Assembly (NCBI GenBank): GCA_030729695.1
Contig: JANQWV010000044.1
Span: 1-64,000, forward strand
DNA from: Flavobacteriales bacterium
Lineage (GTDB): Bacteria > Bacteroidota > Bacteroidia > Flavobacteriales_D > Sanyastnellaceae
Direction of reading: 5' to 3'
Length of the DNA: 64,000 bases
How positions within the stretch are numbered: the stretch's first letter is position 1; each line of letters starts with the position of its first letter. Both the position numbers and the translations under genes were made by a program. Below the pieces are notes generated by a model. That model was not told the origin of the DNA, searched no databases, and saw only the letters and a list, made by a program, of their open reading frames with translations. This document shows positions 1 through 64,000 of the stretch, piece after piece.

Positions 1-580
1 GTGAAATTTGACTCACCCAGAACGAAGGTACACGCGCAGGTGTTGCACTGCGAACAGTCAACAAGCTATCGGCAGCATTCATGATTAAGAACGCCTTCAT
101 TAAAAGGATTTCTGTAATCAAGATAATGTTTGCATCGCGCTTCGGCCATTGCTTTATTTCTGGAGATTGGAATCGCTTGATCTTCCCGAAGTTTCTTCTG
201 ATTAAAAAAACGACACAAGCGATAATTACCAATCCCGCAAGTACTTCGAACAGATTAATTAAAAGTCTGTAGTAGCCTCTAAATCCAACAAACGAGCGGT
301 GCTCACCTGTAAGTCCGTCTACGATAATTTCAATCAATTCAATATTAATCACGACGAAACCAACGTAGAGAATGAGGTGCATGAGCGCAACAAACGGACG
401 CGAAAACATTTTCCCTTGTCCGAAAGCCACGAGTATCATGGTTTTTAGACGTTCGCCTTTGCGGTCGGTTTCAGGACCTTTTTGTCCGAGGAGAATGTTT
501 CCCTTTACAAACTGATATCTTTTGAAGATGAAGAATCCGGCAACGGTCAGTAATAATGCGAATATGATTTGAGAGATCAT
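1..580 (-). CDS. (Fe-S)-binding oxidoreductase, N-terminal membrane part (runs off left edge)
   Basis: An open frame starts at ATG 580 and stays open to the window edge (193 codons). The protein begins MISQIIFALLLTVAGFF, a membrane segment. It then has conserved text such as GKMFSRPFVALMHLILYVGF and RDANIILITEILLMKAFLIM, giving several membrane helices. This matches the N-terminal membrane domain of the heterodisulfide-reductase-like Fe-S proteins of Bacteroidota. Their cysteine-rich CCG domains would lie beyond the edge, so the cluster ligands are not visible. It follows the MCE gene by 28 nt on the same strand, an arrangement I recall as common in this phylum. The likely role is electron transfer at the inner membrane; the substrate is unknown. 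Confidence 0.75.
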   Translation of the reverse strand, partial: MISQIIFALLLTVAGFFIFKRYQFVKGNILLGQKGPETDRKGERLKTMILVAFGQGKMFSRPFVALMHLILYVGFVVINIELIEIIVDGLTGEHRSFVGFRGYYRLLINLFEVLAGLVIIACVVFLIRRNFGKIKRFQSPEIKQWPKRDANIILITEILLMKAFLIMNAADSLLTVRSATPARVPSFWVSQIS

Positions 581-608
581 AAATGATTTCGATTTTTAAA
601 TTGAAGAA

Positions 609-1658
609 TTACTTGCCACTTTTTTCTTGAATCATTTGATCAATGATTTTTTTCATGTCTTCCAATTCCGATTTAGAAAATTTGTCTGCGTCACGTCTTC
701 CGAACAACGAAAATCCAACATAACTCTTCGGGTGGTTGCGCATGTCGTCTAACAATAAGTCGAGACTGTGTGTGGCGTTTACCAATTCGTGGTGAAGGCT
801 GTCGTTGTTTACGAGTTTGCCGAGCGTGCCTTGACCGCTGTTCACTTTAGTCATGACTTCTTCAAAATGTCCCATGGCTTGGTCTACTTTGTAAAGAGTA
901 GTCGTTAAGCGAATACGCGAAAGGGTGTCGGTGAATTGGGTGATGTTTTTAATGGCTTGGTCAATGCGTTCATTGTTTGCTTTGAGCGTATTGGTTAGCG
1001 TTTGTGCGTTTCCAATTATTTCAGCGACTTTTCCGCCGTTGTTGGCAATAAGTCCGTTCAAATTCGCAGAGGTAGACTCAAGATTGTTCATGGTGCGTTG
1101 CAACGAACTGAATAGAGAAGGAAGCCCTTCAGCACCCGAATTGCTTAGTGTGCGTTGAAGACTTGCCAATACACTGTCTACGTGTTGAAATATTTCGGTA
1201 GACTTTTGTTTGATTGGGTCGATTTCATTTTTCAATGTTTCGGCTAGACCTTTTTCAATAGAAGCAAATAAGGTGTCTTTTGTGTTGGCCATGACCGAGC
1301 TGTCGCCCAAAACAATTTGAATGGCTTTTCCGCCGAAGAAATCAGAGTCGTAAATTTTAAGTTGAGAATCTTTCGGAACAGCAACATCTGCATCGTTAAG
1401 CACCACTTCAACGACCAATCTGCCTGAACCGTTCGATTCAAGCTCGATGCTTTTGACAATACCGATTTTAAAACCGTTGATGATTACTGGGCTGGAGACT
1501 TCCAATCCGCTAATTTCATCGTAGATGGCGTAGTATCTCGTTTGGGTTGAAAAGATATTTACGCCTTTTAAAAAACTTACTCCGAAATACACCAGCGCAA
1601 GAATCACAATGACTACAGCTCCAATGACTACTTCGTTGCGTGCTTTTTTACCGCTCAT
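609..1658 (-). CDS. MCE/MlaD family lipid-transport protein
   Basis: 349 aa. A single membrane anchor lies at about residues 8-30 (NEVVIGAVVIVILALVYFGV). The MCE domain follows at about 37-115, with the typical text YYAIYDEISGLEVSSPVIIN and GFKIGIVKSIEL. A long, mostly helical region (about 130-340) follows, as in single-MCE proteins that form periplasmic rings or tunnels. By family, MlaD-like proteins move phospholipids between the inner and outer membranes with an MlaE/MlaF ABC transporter; no such partner genes are visible here. The start overlaps the amidase stop by 4 nt (ATGA), so translational coupling is likely. The next gene downstream is the Fe-S oxidoreductase. Confidence 0.9.
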   Translation of the reverse strand: MSGKKARNEVVIGAVVIVILALVYFGVSFLKGVNIFSTQTRYYAIYDEISGLEVSSPVIINGFKIGIVKSIELESNGSGRLVVEVVLNDADVAVPKDSQLKIYDSDFFGGKAIQIVLGDSSVMANTKDTLFASIEKGLAETLKNEIDPIKQKSTEIFQHVDSVLASLQRTLSNSGAEGLPSLFSSLQRTMNNLESTSANLNGLIANNGGKVAEIIGNAQTLTNTLKANNERIDQAIKNITQFTDTLSRIRLTTTLYKVDQAMGHFEEVMTKVNSGQGTLGKLVNNDSLHHELVNATHSLDLLLDDMRNHPKSYVGFSLFGRRDADKFSKSELEDMKKIIDQMIQEKSGK

Positions 1659-2809
1659 TTCTGAATTTTTTTAAGGGCTTCTTCGTTGCTAATTCGGATG
1701 CCATTTTCGAAGGCGACAACGAATGCTCCGCTGAATCCAGCATCGCGAAGAATCTTTTGATTCTTCTTGGCGTCGTCTAAACTTCGAGTGCTTCCCACTA
1801 GGTACTTGTGTGCGCCGTTGCTAAGGTATTCCTCAATTCTGACTAAACCTTTAAATTGATTTGATTTTTTTTGAATAGGGGTGGCGGAACTGAGTATTTG
1901 AACTTTAAACGCCACTTGTTCCGCAGGAATCTCTTCCCAAATAAGTCCTTCAAAGGCATTGTGCTGGATTGGTTGCTCAACAACAGCGGTCGGTGTTGGA
2001 AGATTCGTAGGTTGAATGTTGAAAAGTTTGCTTTGGTAATCAACGAAAGCGCGGTACACTGCAGAACTCAATTCATCCTTCGCCGCTTTGCTTTGCAGGT
2101 AGTCCTCCTCTTTGTGATTGGAAAGGAATCCCAACTCAATGAGAATACTTGGCATGTTGGTGAAGGTGATGACGTAATAAGGCGCTTGCTTCACGCCGCG
2201 ATTTTTTCTGCCCAATTTCACGAATTCATCTTGAACGTTTTTCGCAAGAAGAATGCTCTTGTCTTGGTAAATGTTTTCGCGAAGGCTCATGGCAATGTAC
2301 GTGTCTGGATTATTCGGGTCGAAACCGTCGTAATCTTTACTACCGTTGCTCTCCAAATAGATGGAAGCGTTTTCGCGCATGGCATTTCGCAAACTCTCTT
2401 CCGATTTGTGCAATCCCATAACGAAGGACTCGGAGCCTGATGCTTCGGTATTGGGATTGGCGTTGCAGTGAATACTTATAAAAAGGTCGGCGTTGTTCGA
2501 ATTGGCAATCTCTACGCGACGCTTCAGCGTTGGGAAGGTGTCGCCTGTTCTTGTATAAACAACTTTAACATTGGGGTAGTTCTGCTCAATGAGTTTTCCC
2601 ACTTTAAGGGTTACGTCTAATGCAATGTCTTTTTCCGAAGTCTTGTATCGCCCAGTTCCCAAGGTTCCAGGATCTTTGCCGCCATGTCCCGCGTCAAGCA
2701 CAACAATAAACTTTTTATCTATCGTTACTACTTTCTTCGAAATGCGATACGCCGAACCTAAAGTGAAAACCAGTGCCACTAAAAAAATGTACAGTATTTT
2801 TTTGTGCAT
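1655..2809 (-). CDS. N-acetylmuramoyl-L-alanine amidase with C-terminal SPOR-like domain
   Basis: 385 aa from the chosen start. It has a signal/anchor segment (MHKKILYIFLVALVFTLGS) and an Amidase_3 domain with the zinc ligands in VLDAGHGGKDPGT, the Glu in SEKDIAL, the His in SIHCNAN and the catalytic Glu in ILIELGFLSN. The C-terminal part (AFKVQILSS ... YKY-like HKYLVGSTRSLDDA ... FVVAFENGIRI) reads like a SPOR peptidoglycan-binding domain. It cuts the amide bond between MurNAc and the stem peptide during cell separation. The frame is open upstream to 2926, but a TAnnTTTG element at 2873-2880 lies inside that extension. Start 2809 gives the best signal peptide; 2845 (MLNIREN) is the alternative. 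The gene is divergent from lptD and coupled to the MCE gene. Confidence 0.9.
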   Translation of the reverse strand: MHKKILYIFLVALVFTLGSAYRISKKVVTIDKKFIVVLDAGHGGKDPGTLGTGRYKTSEKDIALDVTLKVGKLIEQNYPNVKVVYTRTGDTFPTLKRRVEIANSNNADLFISIHCNANPNTEASGSESFVMGLHKSEESLRNAMRENASIYLESNGSKDYDGFDPNNPDTYIAMSLRENIYQDKSILLAKNVQDEFVKLGRKNRGVKQAPYYVITFTNMPSILIELGFLSNHKEEDYLQSKAAKDELSSAVYRAFVDYQSKLFNIQPTNLPTPTAVVEQPIQHNAFEGLIWEEIPAEQVAFKVQILSSATPIQKKSNQFKGLVRIEEYLSNGAHKYLVGSTRSLDDAKKNQKILRDAGFSGAFVVAFENGIRISNEEALKKIQK

Positions 2810-2872
2810 CTGCTGTAAGGGTTTATTTTCTCGAATGTTTAGCATAGCTTTGACACGTAAACGCAATTTAAA

Positions 2873-2880
2873 CAAAACTA
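2873..2880 (-). promoter_or_regulatory. Bacteroidota -7 element (TAGTTTTG) for the amidase-MCE operon
   Basis: A perfect TAnnTTTG match, 27 nt before ATG 2845 and 63 nt before ATG 2809. No clear -33 TTTG is seen. It lies inside the longest possible amidase frame and so argues against the upstream starts (2926 and 2899). Confidence 0.45.
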
Positions 2881-2897
2881 TTTTTCTTTGTGAAGGC

Positions 2898-5417
2898 ATG
2901 AACTTCCGACGCGCTCTAATTTTCACGTGTGTGGTGTTGATAAGCTCCTTATTGAACCCGCTGTCTGCGCAGTCTGATACCTTGTCGCCAATGCCTTCCG
3001 ATACCCTTTATTTTTCTTCCGAAGATCAGGCCATGGAAGAGGTTCATTATTTCGGGAAGGACAGCACGGTGATGGATTTGATTAATGATCGCGTGTATTT
3101 ATTTGGATTGGGTTCCTATGTTACATACGGAGATTTAGAGTTAAAAGCGGGATACATCGCTTTTTCATTGACCGATAACATTGCTTTCGCGAGGGGATTC
3201 AAAGATTCGTTGGGTGTTTATACGGGAAGGCCCGTGTTTACTCAAGGAGAGACCTCGTTCGAAGAAGATTCTTTGGGCTATCATTTCAAATCGAAAAGAG
3301 GAATTAGTTACGGCGTTCGCACGGAAGAGTCTGACGCGTATTTGCATACTGCCATTTCGAAGATGCAGGTAGACAAGACCATTCACATTCGAAAAGGAAA
3401 ATTCACCACGTGTTCGAATCCGAATCCGCATTTCCATTTTCAATTGTCGAAGGCCATTATTATTCCGAATGAAAAGATTGTGAGTGGTCCGCTATACTTG
3501 CAATTCAGGAAAGTGCCGGTACCGTTGGGATTGCCGTTTGGATTCTTTCCGAATAAAAAAGAAAGCACGTATGGAATTTTAATCCCGGGATATGGAAATG
3601 GAAGGGCGAAGGGATTCTTCGTTCAGAACTTGGGATATTATTTTCCTATTAATGATCACATTGACACGAAGCTTTTGTTTGATGTTTATACGGGCGGGTC
3701 GTGGAGCATAAAGAATATTACGAACTACAAGAAGCGATACAAGTATCAAGGGTCTTTCAATATTTCAAGAACCATTAACAAAACAGGTTTCCGCGAGTTG
3801 CCGAATTATGTGCAGCAGTCGACCTTCAACATTCGTTGGACACATTCGCAAGACCCGAAGGCACGTCCGAACGAGTCTTTTAGCGCGAATGTGAATTTGG
3901 GAAGTTCTCAGAATTTCAGAAATAACTTGAACGCTACGCAACAAGATTTCTTAACGAGCACCTTCAACTCTGCGGTGCAATGGTCGAAGTCTTTTCCTGG
4001 AAAGCCTTTCTCGTTGGCGCTTTCAGCGAATCACACGCAGAACACGCAATCGCGATTGGTTCAGATTACTTTGCCATCTGCGGCGTTCAACGTGTCTCGT
4101 ATTAATTTGTTGAAGAAGGTCTTTCCGAAATCTCCCATTGGAATTAACGCCTCGGTGAATACAGAGCAGCAGCTTTCGGCTTATGAGCAACAGTTTGGGC
4201 AATTGACCATGAGTGAATTATTGAACAAGGCAACCAGCGGGGTTCGCATGAATACTACGGCGAGCACATCTTGGAAGTTGGGACAGTTTTTGACTTTGAA
4301 TCCGAGTGCCACCTTCACGGGGTATGGCACCTGGAAAGTGGTTTCTCCGATTAGCGACGCGCAGTTGGATACGGTTGCTGGGTTCAAAGCAGCGGGAAAT
4401 TGGTCGACGCAGATATCGGCGGACACGCGTATTTACGGGACGTTTGTCCGTATGGGCGCGAAGAAGATTAAAGCGGTTCGTCACATGATTCAGCCGAGGG
4501 TGGGGTTTTCTTACACGCCTTATCAGAATTTCCAGCAGTTCGGTTATTACGGAGTGAATGGCGAGTTCTTGGGGTATTCGGCGTTCGATGCGGCGCGGTT
4601 TGCACCAACGAGTTCTTCTCAGACAGCGAACATGAATTTTTCTATTAATCAGAATATTGAAGCGAAGGTTCGCGATGAATCTTCAGCGAAGGTGTCGTAT
4701 AAGAAGGTGAAGATTATTGATAGTTTTAGAACCAGTACATCGCGCAATTTTATGGCCGATTCTATTCAGTGGAGCAACGTGAATTTCTCGGCCTTTACAT
4801 CGGTTGGAAAATTCTTAACCTTGAACTATTCGTCTTCTTACAGCATGTACGATCGCGATTCGCTGGGTCGGAAGATTGATACGTTTTTGAATGAATCGCG
4901 AAAAGGAATTGCGCGCATGGAAGGCACCAATTTAGCATTGGGAATTGTTGTGCGCAGCAAGCAGGCGAAGCCCAGTTCTAATCAGACAGCGGCTAATCCG
5001 GCTGTTGCGCCTCAGCAACAAGAGATTCTTTCTACCAACCAAGCGACGCTCATCGACTTCAATGTGCCTTGGAATTTGAGTGTGAATTACAACTTGCGCA
5101 TGAGTAAGAAGTGGTTGGTTGATCAACAGCGCGACAGTACGATATATACGCAGGCGATCACGTTCATGGGCGATGTTGCTTTCGCGAAACGCTTGGCGTT
5201 GAGCTTCAATGGAGGGTATGATTTTAATTCGAAGGAAATGACTACGACAACGGTTGGCCTTCACGTAGATCTTCACTGTTGGGAGTTAAGTGCGAACGTG
5301 GTACCGTTCGGACTTCGTCAGAGTTATTACATTCAGTTGAATATTAAATCTCCCTTACTGCAAGATCTGAAGTTGCAGAGACGCGGGAATTTGGGAGAGG
5401 AGACTTTGCTCTATTAG
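2898..5417 (+). CDS. lptD: LptD-like outer membrane LPS-assembly protein
   Basis: 839 aa from ATG 2898. The signal peptide MNFRRALIFTCVVLISSLLN ends near LSAQ. An OstA-like N-terminal region (about 40-210) contains NDRVYLFGLGSYVTYGDLEL, and a large beta-barrel follows. Family-typical text includes PFGFFPNKKESTYGILIPGY and NLGYYFPINDHIDTKLLFDV. LptD inserts lipopolysaccharide or lipooligosaccharide into the outer leaflet. The frame is open back to 2589, but that part is antisense to the amidase and unlike an N-terminus; the signal peptide fixes the start. The start codon overlaps a possible amidase ATG (2897-2899) on the other strand. A weak TTTCTTTG element ends 7 nt before the ATG. The length suits Bacteroidota LptD. 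Confidence 0.88.
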   Translation: MNFRRALIFTCVVLISSLLNPLSAQSDTLSPMPSDTLYFSSEDQAMEEVHYFGKDSTVMDLINDRVYLFGLGSYVTYGDLELKAGYIAFSLTDNIAFARGFKDSLGVYTGRPVFTQGETSFEEDSLGYHFKSKRGISYGVRTEESDAYLHTAISKMQVDKTIHIRKGKFTTCSNPNPHFHFQLSKAIIIPNEKIVSGPLYLQFRKVPVPLGLPFGFFPNKKESTYGILIPGYGNGRAKGFFVQNLGYYFPINDHIDTKLLFDVYTGGSWSIKNITNYKKRYKYQGSFNISRTINKTGFRELPNYVQQSTFNIRWTHSQDPKARPNESFSANVNLGSSQNFRNNLNATQQDFLTSTFNSAVQWSKSFPGKPFSLALSANHTQNTQSRLVQITLPSAAFNVSRINLLKKVFPKSPIGINASVNTEQQLSAYEQQFGQLTMSELLNKATSGVRMNTTASTSWKLGQFLTLNPSATFTGYGTWKVVSPISDAQLDTVAGFKAAGNWSTQISADTRIYGTFVRMGAKKIKAVRHMIQPRVGFSYTPYQNFQQFGYYGVNGEFLGYSAFDAARFAPTSSSQTANMNFSINQNIEAKVRDESSAKVSYKKVKIIDSFRTSTSRNFMADSIQWSNVNFSAFTSVGKFLTLNYSSSYSMYDRDSLGRKIDTFLNESRKGIARMEGTNLALGIVVRSKQAKPSSNQTAANPAVAPQQQEILSTNQATLIDFNVPWNLSVNYNLRMSKKWLVDQQRDSTIYTQAITFMGDVAFAKRLALSFNGGYDFNSKEMTTTTVGLHVDLHCWELSANVVPFGLRQSYYIQLNIKSPLLQDLKLQRRGNLGEETLLY

Positions 5418-5426
5418 AGCAAGAAT

Positions 5427-5551
5427 GTGCGAAGCACGAATGCCCGAAGGGCGAATGTCTGCGACTCATGTTACGAAGTAACGAATCTCTTCGAGGAATG
5501 TTACGAAGTAACGAATGTCTTTCAGACGAATGCTTCGCGAATGTCTTCAAC
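5427..5551. repeat. Array of GNA-triloop mini-hairpins, period about 15 nt
   Basis: Nine tiny inverted repeats, mostly separated by GAAT: GTGC-GAA-GCAC (5427-5437), GCCC-GAA-GGGC (5442-5452), GTC-TGC-GAC (5457-5465), GTTAC-GAA-GTAAC (5470-5482), CTC-TTC-GAG (5487-5495), GTTAC-GAA-GTAAC (5500-5512), GTCT-TTC-AGAC (5517-5527), GC-TTC-GC (5532-5538) and a decayed GTC-TTC-AAC (5543-5551). Loop centres fall near 5432, 5447, 5461, 5476, 5491, 5506, 5522, 5535 and 5547. The stems differ from unit to unit yet remain complementary. Read on one strand or the other, the loops are GAA or GCA, that is GNA. Both reading directions contain stops, so it is not coding. It lies downstream of lptD. I know no name for it. 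Confidence 0.7.
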
Positions 5552-5557
5552 GATTTT

Positions 5558-5640
5558 AACACAGTTCCAACAACGTAGTTCCAATTATGAATCCCGATAG
5601 CTATCGGGAGGAATTACGAAGTAGGAATTACGAAGTTCCA
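5558..5640. repeat. AACGNAGTT hairpins plus palindrome TCCCGATAGCTATCGGGA (repeat copy A)
   Basis: It contains AAC-ACA-GTT (5558-5566) and AAC-GTA-GTT (5572-5580), then a perfect 18-bp palindrome at 5592-5609 and two TTACGAAGT units. Positions 5572-5622 match 6190-6240 without gaps at 45 of 51 positions. I have seen the CCCGATAGCTATCGGG palindrome repeatedly in Bacteroidota intergenic DNA, but cannot confirm that here. It continues directly from the mini-hairpin array. Confidence 0.6.
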
Positions 5641-5714
5641 ATGCCCTTCACTGTCAATCAAGCTTGTAATTCCTTTTCTTGAATATACACAATACGTGAA
5701 AATGATTTTTGAAA

Positions 5715-6050
5715 TTAATACATCAAACTTTTTTTAGAAGCATTTCTCCATCCAGCTTGATTTTCGTACTGAACGAAAAAGATTTTTAAGTTCGCTTGGT
5801 TTTCATACTGAACAAAAAAGATTTTCTTTTTTGCTTGATTGGAATAATCGGTGAAGAACCACTTCCCTTCATTGGCGATTGCCTGATTTTCATACTTTAC
5901 CTTGAAGACTTTTAAGTCAGCTTGGTTTTCGTAATCGACAACAAAAACCTTCACGTCGGCCTGATTTTCATAATCAACAGAAAATACTTTTTGCGCTTTC
6001 ACTGCGCCAAAGGCGAACAACATGGTCGTAAGAACTAAGATTTTTTTCAT
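5715..6050 (-). CDS. DUF6150-family secreted protein with YENQA repeats
   Basis: 111 aa from ATG 6050. It has a signal peptide (MKKILVLTTMLFAFGAVKAQ) and then about six copies of a 13-residue unit of the form K-V-F-x-V-x-Y-E-N-Q-A-D-x (KVFSVDYENQADVK, VFVVDYENQADLK, VFKVKYENQA, WFFTDYSNQAKKK, IFFVQYENQANLK, IFFVQYENQAGW). I recall this pattern as DUF6150; the function is unknown. The unit alternates hydrophobic and polar residues and looks like a short beta-strand repeat, perhaps a solenoid. The frame extends upstream to 6146, but the signal peptide fixes the start. The gene sits alone between two copies of an intergenic repeat. Confidence 0.7.
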   Translation of the reverse strand: MKKILVLTTMLFAFGAVKAQKVFSVDYENQADVKVFVVDYENQADLKVFKVKYENQAIANEGKWFFTDYSNQAKKKIFFVQYENQANLKIFFVQYENQAGWRNASKKSLMY

Positions 6051-6167
6051 TGTATTCCTTTGATTCGTTGTTTTTCTTTTGTTGTCTTTTGTTGTAATGC
6101 TAATATAAAGGAAACAAATAGAAAGACACGGTGTTATTTGATTCAAGCAAGAGGTAAGAAAAGTTAT

Positions 6168-6240
6168 GAGAGGGGAAGAGAAGAATATTAACGCAGTTCC
6201 AATTATGAATTCCGATGGCTATAGGGAGGAATAGCGAAGT
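6168..6240. repeat. Purine tract plus repeat copy B
   Basis: The 16-mer GAGAGGGGAAGAGAAG at 6168-6183 is identical to 9297-9312. It is followed at 6190-6240 by a decayed copy of the 5572-5622 repeat (6 mismatches in 51), including AACGCAGTT and a broken palindrome, TTCCGATGGCTATAGGGA. The two copies bracket the DUF6150 gene in the same orientation. Confidence 0.6.
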
Positions 6241-6319
6241 TCACAGGCGAATATTTTTTATTCTTTGGCGATACTCTGAATTGTTCCCCTCCAAATTAAG
6301 TAGATATCATAGTTCAAAA

Positions 6320-6552
6320 TTATGAAATTACCATTTTAGTGGACAGGTAAAATTTTTCGTCGATCATTTTTTGAATCGAGGTGATGCGATAACAGCTATC
6401 ACCATTATTTATAAACCAACCATTTGAAGAACGGATCGGTTAAAAGTTGCCGCAACCTGAAACTTGTAAGTTCTCTTTTTTATTGTTGTTGTATGGCACC
6501 ATTCTGTATCATCTCCTCTACCTGTCAAAACTAGCAGATGACATGAACAGTG
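6320..6552 (-). pseudogene. Possible remnant of a small gene with a 1-nt frameshift
   Basis: The 557-nt gap 6051-6607 has no intact gene. On the minus strand an open frame from 6552 reads ...GRGDDTEWCHTTTIKKRTYK FQVAATFNR. After a shift near 6425-6440 it continues SNGWFINNGDSCYRITSIQK and MIDEKFYLSTKMVIS to a stop at 6320-6322. Together they would be about 78 codons if one base were added. No start codon is clear. The text looks protein-like but I recognise no family, and chance is a real alternative. Confidence 0.2.
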
Positions 6553-6607
6553 TCAACTTTCCCAAACGAAAGCGCGAAAGTTGAGTTGAATAAGATCTAC
6601 AGAGGTT

Positions 6608-7747
6608 TCAAGTTTGTTTATTTAATGTAGCTCGTAGCCATAAATAGCCAAGTGTCCCTGCTATGAGAGAGCCAATGAGGATTGCAATTTTTGATTGAGT
6701 GATTAGTTCATGATTGTCAAACGCAAGCAGCGTGATGAAGATTGACATTGTAAAGCCAATACCCGCAAGAAGCCCCACACCAATGATTTGTTTCCATTCC
6801 AAGTCTTTTGGTAATGCGCAAAGTCCAAGCGAAACCGTGATGAAACTTAAAAGAAAAATACCAAGAGGCTTCCCCACTATAAGTCCAACGAAAATTCCAA
6901 TGCTGTTTGATTGGGTTAAACCTGTGTGCCAGGCGCTGTCAATACTGATGCAAGTATTAGCCAATGCGAACAAAGGCAAAATAAAATATGCAACAGGTTT
7001 ATGAAGCCAATGCTGTAAAATGTAAGAAGGTGATTTTTCTCTTCCGCTACCAAATGGAATTGCAAATGCTAATAAAACTCCTGTGATAGAAGGGTGCACA
7101 CCTGACTGTAGCATAAAATACCACATAACAACACCACCAATGAGATAAGGAATAAGGTTGTGAAATTTTAATCTGTTTAAGATTAGTAAGATTCCGAAAA
7201 TACCAAGTGCTAAAAACAAATTTGTAAACGCTAATGTGCTTGTGTAGAAAATTGAAATAACAATGACTGCCCCCAGATCGTCAATAACCGCTATTGCCGT
7301 CAACAAAACTTTTAATGATGCAGGAACGCGATTGCCGAGAAGCGAAAGTATTCCGATTGCAAATGCAATGTCAGTAGCCATTGGAATACCTGCGCCTGCT
7401 TGTGTGTTTGTCCCGAAATTGAAAAGTAAAAACACTCCTGCTGGAACAATAATACCACCAATGGCAGCTACGATTGGAAGAGAAGCATTCTTTAAGTTTG
7501 AAAGCTCTCCGTTGTATATTTCGCGTTCAAGTTCCAAACCGATGAGCAAAAAGAAGATTGCCATTAGACCGTCATTAATCCAATGTGTGGCACTGTGTCC
7601 GCCAAATTGGAAGTGCCATAATTGAATGTAGTTGTCTTTCAGAAAAAAATTGGCAAGCAGAAGCGAAACTGCTGTGCAGAAAATAAGCAGAACGCCTCCT
7701 GCTTTTTCGCTTTCAAAAAATTCGTTGAATAGTCTACTTAGTTTCAT
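6608..7747 (-). CDS. nhaA: Na+/H+ antiporter NhaA
   Basis: 379 aa, the usual NhaA length, with about 12 membrane helices. The ion-binding motif AVIDDLGAVIVI (the paired Asp of helix V) is intact. Family text includes GLELEREIYNGELSN near residue 75, TDIAFAIGILSLLGNRVP, and GIGFTMSIFITLLAF near the C-terminus. It exports Na+ (or Li+) in exchange for H+, for salt and alkaline tolerance. Its start overlaps the end of the upstream antiporter gene by 14 nt, so the two are co-transcribed. Several lines here are AT-rich compared with the nuo genes (7201-7260 has 17 G/C in 60), and repeats flank the pair, so horizontal gain is possible. Confidence 0.95.
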   Translation of the reverse strand: MKLSRLFNEFFESEKAGGVLLIFCTAVSLLLANFFLKDNYIQLWHFQFGGHSATHWINDGLMAIFFLLIGLELEREIYNGELSNLKNASLPIVAAIGGIIVPAGVFLLFNFGTNTQAGAGIPMATDIAFAIGILSLLGNRVPASLKVLLTAIAVIDDLGAVIVISIFYTSTLAFTNLFLALGIFGILLILNRLKFHNLIPYLIGGVVMWYFMLQSGVHPSITGVLLAFAIPFGSGREKSPSYILQHWLHKPVAYFILPLFALANTCISIDSAWHTGLTQSNSIGIFVGLIVGKPLGIFLLSFITVSLGLCALPKDLEWKQIIGVGLLAGIGFTMSIFITLLAFDNHELITQSKIAILIGSLIAGTLGYLWLRATLNKQT

Positions 7748-8906
7748 TTTTCTTAGCGGTCATAAGTCCTAGCATCATTACCAAAATGGAGAGAATTATT
7801 GTTTGTATGACAAACGATTTATTTACAATTGAAATACCTTGTTCGGGTAGAATAGACAAAAAAAGTAATATTGTAATTAGTCCTCGTGGCGCAACAAATA
7901 GCAGAGGCGATGAGGGTAGTTTTGAAAATTTCAGTGCAATCCATCTAACTAAAATAATTGATAGAACAATACCCGCCGCCCAAGGAATTGTTGCGGGATT
8001 AAGAATCTCTTTGGCTTGCATCAGGAAACCGAAGAGAAGAAAGAACAATGCCCGGGTAAGAAATGTAGCTTCTGTTGTAATCTCTTTGAATTTCTTTACT
8101 TCTTTATCTAATTTTTCAGGTCTTAACTTTTCAATCCAATTAAAGCGTTTTAACTCGTCAAGGTTTCCAAGAAATAAGCCAAAAACAAGAATGAAGATTA
8201 AGCCGGGCAAATGATAGACCTTTGAAACCGCATAAATGAGAATGACAATTAGTATAATCGGTGTGAATGTAATGTGGTGCTTAATGCGGCTTAATAAAAA
8301 CGAAAGACCTAAAACAGCAACGAATGAAATGACAATGATCAAAAGCAATTGTTTGGCAAAGTTCCCAAATGAATGTGCGTTTATAATTTGGTTGAGTGCA
8401 ATGAAGTTGAACAAAAGCACACCGAAAATATCGGACAAACTGCTTTCGTAAGTAATAAACTCTTTATTAAAGGTCGAAAGATTTCTTGCGCTTGGAATAG
8501 CAATGGCACTGCTGATTACACAAAATGGAATTGCATTTACTAAAGCCATTTTAAAGGAAATCTGACTGAAGTATTGAAAGGCAAATGCAAAAAGAAATGC
8601 TAAAGCAAACATTGGAATGAGTGCATTGAGTAATGATTTTTTAATTAGGGGGAGTTTGGATTTATTGAGTTCAAGTTCTAATGAACCTTCCAGTACGATT
8701 AAGATTAAACCGATTGTTCCTAGAATTGGTAAAAGTGGATTAAGGTCTGGAATACGAATACTGAACATTTCCACTGCTTGTTTTACAGTCCAACCCAGAA
8801 GCAACAAAAGAATAACAGATGGGATTTTTGTAAGTGCAGAACTGATGTCAAAAACATATGCTAATAGCAGAAGCGTACATATTGTGATGATTATGGTTGT
8901 AGTCAT
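7734..8906 (-). CDS. Cation:proton antiporter (CPA1/2, Na_H_Exchanger family)
   Basis: 390 aa, almost entirely hydrophobic, with about 12 helices. Family text includes GLILIVLEGSLELELNKSKL, the SSAIAIPSARNL segment, the Asp-containing ESSLSDIFGVLLFNFIAL, and LLFVAPRGLITILLF near the end. It lacks the C-terminal TrkA-N/TrkA-C regulatory domains of Kef-type proteins. It probably exchanges Na+ or K+ for H+ at the inner membrane; the ion cannot be told from sequence. It is the first gene of a two-gene operon with nhaA (14-nt overlap). Lines 8221-8280 and 8341-8460 hold 63 G/C in 180 bases (35%), against about 45% in sampled nuo lines, which hints at foreign origin. Confidence 0.85.
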   Translation of the reverse strand: MTTTIIITICTLLLLAYVFDISSALTKIPSVILLLLLGWTVKQAVEMFSIRIPDLNPLLPILGTIGLILIVLEGSLELELNKSKLPLIKKSLLNALIPMFALAFLFAFAFQYFSQISFKMALVNAIPFCVISSAIAIPSARNLSTFNKEFITYESSLSDIFGVLLFNFIALNQIINAHSFGNFAKQLLLIIVISFVAVLGLSFLLSRIKHHITFTPIILIVILIYAVSKVYHLPGLIFILVFGLFLGNLDELKRFNWIEKLRPEKLDKEVKKFKEITTEATFLTRALFFLLFGFLMQAKEILNPATIPWAAGIVLSIILVRWIALKFSKLPSSPLLFVAPRGLITILLFLSILPEQGISIVNKSFVIQTIILSILVMMLGLMTAKKNETK

Positions 8907-9177
8907 TTGTTATTTAGCAAGGGTTAATCGTTCAAGAAAACTTTGTAAGTGGATAACTAACTTACCAGCTTAGCAAACTTCCAAAACATCTCATTTCAGC
9001 GCGATAAACGAAGGTTTTTCCCGTTCAGCTAAAGATAATGATTTTATTTTAAACCGTGAAATGGCGACCTGAATTATTGACTTTTTCATATGTTCGGGTG
9101 CAAATAGATGGTTGCGACTACTTCAATGTGATTCTATTTAAATCAGAGAAGTGTCAGAATCCTACATGCCTATTATA

Positions 9178-9240
9178 CCCCGGATAGAAGTGGAAAGCCT
9201 TTGAGCGAAGCGAGAAGCTTGGAACGAATAGCCGGAAAAA
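9178..9240. repeat. Candidate structured repeat (CCCCGGATAG...AATAGCCGG)
   Basis: CCGG at 9180-9183 can pair with CCGG at 9232-9235. Inside, AAG-C-CTTT (9195-9202) pairs with GAAGCTT (9214-9220), with one bulged C. The helix then has two apposed G/A mismatches and a GC-GAA-GC cap (9205-9211). I recall similar text (GGATAGAAGTGGAAAGCC ... GAACGAATAGCCGG) from other Bacteroidota intergenic regions, but cannot verify it. It may be an RNA element or a DNA repeat. Confidence 0.4.
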
Positions 9241-9251
9241 GGTCCAAATCT

Positions 9252-9335
9252 GTCTTCGACGAATGCCTTTCAGGCGAATGCTTCATTTAAAGTTAAGAGA
9301 GGGGAAGAGAAGGTAAGAAGGGGGAAGAGAAGGTT
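9252..9335. repeat. Short mini-hairpin array followed by purine tract
   Basis: GTC-TTC-GAC (9252-9260), GAAT, GCCT-TTC-AGGC (9265-9275), GAAT, then GCTTC: the same build as the 5427-5551 array with the same GAAT spacer. It is followed by AAAGTTAAGAGAGGGGAAG and a second GGGGGAAGAGAAGG (to 9335). The 16-mer at 9297-9312 equals 6168-6183. Confidence 0.6.
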
Positions 9336-9358
9336 TTGAGGGGTAATTGTTAGCTGAA

Positions 9359-10486
9359 TCAAAACGCTTCAGCGACCATGAAATAGAAGTAGCCGCCTTC
9401 TCGGCCGTAAGCGTAATCGAGGCGGATGTTTAGTTTTTCTTGAGGGTTGACAACAAATCGTAGACCGGTGCCCACGGAGTATTTTATTCTGTTTAAATGA
9501 AGGTCTTGGAGTTCTCCGAATACATCTCCGGCGCCGGCAAAGGTGGTTAGGCCAAAACGCCAGAAGAGCGGGAATCTGTATTCTACTTGGGCACCCATGA
9601 AATGTTTATCTCTGAATCTGTTCTTGGGGTAACCGCGAAGAATATCGTCGTTGCCAAGTGTGGCCATGTCGATGAACGGAATGTTTCCGAAGTTGAATTT
9701 GTTTTTATACTGAAAAGCAATGACGTGATTTTTCTTGACGCTCCAGTATTTTTGATAGAGGGTGTTGACGTTGAAAAAATTAAATGTGCTGCCTAAGAAG
9801 TTGTTGAATAGATAAGTTGAAAATTCGAATAACATACCTTTTTGCGCATTGATTATAAAGTCTCTCGAATCGTATACGCTTATAAATCCAATTGCGGAGC
9901 CTACACCTCCGTTTGATCCGCGAATAGTGCCAGTCTCGAGCAATCCACCCGCGGAAGTTTTAACTCCATATTCTTTTTCGAATTCGTAGTCAAAACCAAT
10001 GAAGAAATCGGGTTTAACTTTTTTCAAGAACATGGATTTTATCTGAATGAGGTTATACGAATAACTCTCCATTTGTTCTTTGCTGGTGTTGTTTCCAATG
10101 CCATAGAATTTATCAGGGAAATTTCTAAAGCGCAGATCACCTTTCAGCAAATAGTTTTCATTTCGGGTAAAGACATTCCATGACGCCCATAAATCGGCTT
10201 GCCTGTTTTGCGTGTAATCGGCAAGAAGTTGAATGTTGCTCGTTCTGGTAGGAAGCTGGGTCGAATCTTTCGCTTCAAGTTTAAAGTAATGAACGCCCGC
10301 TGCGCCTGCTGCCCATCGCGTATCGGGAGTGTAGTATAGCAGAGGGAGAAGGAATGTACCTTCGGTAGCTGTTTTAACGGTATCGTCAAGAGGAGTGAAA
10401 CCAAGAAATTTTTTGCGCTGCGAATAGGTTGTTGACGAACAAAGGAAAATGCAGAGTAACAGGAAGAGTTTAAAATTTTTCATCAA
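9359..10486 (-). CDS. Omp85-type outer membrane protein (BamA/TamA surface-antigen family)
   Basis: 375 aa. The signal peptide is MMKNFKLFLLLCIFLCSSTT, cut near TYSQ. The rest is a beta-barrel domain without POTRA repeats, ending in phenylalanine (FMVAEAF). The Omp85 loop-6 signature appears as LRGYPKNRFRDK, and the last strands carry YSVGTGLRFVVNPQEKLNIR. The short form, with barrel and little periplasmic part, is common in Bacteroidota; its cargo is unknown. ATG 10483 is an alternative start. A perfect TAnnTTTG element lies 24 nt upstream. It is a single-gene unit followed by purine and hairpin repeats. Confidence 0.8.
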   Translation of the reverse strand: MMKNFKLFLLLCIFLCSSTTYSQRKKFLGFTPLDDTVKTATEGTFLLPLLYYTPDTRWAAGAAGVHYFKLEAKDSTQLPTRTSNIQLLADYTQNRQADLWASWNVFTRNENYLLKGDLRFRNFPDKFYGIGNNTSKEQMESYSYNLIQIKSMFLKKVKPDFFIGFDYEFEKEYGVKTSAGGLLETGTIRGSNGGVGSAIGFISVYDSRDFIINAQKGMLFEFSTYLFNNFLGSTFNFFNVNTLYQKYWSVKKNHVIAFQYKNKFNFGNIPFIDMATLGNDDILRGYPKNRFRDKHFMGAQVEYRFPLFWRFGLTTFAGAGDVFGELQDLHLNRIKYSVGTGLRFVVNPQEKLNIRLDYAYGREGGYFYFMVAEAF

Positions 10487-10510
10487 CTAAATTTCCACTT
10501 GACATGAAAA

Positions 10511-10518
10511 CAAATATA
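10511..10518 (-). promoter_or_regulatory. -7 element TATATTTG for the Omp85-like gene
   Basis: A perfect TAnnTTTG, 24 nt before ATG 10486. No clear -33 box. Confidence 0.5.
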
Positions 10519-10625
10519 AATGTCATTGGGAGTTATTCTGAAAATGTTTTGCCTAAATCACAGTTGATTCGATTCGCTCGATGTTTAGTTTGCGATTACG
10601 CTTTGCACCAAATTAATTACGCACT

Positions 10626-11138
10626 TCACAAATAGTTCTTCTTTACAAAATTGCAGTGATGAATGCAATGTCCGACTATCATAAAGCCAATGGCGCGAGT
10701 AGAGTAGGAGGTGTTGTTCGCGGGGGCTTGGAACTGAAGCATTTCAGGCGACATGTATTTAAATAAGGCTATGGTTGACTTGCGGACGAGTTCGAATTCA
10801 GTTATTAATTCAGCAAGACTCTGATTCATTTGTTTCGAGTTTTCGATAAATTCGTTTTCATCGAATCCTGGAAGAGGCGTGCTGTCGAATCGTGAAAAAC
10901 GCAAGGCACGATAAGCGAAGATGCGTTCACATTCAATGATGTGCTTGAACACTTCTTTGGTTGTCCACTTGCCTGGGGCGTATGCAAAGTTTTCTTTTTC
11001 GGCAGGGATGGAATTGAGAATTTCAAGTGTTGCATTTAAATCGTCATGCAACGCCACTAGCAAGTCATTCGACGGAATAAGTCCGTAGTAATAGTGGAAG
11101 TAGGTTGGTGCTTCGGAGTAAATTTCTTGGTTAGTCAT
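10626..11138 (-). CDS. DinB-family (four-helix, metal-binding) protein
   Basis: 170 aa, the usual length of DinB_2 proteins. The first metal-ligand motif is in WTTKEVFKHIIECERIFAYR and the last is VGHCIHHCNFV near the C-terminus; together they provide three histidines. The middle has the family text RFSRFDSTPLPGFDENEF. DinB-fold proteins include thiol-dependent transferases and bacillithiol S-transferases, but the substrate here is unknown. It stands alone, with a mini-hairpin array directly upstream (11165-11305). Confidence 0.85.
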   Translation of the reverse strand: MTNQEIYSEAPTYFHYYYGLIPSNDLLVALHDDLNATLEILNSIPAEKENFAYAPGKWTTKEVFKHIIECERIFAYRALRFSRFDSTPLPGFDENEFIENSKQMNQSLAELITEFELVRKSTIALFKYMSPEMLQFQAPANNTSYSTRAIGFMIVGHCIHHCNFVKKNYL

Positions 11139-11164
11139 GATGTGATGATTAGTGTATTGTCAAC

Positions 11165-11305
11165 GAGGGTCTTCGACGAGGGCAATTAGCGTTGCGAGGG
11201 TCCGGTGGACGAGGGCAAATGGCGTTGCGAGGGTCCTACGTACGAGGGTTTAACAACGAAGTTCCAATAACGTAGTTCTCACAACGAAGTTCAAACAACG
11301 CAGTT
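11165..11305. repeat. Mini-hairpin array with GAGG spacers, then four AACGNAGTT units
   Basis: The first half has GTC-TTC-GAC (11169-11177), GCAA-TTAGCG-TTGC (11182-11195), GTCC-GGT-GGAC (11200-11210), GCAA-ATGGCG-TTGC (11215-11228) and a decayed GTCCTACGTAC. All are separated by GAGG, which starts at 11165, 11178, 11196, 11211, 11229 and 11244. The second half has AAC-GAA-GTT (11255), AAC-GTA-GTT (11269), AAC-GAA-GTT (11283) and AAC-GCA-GTT (11297), with a period of exactly 14 nt and GNA loops throughout. It fills the gap between the nuoN end and the DinB start. Confidence 0.7.
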
Positions 11306-11310
11306 CATTT

Positions 11311-11346
11311 CTTCCACTCTCTTCCCTTTTCTTAACCTTTCTTAAC
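11311..11346. repeat. Pyrimidine/purine tract next to nuoN stop
   Basis: On the minus strand it reads TTAAGAAAGGTTAAGAAAAG then GGAAGAGAGTGGAAG, resembling the tracts at 9291-9335 and inside the CvfB-like gene (63634-63670). It begins 1 nt after the nuoN stop. Confidence 0.45.
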
Positions 11347-12699
11347 TTAAAGATTGTGCATGTACCCCGCTGCCACTGTCAACAACACCAACAAAGCAGT
11401 AAGCAAAATGTAGGTCCATTTGATAAGTGGAGTGAGGACAATGCGACCAGCGTTTTCGATATGCTGATAAACATTCAACGATGCGCGCAAGTAGTAAAAG
11501 GCTCCGATGGCAGAGGTAATGATCATGACAACCACCAATGCGAAATACTTCGCTTCGATCAATTGTGCAATGACGAAATACTTTGCAATGAATCCGCTGA
11601 ATGGAGGAATACCTGCCATTGAAAGTAAAGCAGCAGTGAAAGCGAAGGCCAATACACCGTTTCTTCTGTACAAGCCTTTCAACGGATTTCCTTCCAAGGT
11701 TTGTGTTTCCTTAATTACACCGAAGGCAATGATTCCGGCAATGCTGTACGTGAGCAAATAGAACAACAAACTCAATAACGATGCATTTCCAATAATGGTT
11801 GAAAGAAGGAATCCAGCGTGAGAGATACTCGAGTAAGCCAACATGCGTTTCACATCTGTCTGCCACAATGCTGCAGTATTTGAAGCAATAAGCGTTACCG
11901 CAGCGATAACTCCAATGGTGTAACCATTGGCTTCAACATAAAATTGAAATGGACCTGTGAAGAGTTTGAACAACGCTACCATAGCAGCTGCTTTCACAAT
12001 GGTTGACATGAATGCGGTGATCCATGTTGGTGCACCTTGATAAACGTCTGGAGTCCAAATGTGGAATGGCGCTGCAGAAATCTTGAAAAGGAATCCAACC
12101 AAAATCATGGTAATTCCAACATTCATAATGATCGATGCGTCTTTTCCGTCTTGAATGAAATTCGAGATAACTGCTAAATCGAAACTTCCAGTTGCGCCGT
12201 AAACCAAGGTGATTCCGAACAACAAAATAGCAGAAGCCACAGAACCCAAGATGAAGTACTTGAATCCACTTTCGTTTGAAGCCAAATCGTGTTTCTTACT
12301 CGCTGCCAAAACATAAACAGGAATACTTAAGATTTCAACCCCTAAGAATAACATAGCCATGTTTCCGAAAGAGGCCAAGAGTCCAGCACCGCAAAAACTG
12401 AATACCACCAAGGCGTACAAATCTGTTTTTCCTTCGTGTTGTTTGAAGTAAGACGAAGAAAGAATAAACCAGAAGAACAAGACAACAGCGAACACGCCTA
12501 AAGCCAAGTTTGCTCCGTTCTCATAAACCAACATGGTGTGATTGAATGGCGTCTCAACGGTGTTCCAATCTGCTGCAATAAAGCCAACCAACGTAGCCAA
12601 GGCAAGAAGTATAAATGGGAGAACGTATTTCTTCAGGTTTAGAATGTCTAAAACCAAAACTCCAATTCCCAATAATGCGGTTAGTAATAACTCTTTCAT
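11347..12699 (-). CDS. nuoN: NADH-quinone oxidoreductase subunit N
   Basis: 450 aa from ATG 12699 (MKELLLTALLGIGVLVLDIL). It has about 14 membrane helices of the proton-pumping antiporter type (Proton_antipo_M). Key text includes GVEILSIPVYVLAASKK, FKISAAPFHIWTPDVYQGAP with the conserved Lys and Pro, AYSSISHAGFLL, and GIPPFSGFIAKYFVIAQLIE. It forms one of three antiporter-like modules in the membrane arm of complex I. The frame is open to 12789, but that part overlaps nuoM; 12699 leaves a 4-nt gap. It is the last gene of the nuo operon. Confidence 0.96.
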   Translation of the reverse strand: MKELLLTALLGIGVLVLDILNLKKYVLPFILLALATLVGFIAADWNTVETPFNHTMLVYENGANLALGVFAVVLFFWFILSSSYFKQHEGKTDLYALVVFSFCGAGLLASFGNMAMLFLGVEILSIPVYVLAASKKHDLASNESGFKYFILGSVASAILLFGITLVYGATGSFDLAVISNFIQDGKDASIIMNVGITMILVGFLFKISAAPFHIWTPDVYQGAPTWITAFMSTIVKAAAMVALFKLFTGPFQFYVEANGYTIGVIAAVTLIASNTAALWQTDVKRMLAYSSISHAGFLLSTIIGNASLLSLLFYLLTYSIAGIIAFGVIKETQTLEGNPLKGLYRRNGVLAFAFTAALLSMAGIPPFSGFIAKYFVIAQLIEAKYFALVVVMIITSAIGAFYYLRASLNVYQHIENAGRIVLTPLIKWTYILLTALLVLLTVAAGYMHNL

Positions 12700-12703
12700 A
12701 AAA

Positions 12704-14131
12704 TTAAATTCCAGTAAGTTGAAGGCCTTTGTGAACAACGTCGAGTAATATACCCGGATATACACCAATAGCAATGGTAATAAGGACAAGAATGGTTAAT
12801 ACCATTTTCTCTGATGCTGTCATTTCAGCAAATGCCAATTCAGCATTGTGCTTACCCAACATTGTGCTTTGAAATGCACGAAGCATATACACGGCTCCGA
12901 AAACAACGGTAAGTCCAGCCAATAAAGCCATGACAATGTTGTGACTTCCCACGCTTTGAAGCAACAAGAACTCACCAACAAATCCGCTTGTTACCGGAAG
13001 TGCTACAGAGGCCATAACAATAACGAAGAACAAAAAGGCGAATGCCGGATGCTTTTCACGAAGTCCACCCAACTTGTTGAAGTGATCGTGCCCAACACGC
13101 GACTCAATCATATCTGCAATGAAGAACAATCCAACTGCAATGGCTCCGTGAGAAACCATTTCAATCAATGCGCCTTCATAAGCAGTGTTTCCATTTGCTA
13201 AAATTCCAAGCGCAATCATGCCCACGTGAGCAATAGAAGAATACGCAATTAATAGTTTGAAGCTGGTCTGGTTCAACGCCACGAATGAAGCGTATATGAT
13301 GCTAATCACGCACAACCACATAGCCCAGTCTGCATTCGCTGCTCCTGCAGGAACCATAGGCATGGTAATGCGAAGCAATCCGTAAGTGGCCATCTTCAAC
13401 ATAACTGCTGCAAGCAACATGGTACCTGCGGTAGGCGCTGCCTTGTAGGTGTTCGGCTGCCAGGTATGGAAAGGGAAGATTGGAATTTTTACTGCGAAGG
13501 CAATGAAGAATCCTGCGAATACCCACACTTGCTCGTGCTGTGAAAGTTTCGATCCAGCGGCTATCATGTCTGAGATTAAGAAACTGTCTGCGAACTGACG
13601 AACATACAACAATGAGAACAACATGAACAACGAAGCGAAGAGTGTGTAGACGAAAAACTTCAACACAATTTTGCTTTTGTTTTCAGCGGTGCTCCATTGT
13701 AGAATAATGAAGTAAATCGGAACTAATGCTGCTTCGTAACAGATATAGAAAAGGAACGAGTCGTTCGCAAGGAAAGCGCCCATCATGGCAGACGACATGA
13801 AAAGGATTAACGAAAGGAATGCCGATTCGTTGCGCATTTCATGTTTGCTTGCTACATGAACAATGAATGGAAGTAGGCATGCATTCAACAACACCATTAA
13901 GATGCTTGTTGCGTTTATCGAAAGTGCGAAGTGTGCGCCAAGCGGAGCAATGTTTCCACCATCGAATTCAAGCATTTCTGTTTTTCCGTAAGAAACGGCA
14001 ACAGCGGCACCAATGGCAACAGCTGCATTGAGTAAAGAACCGACCCATGCTAATTTCTTCGATAAATCAGATGATAGGAACATCATCAGTCCGAAGAAGG
14101 CGGGTATACAAAGTAGTGCGAGAGTTAACAT
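12704..14131 (-). CDS. nuoM: NADH-quinone oxidoreductase subunit M
   Basis: 475 aa, with about 14 helices. The proton-channel Glu is in FYICYEAALVPIYFIILQWS, and the Lys and Pro of the broken helix are in AVKIPIFPFHTWQPNTYKAA. Other text includes LIAYSSIAHVGMIALGI and VALPVTSGFVGEFLLLQSV. It is the middle antiporter-like pump of the complex I membrane arm. It lies 6 nt after nuoL and 4 nt before nuoN. Confidence 0.96.
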   Translation of the reverse strand: MLTLALLCIPAFFGLMMFLSSDLSKKLAWVGSLLNAAVAIGAAVAVSYGKTEMLEFDGGNIAPLGAHFALSINATSILMVLLNACLLPFIVHVASKHEMRNESAFLSLILFMSSAMMGAFLANDSFLFYICYEAALVPIYFIILQWSTAENKSKIVLKFFVYTLFASLFMLFSLLYVRQFADSFLISDMIAAGSKLSQHEQVWVFAGFFIAFAVKIPIFPFHTWQPNTYKAAPTAGTMLLAAVMLKMATYGLLRITMPMVPAGAANADWAMWLCVISIIYASFVALNQTSFKLLIAYSSIAHVGMIALGILANGNTAYEGALIEMVSHGAIAVGLFFIADMIESRVGHDHFNKLGGLREKHPAFAFLFFVIVMASVALPVTSGFVGEFLLLQSVGSHNIVMALLAGLTVVFGAVYMLRAFQSTMLGKHNAELAFAEMTASEKMVLTILVLITIAIGVYPGILLDVVHKGLQLTGI

Positions 14132-14137
14132 AGGTGC

Positions 14138-16036
14138 TTATGCTTTAAAAATCAATCCCAATAAAATAATTAATCCAACGATGAAGGTGAGCAAGTAACC
14201 AGCGATGTGACCGCCGTGTAATTTTCTTGCCAATGCACCAACACCTTCAGCAGCAGTTCCTGCCGCATTAACGATTCCGTCAATAATTTTCCATTCAACA
14301 ACAGTTGCGAATGCATTTCCGATTGCGTTAGCTGGTTTCTTAAACATTGCTTCATACAACTCATCGAATCCGTATTTCTTATTCAGAAGTTTGTGAAAAG
14401 GAGAAGTGATTTCGTTGTCTTCTAAAACTGGAGTGGCTTTCGCAATGTAGATGTTGTGTGCTACGTAAATCATAACTACTGCAATACCCATTGTAGCCAA
14501 CGCCAGGATTATTTCAACCGTAACCGACATGTCTCCAACTGCTACAAGAACTGGTCCTTCAAGGAAATGATCTAAAGCGTGTGGGAAGTGAATCGCGTGT
14601 CCCAATGCGTGAGGGAATCCAATGAATCCACCAACGATTGAAAGAACAGCCAATACCCAAAGAGGAATGGTCATTGAAGCTGGAGATTCATGCAAGTGAT
14701 GTTCTTGCGCGTGTGTGCCTCTGAACTCTCCGTGGAAGGTCAAGTAATACATGCGGAACATGTACAACGCTGTGCATGCTGAAGCAATGACCAACAAGAT
14801 AAACACAGGCATGTTGTGTTCCATGGCGTGCGCCAAGATTTGATCTTTCGAGAAGAAACCTGCGAATGGGAAAATACCTGCGATAGCGAGTGTTCCAATT
14901 AAGAAGGTCTTCTGTGTTGTTGGCATGTATTTCTTCAATCCACCCATTCTACGAATGTCTTGCTCTCCGCCCATTCCGTGAATAACAGAACCAGAACCTA
15001 AGAACAACAACGCTTTGAAGAATGCGTGCGTAATTACGTGGAATACCGCAATGCTGTGAGCACCCATTCCCAAGGCCACGAACATGAATCCCAATTGAGA
15101 GACAGTAGAGTAGGCCAATACTTTCTTAATGTCGTTTTGCGTAAGCGCAATGGTTGCTCCCATTAGCGCAGTGATAAGTCCAACGTACATAACCAAGTTA
15201 GACGCAGTGTGACTCATTTCGAACAAGTCTCCGTTACGCGCAACAAGGTAGATACCTGCAGTTACCATGGTTGCGGCGTGGATCAATGCAGATACTGGAG
15301 TCGGACCGGCCATTGCATCGGGTAACCAAGTATGCAAAGGGAACTGTGCACTTTTCCCCATCGCTCCAATAAACAAGAAGATGGCGATGGTAGTTAACAT
15401 TGAAGGAGACAAGGCAGCAATTTTTCCGTGGTTGAATAATTCAACATAGTTCAATGTTCCGGTGTTGCTGAAGATTAAAATCATAGCGACAATTAATCCA
15501 AGGTCACCCACACGGTTCATGATGAACGCTTTCTTCGCAGCTTCGTTGTTCGCGTGTTCTTTGTACCAGAATCCGATGAGCATGAACGAGCAAACACCCA
15601 CGCCTTCCCATCCAACGAACAACGTCACAAGACTGTCGCCCAGAACAAGGATCAACATGAAGAATACGAACAGGTTCAAGTACGCGAAGAAGCGATTGAA
15701 TCCTTCGTCGTGACTCATATACCCCGAAGAGTAAATGTGAATAAGGAAACCAACTCCGGTAATGAATAGGAGGTAGGTTGAAGAAAGTGAATCTACCAAG
15801 AAGGCTAGATCTATGTGAAGACTTCCAGCATGAATCCATTCGAACACTTTCACGGTAACCGCTTGGTGTGAATGAAGCTGACTGTTGAAGACAATTAACG
15901 AAACAACGAACGAAGCGAAGATGGCTCCAGATCCAATGATGGTAGTGAGTTGTTTCGAAGTGTTTTTCCCGAAGAAAACTTGATAAAGAAATCCAACTAA
16001 TGGGAAGAGCGGTACGAGTGTAATTAATTTTTCCAT
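14138..16036 (-). CDS. nuoL: NADH-quinone oxidoreductase subunit L
   Basis: 632 aa, with about 16 helices including the long lateral helix at the C-terminus that braces the membrane arm. Conserved text includes LFVGWEGVGVCSFMLIGFWY, GKSAQFPLHTWLPDAMAGPT (channel Lys and Pro), LIHAATMVTAGIYLV, and FPFAGFFSKDQILAHAM. It is the distal proton pump of complex I. A His-rich stretch (HAQEHHLHES, near residue 440) is typical of NuoL loops. It lies 3 nt after nuoK. Confidence 0.97.
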   Translation of the reverse strand: MEKLITLVPLFPLVGFLYQVFFGKNTSKQLTTIIGSGAIFASFVVSLIVFNSQLHSHQAVTVKVFEWIHAGSLHIDLAFLVDSLSSTYLLFITGVGFLIHIYSSGYMSHDEGFNRFFAYLNLFVFFMLILVLGDSLVTLFVGWEGVGVCSFMLIGFWYKEHANNEAAKKAFIMNRVGDLGLIVAMILIFSNTGTLNYVELFNHGKIAALSPSMLTTIAIFLFIGAMGKSAQFPLHTWLPDAMAGPTPVSALIHAATMVTAGIYLVARNGDLFEMSHTASNLVMYVGLITALMGATIALTQNDIKKVLAYSTVSQLGFMFVALGMGAHSIAVFHVITHAFFKALLFLGSGSVIHGMGGEQDIRRMGGLKKYMPTTQKTFLIGTLAIAGIFPFAGFFSKDQILAHAMEHNMPVFILLVIASACTALYMFRMYYLTFHGEFRGTHAQEHHLHESPASMTIPLWVLAVLSIVGGFIGFPHALGHAIHFPHALDHFLEGPVLVAVGDMSVTVEIILALATMGIAVVMIYVAHNIYIAKATPVLEDNEITSPFHKLLNKKYGFDELYEAMFKKPANAIGNAFATVVEWKIIDGIVNAAGTAAEGVGALARKLHGGHIAGYLLTFIVGLIILLGLIFKA

Positions 16037-16039
16037 GGC

Positions 16040-16357
16040 TTATCCCTTCAAGTTGTTTAACGCGTCGGTGTCTGTAGTGTGTAAGTTGCGGTAAAGCATC
16101 ATTAAGATGGCCAGTCCAACTGCAACTTCCGCAGCAGCAACCACCATAATGAAGAATACGAATACTTGTCCTGATGTGTCGCCGTGCACTTTTGAAAAAG
16201 CTACCAGTGCAATGTTCACCGCATTCAGCATAAGCTCAATGCACATGAACATAAGAATTGCGTTTCTGCGAAGCAGAACACCAAAAACACCTAAAGCGAA
16301 TAAGGCAGTGCTTAGCCACAAATAATGCTGTATGGTAATGTTCGGAAGGATTTCCAT
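16040..16357 (-). CDS. nuoK: NADH-quinone oxidoreductase subunit K
   Basis: 105 aa with three membrane helices, the standard size. The two buried glutamates appear in [20 protein letters not shown] and [18 protein letters not shown]. It is a small core subunit at the junction of the NuoH and NuoN modules. It starts 2 nt after the nuoJ stop. Confidence 0.96.
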
Positions 16358-16359
16358 AA

Positions 16360-16869
16360 TTACGATTTTGAAGTTTCTTTTTTAGATAAATAAACGGCAC
16401 CTACCATTGCCGCAAGGAAGAGTACAGACGCCAATTCGAAAGGAAGTAGGTAGTCTTTGTACAATACTTTTCCTAGGTTCTGAACCAATCCAGCATCGTC
16501 AGCCATTGGGGCTTTACCCATAACAATGGTAGACTTCGAGATTAACGAAACCAAGATGAGCATGATGCTGCACGATGAAACCACCGCGGCAATCTTCACC
16601 CAAGATTTTGTTTTCTCTTCTTGCTCTTCGTTTAGGTTTAGCATCATGATGACGTAGAGGAACAATACCATGATGGCTCCCGCGTAAACAATGATGTGAA
16701 CCGCTGCAAGGAATTGCGCGTTCATTAAAAAGTAATGTCCTGCAATGCTGAAAAACGTTACAATCAAGTAAAGGACACTGTGCACTGGATTCCTGCTCAG
16801 AATAACAGCGAGACCGCTGAAAATTGCGAGGAACGACAGAAAGTAAAAAGCAATTTCGGTTAAGCTCAT
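16360..16869 (-). CDS. nuoJ: NADH-quinone oxidoreductase subunit J
   Basis: 169 aa with five helices. The family text [20 protein letters not shown] and the conserved helix with Tyr/Gly ([20 protein letters not shown]) are intact; this helix rearranges during coupling. The start overlaps the nuoI stop by 4 nt (ATGA). Confidence 0.96.
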
Positions 16870-17456
16870 TGTTTTAAACGGTCTTGAAAGGTTTGGTTAT
16901 GCGCGTGTTTTTTATCTTGTTTGAAAGACAATACATCGGGTGTTTGACGCTTCGTAACATCTACACGTTCGTTCACGTCTTCCACCAATATACTTTTTCC
17001 AAACACTTCTTCTCCGCGAGTGAATGAACTTGGAACAATGCGATCGGTAAGGAAGATGGCCTCTTTCGGACAAGCCTCTTCACACAATCCGCAGAAGATG
17101 CAACGCAACATGTTGATCTCGTAAATCTTCGCGTACTTCTCTTCGCGGTATAGAGATTCTTCTCCTTTGTTGCGTTCTGCTGCTTCCATAGTAATGGCTT
17201 CAGCCGGACAAGCAACAGCGCAAAGTCCGCATGCCGTGCAGCGTTCAGCACCTGCTTCGTCGCGCTTCAACACGTGTTGTCCGCGATAAACAGGAGCAAT
17301 CTCTCTGGTTTGCTCAGGGTATTTAATGGTTGCCTTACGCTTAAATAAGTGGCTAAGCGTGATTGCCATTCCTTTGAAGATTGCAGGTAAGTACAAGCTC
17401 TCCATTAAGGTTAGTTCCTTCTTGGCAACAACTTTTGAACGGTTAGTTAAACTCAT
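16866..17456 (-). CDS. nuoI: NADH-quinone oxidoreductase subunit I (2 x [4Fe-4S])
   Basis: 196 aa. It has two ferredoxin motifs: CTACGLCAVACPAEA and CIFCGLCEEACPKEA. They bind clusters N6a and N6b, which pass electrons towards N2 in NuoB. The N-terminus (GMAITLSHLFKRKATIKYP) is the usual amphipathic membrane contact. The C-terminal tail after about residue 150 is charged. It overlaps nuoJ by 4 nt and follows nuoH by 12 nt. Confidence 0.96.
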   Translation of the reverse strand: MSLTNRSKVVAKKELTLMESLYLPAIFKGMAITLSHLFKRKATIKYPEQTREIAPVYRGQHVLKRDEAGAERCTACGLCAVACPAEAITMEAAERNKGEESLYREEKYAKIYEINMLRCIFCGLCEEACPKEAIFLTDRIVPSSFTRGEEVFGKSILVEDVNERVDVTKRQTPDVLSFKQDKKHAHNQTFQDRLKQ

Positions 17457-17468
17457 GGTGTTGTTGTT

Positions 17469-18497
17469 TTACAGTTTGCCCGTGAAGTACATCACAAGGC
17501 CAGTAATGAAAATGTTGAAAATAGCGAGAGGCAATAACACCTTCCATCCGAGGTTCATCAATTGGTCATAACGGAAACGTGGAAGTGTCCAACGAACCCA
17601 CATGAAGATAAAGATGAAGATTAAAATCTTTCCAAGGAACACCGCTGTTTGAATAGCAGAAAGTAGATTTCCTTCCAACCCTAATTCATGTTGAAATGGG
17701 AAGTTATATCCACCGAAGTACAACGAGGCCATCACTGCTGAAGAGATGAACATGTTGATGTATTCAGCGAAAAGGAAGAAGCCTAATTTCATAGAACTGT
17801 ACTCGGTGTGGAAACCACCAACCAATTCCGATTCACTTTCTGGTAAGTCGAACGGTGCACGGTTCGTTTCAGCGAATGCACAGATTAAGAAGATCAAAAA
17901 TCCAAGTGGTTGATAAACGATGTAAGCATAATCGGCATCTTGTTGCGCAACAATTTCACCCAAGTTCAAGGTGCCTGTTAGCATAACCAATGCGATAAGC
18001 GCAAGACCCATGGCTACTTCGTAAGAGATCATTTGTGAAGAAGCACGAAGCGCACCAAGTAATGCGAACTTGTTGTTCGAACTCCATCCGCCAATCATGA
18101 TTCCATAAACACCAATAGAAATAACACCAAGCAAATACAGAAGTCCAATGTTAATGTCGGCAATTTGCATTGGGAAGTAAGTACCATCGATCGTGAATCC
18201 AGCTCCCCAAGGAATAACCGCTCCGGTCATACATGCGGTAAGCATGAAGAATGATGGACCTAAAATGAACAACCATTTATTCGAATGGGTTGGAATCATT
18301 TCTTCTTTGAAAAGCATTTTCAATCCGTCTGCAATCGGTTGCAACAATCCGAAAGGACCTGCACGGTTCGGACCTACGCGGTCTTGCAGCCAAGATGCCA
18401 ACTTACGCTCTCCCCATGTCATGTAGGCTGCTGCGCCAAGCGTTACAGCGAACACGATCACACAAAGAATAATTTTATAGATAATAATCTGATCCAT
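17469..18497 (-). CDS. nuoH: NADH-quinone oxidoreductase subunit H
   Basis: 342 aa with eight helices. The quinone-chamber motif ERKLASWLQDRVGPNRAGPF is near residue 30. Acidic residues of the coupling path are in FAETNRAPFDLPESESELVG followed by GFHTEYSSM. It joins the peripheral and membrane arms and forms the quinone entry site. It lies 5 nt after nuoG. Confidence 0.97.
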   Translation of the reverse strand: MDQIIIYKIILCVIVFAVTLGAAAYMTWGERKLASWLQDRVGPNRAGPFGLLQPIADGLKMLFKEEMIPTHSNKWLFILGPSFFMLTACMTGAVIPWGAGFTIDGTYFPMQIADINIGLLYLLGVISIGVYGIMIGGWSSNNKFALLGALRASSQMISYEVAMGLALIALVMLTGTLNLGEIVAQQDADYAYIVYQPLGFLIFLICAFAETNRAPFDLPESESELVGGFHTEYSSMKLGFFLFAEYINMFISSAVMASLYFGGYNFPFQHELGLEGNLLSAIQTAVFLGKILIFIFIFMWVRWTLPRFRYDQLMNLGWKVLLPLAIFNIFITGLVMYFTGKL

Positions 18498-18502
18498 AGT
18501 CT

Positions 18503-19522
18503 TTATTTTTCTTCGTTGTTCGGATTTAATGCTCCTGTTCCCAAATCAACTTTGTCGCCGTGCGGCAATGATGCGCGTTGGCGGTCGATAGAGGCTTTCA
18601 ACAAGCGAAGGTTTTCATAGTGGTTCGCGCTGATAACAGAGTGACGGTCAACTTTCGTTGGTCCCTCAATAACCCAGTCGCTGGTTTTCTTGTGTTCGAA
18701 GCGACAGCTGTTACAAATCCATTCTTCAGCTTCTCCGTAGGTGTCTTTGCGAGCGGTAACGCGAGCGACATCGTCTCCTTTGTACCACAAACGTACTTTT
18801 CCAGTACACGTCGGACAATCGCGGTGCGCATCTACCGGTTTGGTATACCACACACGGCTTTTGAAACGGAAGGTCTTGTCGGTCAAGGCTCCAACCGGAC
18901 ATACATCGATGACGTTTCCAGAGAAATCGTTATCGATTGCTTTTTCAATGTAAGTTGAAATCTCTGCGGCATCGCCACGGTTGATGACACCGTGAACACG
19001 TCCGTCTGTAATTTGGTCAGCAACTTTCACACAACGGAAGCACATGATGCAACGCGTCATGTGTAACTGAACTTTATCTCCGATATCAATCTTTTCGAAT
19101 TCTCTTCTTGGGAATTCATAACGCGTTTCAGCTTTTCCGTGCTCGTAGGCTAAATCTTGAAGGTGACACTCTCCCGCTTGATCGCACACAGGGCAATCCA
19201 ACGGGTGATTCAACAACAACATTTCAACTACACCTGCACGTGCTTCTAAAACTTCAGGTGAAGTAATGTTTAGCACTTCCATTCCATCCATAACTGTTGT
19301 TCTGCATGAAGCAACAGGCTTAGGCATTGGGCGAGGATCTTTTTCAGAACCCTTCGATACCTTCACCAAACAAGTGCGGCAGTATCCACCGCTTGTTTTC
19401 AATTTGGAATAATAACACATCGCTGGCGGAACAATGTCTCCACCAATCATGCGTGCAGCCTGAAGAATGGTTGTGCCATCTGGCACTTCAATTTCAATTC
19501 CGTCTATGGTAACTTTAGCCAT
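18503..19522 (-). CDS. nuoG: NuoG, short form without molybdopterin domain
   Basis: 339 aa, against about 700-900 aa in most bacteria. The [2Fe-2S] ligands are C36, C48, C51 and C73. The His-Cys motif for N5 has H106, C110, C113 and C119 (NHPLDCPVCDQAGEC). N4 has C158, C161, C164 and C208. Two more CxxC pairs (C236/C239 and C270/C273, CPTC and CNSC) look like the start of the Fe4S4 segment that normally leads into the molybdopterin-like fold, and the protein stops soon after. Short NuoG is known in Flavobacteriales, and the tight spacing to nuoH (5 nt) and nuoF (16 nt) shows that it is intact rather than broken. It carries electrons from NuoF/E to NuoI. Confidence 0.92.
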   Translation of the reverse strand: MAKVTIDGIEIEVPDGTTILQAARMIGGDIVPPAMCYYSKLKTSGGYCRTCLVKVSKGSEKDPRPMPKPVASCRTTVMDGMEVLNITSPEVLEARAGVVEMLLLNHPLDCPVCDQAGECHLQDLAYEHGKAETRYEFPRREFEKIDIGDKVQLHMTRCIMCFRCVKVADQITDGRVHGVINRGDAAEISTYIEKAIDNDFSGNVIDVCPVGALTDKTFRFKSRVWYTKPVDAHRDCPTCTGKVRLWYKGDDVARVTARKDTYGEAEEWICNSCRFEHKKTSDWVIEGPTKVDRHSVISANHYENLRLLKASIDRQRASLPHGDKVDLGTGALNPNNEEK

Positions 19523-19538
19523 AATAGTAGTTCTTCAA

Positions 19539-20888
19539 TTAGTTAATGGGAGCAGTAAGGTTGTTCAGTCTGTAATAGTGCTTCACGTCGTTTACGTGCT
19601 CGCCGTTGCGAATGAAATCTTCGAATTCTTTTCTGAAATGACGAATGGCAGCAGCCACAGGCCATGCAGCAGCTTCACCCAATGGACAAATGGTTTTTCC
19701 TTCAATCTTCGATTGAATGTCCCAAAGCAAATCAACGTCTGCCAAGGTTCCGTGTCCGTGAAGAATTTTGTGAAGGATCTTTTCCATCCATCCTGTTCCT
19801 TCACGACAAGGGCTACACTGACCGCAGCTTTCGTGGTGATAGAAACGAGCGAAGGTGTATAGGTTTTTTACAATGCTGGTATCTTCGTCCATAACAATGA
19901 ATCCGCCTGAACCCAACATGGTTCCAGTTGCAAATCCGCCATCGCCAAGACTTTCGTAAGACATTAAGCGAGGCTCACCTGCGGCGGTGTTCAAGATTAA
20001 TTCTGTTGGAAGAATTGGAACGGAAGATCCACCGGCAACAACCGCTTTTAATTTTTTTCCGTTGCGAATTCCACCACAGTATTCATCTGAATAAATAAAC
20101 TCTTCAACTGGAACACCCAATTCAATTTCGTAAACGCCTGGCTTGTTAATGTGTCCAGATGCAGAAATCAATTTCGTTCCCTTGCTGTTTCCAACACCAA
20201 TAGCAGCGTAGGCCGCTCCGCCTTCGTTCACAATAGGAACAACGGCAGCAATGGTTTCAACATTGTTTACAACGGTAGGACAACCGTACAAACCAGCGAT
20301 TGCTGGGAACGGTGGTTTAATGCGAGGATTTCCTCTTTTTCCTTCAAGCGATTCAAGCAACGCGGTTTCTTCTCCGCAGATGTATGCACCTGCTCCGATT
20401 TGAACATACAAGTCTAAATCGAATCCTGAATTTAATATGTTCTTTCCAAGAAGTCCAGCTGCGTAGGCTTCGTCAATGGCTTGTTCTAAGATACGCGCAA
20501 CGTAGAAATACTCGCCGCGAATGTAGATGTATGAAGTCTTTGCTCCGAGCGCGTAACTCGACAAGATCATTCCTTCAATTAACAAGTGAGGAATGCGCTC
20601 CATGAGGTAACGGTCTTTGAACGTTCCTGGCTCAGATTCGTCGGCGTTACACACAACGTATCTTGGAACACCCTCAGGTTTTGCAAGGAAGCTCCATTTC
20701 ATTCCTGTTGGAAATCCTGCACCGCCACGTCCACGCAAACCAGAAGTTTTCACTTCTTCAACAATCTGCTCTGGGGTCATAGACTTCAATGCTTTCTCAA
20801 GAGAAGCATATCCGCCGTGTTTGCGATAGGTATCGAGGAAACGTATTCCTTCAATATGATCGTTCGCTAAAAGTATTTTCTTTCCCAT
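19539..20888 (-). CDS. nuoF: NADH-quinone oxidoreductase subunit F (NADH/FMN site)
   Basis: 449 aa. The FMN/NADH glycine-rich motif is GLRGRGGAGFPTGMKWSF (about residues 50-67), with a second site in GAGAYICGEETALLESLEGK. The [4Fe-4S] N3 ligands are in ESCGQCSPCREGTGW, with a later Cys in KTICPLGEAA. It oxidises NADH and passes electrons to FMN and the cluster chain. It lies 3 nt after nuoE. Confidence 0.97.
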   Translation of the reverse strand: MGKKILLANDHIEGIRFLDTYRKHGGYASLEKALKSMTPEQIVEEVKTSGLRGRGGAGFPTGMKWSFLAKPEGVPRYVVCNADESEPGTFKDRYLMERIPHLLIEGMILSSYALGAKTSYIYIRGEYFYVARILEQAIDEAYAAGLLGKNILNSGFDLDLYVQIGAGAYICGEETALLESLEGKRGNPRIKPPFPAIAGLYGCPTVVNNVETIAAVVPIVNEGGAAYAAIGVGNSKGTKLISASGHINKPGVYEIELGVPVEEFIYSDEYCGGIRNGKKLKAVVAGGSSVPILPTELILNTAAGEPRLMSYESLGDGGFATGTMLGSGGFIVMDEDTSIVKNLYTFARFYHHESCGQCSPCREGTGWMEKILHKILHGHGTLADVDLLWDIQSKIEGKTICPLGEAAAWPVAAAIRHFRKEFEDFIRNGEHVNDVKHYYRLNNLTAPIN

Positions 20889-20891
20889 GGC

Positions 20892-21446
20892 TTAGTCTAT
20901 GTTAACGGGATTATCATTCGTGTAAACGCGCGCCTTGCCTTCAGCACGAAGTGAGTCAACCAATTTGTCGGTTTTCTCTAACGTTAGGTTTTCGTAGTAG
21001 TCACCTCCGCACTGAAGCATTGGCGCTGTTCCGCAAGAACCTAAACACTCAACGGTTTTCAGTGTGAACATTCCGTCTGCTGTGGTTTGACCTTCTTTGA
21101 TACCTAATTTCTTTTCAAGGTGACGAACAATATCTTCCGCACCGTTCAACCAACAGCTGCTGGTTCTGCACACTTCAAGCGTACATTTTCCAACAGGCTT
21201 CAAATTGAACATGGAGTAGAACGAAGCCACTTCATATGCTTCAATCGGTTGAATTGAAAGGAATTCAGCAACGCAATCCATTGCAGGAACACTTAACCAT
21301 CCGTCGAATTCAGCTTGCGCCAAATGAAGCAATGGAATCAATGCCGACTTGTGTCGACCTTCAGGATAACGCGCAACAATTTTCTTAGCAATTGCGGCTG
21401 TTTCGTCACTGAATTTTAAAATTGTTTTTTCTGACATATCGTCCAA
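20892..21446 (-). CDS. nuoE: NADH-quinone oxidoreductase subunit E ([2Fe-2S])
   Basis: 184 aa, thioredoxin-like. The four N1a ligands are in LEVCRTSSCWLNG and ECLGSCGTAPMLQ. It partners NuoF in the NADH dehydrogenase module. The start could be ATG 21446 or ATG 21437 (MSEKTILKF); neither has a Shine-Dalgarno site. It lies 3 nt after nuoD. Confidence 0.96.
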   Translation of the reverse strand: MDDMSEKTILKFSDETAAIAKKIVARYPEGRHKSALIPLLHLAQAEFDGWLSVPAMDCVAEFLSIQPIEAYEVASFYSMFNLKPVGKCTLEVCRTSSCWLNGAEDIVRHLEKKLGIKEGQTTADGMFTLKTVECLGSCGTAPMLQCGGDYYENLTLEKTDKLVDSLRAEGKARVYTNDNPVNID

Positions 21447-21449
21447 AAT

Positions 21450-22652
21450 TTATGCGTCTAATTCTCCAGCAATAACGTTCATGCTAGACATCGTAAGAAT
21501 AGCATCGCTTAACATTCCACCAGAAATCATTTCTGGATAAGCTTGGTAGTAGATGAAGCAAGGTCTTCTGAAGTGCAAGCGATACGGTGTTCTTCCACCA
21601 TCGCTCACCAAATAGAATCCTAATTCTCCGTTTCCACCTTCAACAGCGTGGTACACTTCACCAATTGGAATATCAGTTTCACCCATCACAATTTTGAAGT
21701 GATAGATTAACGCTTCCATGCTGCTGTACACCAACTCTTTTGCAGGAAGGTAAAACTCTGGAACGTCAGCGTGAATAGGTCCTGAAGGAAGTTTGTCTAT
21801 GGCTTGTTGAATAATGCTCATACTTTCCCACATCTCTGCCATACGCACAGCGTAGCGATCGTAGGTGTCGCCGGTTGTTCCAACAGGGACAGTAAATTCG
21901 AAGTCTTCGTAAGAACTGTAAGGTGCAGCAACACGAACGTCGTAGTCAACACCTGCAGCACGCAGATTTGATCCGGTGAATCCGTATGCCAATGCGCGCT
22001 CTGCAGTGATAGGACCGCAGTTCACGGTTCTGTCTACGAAGATTCTGTTTCTTGTTACCAACGCATCGAATTCTTTCAATGCTTTCGGAAACTCTTTCAA
22101 GAAGGCCGTTAATTTATTCCAAGCCTTTTCGTTGAAGTCCTTATCCATTCCACCAATACGACCAATGTTCGTGGTTAAACGAGCACCGCATATTTCTTCG
22201 AAAATTTCATAGATTTTTTCTCTCCATTGGAAGAGGTAAAGGAATCCGGTCATTGCACCCGAGTCAACCGCAATAACGGTGTCGCATACAATGTGATCGG
22301 CAATACGCGAAAGCTCCATGATTATCACACGCAAGTATTGCGCGCGCTTCGGAACTTCGCAGTTGATCAATTTCTCAACCGTCATGTGCCATCCCATATT
22401 GTTGATAGGAGAGGAGCAGTAGTTCAAACGGTCGGTGATCGGAGTGATTTGAGCATACGGACGGTGTTCCGCCAATTTCTCAAAAGCTCTGTGAATGTAT
22501 CCAACAGTAGGTTCTGCTTTCACAATCATTTCTCCGTCCATGGTTAAGACGTTCTGAAAGATACCGTGTGTTGCAGGGTGTGTAGGACCTAGGTTCAGGA
22601 TTGAATAATCCTTTTCCGGATCGTTTGGGTTTATGATTGGAGTTGTACTCAT
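21450..22652 (-). CDS. nuoD: NADH-quinone oxidoreductase subunit D (49 kDa)
   Basis: 400 aa from ATG 22652 (MSTTPIINPNDPEKDYSI); an in-frame ATG at 22667 would overlap nuoC by 11 nt. The quinone-pocket His and neighbours are in LNLGPTHPATHGIFQNVLTM, and GYIHRAFEKLAEHRPY follows. The C-terminal text MNVIAGELDA keeps the usual GE-x-D ending. It is a separate protein from NuoC here, not a NuoCD fusion. It shapes the quinone site next to cluster N2. Confidence 0.95.
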   Translation of the reverse strand: MSTTPIINPNDPEKDYSILNLGPTHPATHGIFQNVLTMDGEMIVKAEPTVGYIHRAFEKLAEHRPYAQITPITDRLNYCSSPINNMGWHMTVEKLINCEVPKRAQYLRVIIMELSRIADHIVCDTVIAVDSGAMTGFLYLFQWREKIYEIFEEICGARLTTNIGRIGGMDKDFNEKAWNKLTAFLKEFPKALKEFDALVTRNRIFVDRTVNCGPITAERALAYGFTGSNLRAAGVDYDVRVAAPYSSYEDFEFTVPVGTTGDTYDRYAVRMAEMWESMSIIQQAIDKLPSGPIHADVPEFYLPAKELVYSSMEALIYHFKIVMGETDIPIGEVYHAVEGGNGELGFYLVSDGGRTPYRLHFRRPCFIYYQAYPEMISGGMLSDAILTMSSMNVIAGELDA

Positions 22653-22656
22653 AGGA

Positions 22657-23172
22657 TTATCGCCCAAAATATTTATCTTGTTTATCGTCGCGTCCAGCGT
22701 CTTCCAACGGATACTCTTTGCGCATTGGGAAGTAGTTCATTTCATCCATGTTTAAGATTCTTCTTAAATCTGGATGACCTTGGAATTGTACTCCGAAGAA
22801 ATCGTATTCTTGACGTTCCATCCAGTTCGCCGAAGGCCAAAGAGAAACAAGCGAAGAAATTTTCAAATCAGATTTCGGGAAGAAGGTCTTCACACGAATG
22901 CGCGTGTTTGCTTGCATGTTGTGCAAGTGGTAAACCATTCCGAACTCTTTGTCGCCTTGCTCTGGAAAGTGCATTGCGCAACAGGTTGTCAAAAAACCGA
23001 ATGAAAGTTCGGTCGACTCTTTGAAGTGTTTCATCACTTCAAGGATGTTTTCTTTTTTCACTTCGAAGCAAGGGAAGTCACGATCTACGTAACTCGTAAC
23101 AATGCTCGAAGAAATATTTTCTGAATTCGATAAAACGAAATCGTGAAGTTCTTGGGTAGTCATGGCTGCCAT
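22657..23172 (-). CDS. nuoC: NADH-quinone oxidoreductase subunit C (30 kDa)
   Basis: 171 aa. The signature DFFGVQFQGHPDLRRILNMD and the preceding SLWPSANWMERQEYDFFG are conserved. The C-terminus has YPLEDAGRDDKQDKY. It is a structural peripheral-arm subunit that contacts NuoD. Its start overlaps the nuoB stop by 1 nt. Confidence 0.95.
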   Translation of the reverse strand: MAAMTTQELHDFVLSNSENISSSIVTSYVDRDFPCFEVKKENILEVMKHFKESTELSFGFLTTCCAMHFPEQGDKEFGMVYHLHNMQANTRIRVKTFFPKSDLKISSLVSLWPSANWMERQEYDFFGVQFQGHPDLRRILNMDEMNYFPMRKEYPLEDAGRDDKQDKYFGR

Positions 23173-23717
23173 TATTCAATTCCGTATTGTGCCAAGCGGG
23201 CTTTGTATTCTTCTGAAGTTCTGCGGCTGCGACCTTCGTTCTTCGCGAGTTCTTGAATTTTCAAGATGCCGTCTAAAACTTGTTCCGGTCTTGGCGGACA
23301 ACCAGGAATGTAAACGTCAACCGGAATGATTCTGTCGATTCCCTGAAGAACGCTGTACGTGTCGAAGATTCCACCTGAAGAAGCGCAAGCGCCCATGCTC
23401 AATACCCATTTCGGTTCAGCCATTTGCTCGTACACTTGACGAAGGATAGGTCCCATCTTTTTCGAAATGGTTCCCATAACCATAAGCAAGTCTGCTTGTC
23501 TTGGTGAGAAGCTCAAACGCTCCGAACCGAAACGTGCAAGATCGTAGTGAGAAGCCATAGTAGCCATGAACTCAATTCCGCAACATGAAGTTGCGAATGG
23601 CAAAGGCCAAAGTGAATTTGCTCTCGCCAATCCAACGGCTTTGTCTAACGATGTGGCGAAAAATCCTGCGCCTTCGAAACCTTCTGGCTTGTGGCTTGGA
23701 TCAATGTTTACACTCAT
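23172..23717 (-). CDS. nuoB: NADH-quinone oxidoreductase subunit B (cluster N2)
   Basis: 181 aa. The tandem cysteines are in [15 protein letters not shown]; the other N2 ligands are in [10 protein letters not shown] and [14 protein letters not shown]. It holds cluster N2, which reduces quinone. It lies 20 nt after nuoA. The tail from about residue 160 ([20 protein letters not shown]) is charged. Confidence 0.97.
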
Positions 23718-23737
23718 TTCTTTTGTATTAAAAGTTT

Positions 23738-24112
23738 TTATTTCTCCCAGTTTAATGCGCCTTTCTTAATGATGTAGACTAAACCTACAACCATTAATCC
23801 CATGAAAGCGAACATTTCCCACAATCCAAACACTCCGAGCTCTCTGAAGTTCACCGCCCAAGGATACATGAAGATTACCTCTACGTCGAACAATACGAAT
23901 AGAATGGCAACCAAGAAATATTTGATTGAAAAAGGCGTACGTGCATTTCCAACGGATTCAATTCCGCACTCGAATGCTTCGTTCTTAATTTTAGTTTTTC
24001 TCTTCGGACCAAGTAGGTGCGTCAGCAACATTGTGGTGACAACAAAACCAGCGGCAACGAGTGCCATGAAAACGATGGGTAGATATTCCCAAAGGTGTGA
24101 TGTTTTTTCCAT
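23738..24112 (-). CDS. nuoA: NADH-quinone oxidoreductase subunit A
   Basis: 124 aa with three helices. The conserved loop [20 protein letters not shown] carries the Cys used as a marker of the active/deactive switch in NuoA/ND3. The acidic helix [17 protein letters not shown] is present. It is the first gene of the 14-gene nuo operon, whose order A to N is complete and unbroken. Confidence 0.96.
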
Positions 24113-24141
24113 TTCTTGCAGGAGCCCATTTTAGGGCGTCG

Positions 24142-24149
24142 CAAAGTTA
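24142..24149 (-). promoter_or_regulatory. -7 element TAACTTTG for the nuo operon
   Basis: A perfect TAnnTTTG, 29 nt before the nuoA ATG. No -33 box at normal spacing. It is probably the main promoter of all 14 nuo genes, since gaps inside the operon are 20 nt or less. Confidence 0.55.
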
Positions 24150-24213
24150 GAAGGAACAACGGATTAACATAGTTTTTCGAAGTGTTTTTTCACACGAATA
24201 TTCAAAGTTTCAA

Positions 24214-24242
24214 ACAAAAAGAAAGGAGGCAAGCCTCCTTTC
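24214..24242 (-). terminator. Rho-independent terminator after sucB
   Basis: A perfect inverted repeat GAAAGGAGGC/GCCTCCTTTC (24221-24242) with a 2-nt loop, followed on the minus strand by TTTTTG. It is 28 nt after the sucB stop and upstream of the nuo promoter. Confidence 0.85.
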
Positions 24243-24270
24243 AAATAGTATTTAAAATCGTTCTAATTAA

Positions 24271-25518
24271 TTACAGTCCCAAGAGAACCTCTTCAGCAGT
24301 TTTTCCACCGAACAACATGCGCTCTGGATTCTCTAACATTTCTTTCACTTTCACCAAGAAACCAACGCTTTCTCTTCCGTCGATAATGCGGTGATCGTAG
24401 CTTAATGCGATGTACATAATTGGACGAATAACCACTTGTCCGTTCTCTGCAATCGGGCGCTCAACAATATTGTGCATCCCCAGAATAGCGCTTTGCGGAG
24501 GGTTAATGATAGGCGTTGAAAGCATAGATCCGAATACTCCTCCGTTCGTGATAGTGAAGGTTCCACCTGTCATATCGTCAACGGTAATTTTTCCTTCGCG
24601 TGCTTTTTTCGCGAGTCCACCAATACCTTTTTCAATGTCGGCAAGTGAAAGCATTTCAGCGTTACGAACGATAGGAACCATCAATCCTTTCGGAGTAGAT
24701 ACTGCAATTCCCACATCGCAAAAATCGTTGTATACAATATCGGTACCGTCTATGCGCGCATTCACAGCAGGAAACTGATGAAGCGCTTCACACACTGCTT
24801 TCGTGAATAAGCTCATGAAGCCTAGACCAACACCGTGTTTCTCTTTGAATAATTCTTTGTACTTCGCACGAAGATCCATTGCAGGCTTCATGTTCACCTC
24901 GTTGAAGGTGGTTAGCATGGCAGTGTTGTTCTTCACAGAAACCAAACGCTCGGCAACTTTCTTGCGAAGCATGGTCATCTTTTCGCGACGCTCGGTTCTT
25001 TCACCTGTTCTTGCAGGAACAGCAGAAGTGTCGAATCCGGCAGCCATAGCCGCTGCTACGTCGCTTTTCAGAATTCTTCCACCAGGACCTGTCCCGCTAA
25101 CTTGTGCAGCAGTCACATTGTTTTCTGCCATCATCTTTGCAGCAGCAGGGGCCGCGTGGCCAGCTGCATAACTAGCCGCTGGTCCAGGAGATGGTGCCGC
25201 AGCTGGCGCAGGTGTTGGCGCTGCAACCGGTGCCGCTTCCGCTTTCGGAGCCGCTGCTGGAGCAGGCGCGTTGCCTTGCTTCGATGTGTCAATGGTTGCA
25301 GCAGTTGCTCCTACAGCAACCGTATCGCCCGCAGCAGCAAGAATGGTAATTTCTCCTGATGCTTCAGCAGTCATTTCCAATGTCGCTTTGTCGGAATCAA
25401 TTTCCGCAATCACTTGTCCGTTCTGAACGAAGTCGCCTGATTTTACAACCCAGTTGGCAATTTGAACTTCGCTAATACTCTCGCCTGGAGAGGGAACTTT
25501 AATTTCAATTACTGACAT
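24271..25518 (-). CDS. sucB: 2-oxoglutarate dehydrogenase E2 (dihydrolipoyl succinyltransferase)
   Basis: 415 aa. The N-terminal lipoyl domain has its lipoyl-Lys at K44 ([11 protein letters not shown]). A long Ala/Pro linker (about 79-125) is followed by the E3/E1-binding domain (about 126-165, [13 protein letters not shown]). The catalytic domain ends with the active-site His and Asp in [15 protein letters not shown]. It transfers succinyl from lipoate to CoA in the TCA cycle. Having a single lipoyl domain and sitting next to sucA identify it as the OGDH type rather than the PDH type. It lies 11 nt after sucA. The matching E3 is probably lpdA at 45.5 kb. Confidence 0.96.
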
Positions 25519-25529
25519 ACTTATTTTTT

Positions 25530-28271
25530 TTAGGCTTTAGAAACCTTATCAAACAATGTGGTTATCATCTTATTCATTCGCATCTCATGCAAACGCGGCG
25601 AACCGGTAGCAGGAGAAGCGGACGCTGGCAAACTTACAACGTCTAAGTTTAAGTCACGCAATGCACGCATTATGTAACTCCAAGCTCCCATGTTTTCTGG
25701 TTCTTCCTGACACCATACCAACTGTGCTTTCTTGCCATATTTACCCAGCAATTCACGAATTTGCTTTTCAGGAAGCGGATAAAGTTGCTCAATGCGCACC
25801 AACGAAATCTCATCGGTAAGTCCGCGCTTCTCTTTCTCTTCCAACAATTCGTAATATACTTTTCCAGTACACAAAGCAACCACTTTGGTTTGCTTGCGCG
25901 CTTTAATATTATCGTCGATTACCTCGCGGAATCCACCTTTCGCTAAGTCTTCAATCTTAGAAACTGCTTTCGGATAGCGCAATAATTTTTTCGGAGTGAA
26001 TACAACCAATGGCTTGCGGTACTCGGTCTTCACTTGTCTGCGAAGCAAATGGAACATGTTCGAAGGAACGGTGCAGTTCGCAACTTGAATGTTCAACTCA
26101 GCAGCTAATTGAAGGAAACGCTCCATGCGACCCGAGCTGTGCTCTGATCCTTGTCCTTCGAATCCATGTGGAAGAAGAATCGTGATTCCATTCATCGTGC
26201 GCCATTTGTCTTCAGCGGCTGCAATGAATTGGTCGAACATAATCTGTGCTCCGTTATTGAAGTCACCGAATTGCGCTTCCCAAATGGTTAATCCCTGCGG
26301 CGTTCCGAAGGCATAACCGTAATCGAATCCAAGAACGCCATACTCGCTCAACAAACTGTTGTAGATGGAAAGCTTCGCTTGTTTTGGACTGATTTCATTC
26401 AATGGAACAATGCGCTTTTCTTCATCCTCGTCTGTTTTCACAACAGCGTGTCTGTGCGAGAATGTTCCGCGCTCGACGTCTTGTCCTGAAATACGAATAG
26501 GATGTCCTTCTTCCAACAAAGTGGCGTATGCCAACAATTCTCCAAGCGCCCAGTCCAATGCGTTATTGTCTAACATGGTTCTGCGGTCTTCGAAAACTTT
26601 CTCAATCTTGCGGAAGAATTTTTCTCCTTGTGGAAGGGTTGAAATCTTCATTCCCAATTCCAATAATTTCTTTTTGGATACTGCCGTTTCAATGCTCTGC
26701 TCGAAATCTTTTTCTGAAGCAACGCGAATGTCTTTCCACGTTTCTTCCAAGAAGTGCTTCACATACGCTTGCTTCACAACGCGCGACTTCTCGTGTTGCT
26801 CATCTAAATGGGCTTCGAAGTTTGTCTTCGCGGCGTTAACTTCTTCTTGTGTAAGGACGCCTTCGCCCATTAATTTGTTCGCGTATAAATCGCGAAGGCT
26901 CAGGTGTGAGGCAATGGCTTTGTATAAACTTGGTTGGGTGAACTTCGGCTCGTCGCCTTCGTTGTGTCCGTATTTGCGGTAACCCAAAAGGTCTACAAAT
27001 ACATCCATGTTGAATGCCATGCGGTAATCGAAGGCAATCTTCATGGTTTGAATAACGGCTTCAACATCGTCTGCGTTCACGTGGAAGACAGGGCACAACG
27101 TTGTTTTCGCAACGTCGGTGCAATAAGTTGAAGATCTTCCGTCTAAATAATTCGTGGTGAAACCTACCTGGTTGTTCGTTACAATGTGAACGGTACCACC
27201 TGCGCGGTATCCATCTAATTGTGCCATTTGCACAACCTCGTAAACAATACCTTGTCCGGCTATTGCCGCGTCTCCGTGGATCAACACAGGGACAATTTTA
27301 TTTTCTGACTTTAAGTAGTGATCAATCTTCGCACGTGTCAAACCTTCCACCACCGGATTCACCGCTTCCAAGTGAGAAGGGTTAGGGCAGAGGGTCAAGT
27401 GAACGTTGTTCCCGTTCGGAGTAACGCGGTCTATCGAATAACCAAAGTGATACTTCACGTCACCGTCGAACAATCCTTCGTCGTCGAATGCCACACCATC
27501 GAACTCGGCAAAAATTTCTTCTTGCGGTTTGCCCATGATGTTGGTTAAGACGTTCAAACGACCACGGTGAGCCATTCCAATTACAAATTCAGAAACGCCT
27601 TTATCGGCGCCGTCTCTAACCATATAGTCCATGGCCGGAACCACAGCTTCACATCCTTCAACACTGAAACGTTTTTGTCCAACAAACTTGCGCTGAATGT
27701 ATTGTTCGAAGGTGGTTGCCTTGTTCACCATGTCGAAGATTTGTTTCTTTTCTTCAGAGGTGAACGGAGTCTTCTTCACTGCTTCCAGGCGAGAGCGCAA
27801 CCATTGAATTTTTTCAGGGTCGCGAATGTACATGTACTCTGCGCCAATGCTTTCGCAGTAGCAAGATTGTAAATGCACAATGATGTCTTTCAATTTCACA
27901 TCGCCCAATCCCACTTCAACACCGGCATGAAATACAGATTCTAGATCTGCTTTCGTAAGTCCGAAGTTTTCTATGCTCAAGTCCGGAGAATACTTTCTAC
28001 GCTCGCGAACCGGATTGGTATGGGTGAATAAATGCCCGCGTTGGCGGTATGCATTGATGAGGTTAATTACTTTGAATTCCTTGTGCATGCCGTCGTCTCC
28101 GATAGATGCAGTGTCTCTTGAGAGAACAGGAAAAGAGGAGTGTTGAAATTCGAATCCTTCGAAAAAACGTCTCCAAGAAATATCTAGAGAAGAGGGATCT
28201 TGCTGATATTGGTTATACAGCGCTTCAATCGTGTTCACATCGGCATTGCCGAGATAAGAATTATCGTCCAT
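25530..28271 (-). CDS. sucA: 2-oxoglutarate dehydrogenase E1
   Basis: 913 aa from ATG 28271 ([20 protein letters not shown]). The N-terminal segment has the [17 protein letters not shown] motif of E1o. The thiamine-diphosphate core has [27 protein letters not shown] and [16 protein letters not shown]. The transketolase-like C-terminal part has [20 protein letters not shown]. It decarboxylates 2-oxoglutarate and reductively succinylates lipoyl-E2. An upstream ATG at 28298 overlaps the -7 element and is unlikely to be used. It forms an operon with sucB. Confidence 0.96.
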
Positions 28272-28295
28272 CGCTTTCGTTTGAAAATACGGCTT

Positions 28296-28303
28296 CAAAG
28301 ATA
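28296..28303 (-). promoter_or_regulatory. -7 element TATCTTTG for sucAB
   Basis: A perfect TAnnTTTG, 24 nt before ATG 28271. It decides the sucA start, because ATG 28298 would lie within it. Confidence 0.55.
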
Positions 28304-28329
28304 GGTATTTCTTCCAAAAACGACCTTTC

Positions 28330-28356
28330 TATTTCAGTAAGATATGAACTGAAATA
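28330..28356 (-). terminator. Hairpin after purC, possible terminator
   Basis: TATTTCAGT/ACTGAAATA (9 bp, 9-nt loop), 2 nt after the purC stop. No T-run follows directly on the minus strand, so termination is uncertain. It separates purC from the sucA promoter. Confidence 0.4.
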
Positions 28357-28358
28357 AA

Positions 28359-29309
28359 TCAGGATTGAAGGGTACGCAAAGCCTTGATAATATTGCCTTC
28401 TACGCGGTTCTCGACGTTCGAATAATCTTGCTTTATGAACGATTCGCCGGTAACCCTTTCGAAAAGTTCAATATAGCGGTTGCTGATTTCTTCCAACCAA
28501 GAATCTGACATGGCAGGTACTTCTTGACCTTCCTTGCCCATGAAGCCTTCGCTGATTAACCATTCGCGAACGAATTCTTTCGAAAGCTGGCGTTGCTTTT
28601 CGCCAGCAGCCTGACGCTCGGCATAACCTTCAGCATAAAAATAACGAGAAGAGTCGGGGGTGTGAATCTCGTCCATAAGAACCACTTCACCGTCGTGCTT
28701 TCCGAATTCATACTTCGTGTCAACGAGGATTAACCCGCGTTTCAAAGCCAATTCAGTTCCGCGCTCATAGAGTGCGTGGGTATATTTTTTAAGAATAGCG
28801 TAGTCTTCGGCAGACACGATTCCTTGCGCTATGATCTCTTCGCGACTGATGTCTTCGTCGTGACCTTCAGAAGCTTTTGTAGTAGGAGTAATGATGGGTG
28901 AAGGAAGCTTGTCGTGTTCTTTCAATCCTTCCGGAAGAGAAACACCACACAATGTACGAAGCCCGCTGCTGTAGGTTCTCCAAGCATGTCCAGTTAAATA
29001 TCCACGAATAACCATCTCCACCGCGAAAGGTTCGCAGCGTTTTCCAATGGTGACGTTTGGATCGGGAGAAGCCATTTTCCAGTTTGGAACGACGTCAGCC
29101 GTTTCATTCAACATGCGTTCTGCAATCTGATTCAAGACTTGTCCTTTGAAAGGAATAGCACGCGGTAAAACCACGTCGAATGCAGAGATTCTGTCTGAAG
29201 CTACCATTACCAAAAGATCAGCACCAATGCTGTATACATCGCGAACCTTGCCTTTGTAAAAGTTGGTTTGATTCGGGAAAGTGAATTGAGTTCCTGCGAG
29301 TGCTTCCAT
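28359..29309 (-). CDS. purC: Phosphoribosylaminoimidazole-succinocarboxamide synthase
   Basis: 316 aa, of the longer SAICAR synthase type. Text includes [20 protein letters not shown], the signature [19 protein letters not shown], the aspartate-site region [20 protein letters not shown], and [14 protein letters not shown]. It joins CAIR and aspartate with ATP in purine synthesis. Its ATG shares one base with the ffh stop (TAATG), so ffh and purC are translationally coupled although unrelated in function. Confidence 0.96.
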
Positions 29310-30649
29310 TATCCTTTCATTCCTTTCATTTGATTCGCTTGCTTCATCATGGCAGCCATTTGGCTCTTGTTGGTGAACATCTTCATCATTTGACGTGTCT
29401 GATCGAACTGCTTCATGAGCTTATTCACTTCTTCAAGCGGACGTCCGCATCCTTTGGCAATACGTGCTTTGCGTGAAGGGTTGATCATGCTTGGATTCGA
29501 GCGTTCAGCCGGAGTCATACTGTGAATAATGGCTTCAACATACTTGAATGCATCGTCGTTCACATCAACGTTTTTCAACTGACCCATTCCAGGAAGCATA
29601 CCCATAAGGTCTTTCATGCTTCCCATTTTCTTAATCTGTCCTATTTGTTCAAGGAAGTCGTTGAAATCGAATTGGTCTTTCTTGATTCTCTTTTCAAGAC
29701 GCTTCGCTTGCTCTTCGTCGAATTGCTCTTGTGCTCTTTCAACCAAAGAAACCACGTCACCCATTCCAAGAATACGGCTAGCCATACGCTCTGGATAGAA
29801 TACGTCGAGCGCATCCATCTTCTCTCCTGTACCGACAAACTTGATGGGTTTGTTTACTTCACTCTTAATACTTAACGCAGCACCACCGCGGGTGTCACCG
29901 TCTAATTTGGTTAGAACAACCCCGTCGAAATTCAATCGGTCATGGAAGGCTTTCGCTGTATTCACAGCGTCTTGTCCAGTCATGGCATCTACCACGAACA
30001 ACGTCTCTGTCGGTTGAAGGGCTTCCTTCACCGCAGCAATTTCGGTCATCATCTGCTCGTCTACAGCCAAGCGGCCGGCGGTATCGACAATGACAACGTT
30101 GTATCCGTTTTGCTTCGCGAAGGCTAATGCGTTTTTCGCGATTGAAACGGCATCTTTGTTTTCTGGTTCGCTATAGACCTTAACGCCAATGCTATCTCCG
30201 ACAACATGCAATTGGTTAATAGCAGCCGGACGATAAATATCACAAGCCACCAAAAGTGGATTCTTTCCTTTCTTCGTTTTTAAATGATTCGCAAGTTTTC
30301 CAGAGAAAGTTGTTTTACCCGAACCTTGCAGACCGCTCATTAAGATAATACCCGGATTGCCTTGGAAATTCAATTCGCTGTGCTCACCGCCCATAAGTTC
30401 TTTCAACTCGTCTTGGGTAATCTTCACCAACAATTGACCTGGGCTAACAGCAGTCAATACTTTTTGTCCGAGCGCCTTTTCTTTCACGCGGTCGGCAAAC
30501 TCTTTCGCCGTCTTGTAACTAACGTCGGAATCTAAAAGTGCACGACGCACTTCCTTCAATGTTTCAGAAACGTTTACTTCTGTAATTTGGCCGTGTCCTT
30601 TTAAGACTTTCAGCGCTCTTTCTAACTTATCGGATAAATTTTCAAACAT
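29309..30649 (-). CDS. ffh: Signal recognition particle protein Ffh (SRP54)
   Basis: 446 aa from ATG 30649 ([20 protein letters not shown]). It has an N domain of four helices, then the G domain with [23 protein letters not shown], and [15 protein letters not shown]. The C-terminal M domain is rich in methionine ([20 protein letters not shown]). It binds signal sequences on ribosomes and docks with FtsY. The frame is open to 30673, but that overlaps the -7 element at 30671-30678, so 30649 is the better start. I saw no 4.5S RNA gene in this window. Confidence 0.97.
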
Positions 30650-30670
30650 GGTATTCTGCGAATGAGAGTG

Positions 30671-30678
30671 CAAAGTTA
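30671..30678 (-). promoter_or_regulatory. -7 element TAACTTTG for ffh-purC
   Basis: A perfect TAnnTTTG, 21 nt before ATG 30649, in the short divergent gap shared with the 30723 gene. Confidence 0.5.
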
Positions 30679-30699
30679 ATCTTAAAGTTCGGACGCACT

Positions 30700-30707
30700 T
30701 ATATTTG
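30700..30707 (+). promoter_or_regulatory. -7 element TATATTTG for the 30723 gene
   Basis: A perfect TAnnTTTG, 15 nt before ATG 30723. It rules out the TTG at 30705 as a start. Confidence 0.5.
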
Positions 30708-30722
30708 TGGAAATATGTTGAA

Positions 30723-31742
30723 ATGAAAAGGTGGATTTTTCTTTTGTTAGCCGTTGTTCAGGTTGTTGTGTTGAATGCGCAGGTTCGTTACAGAGTAACT
30801 ACGGTGGAGCAGAGAATTCAAACCACGGATTATTGGGTTTCTGTTCAGAAGATGAATACGTTCATTACTTCCAACAACATTATGGTTTCTCGTCAGAACG
30901 AATCTCCACTGAGATATACCGTGAATTTCAGCATCGAGCCTAAATTGTATGCAGCATACAAAGAGGTTGTGAAGGACATGGGATTGTTCACAGAGAATAA
31001 CTTGAACACAACAGACAACACCGCTCGTGTTGAGGAGTTGAAGGGAAACATTAAGTACTTCCAAGATCAGATTGAACTTCAAAATTCATTGATGGAAAAG
31101 ATGGACGCGCAAACCGATCAGTATAAAAACATGTGGAGAGAATTGAAGAATTGGGAGACGAGCATTCGCACTGCGCAAACCGATTTGAATAATTTGACGA
31201 ACACTGAATATTATTACGTGGTTGATTTAGAAATTGAAGACGAGACGTACACGCCTCAGACAAGTTCAGTTCAATGGATAAACATGCCAGGAGTTGAATA
31301 TTCATATTTTCAAATTGAAGAACCACACGATACCTTGAGCAGTCCGTATTATCAAGGTGTGTTCTTGAAATATGTATTCACCAAAGGAAAGTCCTTCGCG
31401 ACGTTAGGAGCATACAAGACCACCAATAAATTGGATCCAGACACGATGCACTATTCAGAGATGTTCATTTTCGGCTTTGGACAAGATTTTTACTCAAGAC
31501 ATTTGGGAAGAGGCTCAAAGAAATTCTTCAACCTTTACAGCGGATATACCTTGGGCGGAATGTTGTCTTCGAATGACAAGCGAAAGGAGACATTCGGATA
31601 TTTAGCTCCAGCAGTTGGACTGGAAATTTTCAAGAATAAATACGTTTTAATTGATTCGAAGGTGAACTACATGATTCCTTTCAAGAACACCCGCAACATG
31701 CGTGGACTTGCATTCAACGTGTCGTTTAATTTTGTATTTTAA
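30723..31742 (+). CDS. Uncharacterised envelope protein: DUF4349-like coiled-coil region plus beta-barrel-like C-terminus
   Basis: 339 aa. The signal peptide is MKRWIFLLLAVVQVVVLNAQ. Residues about 25-170 consist of a small beta/alpha part, a coiled coil (RVEELKGNIKYFQDQIELQN ... WRELKNWETSIRTAQTDLNN) and then a strand (EYYYVVDLEIEDE). This order resembles DUF4349 proteins, but I cannot confirm it. The C-terminal half has alternating strands with aromatic girdles and ends in FNVSFNFVF, as outer membrane barrels do. No catalytic motif is seen. It is a single gene with its own promoter and terminator, divergent from ffh. Confidence 0.7.
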   Translation: MKRWIFLLLAVVQVVVLNAQVRYRVTTVEQRIQTTDYWVSVQKMNTFITSNNIMVSRQNESPLRYTVNFSIEPKLYAAYKEVVKDMGLFTENNLNTTDNTARVEELKGNIKYFQDQIELQNSLMEKMDAQTDQYKNMWRELKNWETSIRTAQTDLNNLTNTEYYYVVDLEIEDETYTPQTSSVQWINMPGVEYSYFQIEEPHDTLSSPYYQGVFLKYVFTKGKSFATLGAYKTTNKLDPDTMHYSEMFIFGFGQDFYSRHLGRGSKKFFNLYSGYTLGGMLSSNDKRKETFGYLAPAVGLEIFKNKYVLIDSKVNYMIPFKNTRNMRGLAFNVSFNFVF

Positions 31743-31753
31743 ATGATCCCGTC

Positions 31754-31775
31754 GGGGCGAAAAATTTTTCGCCCC
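31754..31775 (+). terminator. Bidirectional hairpin terminator
   Basis: A perfect inverted repeat GGGGCGAAAAA/TTTTTCGCCCC with A/T at the centre, 11 nt after the stop of the plus-strand gene. It touches the stop of the convergent gene at 31775. There is no long T-run outside the stem. Confidence 0.6.
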
Positions 31776-34486
31776 TATCTGAACAATACAATATGTCCCG
31801 AAAATGTGTGCGGCAATTCAATCAAATCCTTCATGGTGACTTGGTAATTGTAGACACCGTTCGCCGCGAAATATTCACCGTCTAGTACATTGCCAGTCCA
31901 GGCTTCATTCGGATTGTTGGTTTGGAAAATGATCTGTCCCCAGCGGTCGTAGATTTTTAAATTGTAACTTGTTGTGCCTGTAGATTCAGGAATCCAATCA
32001 TCGTTGATTCCATCGCCGTTCGGAGAGAAGCAATTCGGAGCGTAGAATAGAAATCCGCTTACGATAACTTCTCCGGTTACTTGATCAATGCATCCGTATT
32101 CATTCGTTACCGTTTGCGTAATGGTTTGAATTCCGGCTTCTGACCAGTCGTAAGGGAAATTACAATCGCTGCTGGAACCACCGTCTGACATGGAATAGAT
32201 GCAGTCTATTCCTCCAGTTGACAAATCTGTAACGGTAGTATTCGGACTTAAGATGTCTACGGTTTGCGGGACGATGGAGAATCCGGCATTGGGCAGCGGA
32301 TAAACAACTATCGCATCGTTCAAACTTTGATAAAGCGTGTCAATGCAGCCCGTCACGGTGTAAACCATGAGCGATACATCGTAGGTCCCCGGGGTGTTGT
32401 AGATGTGTAAGTTTTCGGGTTGAAAACTACTGGTTCCATCTCCGAAATTCCATTCGTAAAACAATTGGGTGTTGCCTTGCGCAACGGCGTTGAAGGTCCC
32501 GAAGACAGGAGGACAACCCGCTGCAGGAAAGATGGAAGGGTCGAGCGTGGGGTCTATCGGAACCCAAAGGTCATCGATGTAGGATTCCGTGCATCCGTTA
32601 TCGGTTATGGTTAGTGTTACTGTATATGTTCCTTCTTGGTTGTACTGAATGTTCTGAGGATTCGCGTTGGTTGAATTGGGGATTTCCGGGCTTCCGAAAT
32701 CCCACAAGTAAGTTGCGAAATTGGTGTTCGCACCGACGGCTTGAAAATCAAAGCTGTTGGTGGAAAGGCACTGTGTATTTTGCGCAGGAAACGAAGGGAT
32801 TAAATTGCCTTGAATCTCTATTGTATTCGTTGTGGTGTCGGGACAATTAAATTCAGAATAAGCGACGAGTTGAATGGTATAACTTCCTGTATCGGGAAAA
32901 GAAAATTGTGGTTCGAAGTCGTCTGAATAATCGCCGTTGAAGACCGTGTTGAATTCCCACCAGAAATCTGTAGCATTCAATGAAGAGTTTTCGAAGACGT
33001 AGGTGAGTCCATCGCAAAAGGTTGTTTGATTCGGAATAACAGCAACAGGATCGGGCGGATTCACAATGGTAATTGTGGTGTCCTGCGAACAACCGTTACT
33101 AGCTGTTGCAGTAAGCGTTATGGAATGAACGGCTTCATTCGGATCGAAAATAATTCCTTGCGGATGAACCACGTCGGAGCTAGAGGGGATAGAGTTCGAA
33201 CCGAAATTCCAAAGGAGCGTTCCATTATTTGCAACAAATGTCGCTGACCCTAGGAAATTATAAGTGTCGAATTGATTCACACAGGCGTATTCTTCAATCG
33301 TAATAATCGGGTCTATTTCAGGAAAAACGGTGTACTCAACAGTAGCTGTGTCCGAGCAAGACCAACCAGGATTTGCAACGAGTGTTATGCTATAAGTCCC
33401 AGCACTTGGATAGGTAAATGTTGGATTTTCTTCTGTACTTACATCGGTGTCTTCAAAGGGAACTCCGAAGTCCCAGGCCCAGAATGATGAGTTTACACTT
33501 TGATTTATCAGATTAATTTCAAGCCCGTTGCAAAATGACGTCTGCGCGGGAATACTGGCAATAATATACTGGTCGCACAATGTAACGTTAAATTGAAATG
33601 TTCTGCGCGTAGTTGAAATGTAAACGCCATTTCTGTATTCTTCAGCGCATACAGTGATGGTGTATTGTCCAACTTGCGTGGCTGTTCCGCTGATTAATCC
33701 GGTAGTTGGATTAATGCCCATTGCAGGACTGCTCGTTATCGGATAAGAAGGAGAGAACCCGGGACCGTATGTCAAATTTGGATACGGAGGATCTTCCGGC
33801 GGAGTAGGCATTGGATTGAACTGGTCTGCGAACAAATAGGGCGCACAAAACGAATAAACGATTACATCACCATCGGGGTCCACAGCCGAGTGGTCGAAGG
33901 TGAATGAAGCGTCTTTGCACAAGGCCGGAGGCGGGAAGTTTGTAAAACGCGGACTTGAATTGTACCCGACAGGAAGTTCAGAGGTTCCAGGTACGTGCGC
34001 CACGTACGAAACACCTTGCGACTGCGGTGAAGTCAGGTTGTCAATACTAGGCTGAAAGCAGCAGCGCTGATGAACAATGTTATATCCACCAGGAGTAGGA
34101 GGAAGGTTCACGCTGCCAGTATAGATCGCCTGTTCAACACAAATGTTCGGAGGTAAAACGAAACAAGGATTGTTTAATGTCACGGGTATGTTCGAGACGT
34201 TTGTACTTATTAAGTTTATTGAAAGATCGGTAAAGAGATTGTTGTTGCTCGTGAAAATTCCAATAGAAACGGCGTCGTCGAAGTCAGTTCCGTTTACATT
34301 ACCAGGTCCGCAATCTCGGAAGATCTTAAGCGTGACAGTGTAGTTATTTCCTGAGGTGTGGGTGTAATAAATTTCACCGCCAATTAAATGAGAAGCATGC
34401 GATGAAAAAGAAAGTGCAATCAACGCAAACAAAAGCAAAGACCGCAAGGGTTTGCTCATGGGAGAGTGTGTGAATTCTTGTTTCAT
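31775..34486 (-). CDS. Large secreted PKD-domain protein with T9SS type B C-terminal domain
   Basis: 903 aa. Signal peptide near residues 10-32 (SLLLFALIALSFSSHAS). The N-terminal domain has HLIGGEIYYTHTSG and FRDCGPGNVNGTDFDD, a module seen in Bacteroidota surface proteins. Then come several PKD-like repeats with the WDFG/WNFGDGTSS core (about residues 300-720), and finally a gliding-motility-associated C-terminal domain: APNCFSPNGDGINDDWIPES, YDRWGQIIFQ and NGVYNYQVTMKDL, ending GHIVLFR. It is probably exported by T9SS and held at the cell surface, where it may act in adhesion. ATG 34459 is the alternative start; a TATATTCG element 12 nt before 34486 favours the longer form. Confidence 0.85.
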   Translation of the reverse strand: MKQEFTHSPMSKPLRSLLLFALIALSFSSHASHLIGGEIYYTHTSGNNYTVTLKIFRDCGPGNVNGTDFDDAVSIGIFTSNNNLFTDLSINLISTNVSNIPVTLNNPCFVLPPNICVEQAIYTGSVNLPPTPGGYNIVHQRCCFQPSIDNLTSPQSQGVSYVAHVPGTSELPVGYNSSPRFTNFPPPALCKDASFTFDHSAVDPDGDVIVYSFCAPYLFADQFNPMPTPPEDPPYPNLTYGPGFSPSYPITSSPAMGINPTTGLISGTATQVGQYTITVCAEEYRNGVYISTTRRTFQFNVTLCDQYIIASIPAQTSFCNGLEINLINQSVNSSFWAWDFGVPFEDTDVSTEENPTFTYPSAGTYSITLVANPGWSCSDTATVEYTVFPEIDPIITIEEYACVNQFDTYNFLGSATFVANNGTLLWNFGSNSIPSSSDVVHPQGIIFDPNEAVHSITLTATASNGCSQDTTITIVNPPDPVAVIPNQTTFCDGLTYVFENSSLNATDFWWEFNTVFNGDYSDDFEPQFSFPDTGSYTIQLVAYSEFNCPDTTTNTIEIQGNLIPSFPAQNTQCLSTNSFDFQAVGANTNFATYLWDFGSPEIPNSTNANPQNIQYNQEGTYTVTLTITDNGCTESYIDDLWVPIDPTLDPSIFPAAGCPPVFGTFNAVAQGNTQLFYEWNFGDGTSSFQPENLHIYNTPGTYDVSLMVYTVTGCIDTLYQSLNDAIVVYPLPNAGFSIVPQTVDILSPNTTVTDLSTGGIDCIYSMSDGGSSSDCNFPYDWSEAGIQTITQTVTNEYGCIDQVTGEVIVSGFLFYAPNCFSPNGDGINDDWIPESTGTTSYNLKIYDRWGQIIFQTNNPNEAWTGNVLDGEYFAANGVYNYQVTMKDLIELPHTFSGHIVLFR

Positions 34487-34572
34487 TTAATGCGTGAACG
34501 AATATAAAACCCTTTTAACCATGAAAAGGTTGTCTTACTTGCTAAAAAGAATTAATAATCTCATTCCTGTCC

Positions 34573-34580
34573 TAAATTTG
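34573..34580 (+). promoter_or_regulatory. -7 element TAAATTTG close to moaC start
   Basis: A perfect TAnnTTTG ending only 5 nt before the moaC ATG (34586). If it is used, the transcript would be almost leaderless. Confidence 0.5.
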
Positions 34581-34585
34581 AATCG

Positions 34586-35062
34586 ATGGAAAACTTGTCA
34601 CATGTGAATGAAAAGGGAAATGCGGCCATGGTCGATGTTTCTGAAAAACGCGAGACGCTGCGCCAAGCCACAGCGGTTGCGGAAATTATTTTTCCGGAAA
34701 ATTTGAATCAATTGTTTCTTAACAATGAGTACCAATCGCCTAAAGGCCCTGTTTTTCAAACCGCTCGCATTGCGGGTATTCAAGGGGTGAAGCAGACCTC
34801 AAGTTTAATTCCTTTGTGTCATCCGCTTGCCATTACGGGCATTGATGTGCAAATTGAAAAGACAGAGAAAGGTGCACACATTCTTTGCACTGTGAAAACC
34901 TTCGGTAAGACAGGGGTTGAAATGGAAGCGCTCACGGGTGCATCTGTTGCGGCGCTGACGATATATGACATGTGCAAGGCTATGAGTTTCGATATGGAAA
35001 TAGGCGGCATTAAGCTTATGGAAAAGTCGGGAGGGAAATCGACATACAGCGCTTGGCAATGA
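34586..35062 (+). CDS. moaC: Cyclic pyranopterin monophosphate synthase
   Basis: 158 aa, the standard length. Family text includes GNAAMVDVSEKRETLRQATA, FQTARIAGIQGVKQTSSLIP and PLCHPLAITGIDVQI, with the active-site Lys/Asp region in YDMCKAMSFDMEIGGIKLME and KSGGKSTY at the end. It makes cPMP, the first pterin of molybdenum cofactor synthesis. It overlaps the mobA-like gene by 4 nt (ATGA). No moaA, moaE or moeA is visible in the window. Confidence 0.95.
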   Translation: MENLSHVNEKGNAAMVDVSEKRETLRQATAVAEIIFPENLNQLFLNNEYQSPKGPVFQTARIAGIQGVKQTSSLIPLCHPLAITGIDVQIEKTEKGAHILCTVKTFGKTGVEMEALTGASVAALTIYDMCKAMSFDMEIGGIKLMEKSGGKSTYSAWQ

Positions 35063-36114
35063 ACCTTCAATCTAAATCGAAATGGCACTCACGCGAGTTG
35101 GCGCTATACGGCACCACTTGCGAAGAAATAAAAAAGTGGGTGAGTTATTTTCAGTTGGAAGTGAACCAGCGTTTGGCTTATGTCGATGCTTCTCACGCTG
35201 AAGGAAATTCAGATTCTTCTTTCGGAATAACCACACACGAAAATCATTTTGTTCTTCAGGAAGAAACAGGACTCGATCAAACGGTACTTCAGGAATTCGA
35301 CGGGGCGTTAGTCAACGGCAATCACCATGCGGCTTCCAACCAAATCATTTTTGTTAATCTTGAAAAAGAAAAGAGTTTAGTGAAGCGCAGCGCAGAACTA
35401 AACAACGTGTTAGTCGTTGTCCTTCCAGAAGGAATGACAGAGGTTCCTGTGTTTGTTCAACCCTTCCTTCAACCCGAAACTAAAATTTTTATTTTGAAGG
35501 AAGAAGTACTTGAATTCGTTTCAAATTTCTTTGAAGTGGCGCCTGTAAAAGCCTTGGTTTTATTGGGCGGAAAGAGCAGCCGCATGGGCGAAGAGAAGGG
35601 ACTCATTCAGTATCATGAAAAAACACAAGCGGAACATTTGGTTGTGTTGTTGGAAGAATTGGGGTTGGAAGTTTTTCTTTCCGTTCGGGAAGAACAGAAA
35701 GAAAATTATGCGTTTTTGAACAGACCGTTTATTGCGGATCAACTTCAAGGTGCTGGTCCGCTTGGCGGAATCGCTTCCGCTATGCGATCGTTTCCACAAA
35801 CCGCATTTTTAGTTGTGGCATGTGACCTTCCGAATTTGCAAAAAGAACAACTTGAATTTTTGTTGAAGAATAGAAACGCGAAAGCGTTCGCGACGTGTTA
35901 TGAATCGCCATTAGACGGAGGTCCAGAGCCGTTGTGTTCCATCTACGAACCGAAATCTTTTTCGGCATTGATGAAAGTTTGGGTAAGCGGAAAGAGTTGT
36001 CCGCGAAAAATGCTTTTCAATCGAACCGTTGAAATTCTTCCTGTTAAAAATTCGGAATTTTTAGTCAATGCGAATACGCCGGAGGAGCGCATTCAACTTC
36101 AAGAAAAAAAGTAA
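35059..36114 (+). CDS. MobA-like NTP transferase with extra N-terminal domain
   Basis: 351 aa from ATG 35059. The C-terminal half (from about residue 163) is a MobA-type nucleotidyltransferase: ALVLLGGKSSRMGEEKGLIQ, with GAGPLGGIASAMRSFP and VVACDLPNLQKEQLEFLLKN. The N-terminal 160 residues (KWHSRELALYGTTCEEIKKW ... ALVNGNHHAASNQIIFVN) are not a MobA part. They may be a domain that I recall fused to MobA in other Bacteroidota, and contain VDASH and NGNHH motifs. The likely reaction is joining GMP or CMP to molybdopterin. It is coupled to moaC. Confidence 0.8.
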   Translation: MNLQSKSKWHSRELALYGTTCEEIKKWVSYFQLEVNQRLAYVDASHAEGNSDSSFGITTHENHFVLQEETGLDQTVLQEFDGALVNGNHHAASNQIIFVNLEKEKSLVKRSAELNNVLVVVLPEGMTEVPVFVQPFLQPETKIFILKEEVLEFVSNFFEVAPVKALVLLGGKSSRMGEEKGLIQYHEKTQAEHLVVLLEELGLEVFLSVREEQKENYAFLNRPFIADQLQGAGPLGGIASAMRSFPQTAFLVVACDLPNLQKEQLEFLLKNRNAKAFATCYESPLDGGPEPLCSIYEPKSFSALMKVWVSGKSCPRKMLFNRTVEILPVKNSEFLVNANTPEERIQLQEKK

Positions 36115-36478
36115 AAGACCGTGAGCGTAAGCCGGGTTCTGTTCATGTGTTGCCACATGTTTCATCATTTATCTATGCGATCTACCCTCCGAGATTGAGC
36201 GAGCAACTCTTCAGTTGGAACGAATCCAACGGCCTCGGTTTATTTGATCTTACAGCCCGCAAGGTTTTCCTAGCTCGCCTTGTTACCAAGAACGACGGTG
36301 GTCTCTTACACCTCCTTTTCACCCTTACCACTATTGCTAGTGGCGGTTTAATTTCTGCAGCACTGTCTGTCCATTAAACTTGCGTTTAACGTCCCCCGCT
36401 TTTCACAGGGTGCGGCGCTCTGCGCAGCCCGGACTTTCCTCTAGTTTTGCAACCAGCGATGAATCCTCTTCGGTCTTT
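36115..36478 (-). ncRNA. rnpB: RNase P RNA, bacterial class A
   Basis: On the minus strand the RNA starts near GACCGAAGAGG (about 36476). It contains the conserved blocks GAGGAAAGTCCGGGCT, GGTAAGGGTGAAAAGG, GTGTAAGAGACCACCG and, at the 3' end, ACAGAACCCGGCTTAC. The ends pair as GACCG with CGGTC (36471-36475 with 36117-36121), forming P1. A T-rich run (TTTTACTTTTTTT) follows the 3' end inside the tail of the mobA-like gene and probably terminates it. It is the catalytic RNA that matures tRNA 5' ends. The size of about 360 nt fits class A. The end coordinates are good to a few bases. Confidence 0.95.
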
Positions 36479-36536
36479 GCCGCAAAGGTAGTACATTAGC
36501 TTTTGATTTTTTCAGTTAGAAGATTGAACCGCGCTC

Positions 36537-37382
36537 ATGATAAAAAGATTATTCAAATTAGCTCATCCGAAGTTTCAGAAATTAATTCTGGAGTATCCTG
36601 TTTCTTTTGAACCTCGCTACGGCCATGGCCAAAAGGCTCATCCGCAATTGCTTTCCATTATTGAAAATAGAAAAGAAGAGTACGAGAAGTGGCTGCACGC
36701 AGCATTGAAATACACACATAATTTTCAATCAGTAAAAAACAACACCGACAAACCTTCAGCGCAAGAACCTTTTTGGAACAACTTGTTTTTGCCAGGTCTC
36801 GACATGGTAATGTTGTACACAGCCATCTCAGAACTGAAGCCGAAACGTTATGTTGAAATTGGATCGGGCAATTCGACCAAGGTGGCTCACAAGGCCATTA
36901 TAGAGCAAGGATTGAAGACTGAAATTATTTCGATAGATCCGATGCCTCGCGCAGAAATAGATGCATTAGCAAACACCATCATTCGTTCCCCGTTTGAAGA
37001 TTCTAATTTCGATTTTTTAGAAGAATTGGAAGAGAATGATATTTTGTTTGTCGACAATTCGCATCGTGTGTTTCCAAATTCCGATGCTACTGTGTTTTTC
37101 TTGGAAGTGCTTCCGAGATTGAAGAAGGGAGTGGTGGTTCAAATTCACGATGTGTATTTGCCATTCGACTATCCGCAGTTTATGTGCGATCGTTTTTATT
37201 CAGAGCAATACATGTTGGCAGCGTTTCTTTTGGCGAACAGCGAAAAGTATGCACCGATAATTCCAAATTATTATCTTTCAGAAAACAAACAATTGAGTCA
37301 AATTATAGAGCCGATTTGGAACGCCATTCCACATGTTGTGGAAAAACACGGCGGTTCGTTTTGGTTGAAAATTGAAAAGTAA
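36537..37382 (+). CDS. Class I SAM-dependent methyltransferase
   Basis: 281 aa, without signal peptide. The Rossmann motif I is ELKPKRYVEIGSGNSTKVAH (about residues 101-120). Motif II is in EIISIDPMPRAEID, and acidic motif IV in ENDILFVDNSHRVFPNSD. This is the Methyltransf_24-like layout. The substrate is unknown. The stop is 1 nt before the MFS transporter start, so the two form an operon, and the methyltransferase could modify something the transporter carries, which is speculation. Confidence 0.75.
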   Translation: MIKRLFKLAHPKFQKLILEYPVSFEPRYGHGQKAHPQLLSIIENRKEEYEKWLHAALKYTHNFQSVKNNTDKPSAQEPFWNNLFLPGLDMVMLYTAISELKPKRYVEIGSGNSTKVAHKAIIEQGLKTEIISIDPMPRAEIDALANTIIRSPFEDSNFDFLEELEENDILFVDNSHRVFPNSDATVFFLEVLPRLKKGVVVQIHDVYLPFDYPQFMCDRFYSEQYMLAAFLLANSEKYAPIIPNYYLSENKQLSQIIEPIWNAIPHVVEKHGGSFWLKIEK

Positions 37383-37383
37383 C

Positions 37384-38697
37384 ATGACAGAGACTGCACT
37401 CTCCCGCAAAAAGATTCAGAACGGATGGGCCATGTACGATTGGGCCAATTCGGTTTACAACTTGGTTATTGGATCTACGATTTTTCCAATTTTTTACGAT
37501 GTCATGACCTCCGTGAAAAATTCGGATGGAGTTGTGACTTCAACCAAAGTGAAGGTGTTCGGATCAACGTTGGAGAATACAGAGTTGATTAGTTATGCAA
37601 CTGCATTTGGTTTGACAATTGTGTGCTTGGTTTTGCCAATTCTTTCTGGTGTGGCGGATTATTATGGAAAGAAGAAGTTCTTCCTGAAGTTCTTTTGTTA
37701 CCTGGGGTCTCTTTCCTGTATGAGTCTTTATTTTTTCGATCCTGCGAACATGGAGTTAAGCATCCTGAGTGTAATCCTTGCATGTATAGGTTTCTGGGGA
37801 AGTTATGCCTTCAGTAATAGTTTTTTACCAATAGTTGCGACAGAGGATGAGCAAGATAAACTCAGCGCAAAAGGATTTTCACTGGGATACTTGGGCAGTA
37901 TGATTTTACTTATTTGTGCCTTGGTCGCTGTTATGGTTATTGCGAAGAGCGGACCAGAGAAAGTGATGATGATGCGTTATTCATTTATAGCTGTTGGAGT
38001 TTGGTGGATGGGATTTGCACAGATCACATTCGCACGTTTGAAAGAGAGCGAGCGCGTTCATGCGGAAAGAACAAATGTATTTACCAAAGGGTTTTCTGAA
38101 TTAGGAAGTGTCTTAAAGCAATTGAAACACCTACCTCAGTTGAAGGCTTATTTGTTGGCTTTTTTTACATTCAGCATGGGTATTCAAACCATTATGCAGA
38201 TGGCCACTTACTTCGGTAAGAAAGAAGTGAAATTGGAAACACTGAACTTAATTGTGGCGATTATCTTGGTTCAGATTATTGCCATTCCGGGAGCTTATCT
38301 TTTCTCGAAATTGTCGAATAGAATTGGGAATTTTTCAGTGTTGAAAATAGCACTTGCGTTGTGGATGTTCATTTGCTTTTTTGCATTTTTCTTTGTTCAA
38401 GAAGGTCAAGTCATGATGTTTTATATCGTGGCTGGACTAATTGGTTTCATTATGGGAGGAACCCAATCTTTGGCGCGAAGCACCTATTCGAAATTGATTC
38501 CAGGAACAAAAGACACTGCTTCGTTCTTCAGTTTTTACGATGTAACTGAAAAAGTAGGGTTGATCATTGGATTGATCTCCTTCGGGTTTATTGAAGGAAA
38601 ATTCAGTATGCGTTATAGCATTTTGGCACTGATTGTCTTTTTCGTTATCGGCTTCGGATTAATGTTTTTAATTCCGAAGAATAAGGCGGAGGGTTAA
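37384..38697 (+). CDS. MFS transporter, UMF1/Atg22-like
   Basis: 437 aa with 12 helices. The N-terminal signature KKIQNGWAMYDWANSVYNLV is typical of the UMF1 family (Atg22-like), which includes efflux pumps for amino acids and other small molecules. Other text: GVADYYGKKKFFLKFFCYLG and GLIGFIMGGTQSLARSTYSK, the conserved helix-10 loop. The real start is ATG 37384, not the upstream codon at 37372 inside the methyltransferase gene. Its stop overlaps the convergent ubiA-like gene (TTAA). Confidence 0.9.
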   Translation: MTETALSRKKIQNGWAMYDWANSVYNLVIGSTIFPIFYDVMTSVKNSDGVVTSTKVKVFGSTLENTELISYATAFGLTIVCLVLPILSGVADYYGKKKFFLKFFCYLGSLSCMSLYFFDPANMELSILSVILACIGFWGSYAFSNSFLPIVATEDEQDKLSAKGFSLGYLGSMILLICALVAVMVIAKSGPEKVMMMRYSFIAVGVWWMGFAQITFARLKESERVHAERTNVFTKGFSELGSVLKQLKHLPQLKAYLLAFFTFSMGIQTIMQMATYFGKKEVKLETLNLIVAIILVQIIAIPGAYLFSKLSNRIGNFSVLKIALALWMFICFFAFFFVQEGQVMMFYIVAGLIGFIMGGTQSLARSTYSKLIPGTKDTASFFSFYDVTEKVGLIIGLISFGFIEGKFSMRYSILALIVFFVIGFGLMFLIPKNKAEG

Positions 38698-39581
38698 ACA
38701 AACCTCAACACAAACCCACAAGTAATTCCAACAGCCATTGCAATCTTTAAGATGAGACTTGCCTTGTGAAACCCTTCTTTTGAATTGGCCATGAACACAG
38801 CGAATAGCGCAACGGTTAATGGCAAGCACATGCCCATTCCAATTAAATAAAGTGTGCCCAAAGAATGGTGTTGCGTTGCTGCAATGAACAGCGTTACTCC
38901 CGCCGTGATTAATGCTGCGAATAAAAACAACAACGCATAAATACGCGCAGTTTGTGTACCCATAACAACTGGCAAGGTTTTGTAATTTTCTGCAGCGTCG
39001 CCGTCTACATCTTCAATGTCCTTCACAATTTCTCTGCTGAAATTCACTGAGAACGCAAACACGGAAAAGATCAACGTCCAAAAGCCAATGTGCAAATTCG
39101 AAAGATGCGGCCAAACGCTCCACAATGGAATCATTCCAATGCAAAGGGAGACCAATAGATTTCCAGATAACACCCTTTTCTTGAAAAACGGAGTGTACAG
39201 CCCCAAGGCAATGGAAACAACAATAGCCACAACAAATGGTAAATAAGAGTGCATACTCTTTCCAACAAAAAACGAAATAAGTATGCCTAAGGTCGTTGTA
39301 ACAATGTGCGCAAGAATAACCACTCTGCGCTTCACTTGTGTTTCCACATAAACCGCATTCGGTTTGTTAATTCGATCGACGCGTACATCGAAATAATCGT
39401 TAATGAAATTTCCTCCTGCAGTAAGCAGAACAATAGTAATCATCATTCCCAAAAACTGCATCCATTGCGTGAAGTCTTCAGGCGCTATAGTGTGCGCAAA
39501 ACCAAAGCGAAACGCAAACATGGCGAATACAATCATGAGCAGATTGTTCGGACGAGACATTTTGAAAAGCGCTTGAGTCAT
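38694..39581 (-). CDS. UbiA-family prenyltransferase (geranylgeranylglycerol-phosphate type)
   Basis: 295 aa with about nine helices. The first Mg-prenyl-diphosphate motif is GGNFINDYFDVRVDRINKPN and the second is VKDIEDVDGDAAENYKTLPV. In Bacteroidota this subgroup is usually annotated geranylgeranylglycerol-phosphate geranylgeranyltransferase; a role in lipid or quinone side-chain transfer is likely, but the acceptor is not certain. It lies 9 nt after the MOSC gene, probably one transcript, and is convergent with the MFS gene. Confidence 0.85.
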   Translation of the reverse strand: MTQALFKMSRPNNLLMIVFAMFAFRFGFAHTIAPEDFTQWMQFLGMMITIVLLTAGGNFINDYFDVRVDRINKPNAVYVETQVKRRVVILAHIVTTTLGILISFFVGKSMHSYLPFVVAIVVSIALGLYTPFFKKRVLSGNLLVSLCIGMIPLWSVWPHLSNLHIGFWTLIFSVFAFSVNFSREIVKDIEDVDGDAAENYKTLPVVMGTQTARIYALLFLFAALITAGVTLFIAATQHHSLGTLYLIGMGMCLPLTVALFAVFMANSKEGFHKASLILKIAMAVGITCGFVLRFV

Positions 39582-39590
39582 AACAGTATT

Positions 39591-40394
39591 TTAGGTGTTG
39601 AAGGTAGTGAAAACTTTCACTTCGGAATGAAGTTCAATTGAGCCGGTTTGAACCGGGTAATACAAGTCGCCAAGGATAACTTTATTCTTCACAGTGCGCA
39701 ATTTCGCTAACTCTCGCATAACATCGGTGCGATAAACACCGGTATCTGGATTGACATTAATCATTCTGCATCGCCCGCAGGCTTTGGCTTTGCGAAGCAA
39801 TACATTTCCAAGTTGAATGGCTTGCCATTCGTCTTCCTCGAATGAACGTTCGGTTTGGAAAAGTAAATTCGGACGGAAATATCTGGCGTCAATGGGTTCT
39901 TCCAATTGCTCATTCAGCGCGTCGAGCGAGCCACTGCCTAAAACTAAAATTGGAAAACTGTCTGCGAATGAACTGGTTGTTGACTCTCCCGTCAACGGAG
40001 CCATTTCCATTCTTTCCGGTTGAAGAGGCATGCGAATGAGACGCACTTCTTCCTTCAAAAAATCAGAAAAAAAAGTGCTTAGATTTTTGCTCTCTTCATA
40101 TCCGAAAACATTCGAATCCCAAACCTTCGATTCAATTTTTTCTTGCTGGAAATCATTCGTTCCAAGTGCAAGATTTTTAGATTGATTGTTGAAGGAAAAT
40201 GCAAATCCATTTTCGGAAAGACTTGTTTCAATGAGCGAAAGTTCGGGGCGTTCTCTTCGCGTGATGAACTGGTTGTTGGAATCGACCAACATCCAATTGC
40301 GATCGTATTTCAATCCGTGCTGAAGCACCTCGGAGGAGGTTAGCTCAATGCCGTTCAACGATTTTACTGGATAAATTGAAATTGACTTCAACAT
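39591..40394 (-). CDS. MOSC-domain protein (YcbX-like)
   Basis: 267 aa from ATG 40394 (MLKSISIYPVKSLNGIELTS). The N-terminal MOSC_N beta-barrel (about 1-115) precedes a MOSC domain. The conserved Cys lies in LRKAKACGRCRMINVNPDTG, the expected molybdenum cofactor contact. This family includes Moco-dependent N-hydroxylated base reductases. It could use the cofactor made by the moaC/mobA pathway, an inference only. The frame is open to 40550, but that overlaps hemE antisense. A TACCTTCG element ends 5 nt before the ATG. Confidence 0.85.
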   Translation of the reverse strand: MLKSISIYPVKSLNGIELTSSEVLQHGLKYDRNWMLVDSNNQFITRRERPELSLIETSLSENGFAFSFNNQSKNLALGTNDFQQEKIESKVWDSNVFGYEESKNLSTFFSDFLKEEVRLIRMPLQPERMEMAPLTGESTTSSFADSFPILVLGSGSLDALNEQLEEPIDARYFRPNLLFQTERSFEEDEWQAIQLGNVLLRKAKACGRCRMINVNPDTGVYRTDVMRELAKLRTVKNKVILGDLYYPVQTGSIELHSEVKVFTTFNT

Positions 40395-40421
40395 AAAAAC
40401 GAAGGTAGCGCATGTCTGATG

Positions 40422-40429
40422 TATTTTTG
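40422..40429 (+). promoter_or_regulatory. -7 element TATTTTTG close to hemE start
   Basis: A perfect TAnnTTTG, 6 nt before ATG 40436. It overlaps the longer open frame from 40412 and supports the shorter start. Confidence 0.45.
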
Positions 40430-40435
40430 CAACAC

Positions 40436-41467
40436 ATGAATTTGCAGAACAATTTATTGCTTCGTGCCGCAAAGGGCGAGCAAGTGGAGCGCACTCCTGT
40501 TTGGGTAATGCGTCAGGCCGGAAGAGTCCTACCCGAATACCGCGCAACACGCGCCAGAGCGGGTTCTTTCATTACATTGGTTCGTACACCCGAGTTGGCG
40601 TGCGAGGTTACTCTTCAGCCCGTTGATATTTTGGGTGTAGATGCCGCGATTATTTTCTCTGATATTTTGGTTATCCCTGAAGCCATGGGATTGCCGTATG
40701 AAATGGATGAAGGAAAAGGACCACGTTTCCCAAATACCATTAAAACGAAGGAGGACTTGGCTAGACTTTCAACCACAGAGATTGAAGGTAAATTGAATTA
40801 CGTGGCTGAAGCGTTGAAACTAACCAAGCAAGAATTGAATGGAAGAGTGCCGTTGATCGGATTTGCCGGTGCGCCATTCACGTTGTTTTGTTACATGATT
40901 GAAGGGCAGGGGAGTAAGGAGTTCGCAAAGGCGAGAAGAATGATGCGCGAAAATCCAGAACTCGCTCATGCATTGCTTTCAGCTATTTCAGACGCGACAA
41001 TCGCTTATTTGAAAATGCAAATAGCCTCGGGAGCTGATTTGATTCAGTTGTTCGATTCATGGGCGGGTGTATTAGGACCAGATTCATATCGCGAGTTTTC
41101 CCTTCCATATATAAATAGAATTTTAGCAGCAATTCCAGAAGTTCCAAGAACCGTTTTCGCAAAAGGGGCGTGGTATGCGATAGAAGACTTCGCGAATTCT
41201 CCGTGCGAGACGATCGGACTCGATTGGACCATTCAACCAGAATTGGCACGGAAATGGGCAGGAGCGAAAACAGTGCAAGGAAACTTAGACCCTTCGGTGC
41301 TCTATGGAGACTTCGCTAGCATTAAAAAAGCGACAAGAGAAATGCTGCAAAAGTTTGGAACTCAAAAACATATTGCTAACTTAGGCCACGGAGTTTATCC
41401 CGATATTTCTCCCGATAACCTAAAATGCTTTATTGATACAATAAAAGAATACCCTAACGAAAAGTAA
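40436..41467 (+). CDS. hemE: Uroporphyrinogen decarboxylase
   Basis: 343 aa from ATG 40436. The signatures [20 protein letters not shown] and [16 protein letters not shown] are intact, with the catalytic Asp in [14 protein letters not shown] and [17 protein letters not shown] at the end. It removes four acetate carboxyls to give coproporphyrinogen III in haem synthesis. It lies 7 nt before the first OmpA-like gene. Confidence 0.95.
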
Positions 41468-41474
41468 AATGATT

Positions 41475-42650
41475 ATGAAACGTTTATTATTAGCTGTATT
41501 GACGCTTGCAGTTGTTGGAGCAACGGCTCAAAAGAAAACTGATAAGGCTGCTGCAGCGGAGCCAAAGGGAATTGTTCCGAATGGCAACTTCGACGACTTT
41601 GAATTCAAATCGTTGAAAACACCAAATCAAGTTGATTTGGCCACACCTTGGATGACTCCAAACGTTACTCTTTGTGACTTGTTCTCTAAAGGAGTAAAAA
41701 GCCCAAAGATTCAAGTTCCAACAAATGAGCACGGTGTTCAAGAACCTGCTTCAGGTTCGAGCTACGCTGGTTTCAGAGCTTATTCAAAAGACCCAAAGAA
41801 AACAAGAACATACTTAGAAGTTAAGTTGAACCAGAAATTGGTGAAAGGACAACAGTATTGCATTCGCTACAGTTTGAGCCTTGCAGAACTTTCTAAGTTC
41901 GCAGTAAACAACGTCGGTGTTTATGTTACCGAAAAGAAATTGCAATACTCGAAAGACAACGCAATTATGGTTGAACCACTAGTAACTATCGCAGACAACG
42001 TTCCAGTGAAAATCATGGATTCTTGGGAACACATTTGTGGAACGTTCACTGCTGCAGGTGGTGAAGAGTACATTGTTATCGGAGGCTTCGGAGCAGAAGA
42101 TAAAATGAAGGTTGAAAAAATGAAGAAGCCAGCGGGAGTTGCAGGAACTGTAATGAACGATTCTTACTACTACATCGACAACATTGAAATCGTTGCTATT
42201 GAAGCGAAAAGCCAATGTAACTGTTCGAAGAAGAGCAAGCCGCAGGCGCAGTTCATCTACAGCAGCTCTGTTGCTCGTGAGACCGATGCGAAACCACAAG
42301 ACATCATTAACACAACGGTAGTTTACTTTGCAGGCTTAACCGAAATGGTTCCTGGACAATTCGATTCAAACATTGAAGAGGTTGCTGCTTTAATGAAAGC
42401 AAATCCAACATTGAACATTGAGTTGATAGGACATTCAGATGTTGACGAAATTGCTGAAGCGAAAGTAGATGAAGAAGTTGCGAACATGGCTGAAAAGCGT
42501 GCGAACGCTGTGAAAGAAGCATTGGTTGGTTTCGGAATTAACGGAGCACGCATTGCAGTGACTTTCGTAGACGATGCACAACCAGCAAGCACTTTCAATT
42601 CTCCTTCTGGACACGCGCAAAACAGACGCGTTGTGTTCAAGGTGAAATAA
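41475..42650 (+). CDS. OmpA-family protein with N-terminal jelly-roll-like domain (paralogue 1)
   Basis: 391 aa from ATG 41475 (ATG 41469 also possible). The signal peptide is MKRLLLAVLTLAVVGATAQ. The N-terminal domain (about 25-245) has VPNGNFDDFEF, GSSYAGFRAYSKDPKKTRTY and GGEEYIVIGGFGAED, ending YYIDNIEIVAI, like a carbohydrate-binding sandwich. The C-terminal OmpA domain keeps the peptidoglycan contacts (Asp in IELIGHSDVDE, Arg in AEKRANAVKEAL) and ends GHAQNRRVVFKVK, but its first strand is unusual (VVYFAGLTEM). It is probably an outer-membrane-linked peptidoglycan anchor. It shares its architecture with the next gene. Confidence 0.8.
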   Translation: MKRLLLAVLTLAVVGATAQKKTDKAAAAEPKGIVPNGNFDDFEFKSLKTPNQVDLATPWMTPNVTLCDLFSKGVKSPKIQVPTNEHGVQEPASGSSYAGFRAYSKDPKKTRTYLEVKLNQKLVKGQQYCIRYSLSLAELSKFAVNNVGVYVTEKKLQYSKDNAIMVEPLVTIADNVPVKIMDSWEHICGTFTAAGGEEYIVIGGFGAEDKMKVEKMKKPAGVAGTVMNDSYYYIDNIEIVAIEAKSQCNCSKKSKPQAQFIYSSSVARETDAKPQDIINTTVVYFAGLTEMVPGQFDSNIEEVAALMKANPTLNIELIGHSDVDEIAEAKVDEEVANMAEKRANAVKEALVGFGINGARIAVTFVDDAQPASTFNSPSGHAQNRRVVFKVK

Positions 42651-42667
42651 GAACATACAATCTTTTT

Positions 42668-42706
42668 AAAGGGGAGCTGCAATAATTTGCGCTCCCCTTT
42701 TGTTTT
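42668..42706 (+). terminator. Rho-independent terminator after OmpA paralogue 1
   Basis: AAAGGGGAGC (42668-42677) pairs with GCTCCCCTTT (42691-42700), followed by TGTTTT. It ends the hemE-ompA unit. Confidence 0.85.
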
Positions 42707-42724
42707 CTCGTTAAATTCGGTGCG

Positions 42725-43864
42725 TTGAAGAAATTATTTAGATACCGTATACTCCTTCTTGTTCTGGGATTCGTGCACGTTTCGTGCTTCGCCCAGAACC
42801 TGGTGTTGAATTCAAGCTTTGAAGAACACCAAGGCTGTCCTGTCGATTTCAATCAAAGTCAACTCACACATATTGTCTCTTGGAAGCAGCCCGGACAGGG
42901 CACTCCCGATTACTTCAACAGTTGCAGCAAGGCCGTTGGTGTTCCGAAGAATGTTTTCGGAAATGAAAATGCAGCAACCGGACAAGCCTACGCTGGCTTT
43001 GTGAACTACACCTTCAATAAGAAAAATTACCGCGAGTATTTGAGCTCGGAATTAAGTAGACCGCTTAAACCTGGAGAATTAGTGTGTATCGAAATAAGCA
43101 TCTCTTCAGCCGATCTCTGCAATTTCGTAACCGATGGATGTGGCATTGTTTTAAGCTCCGAAGAACTTCGCCAAAAGGGAATGAATTGCATTGAGATGAA
43201 AGCGACCATTGAAAATCCACGCTTGTACATTTTAGATCAGAAAGACGGTTGGGTGAAGATGGGCGATGTCTACAGAGCTTCGGGCGGAGAAAGATTTATT
43301 ACAATTGGAAATTTCAAAAGCGATAAGGCCACGAAAATTCTTCACAGCACAGGAAACGACAAGGGCATGGGAGATTACAGCTACTTGTATGTAGACGATG
43401 TGGTGGTGAAGCCAGTTCGAACCAAAGAAGAATGCTCATGCGAAAATGAAGTACTTCAATCCATGGTTTTCGATCCACCGCTTCAATTAAGTCAGTACGA
43501 TGAAATAAGACTCGACGATATTTTCTTCGATTTCGATAAATTCAATTTAACCGATAGCGCGAAGAAAGAATTGGATGAAGTTTATGTATTGTTGAAGAAG
43601 AACAAGGCGATGTATCTGGAAGTGCAGGGACATACCGACAGCAGAGGGAAAGACGATTACAACGTGACGCTTTCTAAAAATAGGGCAGAGGCAGTGGTAA
43701 GTTATTTAATGAAGAAAGGCATAGACCAATCTCGATTGGAAATAAAATACTTTGGTGCTACAAAACCAGCAACCACCAACGATTCAGACGAGGGGCGTGC
43801 GAAAAATAGAAGAGTAGAATTTAGAGTGTTGAAGAAACGCTTTGAACTGATCGAAAACAGTTAA
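42725..43864 (+). CDS. OmpA-family protein with N-terminal jelly-roll-like domain (paralogue 2, TTG start)
   Basis: 379 aa. The start is TTG 42725 (TTGAAGAAATTATTT), the only codon that gives a full signal peptide (MKKLFRYRILLLVLGFVHVS, cut near CFAQ). The N-terminal domain matches paralogue 1 (LVLNSSFEEHQGCP, GQAYAGFVNYTFNKKNYREY, GGERFITIGNFKSD, YLYVDDVVVKPV). The OmpA domain is canonical: IFFDFDKFNLTDSAKKELDE, VQGHTDSRGKDDYNVTLSKN and GRAKNRRVEFRV. It probably tethers the outer membrane to peptidoglycan. A TAAATTCG element ends 5 nt before the TTG. It is a tandem duplicate of the 41475 gene but has its own promoter after a terminator. Confidence 0.85.
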   Translation: MKKLFRYRILLLVLGFVHVSCFAQNLVLNSSFEEHQGCPVDFNQSQLTHIVSWKQPGQGTPDYFNSCSKAVGVPKNVFGNENAATGQAYAGFVNYTFNKKNYREYLSSELSRPLKPGELVCIEISISSADLCNFVTDGCGIVLSSEELRQKGMNCIEMKATIENPRLYILDQKDGWVKMGDVYRASGGERFITIGNFKSDKATKILHSTGNDKGMGDYSYLYVDDVVVKPVRTKEECSCENEVLQSMVFDPPLQLSQYDEIRLDDIFFDFDKFNLTDSAKKELDEVYVLLKKNKAMYLEVQGHTDSRGKDDYNVTLSKNRAEAVVSYLMKKGIDQSRLEIKYFGATKPATTNDSDEGRAKNRRVEFRVLKKRFELIENS

Positions 43865-44866
43865 TTAACTGTTTTGCGAACTAATGCTTTCCCAAATAAT
43901 GTCTTTCAACTCGTCGATGTTCTTTTGACCTACAGCAGAAATAAATACATGCTTAATGCCGCGAGGTAAAAGCTTTTTCATTTGCTTCTCCATAACCTCG
44001 TCGATCATATCACATTTCGTAATGGCCAAAATGCGCGGTTTGTCGAGCAACTCAGGATTGAATTTCTTCAATTCGTTCAATAAGATTTTATACTCGGCTT
44101 TAATGTCATCGGCATCACAAGGAACCATGAACAACAACGTTGCGTTGCGCTCGATGTGACGTAGGAAGCGGTGTCCAAGACCTTTACCTTCCGATGCTCC
44201 TTCAATAATTCCTGGAATATCGGCCATAACAAAACTGCGGTCGTTGCGGTAACGCACCATTCCTAAATTCGGAACAAGGGTTGTAAACGGATAGTCAGCA
44301 ATCTCAGGCTTAGCAGCAGAAACAACAGAAAGTAAAGTAGATTTTCCAGCATTTGGGAAACCAACCAATCCAACGTCGGCAAGAACTTTCAATTCAAGAA
44401 TTTTCCATTCTTCCACACCGGCTTCACCGGGTTGAGCGTAATCTGGCGCTTGATTCACAGCGGTCTTGAAGTTGTGATTTCCTAAACCACCACGTCCACC
44501 TTTAGCAATGATGTACTCTTGACCTTCTTCGTTTATTTCACAAAGCACTTCGCCTGTTTCAACGTCCCGCGCTATAGTACCAATTGGCACTTCCAAATAT
44601 TCGTCTTCGCCTTGCTTACCCGATTTGTGCGAACTACTTCCGCCTTCGCCCGGTTCAGCAATAACGTGCTTTCTAAACTTCAAGTGAAGCAGCGTCCAAA
44701 TGTTTCTATTTCCGCGAAGAATAATGTGTCCACCTCTTCCGCCGTTTCCTCCATCAGGACCTCCACGTGGGACGAATTTTTCTCTGTGCATGTGTCTAGA
44801 GCCAGCACCGCCTGCTCCAGAACGACAACAGATTTTTACGTAATCGACGAAATTTGAATTGCTCAT
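43865..44866 (-). CDS. obgE: GTPase Obg
   Basis: 333 aa. The glycine-rich OBG domain (about 1-160) has [19 protein letters not shown]. The GTPase domain has [40 protein letters not shown] and ITKCD. There is no long C-terminal OCT domain, as is common in Bacteroidota. It is a ribosome-assembly GTPase. The start overlaps the adk stop by 4 nt; this adk-obgE pairing is frequent in the phylum. Confidence 0.96.
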
Positions 44867-45438
44867 GCTAAAGTGTCTATTGCACTGAATAAGCGATTAG
44901 AGATTTCATCCAACTCACCAATTCCGTCTATTGCGAAAAATTTATCTTGTCCTTTATAATATTCAGCTACTGGAGCTGTCTCTCTCTTGTATACTTCAAT
45001 GCGATTGCGCACAATTGAAATATCTCCGTCGTCTGCGCGTCCAGAGGTGGCAGCGCGACCCAACAATCTCTTCTCTAATTCAACCTCTTCAACTTCCAAA
45101 GCCAACATGCAAGAGATGGTTTGGTTCTTTTCTTTCAACATTTCGTCAAGCGCCAAAGCTTGAGGAGAAGTGCGTGGAAAACCGTCGAAAATAAATCCGC
45201 TCGCTTCTGGAAAGGCTTCCAATTCGTTTTTCAACATATTAATAGTCACTTCGTCGGGAACCAAATTCCCGGCGTCCATGTAGCTTTTAGCAAGCGTACC
45301 TAGGTCCGTAGCTTCTTTAATGTTTTTGCGAAAAATGTCGCCAGTGCTCAAGTGCACCAACTTGTATCTGTTCACCAAACGTTCGCTTTGGGTTCCTTTT
45401 CCAGCACCCGGAGGGCCGAAGAGTACAATGTTAATCAT
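44863..45438 (-). CDS. adk: Adenylate kinase
   Basis: 191 aa from ATG 45438 ([20 protein letters not shown]). It has the P-loop, the AMP site ([24 protein letters not shown]) and a short LID without zinc cysteines ([12 protein letters not shown]), the short-type enzyme. It balances AMP, ADP and ATP. The frame is open to 45504, but the -7 element at 45461-45468 lies inside that part, supporting 45438. It is in an operon with obgE. Confidence 0.96.
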
Positions 45439-45460
45439 GTCTTTGGGTTGAATTGAACTG

Positions 45461-45468
45461 CAAATGTA
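45461..45468 (-). promoter_or_regulatory. -7 element TACATTTG for adk-obgE
   Basis: A perfect TAnnTTTG, 22 nt before ATG 45438. Confidence 0.5.
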
Positions 45469-45534
45469 CAACACACGCATGGTTTTCGTGGTGTTTTCGG
45501 CCATCTGAATTATCTTCGCAGAAATAATGAAATT

Positions 45535-46923
45535 ATGAATTACGATGTTATTGTTTTAGGAACAGGTCCTGGCGGATATGTAACTGCAATTCGCGCTAGC
45601 CAATTGGGATTGAAAACAGCTGTTATCGAACGCGAAGCTTTAGGCGGAATTTGTTTGAACTGGGGCTGTATTCCAACCAAAGCTCTTTTGAAGAGCGCAT
45701 CGGTTTTTGAATATATCAATCACGCAAAAGAATACGGTATTGAAGTTACCGGTGCAAAGGCAGATTTTTCTGGTGTAGTGAAAAGAAGCCGCGGCGTAGC
45801 CGACGGTATGAGTAAGGGTGTTCAATTCTTAATGAAGAAGAACAAGATCGATGTGATCATGGGAACTGGAAAAGTTCTAGCTGGAAAGAAGATTCAAGTG
45901 ACTGCTGCTGATGGAACTGTTTCTGAAGTAAGCGGAAAAAATATCATCATTGCTACAGGTGGACGTTCACGCAGCTTGCCGAACATGCCACAAGACGGAA
46001 AGAAAATTATTGGATACCGCGAAGCAATGACATTAGCAGAGCAACCAAAGTCTATGGTTGTTGTTGGATCAGGTGCTATCGGAGTAGAGTTTGCTTATTT
46101 CTACAACGCAATGGGAACGAAAGTAACTATTGTTGAATACGCGGCGAACGTTGTTCCAGTGGAAGACGAAGACATCTCAAAAGCATTGGCGAAGTCGTTC
46201 AAGTCTGCAGGAATTGAAATTCACACTTCTTCAGAAGTGACCTCAGTAGATACTTCAGGTAAAGGATGTAAAGTGCATGTGAAAACCGCAAGTGGCGAGC
46301 AAGTAATCGAATGCGACGTTGTGTTGTCTGCTGCCGGTGTTGTTGCAAACATTGAAAATATTGGTTTGGAAGATGTGGGTATTGTTACCGACAAAGGAAA
46401 AATCATGGTAGACAAATACTACCAAACAAACATCCCTGGTTATTATGCAATCGGTGACTGTGTTCCTGGTCAGTCATTGGCTCACGTAGCAAGTGCGGAA
46501 GGAATTACTTGCGTTGAAAAAATTGCAGGTCACCACCCACAAGCTATCGATTACAACAACATCCCAGGTTGTACATACTGCTCTCCAGAAATTGCGAGCG
46601 TGGGTTACACCGAGAAGGCTGCGAAAGAAGCTGGATACGAATTGAAAATTGGTAAGTTCCCATTCAGTGCATCTGGAAAGGCGAGTGCTGCTGGACACAA
46701 AGACGGTTTCGTGAAATTGATTTTCGATGCGAAATACGGCGAGTTGTTGGGTGCACATTTAATTGGTGCGAACGTTACTGAAATGATTGCCGAGTGTGTT
46801 GCATTGCGTAAGTTGGAAACAACAGGAATGGAATTGGTGAAAACCATTCACCCTCACCCGACCATGAGCGAAGCCATTATGGAAGCGGCAGCTGCTGCTT
46901 ACGGCGAGGTGATTCACTTGTAA
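45535..46923 (+). CDS. lpdA: Dihydrolipoyl dehydrogenase (E3)
   Basis: 462 aa. The FAD motif is VIVLGTGPGGYVTAIRASQL. The redox disulphide is C40/C45 in GGICLNWGCIPTKALL. The NAD motif is VVVGSGAIGVEFAYFYNAMG, and the C-terminal catalytic His/Glu are in TIHPHPTMSEAIME. It reoxidises lipoyl groups of the 2-oxoglutarate, pyruvate and glycine complexes, and is the probable E3 partner for sucAB at 24-28 kb. A TATCTTCG element sits 16-17 nt upstream. It is 7 nt before the next gene. Confidence 0.96.
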   Translation: MNYDVIVLGTGPGGYVTAIRASQLGLKTAVIEREALGGICLNWGCIPTKALLKSASVFEYINHAKEYGIEVTGAKADFSGVVKRSRGVADGMSKGVQFLMKKNKIDVIMGTGKVLAGKKIQVTAADGTVSEVSGKNIIIATGGRSRSLPNMPQDGKKIIGYREAMTLAEQPKSMVVVGSGAIGVEFAYFYNAMGTKVTIVEYAANVVPVEDEDISKALAKSFKSAGIEIHTSSEVTSVDTSGKGCKVHVKTASGEQVIECDVVLSAAGVVANIENIGLEDVGIVTDKGKIMVDKYYQTNIPGYYAIGDCVPGQSLAHVASAEGITCVEKIAGHHPQAIDYNNIPGCTYCSPEIASVGYTEKAAKEAGYELKIGKFPFSASGKASAAGHKDGFVKLIFDAKYGELLGAHLIGANVTEMIAECVALRKLETTGMELVKTIHPHPTMSEAIMEAAAAAYGEVIHL

Positions 46924-46930
46924 GAATAGT

Positions 46931-47794
46931 ATGAAAAAACATGTTGTTGCAATCTTGAGCTTCTTGTTCATCTCGCAGTTGACTTTTGGTCAGCCGGGTG
47001 GAACAAGTTGCTCAAATGCAGTGACACTAACTTGTGGACAGAACATTGGCGGAAGCACGCTAAGCGTTCTTCCAGATAATTTCGATTCAGGAAATTTTGA
47101 AGGCACCGCTGGTCAGTTGTGGTACACGTTCACTCCGCTCGGAAGTGGAACGGCGGAAGTAAGTCTTTGTAGTAACAACACCAATTACGATACGCGCGTT
47201 CATGCCTATTCGGGTGATTGTGGAAATTTAACTTTTATTGCGGAAGACGACGATGCTTGTGTGAATCCGGTATTCGCAAGTGATCTTGTTTTTCCTGTTA
47301 CTGCAGGTGTAACGTATTTCATTCGTGTAGGCGGAAGCTTTAGCAATGCTGGAACCTACGAAGGAACGTTCTCGTGCGATCTTTCAATACTCGGTTGCAC
47401 GAATCCATTGAGTTGTAATTTCAATCCGGTTGCGAACACCAACGACGGATCTTGCGACTTCGCTTCGTGTTACGGATGTAAGTATGCGAATGCATTGAAT
47501 TACGATGCAACAGCGACATTCGATGATGGGTCTTGTTTGTTTGCAGCGGTTATTCCAGGATGCACGAATAGCGCAGCTTCGAATTACAACGCGACGGCCA
47601 CGGTAGATAACGGAACTTGTTTGTATGCGGGTTGTACGAATGCTTCAGCATACAACTTCAATCCGATTGCGAATGTCGACGATGGCAGTTGTGATTTGAT
47701 AGGCACGTGCTTCGGCGACATGAATCAAGATGGTGTGATCACGATCGAAGATGTGATGCTATTTATTGCTACGTTCGGAACGAACTGCAATTAG
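46931..47794 (+). CDS. Secreted Cys-rich repeat protein with dockerin-like C-terminus
   Basis: 287 aa. The signal peptide MKKHVVAILSFLFISQLTFG is followed by a pre-peptidase-like beta domain (SCSNAVTLTCGQNIGG ... VTYFIRVGGSFSNAGTYEG). Then come four copies of a roughly 30-residue unit of the form GCTN-x-x-x-x-N-(F/Y)-(N/D)-x-x-A-x-x-(D/N)-(D/N)-G-(S/T)-C (about residues 156-260). The end, CFGDMNQDGVITIEDVMLFI then ATFGTNC, resembles one dockerin-type calcium loop and helix. No T9SS type A or B domain is recognisable, so this tail may be the export or anchoring signal. It may be transcribed with lpdA, and it is convergent (4-nt overlap) with the cysteine desulfurase gene. Confidence 0.75.
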   Translation: MKKHVVAILSFLFISQLTFGQPGGTSCSNAVTLTCGQNIGGSTLSVLPDNFDSGNFEGTAGQLWYTFTPLGSGTAEVSLCSNNTNYDTRVHAYSGDCGNLTFIAEDDDACVNPVFASDLVFPVTAGVTYFIRVGGSFSNAGTYEGTFSCDLSILGCTNPLSCNFNPVANTNDGSCDFASCYGCKYANALNYDATATFDDGSCLFAAVIPGCTNSAASNYNATATVDNGTCLYAGCTNASAYNFNPIANVDDGSCDLIGTCFGDMNQDGVITIEDVMLFIATFGTNCN

Positions 47795-48933
47795 ATCTTT
47801 CCGGCTTCGAAAATTTCAGTAACCTTATCTATTGCGTAATCTATTTCTTCTTTCGTCGTGTAACGAGAGAAAGAGAAACGGACAGCAGGCTGTCCTTCGC
47901 GCAACGCACCAATGGCGTCTAATACGTGGCTCCCTTTTGTTGCGCCGCTGCTACATGCACTTCCGCCAGAGGCGGCTATTCCTTCAAGGTCTAACAAGAA
48001 CAAAAACATGTCGTTGTTTTTCGTAGGAGGAAAGGTGGTGCTTAAAACGGTATAAAGACTATCGGTGCTTTCCGATTTTCCATTGAAGGTAATTCCAGGA
48101 ATACGTTTTTTCAATTCAGCAGCCATGTATTGCTTCAATCCGCTAACGTATTCTTGGTGCTCTTCCACCTCACTGAAAGCAAGGTCCATGGCTTTCGCCA
48201 TACCCATGATTCCTCCGGTGTTTTCAGTTCCTCCGCGCATGCCGCGCTCTTGTCCACCACCGGTAATGTCTGCGAAAGCAGGCATATTTTTTCGAATGAA
48301 AATAAATCCAACACCTTTGGGTCCGTGATATTTATGCGCAGCAGCGTTAATGAAATGAATAGGTGTTTCTTTCAAGTTGAAACGATAGTGTCCCATCGTT
48401 TGAACCGTGTCGCTGTGAAACACTGCGCCGTGCTCTGCACAAATAGCCGCAACTTCTTCCAACGGCAGTAGGTTTGCTATCTCATTGTTCCCGTGCATAA
48501 GCGAAACGTACGTCTTCACGCCATCTCTTAAGGTGTTTCGAATGTCATTTAAATCAACGCTTCCGTCTGAAGTCAAGGCAACCCAATGCACAGAAACCTT
48601 TCCTTCTTCTTGAAGTTTTTCGGCCGTCTTTACAATGGCACTGTGTTCAATTTTTGAAGTGATGATGCGCTTGCATCCCATGTCGCGAACAGCAATGTTC
48701 ATCGCAAGATTGTCTGCTTCCGTTCCTCCGCTCGTGAAATAAATTTCTCCCGGTTCGCAGTTCAAATGCTTCGCAATGGTGCGGCGCGCTGTTTCAATTT
48801 GCGTCTTTACTTTTCTTCCGAAAGAGTGTGTGGAAGATGGATTTCCGAATTCTGTTTTCAAGAAGTTTGAAATAACATCTACTACTTCAGGAGCAACAGG
48901 AGTCGTTGCTGCATTGTCTAAATAAGCTTTCAT
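47791..48933 (-). CDS. Cysteine desulfurase (NifS/IscS family)
   Basis: 380 aa, PLP-dependent, class V fold. The PLP-Lys is in NAAAHKYHGPKGVGFIFI, and the persulfide Cys is in GIAASGGSACSSGATKGSHV. The N-terminus MKAYLDNAATTPVAPEVVDV is diagnostic. It takes sulfur from cysteine for Fe-S clusters or tRNA thiolation; with no isc or suf partner nearby, the exact role is open. It overlaps the glmM stop by 4 nt (ATGA) and the convergent 46931 gene by 4 nt. Confidence 0.93.
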   Translation of the reverse strand: MKAYLDNAATTPVAPEVVDVISNFLKTEFGNPSSTHSFGRKVKTQIETARRTIAKHLNCEPGEIYFTSGGTEADNLAMNIAVRDMGCKRIITSKIEHSAIVKTAEKLQEEGKVSVHWVALTSDGSVDLNDIRNTLRDGVKTYVSLMHGNNEIANLLPLEEVAAICAEHGAVFHSDTVQTMGHYRFNLKETPIHFINAAAHKYHGPKGVGFIFIRKNMPAFADITGGGQERGMRGGTENTGGIMGMAKAMDLAFSEVEEHQEYVSGLKQYMAAELKKRIPGITFNGKSESTDSLYTVLSTTFPPTKNNDMFLFLLDLEGIAASGGSACSSGATKGSHVLDAIGALREGQPAVRFSFSRYTTKEEIDYAIDKVTEIFEAGKI

Positions 48934-50312
48934 TCTGCGGAAGGAATGTGTTGTTTAATTTTTTGAATAAGCTCAATCGCTTCTTCATTCGTTGGTGCTT
49001 CAGCGTAAATTCTAACGATAGGCTCGGTGTTGCTCTTGCGCAAATGCACCCATCCGTTCGAGAAGTCTACCTTCACACCATCGATCGTATTTACTTTTTC
49101 ATTTTGAAATTCTTTCGCAACGGTTGCAAGTATTCCATCTACATCGAGACTCGGACTTAAGACAACCTTGTCTTTAATCATCTGATAGGTTGGATACGTT
49201 GCACGCATTTCAGAAACAGAATTGAAGTTCTTCGCAAGGTGCGTTAAGAACAACGCTATTCCAACAAGCGCATCTCTTCCGTAATGTGTTTCCGGATAAA
49301 TGATACCACCATTTCCTTCGCCGCCAATAACGGCTCCAATTTCCTTCATCTTCGCAACAACGTTCACTTCGCCTACAGCAGAAGCTTCGTAGCGTTGTCC
49401 GTGTTTGTGTGTTACATCTGCCAATGCACGACTGCTTGAAAGATTGCTAACGGTAGGACCAGGAGTAATGCCAAGCAGATAATCTGCAATGGCTACCAAG
49501 GTGTATTCTTCTCCGAACAAACTTCCGTCTTCACACACGAAGGCCAAACGATCTACATCTGGATCAACAACGATTCCCAAATCACATTTTTCTTTTTTTA
49601 CAATAGCGACAATGTCGGTCAAGTGTTCAGCCAAGGGCTCGGGATTGTGCGCAAAGTGTCCGTCTGCTTTGCAGTGAATCGGAACAATGTTTTCAATGCC
49701 TAAAGCATCTAGCAAAGCAGGAACATAAATTCCTCCAGAGCTGTTAATTCCGTCTACGGCAATCTTGAATTTTTTATTTGCAATGGCTTCAACATCTATG
49801 GTGTTTATTCCAAGTATATGTTGAATGTGCGCCTTCATGAAATTGCGTTCTTCTATGCTGCCCAATTCGTCTACTGTGCAGAATGCATAATCATCGCTGT
49901 CTGCTCTGCGCAACACTTCTTTTCCTTCATCGCCAGAAATGAATTCTCCCTTTTCGTTGAGTAATTTCAATGCATTCCATTCTTTCGGATTGTGGCTCGC
50001 GGTAAGAATAATTCCTCCGTTCGCTTTGCTTTCCGTTACAGCCCATTCCACAGTTGGCGTAGTGGAAAGTCCGGCATCTATGACATGCACACCCATTCCG
50101 ACTAGCGTATTCATCACAAGGTTTTGAAGCATCTCACCGCTAATGCGCGCATCTCTTCCAACTACAATTGAAATATGTTGTTTGTTATTTCTATGTTGAA
50201 GAAAAGCAGCGAATGCCGCTGTGAATTTCACCGTGTCGAGCGGAGTTAAATGTTCGCCAGGAACGGCGCCAATGGTTCCACGAAATCCGGAAATAGATTT
50301 TATTAAGGTCAT
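48930..50312 (-). CDS. glmM: Phosphoglucosamine mutase
   Basis: 460 aa from ATG 50312 (MTLIKSISGFRGTIGAVPGE). The phosphoserine loop is ILTASHNPKEWNALKLLNEK, the metal loop is LGIVVDPDVDRLAFV, and the sugar loop is GGEGNGGIIYPETHYGRDAL. The C-terminal phosphate site has RKSNTEPIVRIYAEAPTNEE. It converts glucosamine-6-P to glucosamine-1-P for cell wall precursors. A related phosphomannomutase role is the alternative. It is the first gene of an operon with the cysteine desulfurase. Confidence 0.9.
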   Translation of the reverse strand: MTLIKSISGFRGTIGAVPGEHLTPLDTVKFTAAFAAFLQHRNNKQHISIVVGRDARISGEMLQNLVMNTLVGMGVHVIDAGLSTTPTVEWAVTESKANGGIILTASHNPKEWNALKLLNEKGEFISGDEGKEVLRRADSDDYAFCTVDELGSIEERNFMKAHIQHILGINTIDVEAIANKKFKIAVDGINSSGGIYVPALLDALGIENIVPIHCKADGHFAHNPEPLAEHLTDIVAIVKKEKCDLGIVVDPDVDRLAFVCEDGSLFGEEYTLVAIADYLLGITPGPTVSNLSSSRALADVTHKHGQRYEASAVGEVNVVAKMKEIGAVIGGEGNGGIIYPETHYGRDALVGIALFLTHLAKNFNSVSEMRATYPTYQMIKDKVVLSPSLDVDGILATVAKEFQNEKVNTIDGVKVDFSNGWVHLRKSNTEPIVRIYAEAPTNEEAIELIQKIKQHIPSAE

Positions 50313-50331
50313 GTCTTTAAAATAACTTGTG

Positions 50332-50339
50332 CAAAGATA
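50332..50339 (-). promoter_or_regulatory. -7 element TATCTTTG for glmM operon
   Basis: A perfect TAnnTTTG, 19 nt before ATG 50312. It lies within the longer open frame to 50345 and so supports the shorter start. Confidence 0.5.
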
Positions 50340-50374
50340 CTTCACCGAAAGAGTTAAACTTCGTTCTTTGTGGA

Positions 50375-50980
50375 ATGAATCATTTGGCCCACTTGTACCT
50401 TTCTTCTGACAATGAAGAGGAAATGGTTGGACAGTTCATTGCAGACGCGGTGAAGGGCAGTGATTTCAATTTTTATAGTCCGGATATACGTCAAGGAATT
50501 CTGCTTCATCGATGGGTCGATTCATTCACAGACGCACACGATTTGGTGAGAGAACTACGTGCGGCATACCGCCCGAATTTGGGTTTGTACAGCAGTGTGC
50601 TCATTGACTTGGTTTTTGATCATTTCTTGGCCAAGGATTTTCATTTTCATGCTGGAAGGGAGTTGGAAGAATTTCAGCAATTCACTTTTGGTGTTTTGAA
50701 CAAGCACGAGGATTCTTTTCCAGCTAAAATGAAGAGTTATTTCTTCCACATGAAAGACAAAGAATTCATGATGAAATACGCTCATCCACGAGGAATGGCA
50801 GTCATTGTTCGTCAAATGGGAAATCGCATTCCTCGCGGTGAATCGTTGCTAGCAGCCGGAGATTTTTTTGATGATTATGTGGAAATGGCATCGCCATATT
50901 TTTCGACATTTTTCGAAGAGTTGAAGTGTGAATTTAAGTTGAAGCGTTTGGCGCTTCTGCATGAAAATAAAATTGATTAA
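50375..50980 (+). CDS. acpH: Acyl carrier protein phosphodiesterase family protein
   Basis: 201 aa from ATG 50375 (MNHLAHLYLSSDNEEEMVGQ). It has the HD-like metal-binding features of AcpH: NHLAHLYLS, FIADAVKGSDF, GILLHRWVDSFTDAHD and SVLIDLVFDHFLAKDF. By family it removes the phosphopantetheine arm from acyl carrier protein. The upstream TTCTTTG ends only 4 nt before the ATG. Its stop overlaps the -7 element of the next gene. Confidence 0.88.
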   Translation: MNHLAHLYLSSDNEEEMVGQFIADAVKGSDFNFYSPDIRQGILLHRWVDSFTDAHDLVRELRAAYRPNLGLYSSVLIDLVFDHFLAKDFHFHAGRELEEFQQFTFGVLNKHEDSFPAKMKSYFFHMKDKEFMMKYAHPRGMAVIVRQMGNRIPRGESLLAAGDFFDDYVEMASPYFSTFFEELKCEFKLKRLALLHENKID

Positions 50981-50985
50981 GTTTG
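50978..50985 (+). promoter_or_regulatory. -7 element TAAGTTTG before the transglycosylase gene
   Basis: A perfect TAnnTTTG whose TAA is also the acpH stop. It ends 3 nt before GTG 50989, or 45 nt before the alternative TTG 51031. Confidence 0.35.
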
Positions 50986-50988
50986 TAA

Positions 50989-52491
50989 GTGACCCTTTCG
51001 CGATTCGCTCGCGGAAGAAACCTGAAATCATTGAAGAAATCTGTTTGGCGTGTTATCCTAGTTTCTCTTGCTTTGCTTGGTGGCGTGGCTTTTATGTTTA
51101 CGCTTCTTGCACCGAAGAAAAAGTTGAAAGAGTTTGAACAAGATCCCAATTTACCCGAATTGGTGAATGTTGATTTAGACAGTATCCGCGCAAGAGGAAA
51201 GCTCATTATTCTTACCGAAAACAGTTCTTCCACCTATTATTTATACAAGGAAGAACCGAAGGGATTCGACTACGAATTGGCGAAGCAGTTCGCGAAATTT
51301 CTGAAGGTAAAATTGGAAGTTCGTGTCATTGAAAATTTGGATAGCATGTTCGCCATGCTTTATCGCGGTGAAGGCGATATCATTGCTTCAAACCTTACAG
51401 TGACAGAACAGCGGAAGAGATTCTTGGAATTCTCGCCGCCGATTTATCAAACTAAGCAAGTGCTTGTTCAGCGCAGAGATACTTCAAATAAATTATTGGA
51501 AAACGGAATCGTCGTTCATGGCTTGAATGAGCTTGACCGTCTGCCCATTCACGTTCATGCTTATTCATCGTTCTACAGAAAATTAGAAGAAATCACGAAG
51601 AATTCAGGAATGAATCTTCAAGTGATTGAAGCAAGTGGAAAGGTAGGGACAGAAGAGTTGTTGCAAGAAGTCGCAAGTGGCGCGGTTCCGGCAACCATTA
51701 CCGATAAGAGTTTGGCATTTTTAAGTTTTGAAGACTATCCGAATTTGGATATGTCGGTCGAGTTGAGCGAAGACGAAGACATCGCTTGGGCGATTCGCCC
51801 AAATGCATATTTACTTCAAGAAAGACTAACTTCTTTCATTGCAGGAAAAAGCGGCGCCAGGTTCATTAGCAAGTTGTACCGCAAGTATTTCGGACGTGCC
51901 GAGGAGCATTGGTCTGGCGGAGTAAAGCGTTTCTTTTCCATGCCACCCATAAAGGATGGAGTCTTGTCTCCTTTTGATTCGCTGTACAAAGCGCATGCGC
52001 CAATTGTGGGCTGGGATTGGCGCTTGTTAACGGCATTAAGTTATGTTGAATCTGGATTTAATCCGAATGCAGAATCGTGGGCAGGCGCGCGTGGACTCAT
52101 GCAGCTCATGCCAGCTACTCTCTTGAAGTATGATGGTGATACGCTTTGTCCGCCCGATAATAACATTATGGCAGGTGCGAAACTTCTCAAGAACTTAGAC
52201 AGCTTTTGGAAGCAGTACATTCATAATCCGAACGAGCGCGTGAAATTTATGTTGGCGAGTTACAATTGTGGACCAGGACATATCTTAGATGCCATGTGCA
52301 TCGCCCGTCAAACAGGAAGGAACGATACCTTATGGGACGGCCATGTTGCAGATGCATTGATGCTGAAGGCGCAGCGACAATACTACGCCATGTCTTGTGT
52401 AAAGCACGGATACCTCAATGGTGTTGGCCCAGTGAATTTTGTAAATAAAATTTTAGCCATTTTTGAATACTACAAAACAGGGTCGAAATGA
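50989..52491 (+). CDS. MltF-like lytic transglycosylase (substrate-binding domain plus SLT domain)
   Basis: 500 aa from GTG 50989. The N-terminal anchor is VILVSLALLGGVAFMFTLLA. A solute-binding-protein-3 domain follows (about 65-300, KLIILTENSSSTYYLYKEEP, FDYELAKQFAKFLKV, GDIIASNLTVTEQRKRFLEF). The lytic transglycosylase domain (about 335-480) has the catalytic Glu in LLTALSYVESGFNPNAES, then GARGLMQLMPAT and FMLASYNCGPGHILDAM. This is the MltF layout: the first domain senses muropeptides and controls the second, which cleaves glycan strands. An in-frame TTG at 51031 (TTGAAGAAA, as in the 42725 gene) is a real alternative start. It overlaps the lipoprotein gene by 4 nt. Confidence 0.88.
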   Translation: MTLSRFARGRNLKSLKKSVWRVILVSLALLGGVAFMFTLLAPKKKLKEFEQDPNLPELVNVDLDSIRARGKLIILTENSSSTYYLYKEEPKGFDYELAKQFAKFLKVKLEVRVIENLDSMFAMLYRGEGDIIASNLTVTEQRKRFLEFSPPIYQTKQVLVQRRDTSNKLLENGIVVHGLNELDRLPIHVHAYSSFYRKLEEITKNSGMNLQVIEASGKVGTEELLQEVASGAVPATITDKSLAFLSFEDYPNLDMSVELSEDEDIAWAIRPNAYLLQERLTSFIAGKSGARFISKLYRKYFGRAEEHWSGGVKRFFSMPPIKDGVLSPFDSLYKAHAPIVGWDWRLLTALSYVESGFNPNAESWAGARGLMQLMPATLLKYDGDTLCPPDNNIMAGAKLLKNLDSFWKQYIHNPNERVKFMLASYNCGPGHILDAMCIARQTGRNDTLWDGHVADALMLKAQRQYYAMSCVKHGYLNGVGPVNFVNKILAIFEYYKTGSK

Positions 52492-53120
52492 AGTTGAGCT
52501 TGAAGATTTTATCTCTGCTTTTGTTCTTTGCTTCTTGCAAGAAACCTTCCGATAATTATTCGTTGGAAGGAGAGACAACCGATGCCTCTTCGGGCGCTGT
52601 GCTTCCATATGTGACAACAGTATTTGAGCAGAAGTCTCTAGTGAACGGTGTGTTCACGAATTATTTTCTGGAAGCGGCCAATGCAACTTCCGATGTTAAT
52701 GGAAAGTACAAAATGGAATGGAAGAAAGAAAATTTGACGGAAGCTCGATTAATGGTTTCAAGAGAATATTATTATTCGCAAGAGATAGCAATTGCACCAG
52801 ACGATCTTCGAAATGAAGTTAATCTGACCAAAAACGTTGCGCTATGGCCAGAGTCTTCTGTTTTGGTTCATCTACAAAATAATTCAGGTGCGTCGCTTAT
52901 TCAATTCAACTGGGTAGGGACAAATTTTAATTGCAATTGCTGCACGAATGCGGTGAAGACATTTAATAATCTTTCTGATACTGTTTTTCAATGCGACGTC
53001 TATGGAGGAAGGTGGTTGAAATACAATTGCGCAATCTCATCGACTTCAGGCACAAGTTTTATACTGGACAGCCTTTTCTGTCATCCTTTTCAAACCAACA
53101 ATTTAATCTTGAATTTATAG
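52488..53120 (+). CDS. Uncharacterised lipoprotein
   Basis: 210 aa. The N-terminus MKLSLKILSLLLFFASCKKP has a lipobox (FASC) with Lys after the Cys. The next part (YSLEGETTDASSGAVLPYVT ... ATSDVNGKYKMEWKKE) looks like a carboxypeptidase-regulatory-like beta domain. The second half has CNCC (near residue 150) and four further cysteines, which may form disulphides. No enzyme motif. It overlaps the MltF-like gene by 4 nt (ATGA), so a linked envelope role is possible. Confidence 0.75.
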   Translation: MKLSLKILSLLLFFASCKKPSDNYSLEGETTDASSGAVLPYVTTVFEQKSLVNGVFTNYFLEAANATSDVNGKYKMEWKKENLTEARLMVSREYYYSQEIAIAPDDLRNEVNLTKNVALWPESSVLVHLQNNSGASLIQFNWVGTNFNCNCCTNAVKTFNNLSDTVFQCDVYGGRWLKYNCAISSTSGTSFILDSLFCHPFQTNNLILNL

Positions 53121-53169
53121 GTATTGTGCAAATACATGACTAATTTCAAACCGAAAAATATTTAACCCA

Positions 53170-54954
53170 ATGAAACGTATTTTAAGTCTACTGACTCTCG
53201 CTTTAAGTTTAACGTCTTTGTTGAATGCACAAGTTGATTTGCCAAGGAATTTGACGCCTGCTGAAATTGAGCAAATTTCTCACGGTGATTTTTCAATTGT
53301 GAATTCAGACAGAGGAATCGAGTCTCCACCGCCTTTTCCAAATATTCGTGCGATGGCCGAGTGGGAAGAGATACAATGTTTAACAATTTCTTGGATCTCT
53401 TATCCTTCGATTTTAAAGCAGATTGTAGCGGCAGCTCGCACTCAAACGTTGGTGGTTATTTTATCTGAAGACGTTCAAGCAACACAGAATTATTTGTACA
53501 GCACTTCCGGAGGTCCTGCGTTTACAAACATGGATAATGTAATTATTCTTCCAGCTAATTATGATTCGGTTTGGATGCGCGATTACGGCGCTAATCCGGC
53601 TTATGCAAACGAAGTGGAAGATTTGTTCTTGGTCGATTGGATTTACAATCGCCCAACGCGTCCGAACGACGACTCTTCACCTCAGTACGTAGCCGATTAT
53701 TTGGGATTGGATTTATACACAACAACTGCGGCTCCGGATGACTTGGTAAATACGGGTGGTAATTGGATGAGTGATGGTTTCGGAACAGCAATCATTTCAG
53801 AACTTGTATTGGAAGAAAATGCTCCTGGAAATCCATACGGAGTTACCGCAAAAACAGAGGCGGAGATCGATGCCATCACAGAGAACTATCTTGGTGTAGA
53901 CAGATATATTAAAATGCCAGTTCTTCCATACGACGGTATTCATCACGTAGATATGCACATGAAGCTTCTAGATGAGCAAACCTTGTTGGTGGGTGAGTAT
54001 CCGGAAGGAATTGCAGACGGTCCCCAAATCAATGCGAACATGGATTATGTGGTTTCGAACTTTATGAATAAGTGGGGAGAGCCTTACAAGACCATTCGCA
54101 TTCCAATGCCTCCGAGTGCCTCCGGAAATTGGCCGAGTTCGAATCCGGCGGCTTATTATCGCACCTACACAAATGCTGTGTTCGTGAACAAGATGGTTCT
54201 GCTTCCAACATACCGCGAAGAATACGACACCACTGCTCTACGCATATGGCAAGAAGCACTTCCTGGTTATCAGATTGTGGGCATTGATAGCGATAATCAA
54301 CCCGATAATATCATTGCGGCTAGCGGTGCAATACATTGTATAACTCACAGCGTTGGGGTTCAGAATCCTTTACTTATTAGCCATAACCCACTTCCAGATA
54401 CAGACAACACATCCGCTCCTTATTCAGTTGTCGCATATATGAATCACCGCGACGGAATAGCTGCTGGAAGATTGTATTGGAAGACCTCTCTAACGGGTGC
54501 GTACAATTTAGTGGAAATGACTAGTGTAGGAAGTAATAATTGGGAAGGATTTATTCCTGCGCAGCCCGCTGGTACACGTGTTTACTATTACGTGGAAGGA
54601 GAAGCAACAACAGGAAAAGTAATGCAACGTCCAATGGCTGCGCCAGAAGGATACTGGAGTTTCGATGTGTTGAATGGAAACAGCATTAACGAAGAAGCTT
54701 TCAGTTTTTCGAGAATTTATCCGAATCCTGCGAGTGAAATTACTTGCGTGGAATTTAATGCACGTGCTTCGCAAAAAGCGCAAGCTTTTATTGTAGATAT
54801 GCAAGGACGCCGTATAAAGGAAATATATTCAGGAGTGCTTTCACCAGAACAATCGAAAGTGTTTTTCAATGCGAGTGATTTAGTTTCAGGTGTGTATGCC
54901 GTTCAATTAATCACAGACAAGGGCGCTTATCGTCTTCCATTTATTGTTAAATAA
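53170..54954 (+). CDS. Secreted agmatine/peptidylarginine deiminase-like protein with T9SS type A domain
   Basis: 594 aa. Signal peptide MKRILSLLTLALSLTSLLNA. The PAD_porph-type deiminase domain (about 50-400) keeps the catalytic set: D138 in VWMRDYG, H259 and D261 in HHVDMHMKLLD, and C390 in GAIHC, plus the loop NTGGNWMSDG. An Ig-like segment (about 405-510) and a T9SS type A sorting domain follow (IYPNPASEITCVEFNARAS ... GVYAVQLITD). This order (signal, deiminase, Ig-like, T9SS domain) is that of the Porphyromonas peptidylarginine deiminase. The substrate may be agmatine or peptidyl-arginine; sequence alone does not decide. It shares one base (TAATG) with the next gene. Confidence 0.85.
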   Translation: MKRILSLLTLALSLTSLLNAQVDLPRNLTPAEIEQISHGDFSIVNSDRGIESPPPFPNIRAMAEWEEIQCLTISWISYPSILKQIVAAARTQTLVVILSEDVQATQNYLYSTSGGPAFTNMDNVIILPANYDSVWMRDYGANPAYANEVEDLFLVDWIYNRPTRPNDDSSPQYVADYLGLDLYTTTAAPDDLVNTGGNWMSDGFGTAIISELVLEENAPGNPYGVTAKTEAEIDAITENYLGVDRYIKMPVLPYDGIHHVDMHMKLLDEQTLLVGEYPEGIADGPQINANMDYVVSNFMNKWGEPYKTIRIPMPPSASGNWPSSNPAAYYRTYTNAVFVNKMVLLPTYREEYDTTALRIWQEALPGYQIVGIDSDNQPDNIIAASGAIHCITHSVGVQNPLLISHNPLPDTDNTSAPYSVVAYMNHRDGIAAGRLYWKTSLTGAYNLVEMTSVGSNNWEGFIPAQPAGTRVYYYVEGEATTGKVMQRPMAAPEGYWSFDVLNGNSINEEAFSFSRIYPNPASEITCVEFNARASQKAQAFIVDMQGRRIKEIYSGVLSPEQSKVFFNASDLVSGVYAVQLITDKGAYRLPFIVK

Positions 54955-55949
54955 TGTCGAGTAACAGAAGAAAGTTTTTAGGTCAGCTTGCCGCTACAGG
55001 CGCATTGTTGGGGATGTCACCGGCTTTGTTTTCATTCAGTGAAAAGAAGAAAAAGCCAGCAGAGAAAGTGCGCTATACGAAAGGGTTGGTTCTGTCAACT
55101 TGGGATCACGGCATTGCAGCAAACGATGCTGCAATGGACGCATTGAAGAAAGGTGGGAATGCTTTAGATATGGCAGAGAAGGGCGTTTGGCAAACGGAAT
55201 CTGATTTGACTAACTTAAGTGTTGGGCTCGGCGGATTACCAGATAGAGAAGGACGAACCACGCTTGATGCATGTATTATGGATTGGCAGCACAAGGTGGG
55301 ATCTGTGGCGTTTGTTCAAGGATTTGAACACCCGATTTCTATTGCGCGTGCAGTCTTGGAAAAGACTCCGCATGCTATGATTGTTGGAAAGGGGGCAGAG
55401 CAATTTGCTCTGGAACAAGGATTCAAACACAGCGATTACGTTAATCCGGAAGCGGACAAAGCATGGAAAGAATGGTTGAAGACTTCCGAATACAAACCAA
55501 TCATCAATATTGAAAATCACGATACCATTGGCTTGCTTGCCATGGATTATGAAGGAAGAATTTCGGGCGCTTGCACCACAAGTGGACTGTCATATAAGAT
55601 GCACGGAAGAGTAGGTGACAGTCCGATTATTGGAGCCGGTCTGTACATCGACAATGAAATTGGTGGCGCAACCTGCACAGGTCTTGGTGAAACAGTAATA
55701 CGCTCCTGCACATCCTTCTTAGTTGTTGAATTAATGCGTCAAGGAGCCTCGGCACAAGAAGCCTGTGAAGAGGCTATAGCGCGATTAAAAGCGAACAATG
55801 CTTTTATGACCGATGAATTCCAAGTTGGAGTCTTGGCAGTTGATAAAGCGGGTGTTACAGGAGGTTTCGGATTAAGAGGCGGATTTACTTATGCGTTGTG
55901 CAAAGACGGTAAGAACGAAATGTACACTGCGGGTTCGTTGATTCGTTAA
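54954..55949 (+). CDS. N4-(beta-N-acetylglucosaminyl)-L-asparaginase with Tat-like signal
   Basis: 331 aa, an Ntn-hydrolase of the glycosylasparaginase type. The N-terminus SSNRRKFLGQLAATGALLGM resembles a twin-arginine signal. Autocleavage should occur before the Thr of NIENHDTIGLLAMDYEGRIS, releasing the beta chain with the nucleophile. Substrate-site text includes GVGLGGLPDREGRTTLDA-like GLGGLPDREGRTTLDA and SGLSYKMHGRVGDSPIIGAG. It splits GlcNAc-Asn left from N-glycans. It is coupled to the upstream secreted deiminase, suggesting joint breakdown of glycoproteins. It is convergent with holA (4-nt overlap). Confidence 0.92.
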   Translation: MSSNRRKFLGQLAATGALLGMSPALFSFSEKKKKPAEKVRYTKGLVLSTWDHGIAANDAAMDALKKGGNALDMAEKGVWQTESDLTNLSVGLGGLPDREGRTTLDACIMDWQHKVGSVAFVQGFEHPISIARAVLEKTPHAMIVGKGAEQFALEQGFKHSDYVNPEADKAWKEWLKTSEYKPIINIENHDTIGLLAMDYEGRISGACTTSGLSYKMHGRVGDSPIIGAGLYIDNEIGGATCTGLGETVIRSCTSFLVVELMRQGASAQEACEEAIARLKANNAFMTDEFQVGVLAVDKAGVTGGFGLRGGFTYALCKDGKNEMYTAGSLIR

Positions 55950-56956
55950 TGTAGAATCTTAAAGATCAACTCACGCATAATGTCTCCATGAGACATGCTG
56001 TTTCCTTTCAGTCCTTTCAGTTGTTCATCTGCGTCGCGGAAGTATTTGATGATACGTTCCGATTTTCCTGGTGAATAGTTTTTCTCTCCTTCCTTGTAGT
56101 TTTGCGCAGCGTAATAATTCACGCCAAGTTCTTTGTAGGCTTCGTCTTTGTTCGAACTGTTTTGAATGACACAAAGCTTTGCGAAAAATCCGTAAAGCGC
56201 AGGAATAATCTGAAACAACGGATGGTCTTTCGGGTTTTTCTCGAAAAAGTTAATGATCTGATTGGCCTTCAAAACATCTTTGCGAATGAGTGCTGTTTGC
56301 AATTCCCAGACGTTGTAGTCTTTTGAAATGCCAATGTGATCTTGGATAATTTGGGTAGTAATTTCATCGCCTGGATTAAGCACAATACTCAACTTTGAAA
56401 TTTCATTTGTGAGCTTGTGAAGATCAGATCCCAAATAGTCGGCAAGCAGTTGAGTAGCAGTTCCGCGAATAGTAAGACCTTGGTCTTTCGCAATGTTTTG
56501 AACCCATGTAGGAAGTTGATTTTCTTTGATGGGTGCAGATTCAAATGTCTTTGCCTTTGCTTTCAATGTTTTGAAAAGCGAAGATCTGCCATCTACTTTT
56601 CCATTCTTGTAACAGAATGCAAGAACGGTACTTTGTGTTGGTGCTTCGAGGTAATTCAACAAACATTTGTAGAGATCCTCTTTTTTCCAACATTTTAAAT
56701 CTTGTGCTTCGCGCACGATAATCACTTGCTTGTTTCCCATCATGGGGAAACTCTTCGCCATGGAGACAATGGATTCTAGGTTTGAATCTTTTCCGTAGCA
56801 AACAGTAAGGCCGAAGGCCTTTTCACTTTCATCGAGAATTTTGTTCTCAATGGCATCGGCTATAAGATCTATAAAGAATGCTTCCTCGCCGTGCAAAAGA
56901 TAGACAGGGGCGGTGTTGCCCATTTGAATGTCACGAATGATTAGCGAGTGTTCCAT
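55946..56956 (-). CDS. holA: DNA polymerase III subunit delta
   Basis: 336 aa from ATG 56956 (MEHSLIIRDIQMGNTAPVYL). The HolA pattern is present: PVYLLHGEEAFFIDLIADAI near the N-terminus, QVIIVREAQDLKCW, LGSDLHKLTNEISKLSIVL, and a C-terminal helical domain (LFQIIPALYGFFAKLCVIQN). It is the clamp-loader subunit that opens the sliding clamp. A GATATTTG element ends 6 nt before the ATG. It is divergent from the HsdR_N-like gene. Confidence 0.93.
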   Translation of the reverse strand: MEHSLIIRDIQMGNTAPVYLLHGEEAFFIDLIADAIENKILDESEKAFGLTVCYGKDSNLESIVSMAKSFPMMGNKQVIIVREAQDLKCWKKEDLYKCLLNYLEAPTQSTVLAFCYKNGKVDGRSSLFKTLKAKAKTFESAPIKENQLPTWVQNIAKDQGLTIRGTATQLLADYLGSDLHKLTNEISKLSIVLNPGDEITTQIIQDHIGISKDYNVWELQTALIRKDVLKANQIINFFEKNPKDHPLFQIIPALYGFFAKLCVIQNSSNKDEAYKELGVNYYAAQNYKEGEKNYSPGKSERIIKYFRDADEQLKGLKGNSMSHGDIMRELIFKILH

Positions 56957-57040
56957 GTCTTGCAAATATCGGCAATAGTCTTGTCGCGGTACAACATTTC
57001 AATCTTGAAAAATATACACTAATTTGCACAACCGAATTTT

Positions 57041-57490
57041 ATGCTCAATTTCCATTTTCCCTCTTATTCCTTCCGCATTCGCGGAGAAGCTTCGCGCGAG
57101 GTTTGGGACATTGTTCGTAACAAGTGGGTCGCTTTAACTCCAGAGGAATTTGTTCGTCAGCATGCCATTCACTTTTTCGTGAACGATTTGAATTTCCCGA
57201 AGGGAAGAGTGGGAGTAGAGGCTGAAGTTGTTTTTCACGGAATGAAGCGAAGAGCAGATTTGGTTTTATTCACCCGCGAAGCATGTCCTTTGCTGATTGC
57301 TGAATTTAAATCACCCACAGTGAAAATAGATGACTCGGTATTAAGTCAGACCTTACGATACAATTCAGTGTTGAAGGCTCCTTGGTTATTTATCTCGAAT
57401 GGACACGAGCACGCCTTGTGTGAAGTGAACGTTGAATTGGGAACAGGTAAATGGCACAACGAGACTTCCGAATGGAAGTTTGTGATTTGA
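57041..57490 (+). CDS. Small PD-(D/E)xK nuclease-like protein (type I restriction HsdR N-terminal domain)
   Basis: 149 aa. It consists only of an HSDR_N_2-like domain: WDIVRNKWVALTPEEFVRQH, an acidic strand GVEAEVVFHGMKRRADLVLF, and the catalytic AEFKSP. All expected nuclease acids and the Lys are present (E near 63-65, D77, E92, K94). No helicase domain and no hsdM or hsdS gene are nearby, so it is not a restriction system. It is a conserved stand-alone protein that I recall next to holA in Bacteroidota. Its function is unknown, perhaps DNA repair. Confidence 0.85.
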   Translation: MLNFHFPSYSFRIRGEASREVWDIVRNKWVALTPEEFVRQHAIHFFVNDLNFPKGRVGVEAEVVFHGMKRRADLVLFTREACPLLIAEFKSPTVKIDDSVLSQTLRYNSVLKAPWLFISNGHEHALCEVNVELGTGKWHNETSEWKFVI

Positions 57491-57492
57491 AG

Positions 57493-58227
57493 TTATTTTT
57501 TCTTGCTGTTGGTTCCAGGAAGATTCGCCGTGAAATAGAAGCTCCAATTGCCATAATCTTCAGCAACATATTTTCCACTTGAAAAAAGAGGCTTCGGGAA
57601 ATAACGCAGACCAAATGCCAATGTGCTAAAACTAATTTTTAATGAAGAGGCGTATTGCCATTTGTTGAATCCGTTCGGATTGTTTTCAATGCGTTTCAAC
57701 TTGAGGTCGTCTATCTTTTTCACTCCGACATATCGACTATTTAAAAAATAAAATCCTTCCACGGCCCATTCAAGGTAACTGTTGGTTTGATTGCCGTGCT
57801 TTATGAGGTATTTGCGCAAACGTATTTGTGCATTCACCGCATTGGAACTGTATTTCGCGCGGTTCCAAGTGCTGTCGGGCTCGAAAGATTGGACAGGGTA
57901 ATTTGAATTCAACCGTTGTGTTCTGCGGAAGTAACTTGCTCCAAAAACAACCGAAGACATTTCAGCGATATCTTTTTTGAAGGTGTAGCCGAAAGAAAAA
58001 CTTCTCCCAAGTTCTAGTTTCTCGTTTTTTGCAAGGTGCTTGTTGTTCGGAATGAAGCTTCCAATTTCGTAATAATAGGAAGAGTAATTGTCAATGTTCA
58101 CACCCGTTAATTTGTAATCGCGAGTTCGCTTCATGACAGAGTCAATCGTCGATTCGAAGAGAATTGTCTGCGCAGATAATCCCAGCGAAAACAATGCAGC
58201 AATGACTATGGTGACAATGTGCTTCAT
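57493..58227 (-). CDS. Uncharacterised outer-membrane-like protein
   Basis: 244 aa. The signal peptide is [20 protein letters not shown]. The rest is rich in aromatic, alternating strands (SFSFGYTFKKD, VVFGASYFRRTQR, NAQIRLRKYLIKHG, NWSFYFTANLPG), compatible with a small beta-barrel. I recognise no family. It starts 4 nt inside the end of the subtilase gene, so the two are translated together. The C-terminus is a polar tail (GTNSKKK), not the usual terminal Phe. Confidence 0.65.
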   Translation of the reverse strand: MKHIVTIVIAALFSLGLSAQTILFESTIDSVMKRTRDYKLTGVNIDNYSSYYYEIGSFIPNNKHLAKNEKLELGRSFSFGYTFKKDIAEMSSVVFGASYFRRTQRLNSNYPVQSFEPDSTWNRAKYSSNAVNAQIRLRKYLIKHGNQTNSYLEWAVEGFYFLNSRYVGVKKIDDLKLKRIENNPNGFNKWQYASSLKISFSTLAFGLRYFPKPLFSSGKYVAEDYGNWSFYFTANLPGTNSKKK

Positions 58228-59870
58228 TGCTCGGGAATAGGTATTTCGAAGAAGTGGCGGTCGTAGACTACACGAAGTTTACAGCCTTTAAATTCTTCCG
58301 AAGGAATTGAAGCAATGATTTTGTTGAGCGGACGGGTGACGTTGTATTTGAATACTTCACCCGTGGCTTTTACAAATTGAATGAATGCAACCGGTGAAGA
58401 ATACTCTTCCGGAATTTCTTCGCCATCGATACGTGATATGGTTAAGAGGTTGTTGCAGTTTAGCGTATCTATTTCATTGAATTGAACCGAATAAACGTTC
58501 GGTTCTTCTTCATTCCCGAAAAAGAAATAACTCGCTCTGGGAATTCCGAATCCATGTGCGTAATCGAAGTAAGGATAAAGCGATCCGCTTTTTCTGATTT
58601 CAGTCCAAAGTTTTTCAGTGTTCCATTCCGGATGAAGCTGACGAACGCACGCCGCGAATCCGCATGCTAATGGCGTTGCGAAGGATGTACCTTGTATGTG
58701 TTTGAATTCATCTCCATCTGGATATAAAAGTTCACCCGGTGCGCAAACATCAGGCTTCAACCTTCCGTCTGCAGTGGGGCCTACAGAGCTGAAACTTGAG
58801 ATGTATCCTGTTTTTGGGTCAACGGATCCAACAGTTAAAATGCGTTCAGCATCTGCAGGTGCACCAATAATTTCCCACCCGTTTTGAAATTCATTTCCGG
58901 CAGCATTCACCACCAGAATTCCTTTGTCCATAGCCGTGTTGGCGGCAATGCTTATTTTGCAAGTTCTTCCATTCAAATCTTTTCTTTCATACAATTGATT
59001 GGTAAAACTCAAGGAAGAATTCACCAAGCTCGCTCCTTTTTCGTCGGCCCATTCCAATGCTTGAATCCATTGCACGTCGTTTAGAAAACGAAAGAATCCC
59101 ATATTCGGAGTAACACGCGCAAGGAGATATTTGGCTTCAGAAGCCAATCCGTATTGAATAGAGTCTGTTTTTCCTGCCAGAAAAGTTAGCACCTCGGTTC
59201 CGTGAACGGAATGAGAATAGACACCTTCTGTTTTCTTTAAGAAGTCTTTGGTCTCAATGATTTGATTATTCTTGAACAAATGCGAGAGTTGCTCAAGATC
59301 ATCGGCATGAGTAAACCCCGCATCGAATACAGCGATAATGGTGTTCTTTCCGAATAACTCGCGCTCGCTGAATTGGGTGGGTTCAAGCAAATCAAGTTGA
59401 GTTTTCGCTTCCTTTACTTGATAGTCGGAAATTTCTGAAGGAAGGTAGTTCGTAGTTGGAAATTCGGCGGCCAACACCGATTGCTCTTGAAGGAATTCCA
59501 CTTCAAGAACGAAAGGAAGAGCGGCTATTCTTTTCCAATTCATTTCAGAGGCGCGAACAACCGCTGCATTCAGCCAACGGCTTGTGCCAAAGGTGCTGTC
59601 TGTATAATTTTCAATAATTGAAATGTATTCTTCATGCACAGGAACATCGCGTTCGTCCCACGGAATGTTTTGAAGAAACCGACGTTCGATTGCTGCTGCG
59701 GAAAAATTATTTTGACAGGAATTGTCATGAAGTCCTTTGTCTTTGAACACCACATAGCCCCATTGCTGTGCAGAAACGACATTCGAAACGGCAAGCGAAA
59801 ATGCTAGCCAAAGAAAAATTGGAATAGCGTTATTCCGATTAATTTTGTTCGAACTGAAAAAAGAATTCAT
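58224..59870 (-). CDS. S8-family subtilisin-like protease
   Basis: 548 aa. Signal peptide near residues 15-34 ([20 protein letters not shown]). An N-terminal pro-region (about 36-150; [14 protein letters not shown]) precedes the peptidase domain. The catalytic residues are D183 (IIAVFDAGF), H223 (HSVHGTEV), N326 (VNAAGNEF, oxyanion) and S396 ([12 protein letters not shown]). The last 100 residues form a beta domain. There is no T9SS sorting domain, so it is periplasmic or held otherwise. It is in an operon with the 57493 outer-membrane-like gene. Its ATG is 2 nt from the divergent threonine aldolase ATG, so each promoter must lie within the other gene. Confidence 0.92.
59840..59847 (+). promoter_or_regulatory. 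-7 element TAATTTTG for threonine aldolase
   Basis: A perfect TAnnTTTG, 25 nt before ATG 59873, located inside the first codons of the divergent subtilase gene. Confidence 0.5.
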
Positions 59871-59872
59871 CT

Positions 59873-60895
59873 ATGGCGAATATAATTGATTTACGCAGCG
59901 ACACCTTCACTCTTCCTTCTGAGGAGATGAGAAAGGCCATGTTTGAAGCGCAAGTGGGCGATGACGTTTTCGGAGAGGATCCAACGGTCAACGAATTGGA
60001 AGCATACGCGGCAGAATTATTCGGTATGGAAGCAGCGTTATTCTGTACAAGCGGAACGCAGTCGAATCAAATTGCGATCAATGTGCATACGCGTCCGGGA
60101 GACGAAGTGATTTGCAGCAACCTAGCGCACATTTATATTTATGAAGGCGGAGGAATAGCATTGAACAGTGGAAGTTCTGTCCGTTTAATAGAAGGTCCGC
60201 GCGGGATGTTCACTGCAGAGCAAGTAAAAGCGAACATCAACAACAGAGTAGATGTACACTTGCCGAACACGTCTTTGGTATGCACGGAAGATACCGTGAA
60301 CAAAGGCGGAGGAGCTATTTGGGATTTCAATGAGATTTTGAAAATTCAAGAAGTGTGCAAAGCGAATGGAATGGCCTTGCATTGCGACGGCGCGCGATTG
60401 TTCAACGCCTTGGAAGAAACGAAGATGACTCCTGCAGAATACGCGAAGGCTTATGACTCCATAAGCGTTTGTTTAAGCAAAGGGCTTTCAGCTCCGGTTG
60501 GAAGTTTCTTAGTCGGGTCGAAAGAATTTATTTTGAAAGCACGTCGCCGTAGAAAGAGTATGGGAGGAGGAATGCGTCAGGCTGGATTCCTTGCCGCAGC
60601 TGGTCTGCACGCCATGAAGGTTGAACGCTTCCGCTTGCATGAAGACCATGCGCATGCGAAAGCAATTGGAAGTGTTTTAAGTTCGGTTGCTTATTGCGCC
60701 GAGATTATGCCGGTTGAAACGAACATTGTAATCTGGAGACCAACAAGCAATTCTTCAGCAGATATGATTGATAAGTTAAATGCAGTTGGAATAAAATGCT
60801 TCCCGTTTGGACCCGTTTGGCTTCGTTTCGTATTTCACAGAAACGTTTCTTCAGAACAAGTTCAGGAACTGATAGAGAAACTTCAGGGGTTGTAA
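59873..60895 (+). CDS. ltaE: Low-specificity L-threonine aldolase
   Basis: 340 aa, PLP-dependent, beta-eliminating lyase fold. The N-terminus [19 protein letters not shown] is diagnostic. The PLP-Lys is in [19 protein letters not shown], the Asp in [12 protein letters not shown], and the Arg loop is [20 protein letters not shown]. It splits threonine or allo-threonine to glycine and acetaldehyde. It is a single gene; the convergent T9SS gene ends 13 nt away. Confidence 0.94.
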
Positions 60896-60908
60896 TTAGA
60901 CGAAGGGT

Positions 60909-62546
60909 TTACTCAACAACAACACTCTTCTGAAGCTGCATATCTTCAGCAATGATGCGCAAAGAATAAACGCCCGCAGGAACAGTTACATTAACCAAAG
61001 TTGAAGTGCTTCCCGAAGCAATTCTTTCCGAATGAATTAATTTTCCAGAGATGTCATACAAACTCCATGATGCGTTTGTCAAAACGTCGTGACTTATGGT
61101 GAATAATCCGTTAGAAGGATTTGGAAAAACATTTATAGAAGCCAATTCCATTTCTTCAATGCCAACGCAATCGGTAATTGTGAATGAGTAAGGAAAGGTA
61201 CATTCGTTATCATCCGTGATGACCATGTTGTAAATTCCTGTTCCAATTCCGGTTAATGGATTAGCTGCCGCAAGAGGTGTTCCTGTACCATCGGTCCATG
61301 AAAACTCATAGGGTCCTGTTGCTCCGGCAACATTCACTTCAATTGCCGCATCGTTGTTTACGTCGCAGCTCGGAAGAATAATGTTGGTCGTAACCATCCA
61401 AGGTTCTGGCTGAACAATATCGAATGTTTGTGTGTGCACTTCTCCGCAACCTGTTGTTGCAGTTAAGGTGTATGTTCCTGGATCAACGTTTTGTAAATAT
61501 TGATTGTTGGAAGTGTAACCGAAAGGACCTGTCCAAACTGAAGTGAAGTTCGCTCCTGCGCCAACGCTATAAGGATAAACACTTCCGTCTCCGTTTTCTC
61601 CTTTGTCTAAGGGACAAGAAATCCCATCAACTAGAGCGTCCCACGAAATAGAACTGCTGTAGGTATGAACAGACAATTCAATGTCACCCACATCGCCTTC
61701 CCAGCCATCTAATTGAATCAGATACAATTGGCCTGCTTCCAAACAAGAAGTATATGTTTGTGACGCATAGTACTCCCCAGAAGAACAACCTCCGAGCATG
61801 TCGTCATTTGAACTGACCAATTCAAAGGTTTCGAAATTCGAGCAGTCCGTTACTTTGTATATCGCAACCTGTGTATCAGTTGTGGTTCCTGGATTACAAG
61901 TCGTTACTTCGAATGAAGTTGCATTCGTTGTCGGAATGAACTTCGCCCAAATAGAATTAGTCGAATTTCCTTCACACCAAAAACCGTACACTCCGCAATC
62001 AACGCCTGCCGGAGCAATTTCACCAAACCCTGCCATAGCATCGGTATTGTTCAACAACAATGACGGACCGTCGGCTGTAATTTCCAATGCACCGCATGGA
62101 CTGTCATAAGCAGGCGCTGTACTTAAACCAATCGTGAACGTCCATGTGTTACCATCACCACCACCTGAATAAACGTGGGTCAGCGCTCCGTTTTCAAAAA
62201 CTTCAATCACCAATCCACCATCTCCATAAGAGTCTACATAAATCAGTTCATAAGCAGTATTGTTAGTCAGGCAAAAAGGTCCTTCAGTGATGACCGTGCT
62301 ATTTGCGTATCCATTCGGACTGTTATCTGATTCGGTTCCTGCGCAGCCTACGTTCAAGTTTGCACCTTCCGCAAGAGGTGTTGGGTTGCACCCCGTTCCA
62401 TCCAAGTTCAATTGCCAATAGTTCTCGTATGCCCAGGCATCTGTGTGCATTACAAAAGTCACGGCGGTCTCGCCAGCACCGCATTGCGCTTGGCTATTCA
62501 ATACAGCGAAGAATACAAATGAAGTGGCGAGTAAAAACGATTTCAT
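60909..62546 (-). CDS. Large secreted protein with T9SS type A sorting domain
   Basis: 545 aa. Signal peptide MKSFLLATSFVFFAVLNSQA. Residues about 25-140 form a beta domain (YWQLNLDGTGCNPTP ... YVDSYGDGGLVIEVFENG). Residues about 150-300 look like a pre-peptidase-type adhesion domain (SIWAKFIPTTNATSFEVTTC). Two SprB-like repeats follow (NVDPGTYTLTATTGCGE and GIGTGIYNMVITDDNEC). The C-terminus is a T9SS type A domain (SINVFPNPSNGLFTISHD ... VPAGVYSLRIIAED, KSVVVE). It is a probable surface adhesin. No enzyme motif is seen. Confidence 0.85.
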   Translation of the reverse strand: MKSFLLATSFVFFAVLNSQAQCGAGETAVTFVMHTDAWAYENYWQLNLDGTGCNPTPLAEGANLNVGCAGTESDNSPNGYANSTVITEGPFCLTNNTAYELIYVDSYGDGGLVIEVFENGALTHVYSGGGDGNTWTFTIGLSTAPAYDSPCGALEITADGPSLLLNNTDAMAGFGEIAPAGVDCGVYGFWCEGNSTNSIWAKFIPTTNATSFEVTTCNPGTTTDTQVAIYKVTDCSNFETFELVSSNDDMLGGCSSGEYYASQTYTSCLEAGQLYLIQLDGWEGDVGDIELSVHTYSSSISWDALVDGISCPLDKGENGDGSVYPYSVGAGANFTSVWTGPFGYTSNNQYLQNVDPGTYTLTATTGCGEVHTQTFDIVQPEPWMVTTNIILPSCDVNNDAAIEVNVAGATGPYEFSWTDGTGTPLAAANPLTGIGTGIYNMVITDDNECTFPYSFTITDCVGIEEMELASINVFPNPSNGLFTISHDVLTNASWSLYDISGKLIHSERIASGSTSTLVNVTVPAGVYSLRIIAEDMQLQKSVVVE

Positions 62547-62564
62547 GGCGTAAGGTTAGTACAT

Positions 62565-62572
62565 CAAATGTA
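62565..62572 (-). promoter_or_regulatory. -7 element TACATTTG for the 62546 gene
   Basis: A perfect TAnnTTTG, 18 nt before ATG 62546. Confidence 0.5.
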
Positions 62573-62647
62573 AGACGAACAAGCGAAGTCTGAAAACTAA
62601 ATGGCGAAAACACCTTGAATTCAGCCGTTCTGCGCTTACTTTGCATT

Positions 62648-63832
62648 ATGACAGATTATTTGCGTCCGGGCGCCATTCAAGAGTTAATGGTCACTTCTAT
62701 TAACGAAGAAGGAGTTTTTGTTGGAAACGACCACGAAGAAATTCCTTTAAATAAAATTGATACAAAAGGTGTTGTATTGGGACAAACGCTGAAGATTTTC
62801 AGCTACTTCAACGACAGAAAAGAATTAGAAGCAACAACGCGCATTCCTGAGATTCAGGTAGGCGAAATGGGAATGTTCACCATTCTAAATTCAAACGATT
62901 TAGGTGCATTCATCAATATCGGAGTGGGGCGCGACGTCCTTATTCCAAAGAGAGAGCAAAGACAAGAACTTCTTACGAATCGCAAAGCGTTAATCATGCT
63001 TTGTTACGATTCTGCGAACCATAGACTTTTCGGAACAACGAAGATTTTCAATCATCTGAAAGAAGTTCCAGACTTTAAGCGTGGTGATGAAATTGAAATG
63101 ACCATTTTCGAGAAATTGGAAGTGGGAAGAAAGGTGATTGTAAATGGAAAATACCAGGGTATCATCTTCCAACAAGAAATCATGAGTCGCGTTTCAGAAG
63201 GCGATAAGGTGAAAGGGTACGTGCGCAAGATTGAAGGGAAAGATGTAGTAGTAAGCATGCAGAAGGAAGGAGTAGATCTGATTGAAGATGCTGCTGCCCG
63301 TTTGCTAGAGTTCTTGGAAAATAACGGTGGTTACATTCGTTTGAACGACGACAGTGATCCTGATGAAATTAAAATTCGTCTTCGCATGTCGAAGAAGACC
63401 TTTAAGAAAGCAGCGGGATTGTTGTACAAGCAAGAGAAGGTAGACTTAATGAAGTTCGGTGTGAAGCTGTTGACCGACGGTCAGAAGCCAACGCCACGCG
63501 ATATTGAAAACTGGAAAGACAAGCCAACCGACGATGTGCGCAAGCCATACACCGCGAAAAAACTTCCTGTTCCGAATAGACGCATTGGAGATTCTTTCGG
63601 GAATCAAGAGAGTAAAGGGTATAGAGAGGATAAGAGAGGGGAAGAATCGGGAAGAGAAGTTAAGAAATGGGAAGACAATGTTGAGCGCGATGAACCGCGT
63701 GAGGCAAGAAGTGAGCCTGGGACGAATGCGAACGGAAAGGTTCCTTACACTTCGAAGAAGTCTAGATCTTCTTCTTCCAATACTTCCAGACCTTCACGTC
63801 CTTCGGATCAGAACCGGGGCCCGCGTCGATAG
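62648..63832 (+). CDS. CvfB-like S1 RNA-binding protein with long charged C-terminal tail
   Basis: 394 aa from ATG 62648 (MTDYLRPGAIQELMVTSINE). Three S1-like barrels (about 8-65, 70-135 and 145-205) are followed by a winged-helix domain (about 212-275, DPDEIKIRLRMSKKTFKKAA). This is the CvfB layout, and family members usually end about here. Residues 276-394 are an extra low-complexity tail rich in Arg, Glu, Lys and Ser (GREVKKWEDNVERDEPREAR, KKSRSSSSNTSRPSRPS). The tail contains a purine repeat (63634-63670), and its last 23 codons overlap the convergent DUF6265 gene. A TACTTTG element ends 4 nt before the ATG. It probably binds RNA or ribosomes. Confidence 0.88.
   Translation: MTDYLRPGAIQELMVTSINEEGVFVGNDHEEIPLNKIDTKGVVLGQTLKIFSYFNDRKELEATTRIPEIQVGEMGMFTILNSNDLGAFINIGVGRDVLIPKREQRQELLTNRKALIMLCYDSANHRLFGTTKIFNHLKEVPDFKRGDEIEMTIFEKLEVGRKVIVNGKYQGIIFQQEIMSRVSEGDKVKGYVRKIEGKDVVVSMQKEGVDLIEDAAARLLEFLENNGGYIRLNDDSDPDEIKIRLRMSKKTFKKAAGLLYKQEKVDLMKFGVKLLTDGQKPTPRDIENWKDKPTDDVRKPYTAKKLPVPNRRIGDSFGNQESKGYREDKRGEESGREVKKWEDNVERDEPREARSEPGTNANGKVPYTSKKSRSSSSNTSRPSRPSDQNRGPRR
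63634..63670. repeat. Purine repeat inside the CvfB-like gene
   Basis: GAGAGGGGAAGA (63634-63645), then GGGAAGAGAAGTTAAGAA (from 63649). The same words occur in the intergenic tracts at 6168-6183 and 9291-9335, and in inverted orientation at 11311-11346. Here it encodes residues of about 329-341. Confidence 0.45.
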
Positions 63833-64000
63833 TCGTTTCCAGTTGTTCTTCTGAAAGAAAACGATAGGTAATTCGTTTCGGAAAGTCGTGCTGTGGATTT
63901 TCGAAAACCCATTCGGTAGAAGTGGCTTTGGTGCAAACAAAAATGGTGCTTTTGTCGGCTTCTAGCGGAGTGGCTATGTATACCCAATGATCGTTATCGT
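63762..64000 (-). CDS. DUF6265-family protein, C-terminal part (runs off right edge)
   Basis: 78 C-terminal residues, open to the window edge. The diagnostic text is WVFENPQHDFPKRITYRFLS, followed by EEQLETTIDAGPG and a basic end (VKVWKYWKKKI, stop TAG at 63762-63764). The HDFP-x-R-I-x-Y core is the mark of DUF6265; the function is unknown, and members are usually secreted. The start lies beyond the edge. The last 71 nt overlap the 3' end of the CvfB-like gene on the other strand. Confidence 0.8.
   Translation of the reverse strand, partial: DNDHWVYIATPLEADKSTIFVCTKATSTEWVFENPQHDFPKRITYRFLSEEQLETTIDAGPGSDPKDVKVWKYWKKKI

Follow-up and report, generated by a model that had tools for sequence, protein, structure and literature searches.

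Among the repeats described in bacterial genomes, REP elements and BIMEs combine a short constant tag (GTAG or CGTC) with a short-loop palindrome, lie mostly 3' of genes, show complementary stem variation between subfamilies, and carry a tag that can supply a stop codon (PMC3733652, PMC8266576). The tag and hairpin of REP are recognised strand-specifically, as ssDNA, by the HUH enzymes known as TnpA-REP, or RAYT (PMC3733652, PMC8266576). A row of short palindromes with compensatory stems, capped by GNA and CTTG loops and folding as ssDNA, is found in the telomeres of Streptomyces (PMC7205883). As to the HUH enzymes of the Y1 type, their subclass 1.2 has a Y---Q--HH signature and a short length and has been described for Bacteroidetes and Cyanobacteria, with no cognate structure or substrate known (PMC6006769). 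Several hairpins 3' of a stop codon have been reported as terminator clusters (PMC8355165), and TAACTGA-type heptamer repeats are abundant and intergenic, also in some Bacteroidetes (PMC4679880).

The arrays of very short hairpins described here, first noticed behind an lptD-like gene in the 64,000-nt stretch of DNA under analysis (the window), share with REP/BIME the constant tag, the short-loop palindrome, the location 3' of genes, the complementary variation of stems and the tag that can supply a stop codon. The tags are nevertheless GAAT, GAGG, GTCATC or ATTGAT, with no unpaired GTAG/CGTC tag; the stems are mostly 2-7 bp, as against 6-13 bp (mostly 6-9) in REP; and whereas one palindrome is common to all copies of a REP family, here the stems differ within one array. 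The cognate RAYT gene of REP is flanked by copies of the element, while a Y1 gene is present here in four of nine congeners, as a candidate only, with none detected in one array-rich genome (G010) and with another palindrome nearby. By definition (tag, common palindrome) the arrays fail as REP, yet it is a REP system that they work most like. The Streptomyces telomeres resemble them in the row of palindromes, the compensatory stems, the loops and, probably, the folding as ssDNA, but are found at chromosome ends, together with terminal proteins, and have no constant linker, whereas the arrays, in Flavobacteriales, are associated with stop codons at dozens of places inside the genome. Y1 proteins of four congeners match the subclass 1.2 signature and short length. 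In IS200/IS605, two subterminal hairpins bound the transposase; the array modules are free of genes. Terminator clusters likewise place several hairpins behind a stop codon, but in the arrays the linker is constant, the tiny hairpins can number nine or more, and DNA-type loops are on the other strand; an intrinsic terminator consists of a GC hairpin and a T-tract, and the lptD array has no strong hairpin with a run of T. The heptamer repeats are similarly abundant and intergenic, but they are direct heptamers and not variable hairpins. A CRISPR array combines a conserved repeat with unique, non-repetitive spacers and cas genes; here, the variable parts are self-complementary and reused, and the region gave no match to a phage collection. 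Our search of the open-access literature on bacterial hairpin arrays and variable-stem repeats found no description of such elements, in agreement with the original prediction, in which no described repeat class of this build was known.

The lptD-like gene (a name taken from the original prediction) is a listed open reading frame at 2589-5417 (+) for which homologues were found and whose real start possibly lies further 3'. Directly behind it, nine inverted repeats with a period of roughly 15 nt had been predicted at 5427-5551 (+), and they are indeed there, eight as perfect hairpins and one imperfect, with stems of 2-5 bp, triloops, and GAAT as the joining sequence except for one TCAT. Read on the plus strand, the units are GTGC-gaa-GCAC (5427-5437), GCCC-gaa-GGGC (5442-5452), GTC-tgc-GAC (5457-5465), GTTAC-gaa-GTAAC (5470-5482), CTC-ttc-GAG (5487-5495), a second GTTAC-gaa-GTAAC (5500-5512), GTCT-ttc-AGAC (5517-5527), GC-ttc-GC with its 2-bp stem (5532-5538), and the imperfect GTC-ttc-AAC (5543-5551). 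The unit at 5532-5538 is assigned to the minus strand; on this antisense strand it is GCGAAGC, the classic example of a mini-hairpin with very high stability in DNA. The array does not start at 5427, however, but at the lptD stop codon, and thus covers 5406-5551: its first hairpin, TTGCTCT-att-AGAGCAA (5406-5422, +), has the TAG stop (5415-5417) inside it, and the last codons of lptD form its 5' arm. In the nine units at 5427-5551, every loop is GAA or GCA on one strand or the other. No strong hairpin followed by a run of T was found behind this array, which ends with GTCTTCAACGATTTT after the imperfect 3-bp stem.

Other repeats accompany the arrays in the window. Directly 3' of the lptD array, a second type is made of AACGTAGTTCC units (AAC-gta-GTT; 5559-5590, +); such tandem AACGNAGTT units (AAC-gna-GTT), with variable linkers and again with GNA loops, are often located behind hairpin arrays (5559-5590 and 11250-11305, as well as L046 and L093). 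The same repeat-rich stretch 3' of lptD holds a perfect 18-nt palindrome, TCCCGATAGCTATCGGGA (5592-5609), and two units of the GGAAT-TAC-gaa-GTA type (5609-5636, +), and a 143-aa open reading frame with repeated YENQA-type peptide units (DYENQADVKVF...) is found at 5715-6146 (-). A short GAAT array (GTCttcGAC, GCCT-ttc-AGGC; 9253-9283, +) lies in the intergenic region 8907-9358, and a GAGG-linker array composed of GTCttcGAC, GCAATtagcGTTGC, GTCCggtGGAC, GCAAAtggcGTTGC and GTCCTACGTAC lies at 11165-11248 (+), with an orthologous array in G008. Polypurine TAAGAGAAGG-type repeats, another gene-end repeat but one without hairpins, run from the stop codon onward behind a nuoN-like open reading frame (11316-11347, -), and at L092 they replace the array behind the lptD stop.

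The window belongs to a 2.1-Mb draft genome in 71 contigs, and across this whole genome the pattern CGAATG-N9..14-CGAATG has 54 matches, compared with 3 for the reversed control. The corresponding spaced-linker patterns have 15 matches vs 0 for CGAGGG, 81 vs 3 for GTCATC and 73 vs 2 for ATTGAT. With congeners enriched as well, these counts bear out the dozens of arrays in one clade that the original prediction had named as support, while GAAT as the sole linker did not hold: at least four linker families exist (GAAT/TAAT/GAGG/TAGG, GTCATC and ATTGAT), with one common hairpin rule and with stems differing both between families and from unit to unit. Stretches between CGAATG linkers are mostly hairpins, again with differing stems. 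A module, that is a linker and a hairpin, measures 13-20 bp, and stems of 2-6 bp occur in the GAAT family (37 distinct stems in 370 hairpins) and the GTCATC family (26 in 97). When pairing was not required for a unit to be counted, 473/569, 104/107 and 123/136 units of three families were perfect hairpins, in loci taken from several congeners and mostly chosen for holding arrays. Because stems vary from one unit to the next, palindromes of fixed sequence bound by a protein were rejected; a protein-binding array had been one suggested role. Peptide coding by the arrays was rejected too, as the module lengths shift the frame; the exception is L177, where a GAGG array made solely of 15-nt modules lies inside an open reading frame (1667-2212, +) and, on visual inspection, would code for HEGSMNEGAPHEGSMNEGTAHE close to the C-terminus. 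In places two GTCATC arrays stand back to back, and the 13 nt at the centre, where they meet, are conserved as GCTCCGCGAAGCG or a near variant (L171 2489-2764, L173 2322-2501, L175 2500-2674). The contig ends G000:C1, C3, C16 and C19 lie in hairpin arrays, and draft assemblies therefore probably undercount them.

Arrays are internal, between genes, and their orientation is strict. In 77 cases the array starts no more than 40 nt from a stop codon on the same strand and from none on the other, in 6 cases the reverse is true (p=8e-17), 13 arrays show both, and 83 are near no called stop. The sense-strand linker was read as GAAT/GAGG, GATGAC or ATCAAT; the reading of GTCATC and ATTGAT was chosen after the first examples, and the cleaner test is thus the GAAT family alone, with 53 sense and 4 antisense placements. 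Many arrays begin at the stop codon itself, which is part of the first linker (TAAT, TGAT, TAGAAT) or falls within the first loop, and convergent genes often have one array per stop, the two arrays facing each other. Some GTCATC arrays sit between divergent genes.

Such a placement is what one could expect of 3'-UTR hairpin clusters which act as transcription terminators or shield the 3' end of the mRNA, and in which pairing is selected in RNA. The sense-oriented start at the stop codon or close behind it (77 vs 6), the facing arrays between convergent genes, the terminator clusters already reported in this position (PMC8355165) and the conservation of stems over loops (see below) all agree with this explanation, whereas the arrays between divergent genes and the lack of a strong hairpin and U-tract behind the lptD array do not. 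Rfam gave no match above the gathering score either, with uup alone below the threshold (E=0.63). The types of loops also speak against it. On the antisense strand of the adjacent gene, distinct triloop units comprise 87 GNA, 35 TNC and 95 other loops, and the 2-bp stems comprise 48 GNA, 0 TNC and 8 other occurrences; this antisense GNA bias is present in the totals of three unrelated linker families, in which CTTG tetraloops on the same strand number 37 in total. GAAT units with 5-bp stems are the exception: on their antisense strand, TNC prevails over GNA (52 vs 4). Counted on either strand, GNA is found in 122/217 distinct triloop units genome-wide, compared with about 12.5% by chance, so that the original prediction was right about a strong over-representation of GNA, while its claim that every loop is GNA is true of the nine units at lptD (on one strand or the other) and not of the genome. 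Mini-hairpins with GNA loops closed by C-G are exceptionally stable in ssDNA; stems of 2 bp hold in DNA solely with special loops such as GNA, and they are unstable in RNA. Structured RNA is expected to show a G-U excess in the folding strand, yet a scripted count found no such excess on the sense strand (G-U 10 vs A-C 19). On the antisense strand, G-T outnumbered A-C (19 vs 10) without reaching significance (p=0.14), and wobble excess was dropped as a proof of the strand, since a partly hand-made count of 16 vs 5 had weakened to these figures when scripted. Because GNA and CTTG are known as loops that lend stability to folded DNA, it is likely, and the best-supported reading, that the ssDNA of the antisense strand folds, and not mRNA. 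Folding in mRNA is less likely than folding in DNA, and a transcript-level function as a whole seems to us rather unlikely; the predicted transcript 3' structure after lptD is thus confirmed in its position behind the stop and disfavoured as a structure of mRNA.

Comparison between species indicates that it is the pairing that is kept. Intact lptD arrays with a common first hairpin are found in five congeners, including that of the window, and the hairpin is also kept in G005, so that five congeners besides the window's carry it. Farther 3', the modules of these arrays differ, and the linker switches from GAAT to GAGG in L090 and L094. Among 96 orthologous unit pairs (not all of them independent, and matched with up to two differences allowed), loops differ at 39/300 sites (13.0%) and stems at 16/730 (2.2%), a substitution level about six times lower (p=5e-11). 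Together with four complementary double changes in stems, this supports the predicted selection for folding. Compensated stems are seen in the lptD arrays of G008 and G010 (GCAAT/ATTGC vs GCAAC/GTTGC) and in lptD unit 2 (GTGC/GCAC, GTGC/GCGC, GCGC/GCGC). Whole modules are gained or lost cleanly, as with the 15 bp GTCCGTAGGACGAAT that distinguishes L129 from L053, and some stems are chimeric, for example GCCC/GGAC. In G005, a distant congener (LptD 63% identical) which is otherwise free of arrays, the lptD array is present with most of its stems broken, as expected if maintenance had been lost there.

In the genomes searched, the CGAATG form is confined to one genus. Among 114 genomes of the family, CGAATG is clearly enriched in the window's genus alone (G006, G008, G010 and G011, less in G012 and G009), with 20 other genera at or near background; a wider pattern has 230 matches vs 9 in G011. 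Hairpin-type GTCATC triples were absent outside the window's genome among the matches listed for 395 genomes of the phylum, where most of those listed were coding sequence or direct repeats of short length. Stretches of up to 20 kb from 17 other genera of the family and from one other family showed no excess of tandem hairpins except in G038, although this test is weak, as the array-rich G008 was itself negative over one stretch of 20 kb. The excess in G038 proved to be an ordinary ACTAGTC heptamer repeat, and a long heptamer array in another genus (ACTAGTC/GTTAGTC; L225 1-380) is likewise a plain direct repeat and differs from the arrays of hairpins. A phage origin was rejected, given no match in the phage collection and a lone viral-contig match (L216) attributable to chance in GC-rich coding sequence. 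Named relatives matched through LptD are metagenome assemblies assigned to Flavobacteriales, to uncultured Bacteroidetes or, implausibly, to Chryseobacterium gleum; judging by the names of samples, relatives of the window's genome come from lakes.

One might suppose that mini-hairpins in ssDNA, being so stable with GNA loops closed by C-G, make the polymerase slip or switch templates, and that palindromes are perfected and modules multiply in this way with no enzyme or function involved. The gain and loss of modules within arrays and the chimeric stems are consistent with such a by-product of mutation. A general polymerase error should act everywhere, however, and yet other genera are not enriched and the G005 array has decayed; fixed linkers, several linker families and the strict orientation to stop codons would be left unexplained, and we consider this explanation unlikely. 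It is highly improbable that the arrays are ordinary tandem repeats, an assembly artefact or chance: several are at contig ends of a draft genome, as repeats are, but orthologous arrays with different units occur in independent assemblies of several species, the units are not copies of one another, and the controls gave 3/0/3/2 matches where 54/15/81/73 were observed.

An enzyme acting on such hairpins may be sought among the Y1 genes. These are present in G000, G006, G008 and G011, that is in four of the five array-rich genomes; none was detected in the fifth, G010 (230 contigs), nor in G005. Of five independent Y1 loci, four have an array unit less than 400 nt away, as against 10% of genes (p=5e-4), and the motif YI[KQ]NQKxHH (YIxNQKxHH) of the proteins fits HUH subclass 1.2. 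On the other hand, the Y1 genes are not bounded by array modules on both sides, and several of them (L178-L183) are accompanied by a nearby palindrome, longer than the modules and of the GGCATGGGtgttaGCCCATGC type, so that the GAAT modules need not be the Y1 substrate. The link to the arrays is one of proximity, and the step from a DNA hairpin recognised by its shape to a Y1 enzyme is inferred.

We tentatively prefer, with somewhat more doubt than confidence, to regard the arrays as a REP-like repeat system with a conserved linker and a mini-hairpin folding on one strand, whose antisense ssDNA would be read by a shape-reading enzyme. This enzyme would most plausibly be a Y1 orphan among the HUH proteins, similar to subclass 1.2, and the linker might be the short sequence which it recognises or cleaves. 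Modules of one array may be copied into another, where they would be joined in head-to-tail order, and arrays might start at the stop codon because this is the first position where an insertion spares the protein; secondarily, they may serve as gene-end structures. Against a REP-like system, it can be argued that a function at the transcript level, too, would lead one to expect arrays so closely oriented with genes. It is possible, but in our opinion doubtful, that the arrays constitute a new class of repeats that pass on their shape while their sequence may vary freely, namely antisense ssDNA mini-hairpins at gene ends that are read by a dedicated machinery, in linker families running in parallel within one genome, with an orphan HUH 1.2 enzyme.

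Repeats are usually defined by their sequence, whereas these arrays are defined by a short linker and the ability to fold, so that standard programs for finding repeats tend to overlook them. The arrays point to a process that reads the shape of DNA rather than its sequence. The hundreds of hairpin units represent a natural experiment on the recognition of folded ssDNA in cells, the arrays are a candidate substrate for an orphan subclass of HUH enzymes, and gene ends emerge as sites where elements of this kind accumulate in a fixed orientation.
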